Part shown: positions 1 to 38,094 of the stretch, one piece after another | Layout of the letters: every line of letters begins with the position of its first letter | How positions within the stretch are numbered: position 1 is the first letter of the stretch | Assembly (NCBI GenBank): GCA_902801625.1 | Contig: CADCJI010000030.1 | Span: 1-38,094, forward strand | DNA length: 38,094 nt | Source: an uncultured Bacteroidia bacterium | GTDB lineage: Bacteria > Bacteroidota > Bacteroidia > Bacteroidales > F082 | Direction: 5' to 3' | Notes under the pieces: generated by a model | The model's database searches: none | The model's input: only the letters and a program-made list of their open reading frames with translations | What the model was told of the DNA's origin: nothing | Position numbers and translations under genes: made by a program

Positions 1-74
1 GGTTCTTCAAGAAAGCCACAGGCAAGACGTGTACACAATTCCAGCAAGAATACGAGAATGGAACGTTTGAATAA
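1..74 (+). CDS. AraC-family regulator, C-terminal end (partial)
   Basis: The reading frame starting at base 3 gives FFKKATGKTCTQF and stops at TAA 72-74. This is the usual last part of an AraC/XylS DNA-binding domain: the phrase F-F-K-K-x-T-G-x-T/S followed by a P/T-x-x-F/Y stretch is the second helix-turn-helix of the family. Only about 23 residues are in the window, so the sensor domain and target are unknown. It would be the third AraC-type regulator in this 38 kb. Confidence 0.6.
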   Translation, partial: FFKKATGKTCTQFQQEYENGTFE

Positions 75-143
75 CTCTTTTAGGTAAATTTCAATTTATC
101 AGAGTGTTATATGACTTTAATAAAGCATGAGGAAATAATAGAA

Positions 144-755
144 ATGAAAATAGAGAAATTCACGAATGATGACTTTGCTAAAGCAGTACCACTGGCTGCT
201 GGTGCATGGGGAGAGTTTTATGCCGACGAACGGCAGTGGTTTATCGATGCATTGGCAGAGTATATTCTCCGCTACAATTACAGCAATCCCTCGCTGGCCT
301 TGAAGGCCGTGGGCGATGATGGCGTGATTCGTGGGGTGCTGTTTGCCAACTTCCATGACGACAAGGCAGATATCTATCAATGGCGCGAGAACATTGAAGC
401 GCAGATGACCGACCATGAGCGTGAACGCTTCCGTCTTTTGGCCGACTATATGCTGGAGGTTGACAGGAAAACGGTGCAGTGCATGAATGACGGCGAGGTG
501 AAACTATCGCTCTTCATCAGTAATCAGAAAGGCTGTGGAAAGCAGTTGCTGCAGGCTATGATGGATGAGTTCCAGCGCAGAGACCTGCGAAATCTTTACC
601 TTTGGACCGACACCAGTTGCACCCACGAATACTACCCTCAGCATGGTTTCACACTGGTAGGTCAGTTTCTCAGCGAGGTCTATGACTCGTACGCTCCTGG
701 CTATACCACATATATCTATAAGAAAGAGTTTCGATTAAACGAGAACCAAGCGTAA
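144..755 (+). CDS. GNAT-family N-acetyltransferase
   Basis: A protein of about 203 residues with a C-terminal GNAT acetyl-CoA-binding fold. Motif A reads QKGCGKQLLQAMM near residues 128-140, and the typical final strand-helix reads YYPQHGFTLVG near 163-173. The N-terminal part (WGEFYADERQWF) is not diagnostic. The ATG at 144 is preferred over an in-frame ATG at 111 because GAGGAAATAATAGAA lies just upstream and the homologous fold begins MKIEKFTNDD. Such enzymes move an acetyl group from acetyl-CoA to an amine. The substrate here cannot be read from sequence. It stands alone between the AraC fragment and hcp. Confidence 0.8.
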   Translation: MKIEKFTNDDFAKAVPLAAGAWGEFYADERQWFIDALAEYILRYNYSNPSLALKAVGDDGVIRGVLFANFHDDKADIYQWRENIEAQMTDHERERFRLLADYMLEVDRKTVQCMNDGEVKLSLFISNQKGCGKQLLQAMMDEFQRRDLRNLYLWTDTSCTHEYYPQHGFTLVGQFLSEVYDSYAPGYTTYIYKKEFRLNENQA

Positions 756-803
756 TTGATCGCTACAGTTTGAGACCTGATTTACGGATTTTTGTTTTTC
801 ACT

Positions 804-817
804 GTAACATTTGTTAC
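804..817. promoter_or_regulatory. HcpR/Crp-type operator upstream of hcp
   Basis: A perfect palindrome, GTAACA-TT-TGTTAC, lies 22 nt before the TAnnTTTG box of hcp, centred about 40-45 nt before the expected transcript start. This is where a Crp/Fnr activator normally sits. The same 14 bases occur at 3095-3108. Confidence 0.8.
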
Positions 818-839
818 GCTCCAAGTCGTTCCTCGTATG

Positions 840-847
840 TAGTTTTG
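840..847 (+). promoter_or_regulatory. Bacteroidota -7 promoter box of hcp
   Basis: TAGTTTTG matches TAnnTTTG and lies 35 nt before the hcp ATG. No good -33 TTTG box is seen at the usual spacing. The palindrome lies upstream instead, as expected for an activator-dependent promoter. Confidence 0.6.
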
Positions 848-882
848 CAGCAAATTTCACAACTAACCCAACACGCAATACT

Positions 883-2544
883 ATGAACGAGAAAATGTTT
901 TGTTTCCAATGTCAGGAAACCGCCGGATGCGCCGGCTGTAAGATTTCAGGAGTGTGCGGAAAGACTCCACAAGTGGCTCATGCACAAGACCTTTTAATCT
1001 ATGTCCTTAAAGGATTGGGCGTCATCGCCAACCATCACCAGCACGGATGCGGACACGATTATTGCGACTTCCGCAAGAGCATCCACGCCTTTGTGAACGA
1101 CGCGCTGTTCTGCACTATCACCAACGCCAACTTCGACGCGGAGAGCATCTACGCCCGCATCGACAAGGGCTTGGAATTGCGCGAGATGTTCAAAGACCGT
1201 GTGACCAACAAGAAAGGCATCGTGCTCCCGAAACTTGATGTATTGGAATGGAATTGCCCGCGCGAGCAATATGACGAGAAAGCCCTAACCGTCGGCGTGC
1301 TTGCCGAAACCAACGAGGACATCCGCTCGTTGAAAGAGTTGACCATGTACGGCCTCAAAGGTATGGCCGCCTACTTGGAACACGCTGCTCGCCTTGGCCA
1401 AGTCGATGGCGACATCAATGAGTTCATCCTGCAAACCCTTGGCCAATTGGTGACCTGCAACGATGCCAACGAACTCACCGCTCTTGTCCTGAAAACAGGC
1501 GAATGGGGCGTGAAGGCAATGGCACTGCTCGATAAAGCCAACACGACCGCTTACGGTAATCCCGAAATCACCGAGGTGAATATTGGCGTGGGCAACCGTC
1601 CGGGCATCCTCATCAGCGGCCACGACCTCAACGACATTGAGCAACTTTTGGAACAAAGCAAGGACGCTGGCATCGACATCTACACACATAGCGAGATGTT
1701 GCCTGCGCATTATTACCCCAAACTCAAGAAATACAGCCACTTGAAAGGCAATTACGGCAACGCTTGGTGGAAACAACGCGAGGAATTTGAAAGTTTCAAC
1801 GGCCCCATTCTGTTCACCACCAACTGCATCGTGCCGCCTGCGGCCAATGCCACATACAAAGACCGCGTGTTTACCACCAACAGCACAGGTTTCCCGGGTT
1901 GGAAGCACATCCCCGCTGATGCCAACGGCAAAAAGGATTTCAGTGAAATTATCGCTTTGGCCAAGACCTGTCAAGCCCCTAAAGAGATTGAGACGGGCAA
2001 GATTATAGGAGGTTTTGCCCACGAACAGGTGTTTGCCCTTGCCGACAAGGTAGTAGAGGCCGTGAAAAGCGGTGCTATCCGTAAGTTTGTGGTGATGGCG
2101 GGCTGCGACGGTCGCATGAAAAGCCGCGAATACTACACCGAATTTGCCAAGGCCTTGCCCAAGGATTGCGTCATCCTCACGGCAGGTTGCGCCAAGTACA
2201 AGTACAACAAACTTGGCTTGGGCGACATCAATGGCATTCCGCGCGTGTTAGATGCGGGCCAGTGCAACGACAGTTACTCGCTGGCACTCATCGCATTGAA
2301 ACTTAAGGAAGTGTTCGGCTTGGACGACGTAAACCAATTGCCTATCGCGTATAATATCGCTTGGTACGAGCAAAAGGCTGTCATCGTCCTGTTAGCCCTG
2401 CTCAGCCTCGGTGTGAAGAACATCCACCTTGGCCCAACCTTGCCCGCGTTCCTTTCACCGAATGTGGCCAAAGTCTTGGTCGAAAACTTCGGCATTGGCG
2501 GGATTAGTACGGTTGAGGAAGATATGAGAATCTTTGGAATTTAA
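883..2544 (+). CDS. hcp: Hydroxylamine reductase / hybrid cluster protein
   Basis: A full-length Hcp of 553 residues. The N-terminal cysteine motif is [21 protein letters not shown], giving C-x2-C-x8-C-x5-C for the [4Fe-4S] cluster. Further cysteine stretches typical of the hybrid 4Fe-2O-2S cluster follow ([43 protein letters not shown]). Hcp enzymes are cytoplasmic and protect against nitric oxide and related species. Hydroxylamine reduction to ammonia is the classical in-vitro activity. The ATG at 883 is chosen because the conserved MFCFQCQ start follows three residues later. An HcpR-type palindrome precedes it. Its stop overlaps the convergent regulator's stop by 4 nt. Confidence 0.97.
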
Positions 2545-3050
2545 CGCTTCTTGTAGCCTTTTCCATCTTTTGTGATAAGGCCCTCGCTCACCATTTCCGA
2601 AAGCACGCGGCTGAGCGAGGGTCTTGTCGCGCCAAGTTGTTCAGCAGCGGCGGCCACTGAGGTGATGCTGCCGTTGGCTTCGAGGTATTCGATGACGCGG
2701 TTGCGAAGGCTGTTGACGGCGAAGGTGCGCATCTTGCGACTCAGGAAATGGCCTCGTTCGGAGAGAATCCCAAGAAAGGCGCGCAACACGGTCGGCTCCT
2801 GTTGCATAAACTCGAAAAAAGCCTCACGGTTGATATGCCACACGGCGCAATCGGTGAGGGCGGTGACTTCCACAGGGACAACATTATTGTTGGCAAACAG
2901 AAACGCTGGAGCCAGCAACATTGGGGCTTTCAGGTGGTCGACGAGCACCTCAGCGGGATAGTCCTGTCGGCGACAAGGACTTTCGAGCAGACGCTCCAAG
3001 GATTCATCGCTGCATCCTGCAAAGAGTTTGATACGTTTCAGTTCTTCCAT
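2541..3050 (-). CDS. hcpR: Crp/Fnr-family regulator of HcpR type, shortened sensor domain
   Basis: A 169-residue Crp-family protein. Residues 1-95 are a cyclic-nucleotide-binding-like domain ([19 protein letters not shown], then [14 protein letters not shown]). Residues 110-169 are the helix-turn-helix ([19 protein letters not shown]). It lies tail-to-tail with hcp and head-to-head with the DUF2249 operon, and its own promoter region holds the same palindrome as hcp. This context fits HcpR, the regulator of hcp in Porphyromonas and other anaerobes. Family members usually have about 210-230 residues. Here the strands between PCRRQDYP and AEVLVDHL seem to be missing (about 40 residues), with the frame kept. 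Function as HcpR is inference. It may bind DNA without normal sensing. Confidence 0.8.
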
Positions 3051-3068
3051 AACAGTATTTTTTCAGCG

Positions 3069-3076
3069 CAAAAATA
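3069..3076 (-). promoter_or_regulatory. -7 promoter box of the hcpR-like gene
   Basis: Read on the minus strand this is TATTTTTG, 18 nt before the ATG at 3050. The palindrome 3095-3108 lies 18 nt upstream, over the -33 region, which would allow autoregulation. Confidence 0.55.
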
Positions 3077-3094
3077 CGGAAAAAAGCGCCTGAT

Positions 3095-3108
3095 GTAACA
3101 TTTGTTAC
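3095..3108. promoter_or_regulatory. HcpR/Crp-type operator in the divergent promoter region
   Basis: GTAACATTTGTTAC, identical to 804-817. It is 22 nt before the TACTTTTG box of the rightward operon, the same gap as at hcp. It lies between the leftward regulator gene and the rightward operon, so one site could serve both. Confidence 0.8.
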
Positions 3109-3130
3109 GCTTTGCCGCAATGGAAGAAAC

Positions 3131-3138
3131 TACTTTTG
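3131..3138 (+). promoter_or_regulatory. -7 promoter box of the DUF2249 operon
   Basis: TACTTTTG, matching TAnnTTTG, 31 nt before the ATG at 3170. A purine-rich AAAGGAG lies at the expected ribosome-binding position. Confidence 0.6.
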
Positions 3139-3169
3139 TACCATCAAACCAAAGAAAGGAGACGCAACT

Positions 3170-3856
3170 ATGAGTTACAACGATTGGAAAGACAAAACCG
3201 CGAGTTTCAAGAAGATTGACGTGCGCGGCATGCAGGGTAACTTTTTCCCGGGACTGAAAATGCAGGCTGCGAAGATGGCCGTCGGCGAAGGCATGGAAAT
3301 CATCCAAAGTTTTGAGCCGATTCCGCTTTATGAGGTGCTTGAAGACCTTGGTTTCGAGCATTATACTGAAAAGGTGGCCGAGGCCGAATACCACACTTAC
3401 TTCTACCGCGCCCAGATGAAGCAGGCAGAGAAAGACATCCCGATGCGCCCTTACGCCCTCACCAACATGGCATTGATCGATGATGATTTGGCACAAACCG
3501 CTGTCAACTTCTGGGACTTGACCTGGAACGACAGCCGCCGTCATCTGCCATACGAGACACGTTTGTTGCTTTCGCTGGCCAATGCCGTTGGGGCAGGTCG
3601 TATGCGGCAAGCCACCCGCGAGCTGGTGAAGGCCTACATCCACGGCCTCGATTCCGCCGCTTTGGACGATGTGTTTGAACTGCTGGCCTGGAACCAAGGC
3701 ATCGGTTATTTCAGTTCGGAAATCGGGCCTTCCACGCTGTTTCAAGCCTATAAGACCATCAAACAGATGGAGAAGAAAGGCAACAGCCGCGCCGAGATCA
3801 TCGAGGTGCTGAAAGAAAAGTTCACGGAGAAAAATCCCGACATAAAACTAATGTAG
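3170..3856 (+). CDS. DUF2249 / carboxymuconolactone-decarboxylase-like two-domain protein
   Basis: 228 residues. Residues about 10-65 match the DUF2249 pattern (KKIDVRGMQGNFFPGLK, then GEGMEIIQSFEPIPLYEVLEDLGF). Residues about 110-215 are helical and resemble the carboxymuconolactone decarboxylase/AhpD fold (LLLSLANAVGAGRMRQATRELVKAYIHGL, then ELLAWNQGIGYFSSEIG). I see no CxxC of the AhpD peroxidase type. It is the first gene of an operon with DUF1858 and ferredoxin genes behind an HcpR-type operator. A role in nitric oxide or hydroxylamine stress is therefore likely by context. The reaction is unknown. Confidence 0.75.
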   Translation: MSYNDWKDKTASFKKIDVRGMQGNFFPGLKMQAAKMAVGEGMEIIQSFEPIPLYEVLEDLGFEHYTEKVAEAEYHTYFYRAQMKQAEKDIPMRPYALTNMALIDDDLAQTAVNFWDLTWNDSRRHLPYETRLLLSLANAVGAGRMRQATRELVKAYIHGLDSAALDDVFELLAWNQGIGYFSSEIGPSTLFQAYKTIKQMEKKGNSRAEIIEVLKEKFTEKNPDIKLM

Positions 3857-3880
3857 GGACGCATTGAATGCGTCCGTAAC
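3853..3880. repeat. Small palindromic repeat, GACGCA type, copy 1
   Basis: GGACGCATT-G-AATGCGTCC (3857-3875), flanked by GTA and GTAAC. Its left edge supplies the TAG stop of the preceding gene. A related palindrome (AGACGCAC-TGCC-GTGCGTCT) lies at 31807-31831. Both begin GTA-purine-purine and share the GACGCA/TGCGTC core, which suggests a dispersed miniature repeat. Confidence 0.6.
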
Positions 3881-3894
3881 AGAAACGCAATAAT

Positions 3895-4122
3895 ATGGAA
3901 ATCACGAAAGACACCCGTTTAGCCGACCTCATCGCCCAATATCCTTGGCTGAAGACGGAAATGGCAAAAGTGAACGAGAAGTTCAAGATGCTCAACACGC
4001 CCGTCGGCAAAATCATGTTGGGCAAGACTACCATCGCCGAAATGAGCAAGAAGTCGGGGATGGAAGTGGAGGCCATCATCGAGAGAATCAAAGGATTGAT
4101 TAACCAACACATAAACCAATAA
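3895..4122 (+). CDS. DUF1858-domain protein
   Basis: 75 residues, all one domain: ITKDTRLADLIAQYPWLKTEM, then MLNTPVGKIMLGKTTIAEMSKKSGM. This matches DUF1858, a small fold also found at the N-terminus of ScdA/RIC-type di-iron repair proteins and near hybrid-cluster genes. It stands between the DUF2249 protein and the ferredoxin (14 nt before the latter), so co-transcription is likely. There are no cysteines and no metal-binding histidine cluster, so a binding or scaffold role is more likely than catalysis. Function unknown. Confidence 0.8.
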   Translation: MEITKDTRLADLIAQYPWLKTEMAKVNEKFKMLNTPVGKIMLGKTTIAEMSKKSGMEVEAIIERIKGLINQHINQ

Positions 4123-4136
4123 CAGAAAGGAACATC

Positions 4137-4319
4137 ATGAAGTACAAAGTGAATGACAGTTGCATCGGTTGTGGCCTTTGCGAGTCCACCTGCCCCGAAG
4201 TGTTCAGCATCCAAGGTGACGTGGCTGTCGCCATTGAGGACGAAGTGCCAGGGTCGGCAATGGCTTCAGCCGCCGAAGCCAAAGAAGGCTGCCCAGTGGG
4301 AGCCATTGAAGAAGCGTAA
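4137..4319 (+). CDS. Small single-cluster ferredoxin
   Basis: 60 residues. C-I-G-C-G-L-C near the N-terminus plus the C of EGCPVGAI supply four ligands for one [4Fe-4S] cluster, in the manner of short ferredoxins of the Thermotoga type. The second cluster motif of 8Fe ferredoxins is absent. AGAAAGGAACATC before the ATG is a fair ribosome-binding site. As the last gene of the HcpR-type operon it is the likely electron donor for Hcp. A ferredoxin gene beside hcp is a known arrangement (frdX). A strong terminator follows. Confidence 0.88.
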   Translation: MKYKVNDSCIGCGLCESTCPEVFSIQGDVAVAIEDEVPGSAMASAAEAKEGCPVGAIEEA

Positions 4320-4338
4320 CACAAAGTTCTAACAACCC

Positions 4339-4386
4339 AACCGCCGCAAGGTTTTTCTTGACCTTTGCGGCGGTTTTGTTTTTTCA
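4339..4386 (+). terminator. Intrinsic terminator after the ferredoxin gene
   Basis: A GC-rich stem (AACCGCCGCAAGG pairing with CCTTTGCGGCGGTT) with a 10-nt loop, followed by TTGTTTTTT. It ends the DUF2249-DUF1858-ferredoxin transcript. Confidence 0.85.
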
Positions 4387-4402
4387 GATACCGAAAAAAG
4401 CC

Positions 4403-4410
4403 TACCTTTG
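4403..4410 (+). promoter_or_regulatory. -7 promoter box of the ZIP gene
   Basis: TACCTTTG, 26 nt before the ATG at 4437. Confidence 0.5.
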
Positions 4411-4436
4411 CAGTCTAAACTGTTATTACTACCAAT

Positions 4437-4913
4437 ATGGGCACTGCCGTCGGTTTATTGATTCCTTTGTTGGGCACCATGCTCGGTGCGGCCTTCGTCT
4501 TTTTCATGAAGAAAGACATGTCGCCGAGGTTACAGAAATCTTTGCTAGGCTTTGCTTCGGGTGTGATGACAGCCGCTTCGGTTTGGTCGTTGCTCATCCC
4601 TGCCATTGAGATGCGGGCGGAAAGTGGCCATTGGGCGGTATTGCCTGCTGCAATAGGTTTCCTTGCGGGTGTCGGTTTCTTGCTGCTTCTAGATGAACTC
4701 ACGCCACACCTGCACTTAGGTACCGATCAACCTGAGGGACCGCGGTCCAAACTCTCCCGCACAGCGATGTTGGCCTTGGCCGTCACTCTCCACAACCTGC
4801 CCGAGGGCATGGCCGTGGGCGTGGTGTTTGCCGCTGCGTCGCAAGGTGTGCAGGAAAACGAAACAATTGCAACAATTTGTAATATCACGGAATTAAGTAA
4901 TCATTATCAATAA
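4437..4913 (+). pseudogene. Truncated ZIP metal transporter running into a probable HigB C-terminus
   Basis: Residues 1-141 are the first half of a ZIP-family divalent metal transporter, with about four membrane segments and the motif HNLPEGMAVG. ZIP proteins of this type have about 250-270 residues and a second metal motif (H/QNxPEG) in the next helix, which is absent here. After VVFAAASQG the sequence becomes polar (NETIATICNITELSNHYQ) and stops. That tail resembles the end of HigB/RelE-type toxins, and the stop sits 8 nt before the HigA-type antitoxin gene, the normal higB-higA spacing. The simplest reading is a deletion that joined a ZIP 5' part to a higB 3' end in frame. Metal transport is unlikely. 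Confidence 0.7.
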
Positions 4914-4921
4914 ACAGGATT

Positions 4922-5245
4922 ATGAAGACCTTGGAAGCAAATAAAATGGAACCATTTCAGCCTACTCATCCAGGAGAGGTCATCAAAGATGAGATAGAGT
5001 ATCGCGGCATTTCACAAAGAGCTTTGGCTGCTCAGATTGGAGTTTCTTATACCCAATTGAACGAAGTGCTAAATGGCAAGCGCACGCTGAATACCGAAAT
5101 GGCTTTGCTGATTAGTGCCGCGCTCGACATCGATGCCGAACCATTATTGGCTATGCAGATGCGTTATGATGTGATTACAACTCGCCGAAATCAAAGTTTT
5201 GTCAGTCGGCTGAAGTCCATTCGGAAAATCGCTGCTGCCTTTTGA
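4922..5245 (+). CDS. higA: HigA-family antitoxin (XRE helix-turn-helix), orphan
   Basis: 107 residues. The start FQPTHPGEVIKDEIEYRGISQ is the hallmark of HigA antitoxins (HPGEVL/I), followed by the helix-turn-helix RALAAQIGVSYTQLNEVLNGKR. In a complete module it would bind and neutralise the HigB mRNase and repress its own promoter. No intact toxin is upstream, only the probable 15-20 residue remnant at the end of the ZIP chimera, and none is downstream. It may survive as a stand-alone repressor, or protect against related toxins. ATG at 922 of this kilobase could also be replaced by the inner ATG before EPFQPTHPG. Confidence 0.88.
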   Translation: MKTLEANKMEPFQPTHPGEVIKDEIEYRGISQRALAAQIGVSYTQLNEVLNGKRTLNTEMALLISAALDIDAEPLLAMQMRYDVITTRRNQSFVSRLKSIRKIAAAF

Positions 5246-5272
5246 ATTTCCCCGACCAACCTATGCAGAAGC

Positions 5273-5899
5273 TTATTTCTCCGCCGTCACCAACAGCCAG
5301 TGTTTGGCTTCGTCTTTCCGGATGTTGATGCCCTTGAAGCCAGCATTTGATAGATGCAGCCTGATTTCCTCAGGCTTGTAGGTGTGCATTCCCTCAATGA
5401 GGCTTTCCCATTTGGCATCCATCGGACCCGAGCCGTCCGACTCGTTGACGATGACAAATTGTCCTCCGGGTTTGAGCGCCCTTTTCACCTCACCAAAGCA
5501 ATGCTCGATGTCGGGCCAGAAATAGATGGTCTCAAAGGCGGTGACGAGATTGAAGGAGTTCTCTCCGAAAGGCAGTTTGACCACACTGGCCTCCTGCACC
5601 TTACAACGCCCCTCTGCGATGGCCTTGGCGTTCACTTTGGAAGACTTTGCCACCGAAACAGACGAATAGTCGATGCCTTGCACCACGCCTTTCGGGGCGC
5701 GTTGCAACAGCCGAGCGATGTTGGCGCCACCGCCGCAGCCGATATCCAAGATTTGGCCGTCTTCCTTGATTTGCACCGACGACAAGGCCCAGTTGGCCAT
5801 TTGGGCGTGACCGCCGCCGTTCATTCCGTTCACCATCATTTTGCCGAAGAAGCCTTCGGGCTTGCGCGTATTGCTGAAAATCTTGCTAAGTAATCCCAT
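5273..5899 (-). CDS. Class I SAM-dependent methyltransferase
   Basis: 208 residues. The SAM-binding motif I is ILDIGCGGGAN near residues 50-60, followed by an acidic end of strand 2 (GIDYS), a post-I stretch VVKLPFGENSFNLVTAFETIYFW, and KRALKPGGQFVIVNE. This is the Methyltransf_11/UbiE-like group. The substrate is unknown. It is a single gene on the minus strand, with its 3' end facing the HigA gene 27 nt away. The N-terminal MGLLSKIFSNTRKPEGFFGK is slightly basic and amphipathic, not a signal peptide. Confidence 0.85.
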   Translation of the reverse strand: MGLLSKIFSNTRKPEGFFGKMMVNGMNGGGHAQMANWALSSVQIKEDGQILDIGCGGGANIARLLQRAPKGVVQGIDYSSVSVAKSSKVNAKAIAEGRCKVQEASVVKLPFGENSFNLVTAFETIYFWPDIEHCFGEVKRALKPGGQFVIVNESDGSGPMDAKWESLIEGMHTYKPEEIRLHLSNAGFKGINIRKDEAKHWLLVTAEK

Positions 5900-6230
5900 A
5901 AGTAACTAATTAAATTTAAACTACATGTTTTTTGACGCGGGACACGGGACTTCAGGACTTTTTGACCATGACCATGACCGCTTTCACGGGAATGCTGAAA
6001 TCTCAGCCCTTGGCCGAAACAGTCATGGTCATAGTCACAAGTCATAGTCCCGTAATCTCGCGTCCAATATGTAAACTAAATAAACCCATTCACTTAATAA
6101 GTGCTGTGATTAATTCAGCTGCAAAAATCCGACGCTTTGCCCTATCGCTACAATCCCAAAAAATAGTGATTTTTTCGACCATAAATCATCATTGGCTTGT
6201 CAAACAAAATCCTTCTAATTCGATATTTTT
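5900..6230. other. Intergenic stretch without a supported gene
   Basis: Between the leftward methyltransferase and the rightward membrane ferredoxin. It holds the long imperfect inverted repeat 5944-6053 and then an AT-rich promoter region. The open frames that cross it have no recognisable protein features. Confidence 0.6.
5944..6053. repeat. Imperfect inverted repeat, arms of about 33 nt
   Basis: The left arm 5944-5978 (starting ACGGGACTTC, ending GACCATGACCATGAC) pairs with the right arm 6022-6053 (starting GTCATGGTCATAGTCAC, ending AGTCCCGT). There are a few mismatches and a 43-nt loop. It may be a decayed miniature transposable element or a long intergenic hairpin. Confidence 0.65.
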
Positions 6231-6238
6231 TACTTTTG
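6231..6238 (+). promoter_or_regulatory. -7 promoter box of the membrane ferredoxin gene
   Basis: TACTTTTG in an AT-rich stretch, 46 nt before the ATG. Confidence 0.55.
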
Positions 6239-6284
6239 CTGTAACAAAATCCGCTCTTCTCCGTATTACTGCAAAAGTAACCTG

Positions 6285-7103
6285 ATGAAAAACTACAAAA
6301 CCCCTATCATCCTATTCGCCGTATTCGAGATCATCGCCATTTCACTTTGGCTGGCAACAGGAAGTTTGTTCTATTTGCTCAACTTCAGCTATATCGGTAC
6401 CATCATCGGTGTTGGACTGGCCTTGTCAAAAGCGGGATGGAAATATGCCAGAGAATTCATCCAGTTTGGCGTAGGCGCCTATATGCTGGTCTTCCTCGGA
6501 CTGATATGCAGGGAAAATATGCAGATCGAGGGCTTTTGGTATTACTTGTTCTCCGGCGTGGTGGGCGCGGGTGTGCTTCATTATCTCATCGCCAAGATCT
6601 TCGGGCCTCTCCTCTTCGGGCGCGGCTGGTGTGGCTATGCCTGTTGGACTGCCATGATCCTTGACCTTCTCCCCTACAAACAGCCACAAGGTCCGAGAAA
6701 GAAGATTGGTTTCATCCGTTACATCGTATTCGCGTTGTCGCTAATCCTCGTCCTCCTGCTGTTCCATTTCGACAAAGCCAACAAGCACATCCTATTCATG
6801 CTGTTTCTCATCGGCAATTTGGTCTATTACGCAGTCGGCATCATCCTTGCTGTGGTGTTCAAGGATAATCGCGCTTTCTGCAAATACATTTGTCCCATCA
6901 CGGTCTTCCTCAAGCCGATGAGCCACTTTTCCTTGCTGCGAATCCATTGCGACGAGAGCAAATGCATCCAGTGTGGCAAATGTCTGAAAGTGTGTCCGAT
7001 GGAAGTGGAAGTGAACAACGACTCACGCAAACGCAAAAACGCCACCGAGTGCATCCTCTGCCATAAATGCACCAAGGAATGTCCTGTGAAAGCACTGAAA
7101 TAA
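6285..7103 (+). CDS. Membrane-bound 4Fe-4S ferredoxin of NapH/CcoG type
   Basis: 272 residues with about five membrane segments (residues 5-30, 35-50, 60-80, 85-105, 145-195). The cytoplasmic motifs GRGWCGYACW (near 112-121) and FCKYICPITVF (near 203) are typical of NapH/CcoG/RdxA-like polyferredoxins. Two C-terminal clusters follow: CIQCGKCLKVCP and CILCHKCTKECP. Such proteins pass electrons at the membrane in nitrate/nitrite respiration, oxidase maturation or quinol oxidation. No nap or cco partner is present in the window, so the partner is unknown. It is transcribed alone from its own box. Confidence 0.85.
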   Translation: MKNYKTPIILFAVFEIIAISLWLATGSLFYLLNFSYIGTIIGVGLALSKAGWKYAREFIQFGVGAYMLVFLGLICRENMQIEGFWYYLFSGVVGAGVLHYLIAKIFGPLLFGRGWCGYACWTAMILDLLPYKQPQGPRKKIGFIRYIVFALSLILVLLLFHFDKANKHILFMLFLIGNLVYYAVGIILAVVFKDNRAFCKYICPITVFLKPMSHFSLLRIHCDESKCIQCGKCLKVCPMEVEVNNDSRKRKNATECILCHKCTKECPVKALK

Positions 7104-7121
7104 AGATTTGATATTTTTCCT

Positions 7122-7129
7122 TATTTTTG
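7122..7129 (+). promoter_or_regulatory. -7 promoter box of the serine hydrolase gene
   Basis: TATTTTTG, 46 nt before the ATG at 7176. Confidence 0.5.
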
Positions 7130-7175
7130 CCCATGTTTTTAATTCACAAAAAATATCTTGGTAGAGACAAATACT

Positions 7176-8357
7176 ATGAAAAACATCATCAAAATCTTAT
7201 CCTTCGTCATCTGCGCTTTTGCGTCATGTGCGATTGTCAGAGGTTATAGGGCTGATGGTTTGTATGGCCCAAATATTTTCAGTTTTGAACATTGTGAGCA
7301 CGACACGATTGCCAATGGTGATAAAGTGTTTCATTTCCCCGTGGCAGAGAGGCCTGTATGGATAGACACCTTGCATTTTTTCAACGATCCACCGCGTTAT
7401 AATAACGCGACTTTTGTTGAAGCGATAGCCAGGGAAAGCAAAACACAAGGGGTGCTGATCATCCATAACGACAGCATCGTTTTTGAGCAGTACTGGGGCG
7501 ATTTCTCTGCAGAACGCATGGCTACCGTTTTTTCTGTCTCCAAATCCATTACATCGTTGCTATGCGGCATTGCCGTTGACGATGGGTATATCCACAGTAT
7601 CGACGATCCTGTCACAACCTATTTGCCGGAGTTGAAAGGAAAGGACCCGAGGTGGGGACGTCTCACCATCCGCCATCTACTAGATATGCAAAGTGGACTT
7701 GACTTCGATGACACCTACGAGTTCTCCATGAAGGGTTTGAAGCACGTTAATGCCATAGCAAGATTGAACTATGGACACGACATCATGAGGCAGATACGTG
7801 GTTTGAAATTCCGTTGTGAGCCAGGCACTGATTTTCGCTACGAGAGTATGACGTCAGCGATACTGGGGGTTGTCATTGAACGGGCCTCTGGGAAGCGCTA
7901 TGCCGATTATCTCAGCGAGAAAGTTTGGAAACCACTCGGAATGGAATCTTCGGCATTAGTGAATATCGACAGTCGTAAACACGACGTGGCACATGCTTTT
8001 GGCGGCATCACGCTCACCATAAAGGACCTTGCCAAGATAGGACGACTCTACCTGAACCATGGCGTATGGGATGGCAAACGCATCGTTAGCGAGGAATGGA
8101 TACGCTTGTCATCGGAATATGACCCAAGTAACCATGGCTATCATTTCAACTGGTATAACCTTAGATACGAAGGTTATGGCAAGTCACCTTATCCCGGTTA
8201 CTACGCCTTAGGCATCTGCGAACAGGTGCTATACGTCAACCCCTACCAAAACCTGATTATGGTAAGAATTGGAATGAGCAACAATGTTTCCACTGCAATT
8301 CCAGTGCTATTTGAAACTTTGTGTCATTATTGGATCAACACGCCGAAACAAAACTAA
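7176..8357 (+). CDS. Serine hydrolase, beta-lactamase class C / penicillin-binding-like, secreted
   Basis: 393 residues. The start MKNIIKILSFVICAFASC looks like a lipoprotein-type signal. The active-site tetrad is SVSK (VFSVSKSITSLL, near residue 125), followed by DPVTTYLPELKG, LTIRHLLDMQSGLDF and a Y-x-S element (FRYESM). These match the beta-lactamase/EstB/PBP4*-like family. Members hydrolyse esters, amides or peptidoglycan-related peptides in the periplasm. The true substrate is not predictable, and resistance should not be assumed. I chose the ATG at 7176 over an in-frame TTG at 7158 because the signal peptide starts there. Confidence 0.87.
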   Translation: MKNIIKILSFVICAFASCAIVRGYRADGLYGPNIFSFEHCEHDTIANGDKVFHFPVAERPVWIDTLHFFNDPPRYNNATFVEAIARESKTQGVLIIHNDSIVFEQYWGDFSAERMATVFSVSKSITSLLCGIAVDDGYIHSIDDPVTTYLPELKGKDPRWGRLTIRHLLDMQSGLDFDDTYEFSMKGLKHVNAIARLNYGHDIMRQIRGLKFRCEPGTDFRYESMTSAILGVVIERASGKRYADYLSEKVWKPLGMESSALVNIDSRKHDVAHAFGGITLTIKDLAKIGRLYLNHGVWDGKRIVSEEWIRLSSEYDPSNHGYHFNWYNLRYEGYGKSPYPGYYALGICEQVLYVNPYQNLIMVRIGMSNNVSTAIPVLFETLCHYWINTPKQN

Positions 8358-8366
8358 TCTTTTTTT

Positions 8367-8374
8367 TATTTTTG
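8367..8374 (+). promoter_or_regulatory. -7 promoter box of the MATE gene
   Basis: TATTTTTG after a T-run, 66 nt before the ATG at 8441. The T-run just past the hydrolase stop may also help termination. Confidence 0.5.
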
Positions 8375-8440
8375 CAGCCGCTTATCAGAAGGAGTCGCCG
8401 AGATAGTCTTGCAGCCCTCGTTTAAGCTTCAGGATATGAA

Positions 8441-9766
8441 ATGAACAGCCTCCCTTCCAGAACCAAAGCCCTGATCGGCGTCAGTTTCCGTGAGTTTGCC
8501 AGATATGCCTTGCCGAGCATCATAGGGATGCTCATCGTGGGTTTGCAGACCATCATCGATGGACTTTTCGTAGGCCGTGGCGTGGGTGCACTGGGTCTTG
8601 CCGCCGTCAACATCGCCATGCCACTCATCAGCTCGATGTTGAGTGTATCCATCATGATCATCTCAGGCGGCATCGTCATCACGGGCATTGCCAAAGGGCA
8701 AGGCGACGAGGCGCGGGCGAAAGGCTACACCTCGCTTACTTTTGTCACATTGTTGGTCACCATCGCGGTGCTATCCGTCATGGTCGGTCTCTTTCTCAAG
8801 CCCTTGTGCTATTTCCTTGGCAGCAATGATGAGGTATATCCTTTTGTCCGACAATACCTTGGCGTCATCGGTTGCGGTTTCATCTTCTACTGCATCCCCA
8901 ACTTCACGGAGGCCTTCACCCGCCTCAACGGAAAGCCCAACTGGGTGTTTGTCAGCGGCGTCATCTGTTGCGTGGTGAACATCGTCCTAGACTATTTCTT
9001 CGTGTTGCGTTTCGGATGGGGCGTGGCTGGAGCCGCCATTGCCACTTGCGTGGCCAACACCACGGCGGCTTTGGTGTTGTTTCGCTTTGTCCGCTTCGGC
9101 AAGATGATGGGCGGACGCAAGGAAATCAAGAAGATGTTCTTCAACGGCTCATCGGAGATGCTGACCTCGGTTTCGGCAGCGGTCACGACCTACATCTTCA
9201 ACCTCGTGCTGATGCGCGAGATTGGCACCAAGGGCGTGGCGGCCTTCACCATCGTCTGTTACCTCAACTTCATCGTCAACATGTCGATTTTCGGGCTGTC
9301 GCAAGCCATGTATCCCTTGATGTCGTATAGCGTCGGCGCCCAAAACCACAGAAGAGTCAAATCGTTGTTGGCCAACGCCTTGCTTCTTGGTGGTGGCATC
9401 GGTATCGGGGTTTATCTGCTCGTGTTGGTTTTCAAGCACGGCATCGCGAGTGCCTTCAGTAACGGCGACTTGGAGTTGCAGACGCTGACCACCGTGGCGA
9501 CCACCTACGTCACGCTGCATTATCTGGTGTCGTTCGTTAATATTGAGGCCTGCAGCTTCCACACCGCCATCGAGCGACCTTTGGAGTCGGTGGTCATCGC
9601 CCTCTGCCGAAGTATCGTCTTCGTGCTGATTCCCATGTTTATCCTTACCCCTGTCATCGGTCAAAAGGGCATCTGGCTCAGCATGCCTATTGCCGAGGTA
9701 ATGACATTGATGGTCAGTATTCCGCTGGTGCTAGTGTCGCTGAAAAGATTGACGCGAACGAAATAA
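8441..9766 (+). CDS. MATE-family multidrug/cation antiporter
   Basis: 441 residues with about 12 hydrophobic segments in two homologous halves. The first half has ALPSIIGMLIVGLQTIIDGLF and the second has EMLTSVSAAVTTYIFNLVLM. The phrase FVGRGVGALGLAAVNIAMP is characteristic of MepA-like MATE exporters. These inner-membrane proteins export cationic compounds using a Na+ or H+ gradient. Short polar N-terminus, no signal peptide. It is a single gene with its own promoter. The substrate is unknown. Confidence 0.93.
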   Translation: MNSLPSRTKALIGVSFREFARYALPSIIGMLIVGLQTIIDGLFVGRGVGALGLAAVNIAMPLISSMLSVSIMIISGGIVITGIAKGQGDEARAKGYTSLTFVTLLVTIAVLSVMVGLFLKPLCYFLGSNDEVYPFVRQYLGVIGCGFIFYCIPNFTEAFTRLNGKPNWVFVSGVICCVVNIVLDYFFVLRFGWGVAGAAIATCVANTTAALVLFRFVRFGKMMGGRKEIKKMFFNGSSEMLTSVSAAVTTYIFNLVLMREIGTKGVAAFTIVCYLNFIVNMSIFGLSQAMYPLMSYSVGAQNHRRVKSLLANALLLGGGIGIGVYLLVLVFKHGIASAFSNGDLELQTLTTVATTYVTLHYLVSFVNIEACSFHTAIERPLESVVIALCRSIVFVLIPMFILTPVIGQKGIWLSMPIAEVMTLMVSIPLVLVSLKRLTRTK

Positions 9767-9772
9767 AAGCAG

Positions 9773-9780
9773 TATCTTTG
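9773..9780 (+). promoter_or_regulatory. -7 promoter box of the flavodoxin operon
   Basis: TATCTTTG, 31 nt before the ATG at 9812. Probably drives the next three closely spaced genes. Confidence 0.55.
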
Positions 9781-9811
9781 CAGCAAATCAACAAATCATC
9801 TATTCTACACT

Positions 9812-10348
9812 ATGAACAAGCAAATCATCATTTACGGTAGCGAGTATGGCTCGACCAAGCGTTATGCCGAACGGTTGTCGGAGATTACGGGGATTGAAGC
9901 CGTCAATTACAAAGAAGTGAAGGACATTGGCGATTACAAAAGGATTGTCTATCTCGGTGGACTCTTTGCCGGAGGTGTCATGGGACTGAAGAAAACAGTC
10001 AGCAAGATGACTTCCCAGCAGGAACTGGTTTTGGTCACTGTGGGCATGACTGACCCCAATGAAACGACCTATTTCGAAGGCATCAGGAAAGCACTTAAGG
10101 ATCAACTCCCCGCGACTTTCTACGACGAAAACAAGATCTTTCATTTGAGAGGAGCTATCGACTACGGTCAGCTTAGTTTCAAGCATCGCATCATGATGAA
10201 GATGTTCCATTCAATGTTGTTAAAGAAGCCCGAGTCAGAGCTTACCGCTGATGCGAAGACTGTATTGGAAACCTACGGCAAGCAGGTGGATTTCGTGGAT
10301 TATGACGGGCTCAAAACTATTGTTGAGATTATTGAGAAAACGAAATAG
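9812..10348 (+). CDS. Flavodoxin-domain protein
   Basis: 178 residues. The N-terminal IIIYGSEYGSTKRYAERLSE is the FMN phosphate-binding loop (GSxYGST), followed by YLGGLFAGGVMG and VTVGMTDPNE. The long-chain C-terminal region (HRIMMKMFHSMLLKKPESELT) is also seen in HemG-like flavodoxin-domain proteins. It most likely binds FMN and carries electrons or acts as a small oxidoreductase. It is followed after 6 nt by the DUF985 cupin gene, and a third small gene overlaps that one, so all three probably form an operon. Confidence 0.83.
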   Translation: MNKQIIIYGSEYGSTKRYAERLSEITGIEAVNYKEVKDIGDYKRIVYLGGLFAGGVMGLKKTVSKMTSQQELVLVTVGMTDPNETTYFEGIRKALKDQLPATFYDENKIFHLRGAIDYGQLSFKHRIMMKMFHSMLLKKPESELTADAKTVLETYGKQVDFVDYDGLKTIVEIIEKTK

Positions 10349-10354
10349 GGAAAA

Positions 10355-10816
10355 ATGGAAAGCAATACGGACTACTTAAATACAATTGAAAAGCTTCAGT
10401 TGGAGCCGCATCCAGAAGGTGGCTACTACCGTCAGCTGTATGGAAACGATGCCATGGGCAAAAAGGACATCTCCACGATTTATTACATGCTCACCGGTAG
10501 CGACATTTCAGCTTTCCATCGTCTGCACGGCGTGACGGAAATTTGGTATTATCATGCCGGTGAGCCGCTTCTCCTCTATGTTATCGACATGGATGGGCAT
10601 TTGACCGTTCACGAGCTGTCGCCCAAGGGTGAGATGCAGGTGGTCATCCATCCAGAGGAATGGTTCGCCGCCGAAATCCCTTCGAAAAAAGGATTCTGTT
10701 TGGTAGGCTGTGCCGTGGCTCCGGCCTTCAGCTTCGAGAACTTCGAGCTTGGGCACAAAGATGCTCTTTTGCAACAGTTTCCGCAGTATACTGAAATCAT
10801 CGAGAGATTAACATGA
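10355..10816 (+). CDS. Cupin of the DUF985 family
   Basis: 153 residues, a single cupin domain: LEPHPEGGYYRQLY, then SAFHRLHGVTEIWYYHAGEPLLLYVI, then EEWFAAEIPSKKGFCLVGCAVAPAFSFENFEL. The histidines (H-R-L-H) and glutamate of the first cupin motif are kept, so a metal is probably bound. DUF985 proteins often lie beside small redox genes and may act as sugar or small-molecule isomerases, but no reaction is established from sequence. The stop overlaps the start of the next gene (ATGA), indicating translational coupling. Confidence 0.85.
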   Translation: MESNTDYLNTIEKLQLEPHPEGGYYRQLYGNDAMGKKDISTIYYMLTGSDISAFHRLHGVTEIWYYHAGEPLLLYVIDMDGHLTVHELSPKGEMQVVIHPEEWFAAEIPSKKGFCLVGCAVAPAFSFENFELGHKDALLQQFPQYTEIIERLT

Positions 10817-11055
10817 AGACCATAGACACCACCAATATGTGTTCGCACTTGCAGAAGAAACTATTCGATGAGAATGGCGAATACCATCATCTTTGGCTGG
10901 CCCTGCAAGATGACGAGGAGCTAACTGCCGTGGTTCGCTCGCGACAACTCCACATCTATCGCAATGGCAAGAAAGTGTTGGTCCTGGCTGGGAAGTCCGC
11001 TCCGAAGATTATTAGGGAAGATGTTGTTTGTGAGATGATAGCAAATTACGCCTAG
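10813..11055 (+). CDS. Small protein of unknown function
   Basis: 80 residues, not recognised. It starts inside the stop of the DUF985 gene (ATGA), which supports a real, coupled gene. It is soluble with mixed charge: SHLQKKLFDENGEYHHLW, then QLHIYRNGKKVLVLAGK, suggesting a small alpha/beta fold. No cysteine pair or membrane segment. The repeat-rich border of the restriction island begins right after it. Confidence 0.6.
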   Translation: MKTIDTTNMCSHLQKKLFDENGEYHHLWLALQDDEELTAVVRSRQLHIYRNGKKVLVLAGKSAPKIIREDVVCEMIANYA

Positions 11056-11422
11056 GAAAATGTCTATCCTAATATCAAAACCCGACATTGCATATCTGGG
11101 TGTGGTAGGGTCAAGCAGCCATGTCATGCCGACGCTGGTTTGTGCGATGGCGGGCATCTATGGCTGCGACATATCATGGTCATCCATCTTATTATTAAAA
11201 CCCGACATTGCATATCGGGGTGTGGTAGGGTCGTCCCTTCGGGACTTGGCTTTGCGCGTCGTGGAAGGCTTGACGCATTGTCATCGTCTGCGTCCCGCAG
11301 ACAGCGGTAGAGGTTGCTTGATGGGGTGCTGCTCGAGGTCGCTTCTGCGATGAAGGAAGTTAAAGCTGAAGCACTATTTACAATCGATTTAGAATTTGAA
11401 GCATATAATAAACCTTTTTTCT
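11056..11422. other. Gene-poor stretch at the left border of the restriction island
   Basis: Holds the two 36-nt direct repeats (11077-11112 and 11197-11232) and a smaller inverted pair between them (GCAGCCAT 11115-11122 with ATGGCTGC 11160-11167). After these come about 100 nt of GC-rich sequence and then AT-rich promoter DNA. I see no supported gene. Confidence 0.6.
11077..11232. repeat. Pair of 36-nt direct repeats, period 120 nt
   Basis: 11077-11112 and 11197-11232 both read AAAACCCGACATTGCATATC, then one variable base (T or G), then GGGTGTGGTAGGGTC. The spacer is 84 nt. In the second copy CCCGA...TCGGG forms a short palindrome. With only two copies and a long spacer this is not a CRISPR. 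Confidence 0.8.
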
Positions 11423-11430
11423 TATTTTTG
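11423..11430 (+). promoter_or_regulatory. -7 promoter box ahead of the restriction-modification leader
   Basis: TATTTTTG. If used, the transcript would carry a leader of nearly 300 nt, including the long hairpin, before the start codon at 11732. Confidence 0.5.
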
Positions 11431-11498
11431 CGGCAATAAACAATTATAGACTATAGATGATTTAAATACGACAACAACTAACATATTATAAACCATAG

Positions 11499-11655
11499 CG
11501 TTTGCTATTTATTCGAGATGCTCCGAAAATTTGGCGATTAGAAGATGCAAAATCAAGAATAGGTTCGGCGAACGTCCACGTAAGCGTGGACGGAACTTAT
11601 TTGATTTTGCAGGTTACGCCAAATACCTCGGAGCTCATAAGGGAAGTCCCGCTTT
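11499..11655. other. Long imperfect hairpin in the leader of the restriction-modification gene
   Basis: Three nested pairs share one axis. Outer: CTCCGAAAATTTGGCGATTA (11521-11540) with GGTTACGCCAAATACCTCGG (11612-11631). Middle: GCAAAATCAAGAATAGGTTC (11547-11566) with GAACTTATTTGATTTTGC (11593-11610). Inner: CGTCCACG-TAAG-CGTGGACG (11573-11592, perfect). Weaker pairing continues outward to about 11499 and 11655. It could be a structured RNA leader, a decayed inverted-repeat element, or a recombination site. An open frame (11502-11735) crosses it and overlaps the downstream ATG by 4 nt, but its sequence looks dictated by the hairpin. Confidence 0.7.
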
Positions 11656-11731
11656 CTTTATGTTTGTTTTTTGAGGTGTTTGTTTGTGTGCCTGCATCAT
11701 CGGTAAGTAGCAGAACTGAAAAGTATATCAA

Positions 11732-13720
11732 ATGATAACAAAAGAAAACTTACCGAAAGTACTTGAATGTCTCGGCTTTGAAAAGCAAAGCGATATATAC
11801 AGCAAACATTATAATGAATCGAACTGCGAAATAAGTATTGATTTTGCAAACGAGAGAATAGAGTATCCGTCAAATCTTGACACTGGCGCAAATACTACTA
11901 CCAATTTCAGTCAGGAAGAGAATTTTGTTGTCCTTGAATGTGTTAACAGACTGCTGGATAAGGGATACAAGCCAGAAAGCATTTTCCTTGAAAAGACATG
12001 GACGCTTGGACACACAGGGAAAAGCGGTAGAGCCGATATTACTATCTATGACAAAAAGAACAATGCCTATCTGATAATAGAATGTAAACGAGCAGGCAAC
12101 GATTACAAAGAGGCCCGAAAAGAGTTGTTTGACGATCCTGCCGGAAAACAACTTTTCAGTTACTGGGCACAAGCTCGTTCAACGCAATGGCTTCAATTGT
12201 ATGCTTCTGATTATGACGATGAAAACGATAATGTAACTTACAAAGAAGAAATTGTCAGGAGTTTTGACGACAAGAATGTCGAGTTGTTGGCAAAAGAGGA
12301 AGATTCTATATTGCTTTACAAGAACGCATCAACAGCTGAAGATTTCTTTATTGTTTGGGATGAGACCTATTCAAAAAAGGTTTATCATAACATAATCTTT
12401 GGTGAGGATTCCATTGCCTACAACATAGGCGACCAGCCCATCAAAAACAAAGACCTGAAGAAATTCAAGAAAGAAGATGGTATCACCGATTCGTTTCGTG
12501 AAATTCTGCGACATAACAACATCAGCGACAAAGAAAATGCATTCAACAAATTGCTTTCTCTGTTCATTTGCAAGTTTGTTGACGAGGAAAGACATCGTGA
12601 CGAAAACGACATTATGGATTTCCAATACATTGATGGAACGGATAATTACTATTCTCTTTACGAAAGATTATTGGCTTTGTTCCAAATTGGAATGAAAGAG
12701 TATCTGAAAGAAGAAGTGTTTTATCTTGATAATGACTATATTAGAAAAACGCTTGACCAATTCACTGGGAAGAAGCGGAAGGCACTGGAAGAGGAATTGG
12801 TTGACAAGTTCCAAAAAACAAAAATGTTGTCATGTCAGGTTTTCGCTTTTAGAGAGGTTTACAACGAAAAGCTATTTCTTCAAAACGGGAAAGTACTGGT
12901 TGAAGTGGTTGAATTATTCCAAAACTACAAACTGGCCTATTCTAGCAAAGACCAGTTTTTGGGAGAGCTTTTTGAAAACTTGTTGGATCAAGGATTCAAA
13001 CAGGAAGCGGGACAATTCTTTACACCAGTTCCCATAACTCGCTTTGTGTGGAATTCCCTGCCGCTCGACAGGTATTTGTCTTCCAAAACTCCTGCATTAC
13101 CCAAAGTCATAGATTTTGCCTGTGGTTCAGGCCATTTTCTTACGGAAGGTGTCTCTGCAATATCTGAGAGCGTCAAAGAAATCGAGGACAAGAACATATC
13201 TGAAACTTTTTATGGCATTGACAAAGACAACAGGTTGGCTCGAGTAAGCAAGGTGGCCATGCTTTTGAATGGTGCCGCAAATGCCCACATAAAACAAGGC
13301 GATGGGCTTGAGCCTGACGAGGATTTTCTTGGTGAACTCAATTCTTTCGACATCCTCGTTGCAAATCCACCCTACAGCATTGATGCCTTCAAAACACACG
13401 AAAGCCGAAAAGTACAAAGCTTATACGAAACGATAAAACTAATGTCGTTCAACTGTGGCGACATACAAAACGTTTTTATTGAACGGATGCATCACCTTTT
13501 GAAGCCCAAAGGAATTGCCGCCATTGTCATGCCATCCGCTTTGTTAAGCAATGTTGAAGCATCTGATATCAAAACCCGAGAAATCCTACTGCATAATTTC
13601 TACATCCGTTGCATTGCGAGTTTTGGAGGAAAGACATTTGGCAAAACATCCACAAATACCATTATACTTTTCTTGGAGCATTTTGATTTCCCTCCACAAA
13701 CAGCGAAACTAAACTATTGA
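11732..13720 (+). CDS. Restriction-modification enzyme, nuclease plus N6-adenine methylase part (Type I-like/IIG)
   Basis: 662 residues. Residues 60-150 form an HsdR-N-like PD-(D/E)xK nuclease: D102 in SGRADITIYDKK and E117-x-K119 in YLIIECKRAG. Residues 250-440 are the helical HsdM region (ELFENLLDQGFKQEAGQFFTP). SAM motif I is VIDFACGSGHFLTEG near 460, and the catalytic motif IV is NPPY near 544. Putting nuclease and methylase in one chain is typical of Type IIG/BcgI-like enzymes. The chain stops at FDFPPQTAKLNY, before the usual methylase C-terminus, which continues in the next frame of the following ORF. It would methylate self DNA and cut unmethylated DNA with the specificity part. Confidence 0.88.
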   Translation: MITKENLPKVLECLGFEKQSDIYSKHYNESNCEISIDFANERIEYPSNLDTGANTTTNFSQEENFVVLECVNRLLDKGYKPESIFLEKTWTLGHTGKSGRADITIYDKKNNAYLIIECKRAGNDYKEARKELFDDPAGKQLFSYWAQARSTQWLQLYASDYDDENDNVTYKEEIVRSFDDKNVELLAKEEDSILLYKNASTAEDFFIVWDETYSKKVYHNIIFGEDSIAYNIGDQPIKNKDLKKFKKEDGITDSFREILRHNNISDKENAFNKLLSLFICKFVDEERHRDENDIMDFQYIDGTDNYYSLYERLLALFQIGMKEYLKEEVFYLDNDYIRKTLDQFTGKKRKALEEELVDKFQKTKMLSCQVFAFREVYNEKLFLQNGKVLVEVVELFQNYKLAYSSKDQFLGELFENLLDQGFKQEAGQFFTPVPITRFVWNSLPLDRYLSSKTPALPKVIDFACGSGHFLTEGVSAISESVKEIEDKNISETFYGIDKDNRLARVSKVAMLLNGAANAHIKQGDGLEPDEDFLGELNSFDILVANPPYSIDAFKTHESRKVQSLYETIKLMSFNCGDIQNVFIERMHHLLKPKGIAAIVMPSALLSNVEASDIKTREILLHNFYIRCIASFGGKTFGKTSTNTIILFLEHFDFPPQTAKLNY

Positions 13721-15510
13721 AAGATAGTGCTACAGCAATTGTAAATGGCGAAAACCTTGACGACTGGAACGATTCCGACTTGTTCAATGAATATTTGAAA
13801 ACGATAGAAATTTCGAAAGAATCGTATCTTCAATTCGTTTCTAAGAACGAATCATTGTTTGAAAATACTTTCGCGCCTTATTTTAAGGAATACGAAACAG
13901 CTTTCCGAAACCAAACAAACACGAAGAAAACGCTTGGGAAGATTGCAGAGATAGAACGAAAAGAGAAAGCAAAACAGCCACTTAAAAGGAATGAGAAAAG
14001 TAGCGAAGAACAAAGACAGCTATTAAGCAACGAGTTTTTCGATTGGGTAAAAGAAATAGAAGAAAACAAGCTGCTGGTTTTCGGTCTCACATACCAACAA
14101 CAAACTATAATCATTACAGCCCCCACAGATACTAATGAGCAAAAACGATTCCTTGGTTATACAAGCAGCGAGCGTCGGGGCAACGAAGGATTAAAAGAAA
14201 CTGATGGTTTGTTGACAAACATTTTGGATAGAGATGACAAGCAAAAACTTGCTTGGTCTGTCCGTTGTGCATTCGATGGCAAAAATTGCGTAAACGATGA
14301 GTTAGAGAAATATGCAAAGTGTGTTCGAACATCGGATATGATTGAGTTCTCTAAATCATCTTTTGACATGCAAATAAAACTTTCCGTAGATAAAAAGAAT
14401 GAAATCGAGAGCAAGTTTCCGTTGGTGAAGTTAGGTGATATTGCGGACGTTTCAGCAGGAAATGGAGCTCCGCAAGATGCAGAGTCTTTTACAGGGGGTA
14501 AGTATCCCTTTTTTAGAATGTCTGATGTCGCCAAAGAACATCTCAATCCAAATCTGATACATTCAAATGATTACTTAAATGACAAAGGAATAAGGGGGCT
14601 TCGGCTTTATAAAAAAGGAACAATCTTATTCCCCAAATCTGGAGCCTCTACATATTTGGACCATAGGGCGATAATGGGTGTTGACGGATATGTGGTATCG
14701 CATTTGGCTACAATTATTGCTAATACGGAAATTGTTTTTATCAAATACCTTTATGAAGTTTTAACATTGATAAAGGCAAGAGACATTAAACCTGGGTCTG
14801 GTTATCCATCCTTGAATGTTTCTGATATAGAAAACATCAAGACACCATTACCGCCTCTTGTTATTCAAAAACAAATCGTTACCGAATGTGACAAAGTCGA
14901 TGAGGAATACGATCGAAATCGTGAGAGTATTGAAGAAAACAAGAGAAAGATTGCAGAATTGATAAATAAGGTAAAAGGCGAGAAGAAAAAGTTGGGAGAA
15001 ATCGCCCCATACTCTACCACAAGGATTGCTTATTCTGATACGAAAGCAGAGAATTATATCACGACTGACAATTTGTTACAGAATTGCGAAGGAATGAAAA
15101 CCTACGATGGGGTTCCTATTGTTGATACCGTAATAAGCTATCGAAAGGGTGACATTCTTGTTTCAAACATTCGACCGTATCTGAAAAAGATCTGGCTTGC
15201 CGACAGGGATGGTGGATGTTCTCCAGATGTGCTGGTTTTCAGACCGATTGTTAGCATTGATTATCGTTTTGTGTATTATTCAATGAAGCAAGACAAGTTT
15301 TTTGATTTTATGATGCAGGGAACCAAAGGAATGAAAATGCCTCGTGGAGACAAGAACATTATTCCAAATTTTGAAATTGTGATTCCGCAAGATCAACAGA
15401 CAATTATTTCCGAAATCGAAACCTACGAACAGAAGATTGCTGAGGCAAAGACAGTGATGTCAAGTTGTGCGGAGAGTAAGAAAAAGATTTTGGAGAAGTG
15501 GTTAAAATGA
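13717..15510 (+). CDS. Methylase C-terminus plus specificity domain (HsdS-like) of the same restriction system
   Basis: 597 residues from a TTG that overlaps the previous stop by 4 nt (TTGA). Residues 1-230 continue a type I/IIG methylase (LKDSATAIVNGENLDDW, later FLGYTSSERRGNEGL). This region belongs to the M part, not to S. Residues about 235-400 (KLGDIADVSAGNG to TPLPPLVIQKQIV) and 425-590 (KLGEIAPYSTTR to IVIPQDQQTIISEIE) are two target-recognition domains, each ending in a coiled-coil spacer, as in HsdS. The frame is -1 relative to the upstream ORF. Together the two give about 1,259 residues, the size of a single-chain R-M-S enzyme. Either a frame break or a coupled two-subunit design. 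Confidence 0.85.
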   Translation: MKDSATAIVNGENLDDWNDSDLFNEYLKTIEISKESYLQFVSKNESLFENTFAPYFKEYETAFRNQTNTKKTLGKIAEIERKEKAKQPLKRNEKSSEEQRQLLSNEFFDWVKEIEENKLLVFGLTYQQQTIIITAPTDTNEQKRFLGYTSSERRGNEGLKETDGLLTNILDRDDKQKLAWSVRCAFDGKNCVNDELEKYAKCVRTSDMIEFSKSSFDMQIKLSVDKKNEIESKFPLVKLGDIADVSAGNGAPQDAESFTGGKYPFFRMSDVAKEHLNPNLIHSNDYLNDKGIRGLRLYKKGTILFPKSGASTYLDHRAIMGVDGYVVSHLATIIANTEIVFIKYLYEVLTLIKARDIKPGSGYPSLNVSDIENIKTPLPPLVIQKQIVTECDKVDEEYDRNRESIEENKRKIAELINKVKGEKKKLGEIAPYSTTRIAYSDTKAENYITTDNLLQNCEGMKTYDGVPIVDTVISYRKGDILVSNIRPYLKKIWLADRDGGCSPDVLVFRPIVSIDYRFVYYSMKQDKFFDFMMQGTKGMKMPRGDKNIIPNFEIVIPQDQQTIISEIETYEQKIAEAKTVMSSCAESKKKILEKWLK

Positions 15511-15729
15511 CAACAATGAATAGACTGTGATTAGATAGCTGATTTATATCATTTTTGCAAAATATAGTTTTCTGACAGAAATGATGTATTCTTGTTGTCG
15601 GAATTATTTGATATAAAACCGACAAAAATCAACTAAAATACCATCGTAATACATTGATTACAAAACAATTGTATTGATGTAAAATGCGGCTTGGTTTTAT
15701 AAAACTACCTATAGTATTGAAGGCAGGCG

Positions 15730-15763
15730 TTTTGTCGTAAAACACATATTTTTTACGACAAAA
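15730..15763. repeat. Perfect inverted repeat with 13-bp arms
   Basis: TTTTGTCGTAAAA (15730-15742), 8-nt loop, TTTTACGACAAAA (15751-15763). It could be a two-way terminator-like hairpin or a binding site. It lies about 220 nt past the restriction gene. Confidence 0.75.
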
Positions 15764-15834
15764 TTGTATATGAAAATATTAGTTAACCTATTGAAAACAA
15801 GATACTTGAAAGTATTAGAATATTCAGATAGGAT

Positions 15835-15930
15835 AAGTCGTTTTATCTTCGGATTGGGCAAATGGGTTAAGGCTTTTGGCCTTTGATCCGATAGCATCGA
15901 TGAACGAAGAGGAACCTGATAAAACGACTT
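15835..15930. repeat. Perfect 13-bp inverted repeat with 70-nt interior
   Basis: AAGTCGTTTTATC (15835-15847) and GATAAAACGACTT (15918-15930). The interior holds a smaller pair, TCGGAT and ATCCGA. It shares the GTCGTTTT/AAAACGAC theme with the preceding repeat (TGTCGTAAAA). It may be the ends of a very small mobile element or a cruciform. Confidence 0.7.
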
Positions 15931-16071
15931 TAAAAACGGAAAATCGAAATCGAAATGAAGAAAATCGGCGACAAATCATCGGTTTTATCGCCGATAATGT
16001 GCAATCTTACGCGAAATTCCTGATGCTCCAGGCCTCGATATATCTGCCATCAAGTCCCCCCAACCCAATAA

Positions 16072-16186
16072 TGCACTTTTTTAGTGCATAAAATAAAAAT
16101 ATTGCACTTTTTTTAGTGCATAAAATTAAAAATATTGCACTTTTTTTAGTGCACAAAACTAAAAGTATTGCACTTTTTTTAGTGCA
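16072..16186. repeat. Array of four tandem hairpins
   Basis: Four copies of TGCACT-T(5/6)-AGTGCA start at 16072, 16103, 16136 and 16169, giving periods of 31, 33 and 33 nt. The AT-rich spacers are similar to each other (TAAAATTAAAAATAT type). Each unit is a perfect 6-bp palindrome around a T-run. Two of the copies keep a CA extension at the right side (AGTGCACA). The array could be a multi-site operator, a replication or partition iteron, or a slipped-strand repeat. Confidence 0.85.
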
Positions 16187-16316
16187 CATAGACGACATCG
16201 AGTACGGCCATGGCATTTCAATTCCGTTGTGGACGTTTGGGCTGCTGTATTAAAACCCTAATTCTTCCTTAGTCTTTCTGTATTCCACAGGGCTTTCCAA
16301 ACGGCTTTGACTTCAA

Positions 16317-17987
16317 CTAAGCAAAACTCCTAATGCTCTTGCCTACGTTGATGAAATGGTCAGCCACGCGCTCGGCGTTTTGTGCCAATGAGATGTATTC
16401 GGCACCGACTTGAGGCGTACATTGTCCCGCCACAAGTCGCTTGATGTGTTGCGATTCCATGGTTTCCGTAAAGCTATCAATCTGTTCCTCAATCTGATAG
16501 GCATATTCGAGCGCCGTAAAGTCAAGGTCGTGGTAGGCTTTCATGACTTCGTGGTAAAGAGCCGTGATCTTCCGCTCCATTTCCTTGATTTCGAGCACGG
16601 CAGGCTCAGAGAATGTTTCATTTTGGGTTTGCAGGCTTTCCGCATACTCCACGATGTTTTCGGCATAGTCGCCGATGCGTTCCAGGTCGCTCACGCTTTT
16701 CACGCTGCAACTGAGGTACTTACTATCCGTTTGGCTAAGCGATTTTGCTGAAAGCGCCGCCACATAACGGATCAGTTCACTGTTTAGGAAGTTGAGTTCG
16801 TTCTCAGTTTTCTTGAACTTTTCCAAATCGCTGAAATCCAAAGTAGTAACGATATGTATGGCACGACAGAAGTTGTCGTGGGCCAATGCACCCATGTTTT
16901 CGACTTCGGCCTTCAACTGCCTGACAGCCAAAGCGGGTGTTACCAACATTGAGTCATCAAGGAAATGAAGATGAAACTTGTCGTCATGGAGCTCTTCGAC
17001 ATGGTCGGGAATGATGCGACACACCAAGCGTACCAGGCCATTGGTCAGCGGTAGTGCAACCAAGGTGGTGCAGACATTGAACACGGTATGGAACATAGCC
17101 AACTGCACCTGCGGGGCATGTGGGAACATAGCCTCAAACATCTTCCCGAAGCCCCAATCCCCTTGGGTGAAAAGATGAAGGAGCAAGGCGATAAGCAAAA
17201 ACAGCACCACACCCATCACATTGAAAAACAAATGAATGAGGGCCGTCCGTTTGGCGTTTCGGCCACTGGTCATGCCCGCCAAGATTGCCACCACGCATGA
17301 ACCGATGTTGGAACCCATCGTGAGGAAGATGCCTTGGTCGAGCGAGAGCAGTCCCGCCACCACCATGGTGATGGCGATGGACGTCAGCACCGATGACGAC
17401 TGAATGATGGCCGTGAGCAATGCACCGATGAACACAATCAGCAAGGGGTTACGGATGGTGGCCAAAAACTTTTTCACCGAATCCAAGGCGGCGAATTCAT
17501 CCATGGCGCCCGACATGATGCCGAGACCGACAAACAGCAAGCCGAAACCCGCCAGGATGCTGCCGGTTTGTTTCCACTTCTCGCGCTTCGAGAACATCAT
17601 CACGAAGGCTCCTATGCCAGCTAGGGCCGAGAAAAGCACTGTCGTGGAGATACCGTGGCCACCAAACATGCCCAAGGCCACCAGTTGCGCAGTGACCGTC
17701 GTACCGATGTTGGCGCCATAGATGACCGTGGCGGCCTGCGCGAGCGACATGATGCCCACGTTCACGAAGCCGATGACCATCACCGTCACCGCGCCTGAGC
17801 TTTGGATGGCCGCCGTGCCCACCGTGCCGACGCCCACACCGAGCCACTTGTTATTTCCCATCTTGGCAAACAGCCGCTTCAAGCCTGCACTGCTTGCACT
17901 TTCAAGACTGGTACTCAACATCTTGCAGGCCACCAAAAATACCCCGATGCCTGCGATTAGGGTTAAAATTGCGATAACGATGAGCAT
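16317..17987 (-). CDS. Na+/phosphate cotransporter with PhoU-like C-terminus
   Basis: 556 residues. Two inverted NptA/SLC34-like halves are present, each with the QSSS-type motif: IQSSGAVTVM near residue 61 and IQSSSVLTSI near 205, with about nine membrane segments. Residues about 345-556 are a helical PhoU-like domain (VTTLDFSDLEKFKKTENELNF, then SVSDLERIGDYAENIVEYAE, then NAERVADHFINVG). These NptA-PhoU fusions import phosphate with sodium, and the PhoU part probably senses or limits uptake. It is a single gene on the minus strand, lying just right of the repeat array. No Pho-box was identified. Confidence 0.92.
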   Translation of the reverse strand: MLIVIAILTLIAGIGVFLVACKMLSTSLESASSAGLKRLFAKMGNNKWLGVGVGTVGTAAIQSSGAVTVMVIGFVNVGIMSLAQAATVIYGANIGTTVTAQLVALGMFGGHGISTTVLFSALAGIGAFVMMFSKREKWKQTGSILAGFGLLFVGLGIMSGAMDEFAALDSVKKFLATIRNPLLIVFIGALLTAIIQSSSVLTSIAITMVVAGLLSLDQGIFLTMGSNIGSCVVAILAGMTSGRNAKRTALIHLFFNVMGVVLFLLIALLLHLFTQGDWGFGKMFEAMFPHAPQVQLAMFHTVFNVCTTLVALPLTNGLVRLVCRIIPDHVEELHDDKFHLHFLDDSMLVTPALAVRQLKAEVENMGALAHDNFCRAIHIVTTLDFSDLEKFKKTENELNFLNSELIRYVAALSAKSLSQTDSKYLSCSVKSVSDLERIGDYAENIVEYAESLQTQNETFSEPAVLEIKEMERKITALYHEVMKAYHDLDFTALEYAYQIEEQIDSFTETMESQHIKRLVAGQCTPQVGAEYISLAQNAERVADHFINVGKSIRSFA

Positions 17988-18001
17988 AGGCGCATATTTG
18001 A

Positions 18002-18035
18002 GAAAGCGGCCAACGATGGCTCACTGACCGCTTTC
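18002..18035. other. Inverted repeat between lipoprotein and transporter genes
   Basis: GAAAGCGG (18002-18009) and CCGCTTTC (18028-18035) with an 18-nt loop. It lies in the leader of the transporter gene and after the end of the upstream lipoprotein gene on the same strand, so it may act as a weak terminator or leader hairpin. Confidence 0.4.
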
Positions 18036-18059
18036 GTTATGAAGAAAAAGGTTGACTTC

Positions 18060-19307
18060 TTATTTGTTGTCGATATGGGTTACGTTGAAATTGCTGTCAA
18101 ATTCAATCTCAACACCATTGCTTAACTCAATTTCCCAACCGTTTGCTTTCTTTTCGATTTTGTCAATATGCTGGTTGGGGTAATTCGTGGCAACGTAGGC
18201 AGAAATCTGTTCGGGAACGAGTGCGGTAGGAACTATGCCATAAACACTCGATTCATCGCAATCGATGCTCTTCCATTCAAAGGCGAGGTTGAAGGTGATT
18301 TCCGTGCCGTCGGTCAGTTTCACCTCATATTCATCCTCGTCCACCAAAACCTTGAGGATGCCAACTTGAGGGAAATAGGTCTCTACAAAAGTGTTGATTT
18401 CTGCATAGTCAGTAGGCGTTTCGCCCCCATTCCCGCCACCATTCCCGCCGCCGTTTCCGATGACATTGAAATTGGTGTCGAACTTGATTTCCTGTCCATT
18501 CTTGAGTTCAATCTCCCAGCCGTAATGCTCTTTCTCGATTTGTTCGATCTGTTGGTTGGGGAAGTTCGTGTTTACATAGGTAGTAATCTGATCGGGAACG
18601 AGTTCTGTGGGTACGGCACTATAAATGGAGGACTCTTCACAGTCGATATGGGTCCATTCGAAGTTGAGATTGAAAGAAATCTCGGTACCGTCAGCAAGTT
18701 CCACTTCGTATTCGTCGTCTTCCGCTTTGATGCTAAGGATTTCTGTTTGAGAGAAATAGGTGCTTACAAAAGTGTTGATGTCAGGGTATTCAGCACTGTT
18801 TCCTCCCCCATTTCCGCCATTGTTGACGACATTGAAGTTGACATCAAACTTGAGATCAACATCATTGCTGAGTTCAATCTCCCAGCCATTGTTTTCTCTT
18901 TCGATTTCATCAATGTGTTGATTGGGATAGTTGGCGGTAACATAGGCTGCAATCTGTTCGGGGACAAGCGTCTCAGGCACAGCACCATAGATGGATGAAT
19001 GTTCACAGTTAACCTCAACCCATTCAAACGCTCGGGTAAAATACACCTTGGTGTTGTCGCTTAGAATCACTCGGTAATAGTGTTCGGTCTGGTTACAACT
19101 GAGGATGCTTGTTTCGGGGAAATGTGTGTTGACAAACGTGACAATGTCCGTGGCAATGTCAATCGCATTGACAGGAGCACCGTTCCCTTCGGCCTCCCAT
19201 TGGTTGTTGTTGCTGTTGTTGTTGCCTCCAGTGGGCGTTTCTTTTGTGCATGATGACACTGCCAAAGACAATGCGATGAATGCTGCAAACAATGCTAATT
19301 TCTTCAT
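18060..19307 (-). CDS. Surface lipoprotein with three PepSY-like repeats
   Basis: 415 residues. The start MKKLALFAAFIALSLAVSSC is a lipoprotein signal with C20 as lipidation site, followed by an Asn/Gly-rich linker. Three copies of a module of about 105-125 residues follow, at roughly 45-160, 170-285 and 300-415. Each has the pattern IxTFVxTxFPxxxIL, YEVxLxDGTEI, FEWxxIDCxESSIYxAVP, LVPxQIxxYVxxNxPNQxI and GWEIELxNG. Gly-Asn runs separate the modules. This pattern matches the PepSY-like (DUF2874) proteins of Bacteroidales, whose job is unknown. A role in binding or inhibiting a secreted protein is possible. No cysteine-based active site. Confidence 0.82.
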   Translation of the reverse strand: MKKLALFAAFIALSLAVSSCTKETPTGGNNNSNNNQWEAEGNGAPVNAIDIATDIVTFVNTHFPETSILSCNQTEHYYRVILSDNTKVYFTRAFEWVEVNCEHSSIYGAVPETLVPEQIAAYVTANYPNQHIDEIERENNGWEIELSNDVDLKFDVNFNVVNNGGNGGGNSAEYPDINTFVSTYFSQTEILSIKAEDDEYEVELADGTEISFNLNFEWTHIDCEESSIYSAVPTELVPDQITTYVNTNFPNQQIEQIEKEHYGWEIELKNGQEIKFDTNFNVIGNGGGNGGGNGGETPTDYAEINTFVETYFPQVGILKVLVDEDEYEVKLTDGTEITFNLAFEWKSIDCDESSVYGIVPTALVPEQISAYVATNYPNQHIDKIEKKANGWEIELSNGVEIEFDSNFNVTHIDNK

Positions 19308-19308
19308 T

Positions 19309-19743
19309 TTAGTTAGATTTTAGTTGATAAATAATTGAATTATGGGATAAAAAAAGATGGTCCGAACCGAAGTCCGCACCATCTTTTTTGTTTTTCGTGA
19401 TGATATAGTTATGGCTGTCGGCCAAGCTTTTCCATGGGGCGTAACGTCTCACCTGCCCGAGGCGCAAAGCCGCCGAGCATAGATTTTCATTCTGTTCTTC
19501 GCCTAGGGATGCAACTGGGCCAAAGTCACATTGGCATTGCAAACCATCCAATGGACTGTTGAGCAAAAACTCCGAATCCTCGTCTTCGTCAAACTCATCA
19601 CCGTCAAACGACATATTAGACAGGATTTCAGTTTGTTCCATGATGTACAAATCCTCTTGGGCCGTGCTGGTAAGGTCAAGAAGGAACAGACCCATCAGGA
19701 TGAGGGCGACGACAGAAACATATTTTCGGAAAAAGTCAATCAT
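19309..19743 (-). CDS. Small secreted or membrane-anchored protein, unknown
   Basis: 144 residues, not recognised. MIDFFRKYVSVVALILMGLFLL is a clear signal peptide or membrane anchor. It is followed by an acidic patch (FDGDEFDEDEDSEFLL) and a Cys-x-Cys (LQCQCDFGP). The size and layout resemble the many short secreted Bacteroidales proteins that precede lipoprotein genes. Its stop is 1 nt before the lipoprotein ATG at 19307, so the two look coupled. Oddly, a strong hairpin with A/T flanks (19349-19389) lies inside the last 27 codons (KKDGADFGSDHLF), so the annotated end may be read-through of a terminator. An in-frame TTG further upstream is rejected. Confidence 0.5.
   Translation of the reverse strand: MIDFFRKYVSVVALILMGLFLLDLTSTAQEDLYIMEQTEILSNMSFDGDEFDEDEDSEFLLNSPLDGLQCQCDFGPVASLGEEQNENLCSAALRLGQVRRYAPWKSLADSHNYIITKNKKDGADFGSDHLFLSHNSIIYQLKSN
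19349..19389. terminator. Bidirectional terminator-like hairpin inside a reading frame
   Basis: AAAAAAAGATGGT (19349-19361) pairs with ACCATCTTTTTT (19378-19389) around a 16-nt loop. The A-run and T-run on both sides give a U-tail on either strand. It would separate the small secreted gene from the lipoprotein gene, although the open frame continues through it. Confidence 0.75.
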
Positions 19744-19807
19744 GGCTATGTACTTGGAATAACTGATAAGCTTTGAAATTATTGTCCTTGTAGGCAAAAA
19801 AAAACCG

Positions 19808-19815
19808 TACCTTTG
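19808..19815 (+). promoter_or_regulatory. -7 promoter box of the thioesterase gene
   Basis: TACCTTTG, 16 nt before the ATG at 19832, implying a very short leader. Confidence 0.55.
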
Positions 19816-19831
19816 CCGAAAACTAGAATTT

Positions 19832-20536
19832 ATGTACAGCCTAAATTATAAAGTAACCACCAGCACCTGCGACAGCGAGGGCAAACTCAAGCTGTTTTCC
19901 GCCCTTCAAATGATGCAGGACTGTTCGGAGATGTGGATCGACAGCGAGCCACAGGTAAAAGAATATTTCGCCCGCGAGAACATGGCGCAACTGCTGGCCT
20001 CAAGGCAGGTGGAGATTATGCGTGTGCCTGATTTCAAGGAAGAACTGACCGTGACCACCTCGGTCTATGGCATGAAGCCCATGTTCGGCTTCCGTAACAC
20101 CTTCATCTATGATGCAGAAGGCAAGCCTTGCTACCGCACTTGGAGCATGGGTGCTTTTGTCGACAAAGCCAACGGCAAGCTGAAGCGTGTGGACGATGCC
20201 GTGGCCAACTCGCTGCTCATTGAGCCGCAGCTGGAGATGAACTACAAAGACCGCCGCATCATCTTGCCGAAGGGTGGGGGAGAGACCTTCGCGCCCATTC
20301 AGGTAATGCGCGCCGACATCGACTACAACCGCCATGTCAACAATGCCAACTACATCCGCATGGCGATGGAACTGTTGCCCGAGGACTTTGTTGTAAAAGG
20401 CCTTCGCGTGGAATACCGTGTGGCGGCGAAGTTTGGCGATGTACTCGTTCCAACAGTTTTTGAGATAGAAAACAGCTTCATCATCGAGCTTGCCATTGGT
20501 AGCGAGGCGAGCGCTATTGTGGAGTTTTCGGAATGA
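19832..20536 (+). CDS. Acyl-ACP thioesterase (FatA/FatB-like)
   Basis: 234 residues, two hot-dog folds. The first half contains LFSALQMMQDCSEMWIDSEP, VEIMRVPDFKEELTV, FRNTFIYDAEGKPCYRTWSMGAFVD. The second contains the catalytic-type motif ADIDYNRHVNNANYIRMA (Asn and His as in plant and bacterial acyl-ACP thioesterases), then KGLRVEYRVAAKFGD. It hydrolyses acyl-ACP to release free fatty acid in the cytoplasm. Length and residues are normal. It is a single gene. The next gene starts shortly after but has its own promoter box. Confidence 0.93.
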   Translation: MYSLNYKVTTSTCDSEGKLKLFSALQMMQDCSEMWIDSEPQVKEYFARENMAQLLASRQVEIMRVPDFKEELTVTTSVYGMKPMFGFRNTFIYDAEGKPCYRTWSMGAFVDKANGKLKRVDDAVANSLLIEPQLEMNYKDRRIILPKGGGETFAPIQVMRADIDYNRHVNNANYIRMAMELLPEDFVVKGLRVEYRVAAKFGDVLVPTVFEIENSFIIELAIGSEASAIVEFSE

Positions 20537-20550
20537 ATGAAGCTTTTTCG

Positions 20551-20558
20551 TATTTTTG
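20551..20558 (+). promoter_or_regulatory. -7 promoter box of the BspA-like gene
   Basis: TATTTTTG, 41 nt before the ATG at 20600. Confidence 0.55.
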
Positions 20559-20599
20559 TCGCCCTAACTGAAATACAACACAAGCTAAACTTAACGATC

Positions 20600-22621
20600 A
20601 TGAAAAAGTATTTACATCTGGTTTTGTTACTCTTCGTATTCGCTGGCTTCCCCAATGCGCAAAGCCCCGCATCAACCGCCAACTGGTTTGGATACATCTT
20701 GCCTCCCAGCCCGGCAGAATACAAGTATGTCTCTTTTACCATGCAGGATTTAGGGTCAGTTTCCATTGCATCGGACGAGATTCCAGCAGTATCGACTGCC
20801 ACCTTTGCAGACGGTTATGTGTGGAGTGTTAATAACGACAACGGCTATAACATTTGCAAATCAAGGTATGATGCTGCCAATGACCTTATCGAAGAACCTG
20901 AGGTGATGATTGCAAGCATTCACTATGTCAACGATATGGCTTACAATCCCGCCGACGGATTGATTTATCTCATCACAGAAGAGCACTTAAAATGCTTCAA
21001 TCCAGCTGACCCTGGCAATATCCAAGACCATGGCGTGATAGAGCACGACGGCTTCAATTTGGCTATCGACATGAATGGTAACGCTTATATGATAAGTTCT
21101 TGGGGCGAGTTTGGCATGCTGAATCTTTCCAATGCACAATTGACCGTAATCAATTCGATTGATTTGCCCATAAAAATGTCTTTCGACATGCTGACGGGCG
21201 AATTGTTTGGCGTTTATTATGGAAATTTGTATCAGCTTGACCCCAATACTGGAGTCTATACCCTGTTGGGCGCACTCCATGGTGGAGGCAACAGCTATGA
21301 TCCGACCTGCTTGTTTATGACCTACAGCTCCAATCCTTCGGAATTTACGGTCGGCGACTTGATTTATCGTGTCAATGACGACCAAGTGTCCGTAACGGTC
21401 ATAGGCCATGTCAATGGCTACGAAGCCACCGGCGATTTGATCATCCCGGAATCAGTGAGTTATGAAGGACATAATTATACCGTGACCACCATTGGCGAAA
21501 GCGCGTTCTTGTATTGCTTTTATTTGACGAACCTTTCCATTCCCAATTCAGTAACCACCATCGAAGCGAGTGCCTTTGCGTATTGCCAGAGCTTTACTGG
21601 CGATTTGGTGATTCCCAACTCCGTGACTACTGTCGGCTATGGTGCCTTCCAGTATTGCTCCGGTTATAATGGAGACTTGATTATTGGAAGTGCTGTTACT
21701 ACAATTGAGGATTATGCCTTCAATTCGTGCGACGGCATGACGGGCACATTACACATCCCGAGCGGCGTTCAGTCGATTGGTGGCAACTCCTTCGGATATT
21801 GTGCTTTTAGTGGCATTGTCGTCGACCCTGAAAACAGCGTCTATGACTCAAGAAACGACTGCAACGCCATCATCGAAACGAGTACGAACGAACTTATTAC
21901 AGGATGCAAAAACTCTGTCATTCCCAACACGGTTACATCCATCGGCTATTGCGCTTTCAGAGGCGTTCAAGGTTTGACCTCCATTGAAATCCCGAATTCA
22001 GTGACTTATATTGGAGAGAACGCCTTTGCTTTTTGCTATGACCTGACTGGCGATTTGACCATCCCGAATTCTGTAGACACAATCGATGCAGGTGCTTTTT
22101 TCTATTGCCAAGGCTTTGGCGGCATCCTGACCATAGGTGAATCCGTCACTTTTATTGGCGACCAGGCCTTCAGAAATTGCTCTGGTTTTACGGGAGCGGT
22201 CACTTTGGCCATCACGCCACCTGTCCTTGGTGACGATTTTGGTGGTTTGGTGTTCGAAAACTTCGGCTATCCCATCCTTACCGTTCCTTGCGGATGCATC
22301 GATGCCTATCGGAACTCCAGTTGGTATGAGCCATACGGACTGAATGGTTTCAATGAGTTTATCGAAGATTGCAGTGTGGTTTCGGAAACTGGCAGCATTG
22401 TTACTGCCGTTTATCCGAATCCTACGGATGGTATGATAAAAGTCGAGGCTGAAAACATGAAGAGCATCACCATCTTCAATTTGCTTGGAGAAAAAGTTTT
22501 TGAAGGCTCCGCCTATGGCGACACCTTTGAATACGACTTCAGCCATCAAGGTGTCGGAATGTACTTCATCAAGGTAAAGACCGCGAAAGGCTTTGAGACC
22601 ATAAAGATAACAGTAAGGTAA
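20600..22621 (+). CDS. BspA-like leucine-rich repeat surface protein with T9SS sorting domain
   Basis: 673 residues. A signal peptide (MKKYLHLVLLLFVFAGFPNAQ) is followed by about 220 residues with beta-propeller-like phrases (FADGYVWSVNN, DMAYNPADGLIYLITEE, IDMNGNAYMISSW). Then come about eight BspA/LRR_5 repeats of 23-25 residues (LxIPNSVTTIGxxAFxYCxxLTG) from about 255 to 560. The last 75 residues are a type IX secretion C-terminal domain (VYPNPTDGMIKVE, then FNLLGEKVFEG, then GMYFIKVKTAKGFETIKITV). It is expected on the cell surface or released, for binding host or matrix proteins. The ATG at 20600 starts the signal peptide; an upstream in-frame start is rejected. Confidence 0.93.
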   Translation: MKKYLHLVLLLFVFAGFPNAQSPASTANWFGYILPPSPAEYKYVSFTMQDLGSVSIASDEIPAVSTATFADGYVWSVNNDNGYNICKSRYDAANDLIEEPEVMIASIHYVNDMAYNPADGLIYLITEEHLKCFNPADPGNIQDHGVIEHDGFNLAIDMNGNAYMISSWGEFGMLNLSNAQLTVINSIDLPIKMSFDMLTGELFGVYYGNLYQLDPNTGVYTLLGALHGGGNSYDPTCLFMTYSSNPSEFTVGDLIYRVNDDQVSVTVIGHVNGYEATGDLIIPESVSYEGHNYTVTTIGESAFLYCFYLTNLSIPNSVTTIEASAFAYCQSFTGDLVIPNSVTTVGYGAFQYCSGYNGDLIIGSAVTTIEDYAFNSCDGMTGTLHIPSGVQSIGGNSFGYCAFSGIVVDPENSVYDSRNDCNAIIETSTNELITGCKNSVIPNTVTSIGYCAFRGVQGLTSIEIPNSVTYIGENAFAFCYDLTGDLTIPNSVDTIDAGAFFYCQGFGGILTIGESVTFIGDQAFRNCSGFTGAVTLAITPPVLGDDFGGLVFENFGYPILTVPCGCIDAYRNSSWYEPYGLNGFNEFIEDCSVVSETGSIVTAVYPNPTDGMIKVEAENMKSITIFNLLGEKVFEGSAYGDTFEYDFSHQGVGMYFIKVKTAKGFETIKITVR

Positions 22622-22650
22622 TCAATAATCTACACATATAATTTATCAAC

Positions 22651-23187
22651 ATGCCCAATCCATACAACAAACAAGAGTTGCTTGCCGCCATGGCCGACGG
22701 CTATGCCAAACTCAACGAACAGATAGCCAAGATGAGTGAGGAAGCCATATCGGCTCCCTTTGACTTTGCCGCCGACCCGAAGAAATGCGGTGTGCGCTGG
22801 CAATACGACCGCTGCCTCCGCGACCTGCTGATCCACCTCTACGAGTGGCAAGTGTTGATGCGCGAGTTCGTGAACAATATCCGAGAAGGTCACCCTCGTG
22901 ACTACCTGCCGGACGAGTACCGCAAGAACTACCACGAGATGGACAAGATGCTGGTAGAAAAGCACCAAAACACGCCTTTGGAGGAGGCCAAACGCCTGCT
23001 GCAAGAGACCCACGAGGAGATGCTCCGCCTTGCCGAGAGATTCACCGAAGAGGAACTCTTCACCAAAGGCTACTACAAAAACACCTACACCACCGACATG
23101 GCGGCCTACTTTGTGAGCGTCACTTCAAGCCCCTACGGGCAGGCTGTGAAGCTGTTGAAGACGCATCAAAAAAACCTCAAGAAATAA
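22651..23187 (+). CDS. ClbS/DfsB-family four-helix protein (DUF1706)
   Basis: 178 residues with [33 protein letters not shown], and [25 protein letters not shown], matching the ClbS/DfsB family. ClbS of colibactin producers is a cyclopropane hydrolase that protects the cell from its own genotoxin. Most homologs in gut bacteria have unknown substrates. It is a cytoplasmic four-helix bundle of DinB-like shape. It is followed after 1 nt by a DUF1905 protein and then a flavoprotein, so the three probably form a small stress or detoxification operon. Confidence 0.9.
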
Positions 23188-23188
23188 C

Positions 23189-23461
23189 ATGGACACAGCA
23201 ACACTATACGAATTCAATGCCATCATCATCCAAAACGAGGACATGGATGCCGCTTATGTTGAGGTGCCTTTCGACATCAAGGCGCTCTTCGGCAAAGGTC
23301 GGTTGGCGGTCCATGCCACCTTCGACGGCGTGCCATACGACGGCCAGATCGTCAAGATGGGAACGCCTTGCTTCATCATCGGCCTGCGGAAGGACATCCG
23401 CAAACAGATTGGCAAGTCTTTTGGCTACATGGTGCATGTGACATTTTGCGAACGAAAATAA
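23189..23461 (+). CDS. DUF1905-domain protein
   Basis: 90 residues: [42 protein letters not shown], then [22 protein letters not shown]. This is the whole small beta-barrel DUF1905 domain, which in other bacteria is often fused to YdeI-like or DUF1801 modules. No catalytic residues are known. It starts 1 nt after the ClbS/DfsB stop and 10 nt before the flavoprotein gene, so an operon is very likely. Confidence 0.88.
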
Positions 23462-23471
23462 AACTACAACA

Positions 23472-24119
23472 ATGAAAAAGATTATCATCATCGACGGAGG
23501 CCCGCGTGCCACTTTCAACACGGCCTCAATGCTCAAGAAATTCGCTGAAGGAGCCAGTTCCGTCAGCGACGAAATCGAGGTGAAGACCATTCGCCTCTAT
23601 GCCCTCGACTACAAAGGCTGCATGTCGTGCATGGCCTGCAAAATCAAGGGCAAAGCCTCGCAAGTGTGCAAATACAAGGATGCCTTGACTCCTGTCTTGG
23701 AAGAGATTGCGCAAGCCGATGGTTTGGTATTAGGTTCGCCCAACTATTTCGGCGAGGTTACTGGCCAGATGAGGGCTTTCTTGGAGCGTTTGGCCTTCCC
23801 GTGGCTCTCTTACAACGACTACAGCATCACCGCCCTGAAGCGGATGCCCGTGGTGCTGGTGGAGACGCAAAACGGTGGCGTGGGAGGCAGCAACTGCAAT
23901 GGCTACGGCACGATGGAGCCATGCATCGCCAAAGCCCTCGGACAACCGGAGAAACTGTTTGCCAACAACACCTACCAAGTGAAGAACTACGCAATTTTTG
24001 AGTTGGGAGGATTCTCGGAGGAAGCCAAACGCAAGTATCGCGAGGAGCACTGGGAAGAAGACCTGCAAAAAGCCTTCGATGCTGGAATACGAATGGCGGA
24101 GACAATCATAAAGGCTTGA
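23472..24119 (+). CDS. NAD(P)H-dependent flavodoxin-fold reductase, iron-sulfur-flavoprotein-like
   Basis: 215 residues. The FMN loop IIIIDGGPRATFNTASML opens the protein. The cysteine stretch GCMSCMACKIKG followed by a fourth cysteine (SQVCKYKD) resembles the iron-sulfur flavoprotein (Isf) motif. DGLVLGSPNYFGEVTGQMRAFLERL is the typical WrbA/Isf central loop. Members reduce quinones, oxygen or peroxide with FMN. Whether the cysteines hold a 4Fe-4S cluster is uncertain, since the spacing before the fourth is long. Last gene of the ClbS-DUF1905 cluster. Confidence 0.87.
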   Translation: MKKIIIIDGGPRATFNTASMLKKFAEGASSVSDEIEVKTIRLYALDYKGCMSCMACKIKGKASQVCKYKDALTPVLEEIAQADGLVLGSPNYFGEVTGQMRAFLERLAFPWLSYNDYSITALKRMPVVLVETQNGGVGGSNCNGYGTMEPCIAKALGQPEKLFANNTYQVKNYAIFELGGFSEEAKRKYREEHWEEDLQKAFDAGIRMAETIIKA

Positions 24120-24229
24120 TGAGAAAGCTGTTAAAGACAATTTCTAATAATTGCTTGCAATTATAGTCTCAAATTCGATAAAACTCAAATGATCAGCAAT
24201 ATGGAAATTCTAAAATTCTGAAATTCTTG

Positions 24230-24832
24230 ATGATTAGAAATCTCTTATTGATATTAGCCTTAGCCTGTTCCTTCAGCCTCTTAGGGCAATCCATCGACAC
24301 ATTGGTGGTGCGCTCGGCCATCGAGAGGCAGCTGGTGACCTATCCTGAATCCACCTTACAGGACATCTACAAGAGTTTCTACCAAGAGCATTTCGGTCCG
24401 GGCCATATCATCAGCGACACGGCCTCGGCACGACGCTATCTGGTGCGCGAACTCTCGGAAATGGGCAAAATCCAATCGCCGTATTTTGAGCCTACGGGCA
24501 GCCAAGGCGATTACATTCGCGTCTATCTCTCCACCGTCGCCAACAACCTGATTACTGCGGAGCGACTTTTGGATGCCTTAATCAGAAGTGCCAATTCATG
24601 GCAAGAACCGACCGTTAGTTGGCTGGAGAAATGGGAAGCCATCGTCAGCATCATCCAAGCGAATAAGATGGAATTAGAAGGCTTTGAGACCGACCTTCCC
24701 CGATTGACCGAAGCCGCCCAAAACAACCAAGCCGTGCACCACAGTCATCGCTACAACGAGGCCTATCACCCACATTACCGCATCGTGGAGCGCAGTATTT
24801 TTGAAAGCGAATTAAAACCAACTTTAAAATAG
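24230..24832 (+). CDS. Conserved secreted protein of unknown function
   Basis: 200 residues. MIRNLLLILALACSFSLLGQ is a signal peptide ending at a Gln as in many Bacteroidota exported proteins. The mature part has IERQLVTYPESTLQDIYKSFYQEHFGPGHIIS, LVRELSEMG, YIRVYLSTVANNLI and a histidine-rich end (AVHHSHRYNEAYHPHYRIVERSIF) that could bind metal. I think similar proteins are common in gut Bacteroidales, but I know no function. The ATG at 24230 is chosen over a TTG one codon earlier. A small palindrome (TAATTGC-TT-GCAATTA, 24148-24163) lies in the gap upstream. Confidence 0.75.
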   Translation: MIRNLLLILALACSFSLLGQSIDTLVVRSAIERQLVTYPESTLQDIYKSFYQEHFGPGHIISDTASARRYLVRELSEMGKIQSPYFEPTGSQGDYIRVYLSTVANNLITAERLLDALIRSANSWQEPTVSWLEKWEAIVSIIQANKMELEGFETDLPRLTEAAQNNQAVHHSHRYNEAYHPHYRIVERSIFESELKPTLK

Positions 24833-24841
24833 TATCTATTT

Positions 24842-24880
24842 AATTATCAATTATCAATTATCAATTATCAATTATCAATT
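24842..24880 (+). repeat. 7-bp tandem repeat (AATTATC)5 abutting a start codon
   Basis: Five perfect AATTATC units (24842-24876) plus AATT end 4 nt before the ATG of the flavin reductase gene. The repeat fills the whole gap from the upstream gene and contains the place where a ribosome-binding site would be. Unit loss or gain by slippage would change promoter or start-site spacing. Confidence 0.9.
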
Positions 24881-24884
24881 CATT

Positions 24885-25448
24885 ATGAAACAACCCATTA
24901 AAGTAACAGAAGCCATTTTCCCGATGCCAGTTTTGCTCGTGGCTACCTACAACGAAGACGACACCATCGACGTGATGAACGCCGCTTGGGGCACCATGCT
25001 CGACCGCGACCGTGTGGCCCTCAACCTGACCGAAACCCACAAGACTGTGGAGAACATCAAGCAACACAAGGGCTTTGTCGTCCATATCGCCGATGCCACC
25101 CATGTGGTGGAAGCCGACTATTTCGGCGTCGTGTCGGGCAAGACCGAAAAGGACAAGTTCACCAAGAGCGGTCTCACCGCGACCAAATCCTCATTGGTGG
25201 ACGCACCCATCATCAACGAATTGTCCATCGCAATGGAGTGCGAGTTTATCGAATACCAAAGCGACGACACGGGCCTTGGCGTCATCGGAAAGGTGTTGCA
25301 GACCTCCGTTGAGGCCGACAAAATGAAGGACGGCAAAGTGGATGTGGAAGCCCTGCAAGCCATCACTTTCGACCCCTACACACACGGCTATTATCAAGTC
25401 TCAAAGCGCGTTGGTGAGGCCTTCAAGGACGGCTTGAAACTGAAATAA
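24885..25448 (+). CDS. Flavin reductase-family protein (FMN-binding split barrel)
   Basis: 187 residues: AIFPMPVLLVATYNEDDTIDVMNAAWGTMLDRDRVALNL, then DKFTKSGLTATKSSLVDAPIINELSIAMECEFIEY. This is the full flavin reductase-like split barrel, with the N-terminal P-x-P-V-L-L-V segment that holds FMN. Such proteins reduce flavins with NAD(P)H or bind FMN as small oxidoreductases. Its start codon directly follows a 7-bp tandem repeat. The amidohydrolase gene follows after 31 nt. Confidence 0.9.
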   Translation: MKQPIKVTEAIFPMPVLLVATYNEDDTIDVMNAAWGTMLDRDRVALNLTETHKTVENIKQHKGFVVHIADATHVVEADYFGVVSGKTEKDKFTKSGLTATKSSLVDAPIINELSIAMECEFIEYQSDDTGLGVIGKVLQTSVEADKMKDGKVDVEALQAITFDPYTHGYYQVSKRVGEAFKDGLKLK

Positions 25449-25479
25449 TCATCAGTCAGTAACCAGACCAAACAACACC

Positions 25480-26799
25480 ATGCGTAAAAACCTAATTGTT
25501 TTAGCCTTTATGATCCTTTCAGCATTGCCAACACTAGCACAAATCGACCTCCACAGCCACGCCATCACTAAGGGCTACCTCGATTACATCAAAGCCAATG
25601 GCGCCGAGATGGACGAAGGTTTTCCCATTCCAGCTTGGGATGCGGAACAACAAATTGCCTTTATGGACAAGGCTGGCATACAGACCGCTGTGCTGACCAT
25701 GCCCGCTCCACAGCCTTGGTTTGGCGATGCGGAGGCTCCGGCAGCGGTTTGCCGTAGCTACAATGAAGAGTGCGCTGCCCTCAAGGCACGCTATCCTGGA
25801 CGCTTCATGTTTTGTGCCGCTCTGCCTTTGCCCGATGTGCCACACGCATTGGAAGAGGCTCGCTATGCCTTGGAGGTCTTGGGAGCCGATGGCATCAAAT
25901 TAGCCACCAACAGTTACGGACAATACCTAGGTGAACCCGCTTTGGACCCGCTGATGGCTTATCTCGACCAACAGAACGCCGTCGTCATCCTGCACCCGCA
26001 CAAACCCTCATCGGTCAATGCGCAGCTGATTGTCGATGTGCCATTGGCCAGTTATGAATATTTGGCCGAGACCACGCGCACAGTGCTCAACATGGTAGCA
26101 CATGATGTATTGATGCGCTATCCGCATTTGAAAGTCGTGGTGCCACATTGCGGTTCTTTCCTGCCCAACGCTTTGCCCCGTTTCCGCTCGCTGCTGCCCG
26201 TAATGGTGAAACAAGGCATGATGCAACTCGTTGATGTAGATGCCAACCTTTCACATCTCTATTACGACCTTGCTGGCGCTCCGACCGACGAAGTCCTCGA
26301 TGCCCTTCTGACCATCACCACGCCCGACCACATTCTCTACGGCAGCGACTATCCGTATGTGGCCGAGCCAGTACTTATCAGTGGAAAGCAAGCTTTGGAA
26401 AGCCGTCTCGCCTCGCACGGATTGAATCCCAAAGATGTCTTCACCGACAACGCCCGACGTTTATTTGGGGAGAACCTGCCATTGCGACAATATGGAGAAA
26501 AGATCGTCCGCATCGCCGAAATCGAAGTGGTGCCCGAGTATTTGGAGGAATATATGGCCTTCGCCAAGGAAGTAGGGGAGACCTCAGTAAAAGTGGAACC
26601 TGGCGTGCTGACCCTCTTCTCGATGCAAACCAAGGAAGACCCCTGCAAGATCTACATCCTCGAAATCTACGCCGACCAAGAGGCCTACCAAAGCCATATC
26701 CAGACCACACATTTCAAGAAATACAAGGAAGGCACGGCCCAAATGGTGAAGAGTCTGAAACTGATTGATGTCAACCCGCTGGCGGGGATGGTACGGTGA
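25480..26799 (+). CDS. Secreted amidohydrolase fused to an ABM (monooxygenase-like) domain
   Basis: 439 residues. A signal peptide (MRKNLIVLAFMILSALPTLAQ) precedes an amidohydrolase-2/ACMSD-like domain from 22 to about 325. Its metal motif is DLHSHA (H25, H27), a further histidine is in ILHPHK, and the end motif is LYGSDYPYV (Asp ligand). Residues about 345-430 form a dimeric alpha-beta-barrel ABM domain (EIEVVPEYLEEYMAFAKEVGE, then YILEIYADQEAYQSHIQTTHFKKY). A metal-dependent hydrolase or decarboxylase acting on a ring carboxylate fits the first domain. The ABM part may bind the same small aromatic or quinone. Periplasmic location is expected. The fusion is unusual. Confidence 0.85.
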   Translation: MRKNLIVLAFMILSALPTLAQIDLHSHAITKGYLDYIKANGAEMDEGFPIPAWDAEQQIAFMDKAGIQTAVLTMPAPQPWFGDAEAPAAVCRSYNEECAALKARYPGRFMFCAALPLPDVPHALEEARYALEVLGADGIKLATNSYGQYLGEPALDPLMAYLDQQNAVVILHPHKPSSVNAQLIVDVPLASYEYLAETTRTVLNMVAHDVLMRYPHLKVVVPHCGSFLPNALPRFRSLLPVMVKQGMMQLVDVDANLSHLYYDLAGAPTDEVLDALLTITTPDHILYGSDYPYVAEPVLISGKQALESRLASHGLNPKDVFTDNARRLFGENLPLRQYGEKIVRIAEIEVVPEYLEEYMAFAKEVGETSVKVEPGVLTLFSMQTKEDPCKIYILEIYADQEAYQSHIQTTHFKKYKEGTAQMVKSLKLIDVNPLAGMVR

Positions 26800-26814
26800 A
26801 TTGAGGATTTTTAC

Positions 26815-26822
26815 TATTTTTG
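26815..26822 (+). promoter_or_regulatory. -7 promoter box of the DUF362 gene
   Basis: TATTTTTG, 27 nt before the ATG at 26849. Confidence 0.5.
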
Positions 26823-26848
26823 CAACCATATAACAACCAAAACAAACA

Positions 26849-27800
26849 ATGAAGAAATTAGCAATAACCCTTTTGTGTGCTTTGGCCTTTGCCGCCTGCA
26901 CAAACAACCAACCTGAAGACAATAAAAACAATCAAAACGACACGAATATGGAAAACACAGCAAAAGTCTATCTGACTCGCAACATCAGCCCTGAAGCTTT
27001 AGTAAAGATTTACAAGGCTTTGGGCGTGGAAGCCAAAGGCCGCGTGGCCGTGAAAATCTCGACAGGGGAGGGGAGTAACCCCAACTACCTGAAGCCCGAA
27101 CTCATCAAACAACAACTCGGCCGTCCACTGGGAAGTCATTCGCAGGCACGGTTTCACCGACTACTTCCCCGTCGATATTATGGACGAGTACGACGAAATC
27201 CGCATCCCCGTGAAGGACCAGAGACACATCAAATACGACATTGTGGGCGGACATATCGCCAACTACGATTTCATGATTGCCCTCAACCACTTCAAGGGTC
27301 ACCCGATGGGCGGCTACGGCGGTGCGCTGAAAAACCTCAGCATCGGCTGTGCCAGCAGCAACGGCAAGGCTTACATCCACTCTTCGGGAAAGATGGAGAA
27401 ACTCGATATGGCCAAGCTTTGGACTCCTGAATACATCGGTGACCAGGACGGCTTCCTTGAAAGCATGGCAGCAGCGGCCCAAGCAGTGACGAACTACTTC
27501 CAAAAAAGACAGGGCATCATCTACATCAGCGTGATGAACAACATGAGCATCGACTGCGACTGCGTCGACCATCCAGCCCCCGTGAAGCTTGAGGATTACG
27601 GCATCCTCGCCAGCACCGACCCCGTCGCCCTCGACCAAGCCTGCGTCGACATCATCAACAACCAGCAGGTGACCGCCACCAACGACCCCACCGACCTGCT
27701 CAGCCGCATCGACAAGCAACACGGCACCCACACCATTGAGCACGCTGAAGCCATCGGACTGGGAACCAGGAAATACACCATTGTCAGCATTGACAAATAA
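26849..27800 (+). pseudogene. DUF362 lipoprotein gene broken by an out-of-frame deletion
   Basis: The first part (26849 to about 27110) encodes a lipoprotein signal (CALAFAAC), then AKVYLTRNISPEALVKIYKALGVEAKGRVAVKISTGE and KPELIKQ, the start of a DUF362 domain. The rest continues in another frame: NSAVHWEVIRRHGFTDYFPVDIMDEYDEI, then IALNHFKGHPMGGYGGALKNLSIG, to the stop at 27800. In intact relatives about 20-25 residues (the GTIVECNTAYGG-type stretch) lie between these points, and here they are missing. So a deletion of length not divisible by three most likely broke the gene. The second part has no lipobox, and its first in-frame ATG is at 27180. The normal role of DUF362 proteins is unclear. 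Confidence 0.82.
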
Positions 27801-28835
27801 GTGAAGCCATCTGACCTCATTAAACAATTTGGACGGACCGCTCGTGGTGAACGCCTTGAACGCATCCGAAAGTCACCTCATTTTGTGAACGACAAGTTCC
27901 AAAATGAGGAACCGACCACGCTGTTCACAGGTCAAGGCGGTATGCTGAAGAATCTTGGGAAGTTCCTCTTTGGGAAAAAGCCGAAGAATAGGATTCCAAA
28001 ACTGGGCGGGGTCCCCGTTATCAAGACTGACTTGAATTGCTTGCCCGAATCAGGTGATTTCTACCTATGGTTCGGGCATAGCTCTTTTTTGCTCCGCTTG
28101 GACGGAAAGACCATCCTCGCCGACCCAGTGTTTTACAAAGGCTCGCCCGTTTCGTTCGTCAATCGGGCCTTTCCAGGGACTGACCTCTACAAGCCCAATG
28201 ACATGCCCAAGGAAATCGACTTTCTCCTCATCTCGCACGACCACTGGGACCACTTGGATTACCAGACGGTCATCGAGTTGAAAGACAGAGTGAAGAAGGT
28301 AGTTTGTCCTTTGGGCGTAGGCGAGAATTTTGAATATTGGGGCTACGACAAGCGCCAACTCATCGAGTTGGATTGGTATGAAAGTGCCACCTCCAATGGT
28401 TTGACTTTCCATTGTCTGCCCACTCAACATTTTTCGGGACGCGGCTTTTGGAAAGCCAAGACAATGCCATCCTCATGGTTGATGGAATCATCGGGGAGAA
28501 AGGTGTTTTTCTCAGGCGATGGAGGCTATAGCAGTCGCTTCAAACGCTTCGGGGAACAGTTTCCCGACATTGACCTCGCCATCATGGAGAACGGCCAATA
28601 CGATGCCAACTGGAGCCAGATCCACACCATGCCCGAGCAATTGGGCCAAGCCGTTGCTGAACTCGGTGCTAAACGGTTCGTCACAGTCCACCACTCCAAG
28701 TTCTGCCTCTCGAACCACCCTTGGGATGAACCTCGGAAAAACGAGCGCAAAGCTGCGGAGCAATTTGGACTTCAGCTTATCACTTGTCAGATAGGCGAAT
28801 TATTCCTTTTTGATTGTAACTTTGCATCTAAATAA
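27801..28835 (+). CDS. MBL-fold metallohydrolase, NAPE-PLD/UlaG-like
   Basis: 344 residues from a GTG that directly follows the stop of the DUF362 remnant. The metal motif is SHDHWDH (residues 145-151), with later ligands in PTQHFSGRGFW, FFSGDGGYS and VTVHHSKF. FGHSSFLLRLDGKTILADPVF is the typical start of the MBL fold in this group. The region before it (PHFVNDKFQNEEPT) is conserved in NAPE-PLD-like proteins, which is why I keep the early GTG and not the inner ATG at residue 48. Relatives cleave N-acyl phospholipids or sugar lactones. The substrate here is unknown. Confidence 0.88.
   Translation: MKPSDLIKQFGRTARGERLERIRKSPHFVNDKFQNEEPTTLFTGQGGMLKNLGKFLFGKKPKNRIPKLGGVPVIKTDLNCLPESGDFYLWFGHSSFLLRLDGKTILADPVFYKGSPVSFVNRAFPGTDLYKPNDMPKEIDFLLISHDHWDHLDYQTVIELKDRVKKVVCPLGVGENFEYWGYDKRQLIELDWYESATSNGLTFHCLPTQHFSGRGFWKAKTMPSSWLMESSGRKVFFSGDGGYSSRFKRFGEQFPDIDLAIMENGQYDANWSQIHTMPEQLGQAVAELGAKRFVTVHHSKFCLSNHPWDEPRKNERKAAEQFGLQLITCQIGELFLFDCNFASK
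28817..28824 (+). promoter_or_regulatory. -7 promoter box of the ABM gene, inside the end of the MBL gene
   Basis: TAACTTTG overlaps the last codons of the MBL gene and precedes the ATG at 28852 by 27 nt. Confidence 0.5.
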
Positions 28836-28851
28836 GTATAAATATTTGAAT

Positions 28852-29130
28852 ATGATACGATTAAATTGCTTTTTCCAGGCCAATGACGGCGAACAATTCA
28901 AGACCGCGCTGCAAGCAGCGACAGCCCTTACCGAATACTCACAAAAGCATGACGGATGCATCGCCTATGATGTGTTTCAGAGTGCCACCCGACAGGATGT
29001 GTTTTTGATCTGCGAGACTTGGGTAGACCAAGCATCGCTCGACAAGCATTCCGCCACGCCGGAGTTCAAGAAATATTCTCCCATGATGCGCCAATGTGGC
29101 CAAATGAAGGTGGAGCGTTTTGAATTCTAA
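28852..29130 (+). CDS. ABM-domain (quinol monooxygenase-like) protein
   Basis: 92 residues: IRLNCFFQANDGEQFKTALQAATALTEYSQKHDGCIAYDVFQS, then DVFLICETWVDQASLDKHSATPEFKKY. This is the full antibiotic-biosynthesis-monooxygenase alpha-beta barrel of YgiN/YcnE type. Relatives oxidise quinols or bind small aromatic compounds without a cofactor. The same domain type ends the amidohydrolase 2 kb upstream. The ATG at 28852 is chosen because the first beta strand starts there. The leftward SDR gene ends 13 nt away. Confidence 0.88.
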   Translation: MIRLNCFFQANDGEQFKTALQAATALTEYSQKHDGCIAYDVFQSATRQDVFLICETWVDQASLDKHSATPEFKKYSPMMRQCGQMKVERFEF

Positions 29131-29143
29131 TTCTATGTGACTT

Positions 29144-29896
29144 CTAGTTCTGTACCCAAGTGAGGCGTTCCCACACGAAACGGGGAATCATTTTCCATAA
29201 CCCTACGACGAGACGGAATCTCCAATCAAAGGTGTACACGCGCTTCTTTTTATGAAGCGCCTTCATCACATGGCCTGTCGCCTTCTCTTTGGTCATCAAC
29301 ATCGGATAATGCTTGTTAGGATTCAGGATGTCCGTTGCGACAAAACCGGGGCGTATATCGGTGAAGCAAACAGGAACCTTATCCATACGGGAGAGTTGTG
29401 ACAAAGCCGTAAGATAGGTGCTCTGCATCTTTTTGGTCGCAGAATAGGCTGGAGAAGCCCCCATTCCGTTGGTGCCGGCAATGGAGGTGATGACGGCTAT
29501 ATGAGCCTTGTGGCTTTTACTGTAGTTGTGTGTCCTCACATAGTTGAAAAAGTGGTCCACCATCCTGACCATTCCTTCACTGTTGGTCTGAATGATGAGC
29601 ATTTCCTTCTCTTCGTCAAGGTCACGGTTCTGATAGCCAACGCCTGAAACATAGAAGAACAGGTCGGGGTCCCCGGTTTGGGAGAGTAAATCGTCCAGCG
29701 CTTCAATGGATTCCGGACGGGTTACATCCATTGTGGCAATACACACCTTGTCTTTGCCGAATTCATTTTGGAAGGCCTCCAGTGCTGCAGTGCGCCGGCC
29801 AGCGATTCCGACTTTCCAACCCTCTGCCACGAGTCTTTTGGCTGCTTCCCTGCCCAGGCCAGAGGTGGCTCCTATGATAATAGCTGTCTTCATCAT
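29144..29896 (-). CDS. Short-chain dehydrogenase/reductase (SDR)
   Basis: 250 residues. The NAD(P) loop is IIGATSGLGREAA (residues 7-19), with NAGR-like IAGRRTAAL, and the active site is ITSIAG followed by YSATK (the S-Y-x3-K set). PGFVATDILN is the typical substrate loop. The arginine-rich end of strand 2 (AGRR) suggests NADP(H). The substrate cannot be told. It overlaps the TcdA gene by 4 nt on the same strand and is its second gene, so it is translationally coupled. Confidence 0.9.
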   Translation of the reverse strand: MMKTAIIIGATSGLGREAAKRLVAEGWKVGIAGRRTAALEAFQNEFGKDKVCIATMDVTRPESIEALDDLLSQTGDPDLFFYVSGVGYQNRDLDEEKEMLIIQTNSEGMVRMVDHFFNYVRTHNYSKSHKAHIAVITSIAGTNGMGASPAYSATKKMQSTYLTALSQLSRMDKVPVCFTDIRPGFVATDILNPNKHYPMLMTKEKATGHVMKALHKKKRVYTFDWRFRLVVGLWKMIPRFVWERLTWVQN

Positions 29897-30696
29897 CCGT
29901 TAACATACAAGTCATTCATCACCAATCCGGCGAGTGTGAAGCCGAAGATGGCCGTGATATGGGCCGAGGTGCCGTTGATTTGGGCTTTCGATGAGCACCA
30001 TTCATGATTGATGAGCTCGGGATTGCCAGCTGCAATGATGGCCTTGGGACACATGCAGGCACTTGTGCCACAGGTGCTTGCAGCACCTTTGTTAGGTAGC
30101 ACCTCGGGCGAGAACACGCAGAGGAACTTTTTCTTCGGAAAGGTTTTCGCTTTCCTGAGACGCTTGCGCATCATGCTGGCCAACGGGCAACCATTCACCT
30201 CCCAGAACTCGGCCACCTGTATCTTGGCTGGATCCATTTTGAGTGCGGCACCCATGGCGGAGAACAACTTACCCGGACATTCGGTGGCATGCAAGATAAG
30301 GTGTATCTTGTCCTTGAGACTATCGATGGCGTCGATGATATAGTCGTAGGTCTCAAGTTGGAACATCTCGGCGTTCTCGGCCGAATAAATCTCCTGCATG
30401 GCGTTGATTTCAGCCTGTGGATTGATTTCCAAAAGGCGTTCCTTCAGTACCTCCACCTTGACCATTCCCACCGTCTTGGTGGTGGCTTGTAACTGCCGGT
30501 TGACATTGGTGATGCACACGCGGTCGCTATCCACAATGGTGAGGTGACTGATGCCGCTTCGCACCAGACTCTCGGCACACCAACTGCCCACGCCCCCCAC
30601 GCCGAAGATAATGACGCGCTTGCTCATGACACGCTCCATCGTCTCCTCGCCCAAAAGCAAGTTCAAACGGTTGAATATGGGGTTTTGTGCACTCAT
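29893..30696 (-). CDS. tcdA: tRNA threonylcarbamoyladenosine dehydratase
   Basis: 267 residues, ThiF/E1-like. The nucleotide loop is IIFGVGGVGSWCAESLVRSG (G32-x-G-G-x-G), then IVDSDRVCITNVNRQ with the Asp and the R/Q of E1-type enzymes, and DAIDSLKDK. The C-terminal region (AASTCGTSACMCP, then CSSKAQINGTSAHITAIFG) is typical of TcdA/CsdL proteins. TcdA makes the cyclic form of t6A37 in tRNAs that read ANN codons, using ATP. Usual length is 265-270. Housekeeping gene. The SDR gene is coupled downstream. Confidence 0.93.
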   Translation of the reverse strand: MSAQNPIFNRLNLLLGEETMERVMSKRVIIFGVGGVGSWCAESLVRSGISHLTIVDSDRVCITNVNRQLQATTKTVGMVKVEVLKERLLEINPQAEINAMQEIYSAENAEMFQLETYDYIIDAIDSLKDKIHLILHATECPGKLFSAMGAALKMDPAKIQVAEFWEVNGCPLASMMRKRLRKAKTFPKKKFLCVFSPEVLPNKGAASTCGTSACMCPKAIIAAGNPELINHEWCSSKAQINGTSAHITAIFGFTLAGLVMNDLYVNG

Positions 30697-30779
30697 TATG
30701 GATTATTGAGGCGGCAAAGATAGTGGTTTTAGGCGAATTATCTCTTTTTGTGATATGATTTGATGAGAATCAGTCATCT

Positions 30780-31598
30780 TTAACCCTTAGGTTGCAGGCT
30801 CCGCCGATATTCGCTGGGCGATTGTCCGAGGTGCTTGGTGCAGTAGCGGCTGAAATAGCTCAACGAGGTGAAGTTCATGCGGTCGGCAATCTGGGTGAGC
30901 GAGAGGCGCTCGTCATCCAACAAACCTTTCAGGATGGGCACGGTGGCACGGTTGATGTAACTGCTGACGCTATGGCCTGTCACGCGTTTGACCGTGGCAG
31001 AGAGGTATTTCGGCGAGACGTTCAGCCGCTCGGCATAGTAGCTTACCTCACGCTCGGTGCGACTGATGCCAGTGGCGAGCAGGTCGGTCAGCTGACGGAC
31101 GATATAGGCCGTTCGGTCGCTATGGGTATCGGTGGCATCACGTTGTGCATGAGGCTCGAAGATGTCATACATCATCGTCAAGCAGAGACTTCCCATCAGT
31201 TCGTGATAGAACAGCAAATGGCGGTCGCCCATGCGGTCGCGGAGACGGTGGAAGTCGGCGAGCAAGATAGCAGCCTGCTCGTCGGTGAGTTTGATGATAG
31301 GGTCTTGGTTGAGCGAGATGCTTCCTCCGATGCTGTAGTTATTCGAAGGCAACAAGCCCGCAAGGAACTTGTTGTCGGCGGCGAACCACTCCACCTGCAT
31401 CCCTGGAGTGGCCGCGAGGCTCTTGGAACGGGTGGGATTGGGCATCACCACAAGGTCGTTTTTCGCTATGTGGTAACATTTTTCGTTGAACACGAAACTA
31501 CCTTCACCAGCAGTGCAAATAAGATGCATACAAGTGTGACTCAATCCGGAGGCATTCATCCCAAAGAAATTCGTAGCGTAGTGAAAATCAATTTTCAT
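30780..31598 (-). CDS. AraC-family regulator, divergent from a flavodoxin lipoprotein
   Basis: 272 residues. The N-terminal part is a cupin-like sensor (MHLICTAGEGSFVFNEKCYHIAKNDLVVMPN). The last 100 residues are two helix-turn-helix units (AERLNVSPKYLSATVKRVTGHS, then IADRMNFTSLSYFSRYCTKHLGQSPSEYRRS). The ATG at 31598 begins the conserved sensor; the open frame continues upstream but has no family features. It faces the flavodoxin lipoprotein gene across 139 nt with three TGTGAAA repeats, so it probably controls that gene. The inducer is unknown. Confidence 0.9.
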   Translation of the reverse strand: MKIDFHYATNFFGMNASGLSHTCMHLICTAGEGSFVFNEKCYHIAKNDLVVMPNPTRSKSLAATPGMQVEWFAADNKFLAGLLPSNNYSIGGSISLNQDPIIKLTDEQAAILLADFHRLRDRMGDRHLLFYHELMGSLCLTMMYDIFEPHAQRDATDTHSDRTAYIVRQLTDLLATGISRTEREVSYYAERLNVSPKYLSATVKRVTGHSVSSYINRATVPILKGLLDDERLSLTQIADRMNFTSLSYFSRYCTKHLGQSPSEYRRSLQPKG

Positions 31599-31602
31599 GG
31601 AG

Positions 31603-31610
31603 CAAAAATA
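31603..31610 (-). promoter_or_regulatory. -7 promoter box of the AraC gene
   Basis: On the minus strand TATTTTTG, only 4 nt before the ATG at 31598. If used, the mRNA would be nearly leaderless. Confidence 0.4.
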
Positions 31611-31640
31611 CACTTTATTTCTTTCACCAACACAAGAAAA

Positions 31641-31677
31641 TGTGAAATTTGTGAAAATAGTGGTGCTTTTTGTGAAA
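31641..31677. promoter_or_regulatory. Three TGTGAAA direct repeats in the divergent promoter region
   Basis: TGTGAAA at 31641-31647, 31650-31656 and 31671-31677 (starts 9 and 21 nt apart), in the same direction. The repeats lie 20-60 nt before the TATTTTTG box of the flavodoxin gene. AraC regulators usually bind such direct half-sites. Confidence 0.5.
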
Positions 31678-31699
31678 CTTGTTTGTCGGGAAGTCGCTG

Positions 31700-31707
31700 T
31701 ATTTTTG
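31700..31707 (+). promoter_or_regulatory. -7 promoter box of the flavodoxin lipoprotein gene
   Basis: TATTTTTG, 30 nt before the ATG at 31738. Confidence 0.6.
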
Positions 31708-31737
31708 CATCTAATTAAAGATGAAAACATTCAAACA

Positions 31738-32361
31738 ATGAAAATCAAAAACATCATCACCGCAGCACTAGCACTCCTCATAGCCACTGGCTGCAACGGA
31801 CAAGACGTAAAGACGCACTGCCGTGCGTCTCAAGCCAACAACATAAAATCACAGAATATGAACAAATCCATCGTCATTTTCTTCTCCCATGCGGGCGACA
31901 ACTACAGCGTGGGCAACATCGAGGTGGGCAACACAAAGATTGTGGCCGACTACATCACGGAGCTGACGGGCGCAGAGCAGTTTGAGATCGTCACCCACAA
32001 ATATGATGGCATGGCTTATAACCCACTAATCAAGCTGGCGAAGGAAGAATCAAGGAAGGGCGAGCTACCAGAGTATGAGGGCGACGTAGACCTCTCAAAG
32101 TACGACACCGTTTTCATTGGCGGCCCCGTATGGTGGGGCACCTATCCGCAGGTGATGTTCACCTTCTTCAAGGACATCAACCTCGACGGCAAAACCGTCA
32201 TTCCTTTCACCACCCACGAAGGCAGCGGCCTCGCCTCCTGCGCCAGCGACGTGAAGAAAGCCTTCCCGAAGGCCAAAGTCACGGGCGAGTTCAGCATCTA
32301 TGGACATGAAGTCCGCACGGGCAAGGCAAAGGTCGAGAAATGGCTGAAGGGACTGAAATAA
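31738..32361 (+). CDS. Flavodoxin-fold lipoprotein
   Basis: 207 residues. MKIKNIITAALALLIATGC is a lipoprotein signal with C19 as the lipidation site. The flavodoxin domain starts near residue 42 (SIVIFFSHAGDNYSVGNIEVGNTKIVADYI), with FIGGPVWWGTYPQVMFTF and FTTHEGSGLASC. This is the Flavodoxin_4 family, which is often exported in Bacteroidales. The linker between lipobox and flavodoxin contains a GACGCAC palindrome (31807-31831) read as TKTHCRAS-like residues, so a repeat has inserted there in frame. Quinone or small-molecule reduction in the periplasm is likely but not shown. Confidence 0.9.
   Translation: MKIKNIITAALALLIATGCNGQDVKTHCRASQANNIKSQNMNKSIVIFFSHAGDNYSVGNIEVGNTKIVADYITELTGAEQFEIVTHKYDGMAYNPLIKLAKEESRKGELPEYEGDVDLSKYDTVFIGGPVWWGTYPQVMFTFFKDINLDGKTVIPFTTHEGSGLASCASDVKKAFPKAKVTGEFSIYGHEVRTGKAKVEKWLKGLK
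31807..31831. repeat. Small palindromic repeat, GACGCA type, copy 2
   Basis: AGACGCAC-TGCC-GTGCGTCT (31811-31830), preceded by GTAA. It is related to 3853-3880. It lies inside the lipoprotein linker of the flavodoxin gene and keeps the frame. Confidence 0.6.
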
Positions 32362-32383
32362 GGTTCATCTCAATTTCAAGAAG

Positions 32384-32419
32384 AATCCGCAATTCAGGCA
32401 AAGGCTTGGGTTGCGGATT
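32384..32419 (+). terminator. Terminator-like hairpin after the flavodoxin gene
   Basis: AATCCGCAA (32384-32392) pairs with TTGCGGATT (32411-32419) around an 18-nt loop. Only a weak T-tract (ATTTAT) follows, so it may be an imperfect terminator. Confidence 0.5.
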
Positions 32420-32459
32420 ATTTATGACTTTGCATCACGGAACTTAGGGGCTTCGCCGA

Positions 32460-32482
32460 GTTCGTTCAGGGAGTGAACGAAC
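32460..32482. promoter_or_regulatory. Perfect 9-bp inverted repeat before the kinase-like gene
   Basis: GTTCGTTCA-GGGAG-TGAACGAAC lies 26 nt before the TATTTTTG box. A weaker outer pair (CGCC...GGCG) extends it. It could be an operator or a leader hairpin from the previous unit. Confidence 0.5.
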
Positions 32483-32508
32483 CGATGGCGACATTTTGAA
32501 AAAAGTTG

Positions 32509-32516
32509 TATTTTTG
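32509..32516 (+). promoter_or_regulatory. -7 promoter box of the kinase-like gene
   Basis: TATTTTTG, 34 nt before the ATG at 32551. Confidence 0.5.
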
Positions 32517-32550
32517 CGCATTATTGGATAATGATTCAACCATATCAAAA

Positions 32551-33369
32551 ATGAACAACCAAGACTTTTGGCATAGCATCCATTCGATTATTGACGAGGG
32601 CTTCACTGCCAACGGTCTTTCAAAACTGGAGTCGTATGCAGAACAATTCATCACACAACGGCTTGTATATAAGCGATTTTCATCGTCAGAACAGTATGGC
32701 TGCTCAATGGGAGGTGCTACGCATGTCATTGCATCCCTACTCGCGGGAGCAGAAACTGCGGCAGATAGAGATGCTACACCTGATGTCAGCGACTTCAAAA
32801 GAGAAGTCCAACGCGGAGCGAAGCAGGCTGAACGCATAGAACAATGGGCAAGAAAAGTCGGTTGCTGGACAGAACGTGTCGATGACGCCCTGCCGCGCAT
32901 ATTAGGCGAGCAAATTGCAGAAGGCGGAGAAGCCATAGTCTACGACCATGGTGCCACATTGGTAAAATCCATTGGGCTTGACTATTTTATCCAACCCATT
33001 CTGGCACTTGACCGTATCTCGCTGCATAATACTTATTTCCCAGAAACCGCACTAAAGGTGTTGGGATTTGGACGCACTGCAGACGATGATTTCAAGATTG
33101 TGGCAGAGCAGCCTTTCATTGAAGGGACACACATGTCCGATGAAGAAATCGCATTATTTGCTGAACACATTGGATTCAAACTCATCAATCCGAGAAATTG
33201 GACTTTCGCCACTCCTGAAATCTATTTGAGCGACCTCCACGATGAGAATGTGATACGCTCAAAAGAAGGAAACATTTTCGTGGTGGATTGCGATATTAGG
33301 ATAAATACGCCGGAGTTGAAATGCGGTGGGAGAAGGAAACCGAGTACGATAATTGAGATAAGAGAATAA
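32551..33369 (+). CDS. Putative protein-kinase-fold protein
   Basis: 272 residues. It shows the outline of a eukaryotic-like kinase: a Gly-rich loop near 124-128 (AEGGEAIVYDHG), a candidate lysine near 139 (TLVKSIG), EQPFIEGTHM as hinge, then LSDLHDENVIRSKEG as catalytic loop (H-D-x4-N-like order) and FVVDCDIRIN in place of DFG (DCD). The first 110 residues are helical and unlike known kinases. The layout resembles the small kinases found in polyvalent proteins of mobile elements, but I cannot confirm the family. Target unknown. AT content rises from here rightward. Confidence 0.55.
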   Translation: MNNQDFWHSIHSIIDEGFTANGLSKLESYAEQFITQRLVYKRFSSSEQYGCSMGGATHVIASLLAGAETAADRDATPDVSDFKREVQRGAKQAERIEQWARKVGCWTERVDDALPRILGEQIAEGGEAIVYDHGATLVKSIGLDYFIQPILALDRISLHNTYFPETALKVLGFGRTADDDFKIVAEQPFIEGTHMSDEEIALFAEHIGFKLINPRNWTFATPEIYLSDLHDENVIRSKEGNIFVVDCDIRINTPELKCGGRRKPSTIIEIRE

Positions 33370-33411
33370 AAAAATGTTTGGCCACCTTTTGGTGACTTTC
33401 CCACAGACAAC

Positions 33412-34872
33412 ATGATGTATAATATGAACACAAACAGCTCAACGGATAATACCGCCACTAAAATTTCCATCAAGAAGAAATACGACGACCATTATTCGTA
33501 TTATGTGGATGCTAACGGTTTATTAAAAGGTGAATGGGGCGGATATGAAGAATTGGAAACGAAAGGACCAAATGGAGAAGCGATGTATGAACTATATTAT
33601 ACTAGGACTTTCAAGGGCGAACAATCTGCGCTTCCTATGGCTCATTGTAAATGGATAGTTGTGAATGAACATGGATATTTTTACAACAAGTTTTCATGCA
33701 AGAAATATGATGCAGTAGAAGATATTGGTTCGGGTTATTATAGATGTGAAAAAAACGATAGGTATGGTATCATCAATGACGATGAGCAAGTAATCCTCCA
33801 CACTTGCTATAACCAAATATGGAAATCCTCCAGTCACCCAATCTTTTTTGTCCAATGTGAAACTGGGTGGTTTATATACAATGTATATCAACAAAGGCAA
33901 TCCAAAGTGTATGAAGAGATAGCGGCTCTTGACTCAAATTATATTAGGTTTTCTGATGGAAATGGTTATGGTCTAATGAATTACAATTGTGACATTGTCA
34001 TACAGCCAAAATTTGAAAAAAGAACCGCTTTATTTGATGATAAGAATCAACTACAAATTGATTTCAAAGGAGTAAAGTTCGGCGTGTTCATAAAGGATGA
34101 TTTGTTTTATGGAAAAATCTCACCTAATGAATACGATTATTGTTTTAAGGTAAAGCCTTATGATGAATTTGGAACTGATTATTACATTACCAAAAAAGGT
34201 GAAAAATATGGAATTCTTAATTATAGGTTTGATTGTGTAATAAAGCCTCAATTAGATGATATTCTGATAGTAAAGACACATGGTCGGCATGCAAATACTC
34301 TAAGTCGCTGTTTTATTATTGGTAAGCAAGGCGATTTGTACAAACTGTTTAATTCGGAAGAAAAAACTTGCATTATAGAAGGATGCGATAGTATGGATTA
34401 TTGTGTTACAACAAAACTTGACTCCAACTTGAAGAACTACAAGCGTGGCTTTCATTACACTTTCATCGAATATTGTAAAGATGGGCATATCGGCTATGTT
34501 GCATATAACGGTAAAATAATTGGTTATGATGAATACGATTCGGTTGAATTGTTTCATGGTTTTTTCCTTGTTTCAAAAAATAGTTTATATGGTTTGTTGT
34601 CCGAATCAGGCAATCTTATCGTCCCTTGCGAAAACGATGAAATCAAATTACAATGGGGAGTAGTGACCATGACAAAAGAAGGGAAAGAAACAATAACAAA
34701 TGTTAGAGACCTTCTTTCATTACCAAAAGACGGCTACACTTATTTAGGTTATGAGCCTCAGCATTATTCCGAGTATGCGGGGAGTTATGCACAAGATGAA
34801 ATGGGGTATTCTGACGAAGATATAGACACAATCTTTGATGGTGACCCATCAGCATATTGGAATATTGATTAA
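33412..34872 (+). CDS. WG-repeat-like protein with acidic C-terminal tail
   Basis: 486 residues, AT-rich coding sequence unlike the neighbours. It has repeated beta-type phrases with a Y-G-x-(I/L) core: RYGIINDDEQVILHTCYNQI, GYGLMNYNCDIVIQPKFEK, KYGILNYRFDCVIKPQLDD and LYGLLSESGNLIVPCENDE. This is the WG (KWG) repeat, which forms beta-propeller-like binding surfaces. No signal peptide. The end (YAGSYAQDEMGYSDEDIDTI, then FDGDPSAYWNID) is an acidic motif also seen at the end of other Bacteroidales accessory proteins, as I recall. Function unknown. It may be an immunity- or effector-associated accessory gene. Confidence 0.7.
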   Translation: MMYNMNTNSSTDNTATKISIKKKYDDHYSYYVDANGLLKGEWGGYEELETKGPNGEAMYELYYTRTFKGEQSALPMAHCKWIVVNEHGYFYNKFSCKKYDAVEDIGSGYYRCEKNDRYGIINDDEQVILHTCYNQIWKSSSHPIFFVQCETGWFIYNVYQQRQSKVYEEIAALDSNYIRFSDGNGYGLMNYNCDIVIQPKFEKRTALFDDKNQLQIDFKGVKFGVFIKDDLFYGKISPNEYDYCFKVKPYDEFGTDYYITKKGEKYGILNYRFDCVIKPQLDDILIVKTHGRHANTLSRCFIIGKQGDLYKLFNSEEKTCIIEGCDSMDYCVTTKLDSNLKNYKRGFHYTFIEYCKDGHIGYVAYNGKIIGYDEYDSVELFHGFFLVSKNSLYGLLSESGNLIVPCENDEIKLQWGVVTMTKEGKETITNVRDLLSLPKDGYTYLGYEPQHYSEYAGSYAQDEMGYSDEDIDTIFDGDPSAYWNID

Positions 34873-34965
34873 AAACGCACTAACAACACGCAAATTGCAA
34901 TAACTCTATCAGTAACACGGTTTTATTGATAGTAAAAAAAGTGAATTCATTTTTCGCGAATTTAT

Positions 34966-34989
34966 GCGAAACTGTCCACAGGGTTTCGC
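34966..34989. promoter_or_regulatory. 7-bp inverted repeat upstream of the small AT-rich gene
   Basis: GCGAAAC (34966-34972), 10-nt spacer, GTTTCGC (34983-34989). A second palindrome, TTCGCGAA (34953-34960), lies just before. Both precede the TATATTTG box. Confidence 0.45.
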
Positions 34990-34998
34990 TTATTTTGA

Positions 34999-35006
34999 TA
35001 TATTTG
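34999..35006 (+). promoter_or_regulatory. -7 promoter box of the small AT-rich gene
   Basis: TATATTTG, 20-50 nt before the possible ATGs at 35026, 35041 and 35053. Confidence 0.5.
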
Positions 35007-35025
35007 CAGTTATAGCATCACTTAT

Positions 35026-35433
35026 ATGTTTAACATTCTAATGATAATAATTATGATTAAAACAGAGAAAATGATATTGGAAGAAATAATGCGACTGCTT
35101 AAAAATCTAGAGAATGTTACTTATGGAGAATACAGAACCAATGGTATTGTTTTTCCTCCTAATGCAAGCAGTTTTTATTATAGTGCAAAACAACTCTATG
35201 AATGCACGGATGAACTAATTGATAGATTTATGCCTGAATATGTTACTGATTCTGATTATAGATTTATATGTGCGTCGCAAAAAAACATTCTACTTTAATT
35301 GGATGTACTAAAAGACAATAAAAAGCTTAAAGGTATGGAAGTAATATGGGAACTTGAAACATATTTAGCCACATTACATGACCTATTTCATTGTATTACT
35401 GATTATTGTAATAAACAAGGCTTGCATTGTTAG
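35026..35433 (+). pseudogene. Small unknown gene with an in-frame TAA
   Basis: The frame runs 90 codons (35026-35295; likely start 35053, MIKTEKMILEEIMRLLKNL). It meets TAA at 35296-35298, then stays open for 44 more codons in the same frame to TAG at 35431-35433: LDVLKDNKKLKGMEVIWELE, then TYLATLHDLFHCITDYCNKQG. The extension is protein-like, so a Gln codon (CAA) changed to TAA is the simplest explanation. An intact form would have about 126-135 residues. The family is not recognised. The two parts could also be read as one protein by stop read-through, but nothing nearby supports that. Confidence 0.5.
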
Positions 35434-35499
35434 TTTTTCTCAAATTACTATGATTATTCATAGGCACAAAACAACGATTTGTTTCTTCTATAATATTGG

Positions 35500-35646
35500 T
35501 CATGAACAGATGAAGAATTGCCCCGGATCGAATGCAGTGTAGGGCCTCGAAGTGTCGTAAACATCCAAAGGAAATTGATTTAACGTACCAAAACTGACAT
35601 TTCCCGAAAAATGTGAAACTTTTCCCGAGAAACCCATAATAGCCAT
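35500..35646 (-). CDS. Possible 48-residue small ORF
   Basis: ATG at 35646 (minus) to TGA, reading MAIMGFSGKVSHFSGNVSFG, then TLNQFPLDVYDTSRPYTAFD and PGQFFICS. Internal repetition (GKVSHFSGNVSFG) and a Pro/Tyr-rich end look more protein-like than the other frames. No clear ribosome-binding site, no known family. It may be a remnant or a spurious frame. Confidence 0.2.
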   Translation of the reverse strand: MAIMGFSGKVSHFSGNVSFGTLNQFPLDVYDTSRPYTAFDPGQFFICS

Positions 35647-35679
35647 GATAAATAATCATTCAATATATTCTCAACCCAG

Positions 35680-36573
35680 TTATTTCCCCAAATACTCGCT
35701 TGGCGTGAGCCCCGTCATCTTCTTGAAGAGGCGGGTGAAATGATGGGGAAAATCAAAGCCCAGGAGGCGCGAGGTCTCACTGATATTGTGACCGTTCATG
35801 AGCAGGCTCTTGGCCTGGTTGATGACATAGTTGTGAATGTAGCCGATGGCCGTTCCTCCTGTGGCCTTGTGGACAATATCACCGAAATAACGAGGCGAAT
35901 AAGCCAGCTCTGAGGCGCAATAGGCAACGGTGGGCAGGCCTTGTGACAACTGTCGATTCTCTCGGAAATACTGTTGAAGTAGGTCATGAAAGCGTTTCAA
36001 GAGGTCGCTGCCGCCATTGTCTTCTTCAGAAAGTTGCCGCTGATAGATGCGGTTGCAGTATTCCAGTATCAGATGCAGATAGCCCAACAAGATGCTTCTG
36101 AGCGAGGGCGAGTCATCGTGAGCCACCAACTCTTGCCGCATCTGGGCGAGCAGTTGCGTAATGCTGAGCCATTCATCAGGCTCCATCCGTAGCGAGCCGG
36201 TGAAGAAATAAGAGAAATACTGATAGCGGTCTATTTGGTGTTCCAATTCAGAGCCGTGTAGCAGTTCGGGCGACCACAAGAGCACCCATCCGCTCAGCGA
36301 GATGCGCTCTCCATTGTCCTCCAAGCCGCCAATCTGTCCTGGCTCTACGGCAATAATCGAGGCATCGCTCGCCTGCACGGTCTTCATGCCATACGAGAGA
36401 TCTTTGGGAAACTGGCGTTGGATAAAGAGTCCATAGACACCGTAGTTGTTCAGGCTATGGCGGAAGGGAGGCAATTCATCGAAGTGAATGATGCTGATCA
36501 GCGGATGCAGCACAGGAGCCTCCACATATTGGGCAAAGTCATTGGGACTATCAACTTTCAGAATCTTCTTCAT
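35680..36573 (-). CDS. AraC-family regulator, divergent from an alpha/beta hydrolase
   Basis: 297 residues. A cupin-like sensor region (IIAVEPGQIGGLEDNGERISLSG, then WSPELLHGSE) is followed by two C-terminal helix-turn-helix units (ASELAYSPRYFGDIVHKATG, then ISETSRLLGFDFPHHFTRLFKKMTGLTPSEYLGK). This is a typical Bacteroidales AraC regulator of stress or redox genes. It faces the hydrolase gene across 166 nt, with a promoter box on each strand, so it probably controls that operon. The inducer is unknown. Confidence 0.92.
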   Translation of the reverse strand: MKKILKVDSPNDFAQYVEAPVLHPLISIIHFDELPPFRHSLNNYGVYGLFIQRQFPKDLSYGMKTVQASDASIIAVEPGQIGGLEDNGERISLSGWVLLWSPELLHGSELEHQIDRYQYFSYFFTGSLRMEPDEWLSITQLLAQMRQELVAHDDSPSLRSILLGYLHLILEYCNRIYQRQLSEEDNGGSDLLKRFHDLLQQYFRENRQLSQGLPTVAYCASELAYSPRYFGDIVHKATGGTAIGYIHNYVINQAKSLLMNGHNISETSRLLGFDFPHHFTRLFKKMTGLTPSEYLGK

Positions 36574-36580
36574 TGCAGTG

Positions 36581-36588
36581 CAAAGTTA
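36581..36588 (-). promoter_or_regulatory. -7 promoter box of the second AraC gene
   Basis: On the minus strand TAACTTTG, 7 nt before the ATG at 36573, implying an almost leaderless transcript. Confidence 0.45.
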
Positions 36589-36706
36589 CGAAGATTATGC
36601 AAAAACAAGGTAAAAATGGTGCTATTTTTCACTATTTAAATACATTTTCTGCGAAATTGGTATAAAATTAGCCAATTTATGTGGTATATCTATTAAATAA
36701 CAGATG

Positions 36707-36714
36707 TACTTTTG
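36707..36714 (+). promoter_or_regulatory. -7 promoter box of the hydrolase operon
   Basis: TACTTTTG, 25 nt before the ATG at 36740. Confidence 0.6.
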
Positions 36715-36739
36715 CCAACGAAATTAGAATTAGGCATAA

Positions 36740-37855
36740 ATGAAACAGATTCTCATCCTGGCAGCAGTGGTAGCACTTATGACCGCCTGCAACAGTCAAC
36801 CGCAAACAACAGAAGCAACAGAAACTAAAAAAGAAGAAATGAAACAAGAACTAAACCTCACACAAGAGTGGGACAAGGTGTTCCCGCTGAGCGACAAAGT
36901 GAACCACCACAAGGTGACATTCGAAACTCAATACGGTCTTACGTTGGCCGCTGACCTCTATACACCAAAGGATGCCGAAGGCAAATTGGCGGCTATTGCC
37001 GTGAGCGGCCCATTCGGTGCCGTCAAGGAGCAGTCGAGCGGCCTCTATGCCATGCGGATGGCAGAGCGCGGCTTCGTGGCACTGGCTTTCGACCCGTCCT
37101 ATACCGGCGAAAGCAGCGGCGAGCCTCGCCGAACAGCCTCGCCCGACATCAACACCGAGGACTTCATGGCCGCTGTTGATTTCCTGTCGAAACTGGACAA
37201 CGTAAACCCCGAACGCATTGGCATCATCGGTATCTGTGGCTGGGGTGGCATCGCCCTCAACGCTGCCGCCGCCGACACCCGCATCAAGGCCACCGTGGCC
37301 AGCACGATGTACGACATGACCCGCGTCAGCGGCAATGGCTACTTCGACAGCGAAGACAAAGAAGAGTCGCGCCACACTGCCCGCGAGGCCATGGGCAAGC
37401 AACGCCTCTCCGACCCAATGGCAATGGCTGGCGGTGTCATCGACCCGCTGCCCGATGAGGTCCCGCAGTTTGTGAAAGATTACCACGCTTATTACAAGAC
37501 CTCACGCGGTTATCATGCTCGCTCTGGCAACTCGAACGACGGATGGCGCGTCATCGGCACGCAGGCTTATGCTAACGCTCGTTTCCTTTACTACATCAAC
37601 GAGATCCGCTCTGCCGTCCTCGTGATGCATGGCTCGGAAGCCCACAGCCGCTACTTCGGTGAGGCCGCTTACAAATACATGGTTGAAGGCCATGCAGAAG
37701 GCTACAACTTCATTGGCAAACCCAATCCCAACCCTGAAAACAAGCAACTGCTCATCATCCCAGGTGCCACCCATTGCGACCTTTACGACGGTGGCGAGGG
37801 CAATTACATCCCGTGGGATAAGTTGGCGGAGTTTTTCACTGAAAACCTGAAATAA
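36740..37855 (+). CDS. Alpha/beta-hydrolase lipoprotein, dienelactone-hydrolase-like
   Basis: 371 residues. MKQILILAAVVALMTAC is a lipoprotein signal (C17). The hydrolase domain has AAIAVSGPFGAVKEQSSG, LAFDPSYTGESSGEPR, then the nucleophile elbow GIIGICGWGG, in which the usual Ser is replaced by Cys (G-x-C-x-G). That is normal for dienelactone-hydrolase-like members. The acid is near SAVLVMHGSEAH and the histidine in PGATHCDLYDGG. It likely acts in the periplasm on small esters or lactones. A sugar O-acetyltransferase gene follows after 6 nt, and both lie divergent from an AraC regulator. Confidence 0.9.
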   Translation: MKQILILAAVVALMTACNSQPQTTEATETKKEEMKQELNLTQEWDKVFPLSDKVNHHKVTFETQYGLTLAADLYTPKDAEGKLAAIAVSGPFGAVKEQSSGLYAMRMAERGFVALAFDPSYTGESSGEPRRTASPDINTEDFMAAVDFLSKLDNVNPERIGIIGICGWGGIALNAAAADTRIKATVASTMYDMTRVSGNGYFDSEDKEESRHTAREAMGKQRLSDPMAMAGGVIDPLPDEVPQFVKDYHAYYKTSRGYHARSGNSNDGWRVIGTQAYANARFLYYINEIRSAVLVMHGSEAHSRYFGEAAYKYMVEGHAEGYNFIGKPNPNPENKQLLIIPGATHCDLYDGGEGNYIPWDKLAEFFTENLK

Positions 37856-37861
37856 AACAAA

Positions 37862-38094
37862 ATGAGCGAACAACCCACAGGGAAGACCTACGTCGGCAGT
37901 GATGAGCTTTATGCCGATGTGCAGCGTTGCATGAAACTGGTTGCCGAGATGAACACAGGCTACCACACCGAGGCCGAGGTGCGCACATACCTGCAACAAA
38001 TAACAGGCTCCGACATCGACGACACCGTGCGTGTGTTTCCGCCGTTCAACATCAACTATGGCAAGAAGACCACCTTCGGCAAGGGCAGTTTCGT
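37862..38094 (+). CDS. Sugar O-acetyltransferase (Maa/LacA-like), partial
   Basis: 77 residues in the window; the gene runs off the right edge. TGKTYVGSDELYADVQRCMKLVAEMN is the maltose acetyltransferase N-terminal domain, and VRVFPPFNINYGKKTTFGKG starts the left-handed beta helix of hexapeptide acyltransferases. It transfers an acetyl group from acetyl-CoA to sugars. It is 6 nt after the hydrolase stop, so it is part of that operon. Confidence 0.88.
   Translation, partial: MSEQPTGKTYVGSDELYADVQRCMKLVAEMNTGYHTEAEVRTYLQQITGSDIDDTVRVFPPFNINYGKKTTFGKGSF

Follow-up and report, generated by a model that had tools for sequence, protein, structure and literature searches.

Does HcpR control only hcp at this locus, or does its reach extend to a small operon on the far side of its own gene? 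The window (the whole stretch of DNA that was analysed, 38,094 nucleotides from an uncultured Bacteroidia bacterium) carries all three elements. The host is a rumen-type gut bacterium. The hcp gene (883–2544, plus strand) encodes a hybrid cluster protein of 553 aa that matches the prismane family over its full length (Pfam Prismane, 4e-177; NCBIfam hydroxylamine reductase, 2.3e-248). It is followed by hcpR (2541–3050, minus strand), which encodes a Crp/Fnr regulator of the HcpR2 type of 169 aa and is convergent with hcp, the two genes overlapping by 4 bases at the end of hcp. Beyond hcpR, on the plus strand, lie genes for a DUF2249 protein (3170–3856, 228 aa; Pfam DUF2249, 3.1e-7), a DUF1858 protein (3895–4122, 75 aa; Pfam, 1.4e-8) and a 4Fe-4S ferredoxin (4137–4319, 60 aa; Pfam Fer4_13, 4.4e-13), separated by intergenic gaps of 38 and 14 nt. 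A strong hairpin whose 3′ side is rich in T (4331–4380, plus strand; fold of −26.8 kcal/mol, z −6.1) is the probable terminator of this operon, although a simple terminator scan with a loop limit of 8 missed it.

An earlier note on this DNA had proposed that two identical sites, each at the same distance from a promoter, place hcp and the operon under common control. The 14-mer GTAACATTTGTTAC is indeed present on the plus strand both 5′ of hcp (box 1, 804–817) and between hcpR and the operon (box 2, 3095–3108), and in both places exactly 22 nt separate it from a TAnnTTTG element, the −7 consensus of Bacteroidota (PMC7366714; here and below, papers are cited from excerpts of their text). These elements are TAGTTTTG for hcp (840–847, plus strand) and TACTTTTG for the operon (3131–3138, plus strand). 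The note's description of the site as a 14-bp palindrome is right for the arms, GTAACA and TGTTAC, which form a perfect 6+6 inverted repeat, and wrong for the 2-nt centre, TT, which is asymmetric, so that the reverse strand gives two mismatches. Box 2 is common to the operon and to the divergent hcpR gene: on the minus strand it lies 18 nt from TATTTTTG (3069–3076), the −7 element of hcpR, and, with this element taken as centred at −7, it covers the −33 region of the regulator's own promoter, as had been suggested.

How unusual are these sites? In the draft genome (3,577,460 bases, or 3.58 Mb, in 62 contigs, an estimated 84% complete) the exact 14-mer occurs only at the two places in the window, as compared with a random expectation of about 0.03 by our own estimate. 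The core GTAACnnnnGTTAC has exact matches at the same two places and a further 39 matches with one mismatch in the whole draft. By our own estimate chance would yield about three core matches, which means that the core shows no enrichment of its own and that the number of sites is by itself no proof. The non-random feature is placement: both boxes lie 22 nt before TAnnTTTG, and one of them lies 5′ of hcp. When the core, a 22-nt spacer and TAnnTTTG were searched for together with up to two mismatches, three matches were obtained in the genome, namely the two window sites (both perfect) and one place with two mismatches, whereas a reversed control pattern of the same geometry gave six. The additional place with two mismatches is unconvincing.

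The regulator is of the kind that would be expected to read such a box. Its recognition helix, RPSLSR, is invariant in all 15 aligned sequences (the window and 14 homologues), and its proline occupies what we take to be position 181 of CRP, in place of Glu181. In this assumed register the protein has the Crp-type helix-turn-helix with proline for Glu181 that marks HcpR2, in support of the earlier note, which had treated the Crp/Fnr regulator as an HcpR. The register also agrees with the contacts modelled for the HcpR of B. thetaiotaomicron (Pro187, Ser188 and Arg191), as given in excerpt. The HcpR2 box GTAACnnnnGTTAC was derived from the hcp promoters of HcpR2 genomes and linked to a proline at position 181 of the recognition helix (PMC1274295, in excerpt); box 1, GTAACA-TT-TGTTAC, fits this published motif, in keeping with its proposed role as an HcpR site.

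The earlier note had expected that a search for the site upstream of genes in related genomes would reveal the regulon. A search of genome contigs with a profile made from a DUF2249 alignment found 236 related loci, of which the best 80 were used and classed by record title: 27 from Bacteroidales, Bacteroidia, Bacteroidetes or "bacterium F082" (L142–L168 in our numbering, hereafter the Bacteroidales loci) and 53 from other phyla (Firmicutes, Chloroflexi, actinobacteria, spirochaetes and one planctomycete, many of them metagenome-assembled). Among these best 80 of 236, the box lies no more than 94 nt upstream of the DUF2249 gene in all 27 Bacteroidales loci (exact in 26, one mismatch in L163), and none of the 53 other-phylum loci has it, within one mismatch, in the 250 nt upstream. 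A TAnnTTTG-like element stands 22 nt past the box in all 27 loci, strict in 25 and with one mismatch in L162 and L163. The DUF1858 gene is likewise present in all 27, and a recognisable ferredoxin in 20, some contigs ending early. Box and operon are found together in L159, L160, L165 and L168 though hcpR is not adjacent there. Within the genus, a search of 60 genomes found nine full-length DUF2249 genes, and all nine have the box upstream with the 22-nt spacing.

Across the order (393 genomes, designated by G numbers), five of the nine full-length DUF2249 homologues have the box (G000, G033, G155, G118 and G255, the last two with one mismatch in the −7 element), and the other four (G042, G108, G117 and G221) have no box within two mismatches in the 300 nt upstream. 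The link between box and DUF2249 is therefore common but not universal. The box has been kept in G236, where the operon is gone, and in G024, where most of the DUF2249 gene is deleted; in G034, which has a frameshifted hcpR, a DUF2249 match and the box are absent from the stretches read, and the start of hcp lies off the contig. Many of the genomes compared are close kin, and such counts do not represent independent events. Fifteen of the 27 Bacteroidales loci are in fact near-identical kin; the other 12 and the window make up 13 divergent promoters, in which the arms of the box have a mean column identity of 99%, the 22-nt spacer 55% and the TTTG 100%. Not one of 100,000 random column draws reached this contrast between arms and spacer. 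That the arms and the TTTG are conserved in promoters that have otherwise diverged suggests that selection, and not recent descent, has kept the pattern.

The same geometry emerges when the box is sought irrespective of the gene that it precedes. A search of the 393 genomes of the order for the box, a spacer of 16 to 30 nt and TAnnTTTG gave 133 matches in 92 genomes, 74 of them at exactly 22 nt, 13 at 18 nt and 12 at 23 nt; a uniform spread would give about nine per spacer length. As the genomes are related, the excess carries no formal probability. Outside the genus, 67 of 123 matches are at 22 nt. Of the 133 matches, at least 40, from a minimum of 37 genomes among the 92, precede hcp by no more than 2.5 kb on the same strand, and 34 of these 40 have the 22-nt spacer; the count covers 43 hcp places selected by inspection because a box was present on the same contig. 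We also compared the two sides of 41 distinct boxes that adjoin an hcpR-like gene (close kin included; boxes with a flank of less than 42 nt on either side were dropped). On the side away from hcpR, a strict TAnnTTTG follows 37 of the 41 boxes, in all 37 cases at 22 nt, whereas on the hcpR side such an element is found for 30 of the 41, at 17–19 nt in 25 of the 30. With the −7 element set at −7, the centre of the box falls at about −40 for the targets and at about −36 or −37 for hcpR. A spacing fixed at 22 nt on one side and drifting, mostly between 17 and 19 nt, on the other suggests that the box affects targets and hcpR differently, and the asymmetry fits class II activation of the targets and, probably, restraint on hcpR.

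What, then, of hcp itself in these relatives? In the 27 Bacteroidales loci the 5′ end of hcp can be read for 16 genes (that of L153, whose 5′ end is missing, was dropped). Twelve of these genes are preceded by a box with the 22-nt spacing. In the remaining four loci, L162, L166, L167 and L168, hcp has no box of its own and lies downstream of a boxed DUF2249 gene on the same strand. Rearranged sets occur in other families. In G085, one locus holds hcpR, the box, a 62-aa ferredoxin, a 567-aa protein and hcp, and the 567-aa protein consists by Pfam of a DUF1858, two DUF2249 domains and an NMT1-like part (among the four long DUF2249 proteins found outside the family, this is the one analysed with Pfam). 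G226 has the box, a ferredoxin, a 569-aa protein and hcp, hcpR not being found in the stretch read; G311 has hcpR, the box, a ferredoxin and a 568-aa protein, with a second box before a gene for a 307-aa 4Fe-4S protein and hcp; and G118 has hcpR, the box, DUF2249 and hcp. In a few Firmicutes, too, hcp lies 3′ of a DUF2249 gene (L171, L194 and L205). The recurrence of box, DUF, ferredoxin and hcp in different combinations in different families is the best evidence that the parts may work together. Together with the 27 Bacteroidales loci, it turns the extension of HcpR control to the DUF2249–DUF1858–ferredoxin operon, which the earlier note had put forward as an inference, into a well-supported prediction.

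Much of this has precedent. The HcpR2 regulon described for Bacteroides, clostridia and Thermotogales combines the box GTAACnnnnGTTAC, the helix signature and a regulator gene beside hcp (Rodionov 2005, PMC1274295), just as in the window, but according to the excerpt most Bacteroides HcpR2 regulons hold only hcp genes, and the window adds a second operon and a gapped sensor. In B. thetaiotaomicron hcp depends on HcpR (PMC13370916), and in C. difficile the regulator is required for the induction by NO of hcp and the ferredoxin-like gene frdX (PMC12915319). The hcpR–frdX–hcp arrangement of Clostridioides difficile and Desulfovibrio, in which HcpR controls hcp and a ferredoxin-like gene (PMC12915319, PMC1274295), resembles what we predict for the window, where a ferredoxin gene is likewise present in a boxed operon; unlike frdX, it encodes a 60-aa single-cluster protein and belongs to an operon separate from hcp, where it follows DUF2249 and DUF1858. 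The HcpR proteins of P. gingivalis (PMC12750200) and B. thetaiotaomicron (PMC13370916) are Crp/Fnr-type regulators of hcp that respond to NO, as is predicted for the family to which the window's regulator belongs. In the relatives that have been studied, HcpR is a heme-dependent NO sensor.

The other two domains of the operon have histories of their own, one of them under the label COG4309, which we take to be the DUF2249 family. HcpR regulons include ferredoxin-, hemerythrin- and cytochrome-like genes, and COG4309 appears in NnrR and NsrR regulons (PMC1274295, in excerpt). DUF2249 genes are found in nitrate and denitrification clusters, as with DrpA and DrpB of Thermus (PMC6282519) and in Haloferax (PMC11218638), and in Bradyrhizobium a DUF1858 gene that adjoins nnrR and has an NnrR box depends strongly on NnrR (PMC6710368). 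Both domains are thus already tied to nitrogen oxides through other regulators; they recur, sometimes fused, in these systems, the regulators and gene sets of which differ from those of the window. In the open-licence papers, as excerpted, we found no report of DUF2249 or DUF1858 genes under HcpR control. As far as our searches reach, the box and the regulator are known, and the predicted link of HcpR to DUF2249 and DUF1858, the fixed geometry and the gapped sensor are new.

The DUF2249 protein extends beyond its Pfam domain. Its AlphaFold2 model (mean pLDDT 76.9) gives modest structure matches that suggest a TusA/SirA-like N-terminal domain and a helical C-terminal domain like those of carboxymuconolactone decarboxylase and AhpD. 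A role as an AhpD-like thiol peroxidase was considered and is unlikely, since the protein contains no cysteine.

The sensor of HcpR is where the window departs from its relatives. The protein has 169 residues and the relatives match over 195–201, because 96 nt (32 codons) are missing in frame at a junction at 2951–2952 (minus strand), as seen in alignments of 16 genus members including the window and of the window with 14 homologues. In the latter alignment the gap takes up columns 34–65. The best PDB match of the HcpR family profile is 9day. The letters of this entry agree with a mutagenesis primer quoted in PMC12750200, and on that ground we regard it as the P. gingivalis HcpR of that paper; by our own count from the alignment, the window protein lacks approximately residues 43–74 of that protein, Met68 among them. 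Column 59, the equivalent of Met68, is methionine in all 14 relatives and falls inside the gap, and loss of Met68 in P. gingivalis reduces hcp expression to less than 10% (PMC12750200, in excerpt). The gap also removes most of the flap neighbouring the Met68 equivalent and spares the DNA-reading helix. What remains of the cNMP-like sensor is not a complete beta-roll (cNMP_binding scores 23.6 bits, below the cut-off of 27.5), and in an AlphaFold2 model of the 169-aa protein alone, residues 25–72 have pLDDT values below 50 and the DNA-binding half is modelled well. Among seven HTH_Crp_2 matches in the assembly (84% complete by estimate), the only one over the Pfam cut-off is this HcpR. With a gapped HcpR as the sole such match, a working HcpR regulon is not assured in this genome.

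The gap can still be read in three ways: as an assembly error, as a function lost recently, or as the mark of an HcpR able to do without the heme pocket. If function has been lost, the regulon would be a relic in this genome only, with boxes not yet eroded and with hcp and the operon uninducible or at a basal level. We regard this as a tentative reading with rather less than even odds. It draws on the loss of 32 effector-domain residues with the Met68 equivalent, on the low confidence of the remaining sensor model, on the shortage of other HTH_Crp_2 proteins, and on different lesions of hcpR elsewhere in the genus (48 nt in G003 and the frameshift in G034); it has to contend with two perfect boxes and an intact reading frame. 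Outside the gap, hcpR differs from that of L152 by 15 synonymous and 3 non-synonymous codons, a pattern similar to that among four intact relatives and with no sign of relaxed constraint, though a recent loss would look alike. An error in assembly, which would leave HcpR normal here, is to our minds doubtful. The draft is in 62 contigs and incomplete, and none of the 24 other full-span hcpR matches among L142–L168 has the gap (23 extend over 195–201 residues and that of L153 over 185; L167 is cut by a contig end, and L154 and L161 show no hcpR); yet the gap preserves the reading frame, its flanks are clean, and different gaps are seen in other genomes.

Two further explanations concern the boxes rather than the regulator. 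As box 2 of the window sits between two divergent genes, it might serve the autoregulation of hcpR only, its place before the DUF2249 operon being a by-product of divergence. This is very improbable given the drift of the spacing on the hcpR side and the retention of the 22 nt to the operon's −7 element in the four loci that have hcpR elsewhere. That the inverted repeats are RNA elements rather than protein sites is a thought prompted by SnoA, an antisense RNA located in the promoter of B. thetaiotaomicron hcp (PMC13370916, in excerpt), and it is similarly improbable: the repeats are placed ahead of the predicted starts, an Rfam search of positions 1–6000 of the window gave no match, and conservation is highest at the box and at the −7 element.

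We therefore favor co-control of hcp and the DUF2249 operon by HcpR, as a two-promoter HcpR2 regulon of the clade, and assign this prediction a probability of about 0.8; whether it extends to the window's own genome is uncertain. A dimer of HcpR would bind GTAACnnnnGTTAC at a fixed position, with the centre of the box near −40 when the −7 element is set at −7, and, in the manner of a class II Crp activator, would recruit RNA polymerase to the TAnnTTTG promoters. Box 1 would switch on hcp, the product of which is known as a detoxifying enzyme, and box 2 the DUF2249–DUF1858–ferredoxin operon, which has been little studied. The signal would be nitrosative stress, and with one type of box on both promoters, Hcp and its putative iron-sulfur and electron-transfer partners would be made together. 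At box 2, HcpR would lie over the −33 region of hcpR in a different and less fixed geometry (mostly 17–19 nt) and would thereby probably restrain or tune its own synthesis. With 32 residues missing from the sensor, the circuit may be blind to NO in this genome, or dead.

A bolder proposal, which we consider improbable but worth stating, is that the DUF2249/AhpD-like protein, the DUF1858 protein and the ferredoxin are the missing partner system of Hcp in putatively Hcr-less anaerobes, feeding it electrons or rebuilding its cluster under NO. The different gene sets could then be packagings of one machine, driven in the window by an HcpR that has become independent of its heme pocket. These packagings take the form of separate genes with their own box, of one operon with hcp, and of a DUF1858–DUF2249–DUF2249 protein with a ferredoxin and hcp.

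The small operon accompanies hcp and the box in several families of Bacteroidales, and it is found beside hcp in some Firmicutes too. It offers named, testable candidates for the proteins that reduce Hcp, or keep it functional, in strict anaerobes. The arrangement of box, 22 nt and TAnnTTTG provides a simple rule for finding HcpR targets in Bacteroidales, and the HcpR with the gapped sensor is a natural case in which to ask what the heme pocket is for.

Lesions in the sensor half of hcpR, the Crp/Fnr regulator gene, were found in three of the 16 genus members aligned (the window included), and each was of a different kind: an in-frame gap of 96 nt in the window (junction 2951-2952), an in-frame lesion of 48 nt in genome G003 (locus L153), and a frameshift in genome G034 (loci L013 and L223). 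The hcp gene of G034, which lies at a contig end beside the frameshifted hcpR, itself appears to be split into two separate open frames (L223 3590-4776); the entire module seems to be in decay in that genome. Further along the window, the zupT-like gene (4437-4913) looks truncated, as its product is 158 aa in length versus 258 aa in G034 and the match to the G034 protein ends at residue 140. The next gene (4922-5245) encodes a HigA-type antitoxin.

Both HcpR2-type boxes of the window are immediately preceded by A/T-rich tracts (784-803 and 3075-3094). Of the 13 divergent promoters (the window and 12 Bacteroidales DUF2249 loci), most likewise carry A- or T-tracts, and the A/T-rich tracts are possibly an UP-type element.

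Boxes were also seen beside other genes. Genes for proteins of about 300 aa with 4Fe-4S motifs adjoin a box at two loci (L225 2464-3384 and L236 1322-2218) and are possible FrdX-like genes; in genome G311 such a box-adjoining gene precedes hcp. Genes of this kind may account for the many boxes located about 1 kb upstream of hcp. In genome G217 an HcpR2 box (L237 1024-1037), with TAnnTTTG at 22 nt on each strand, lies ahead of an nrfH-like gene for a NapC/NirT-type cytochrome, an arrangement consistent with control of nitrite reductase.

Finally, the DUF2249 protein is 74-79% identical among rumen and oral Firmicutes, Chloroflexi, actinobacteria, spirochaetes and one planctomycete (L169-L221, titled as MAG records, in which binning errors are possible). 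Such identity between phyla suggests wide horizontal transfer of the gene.
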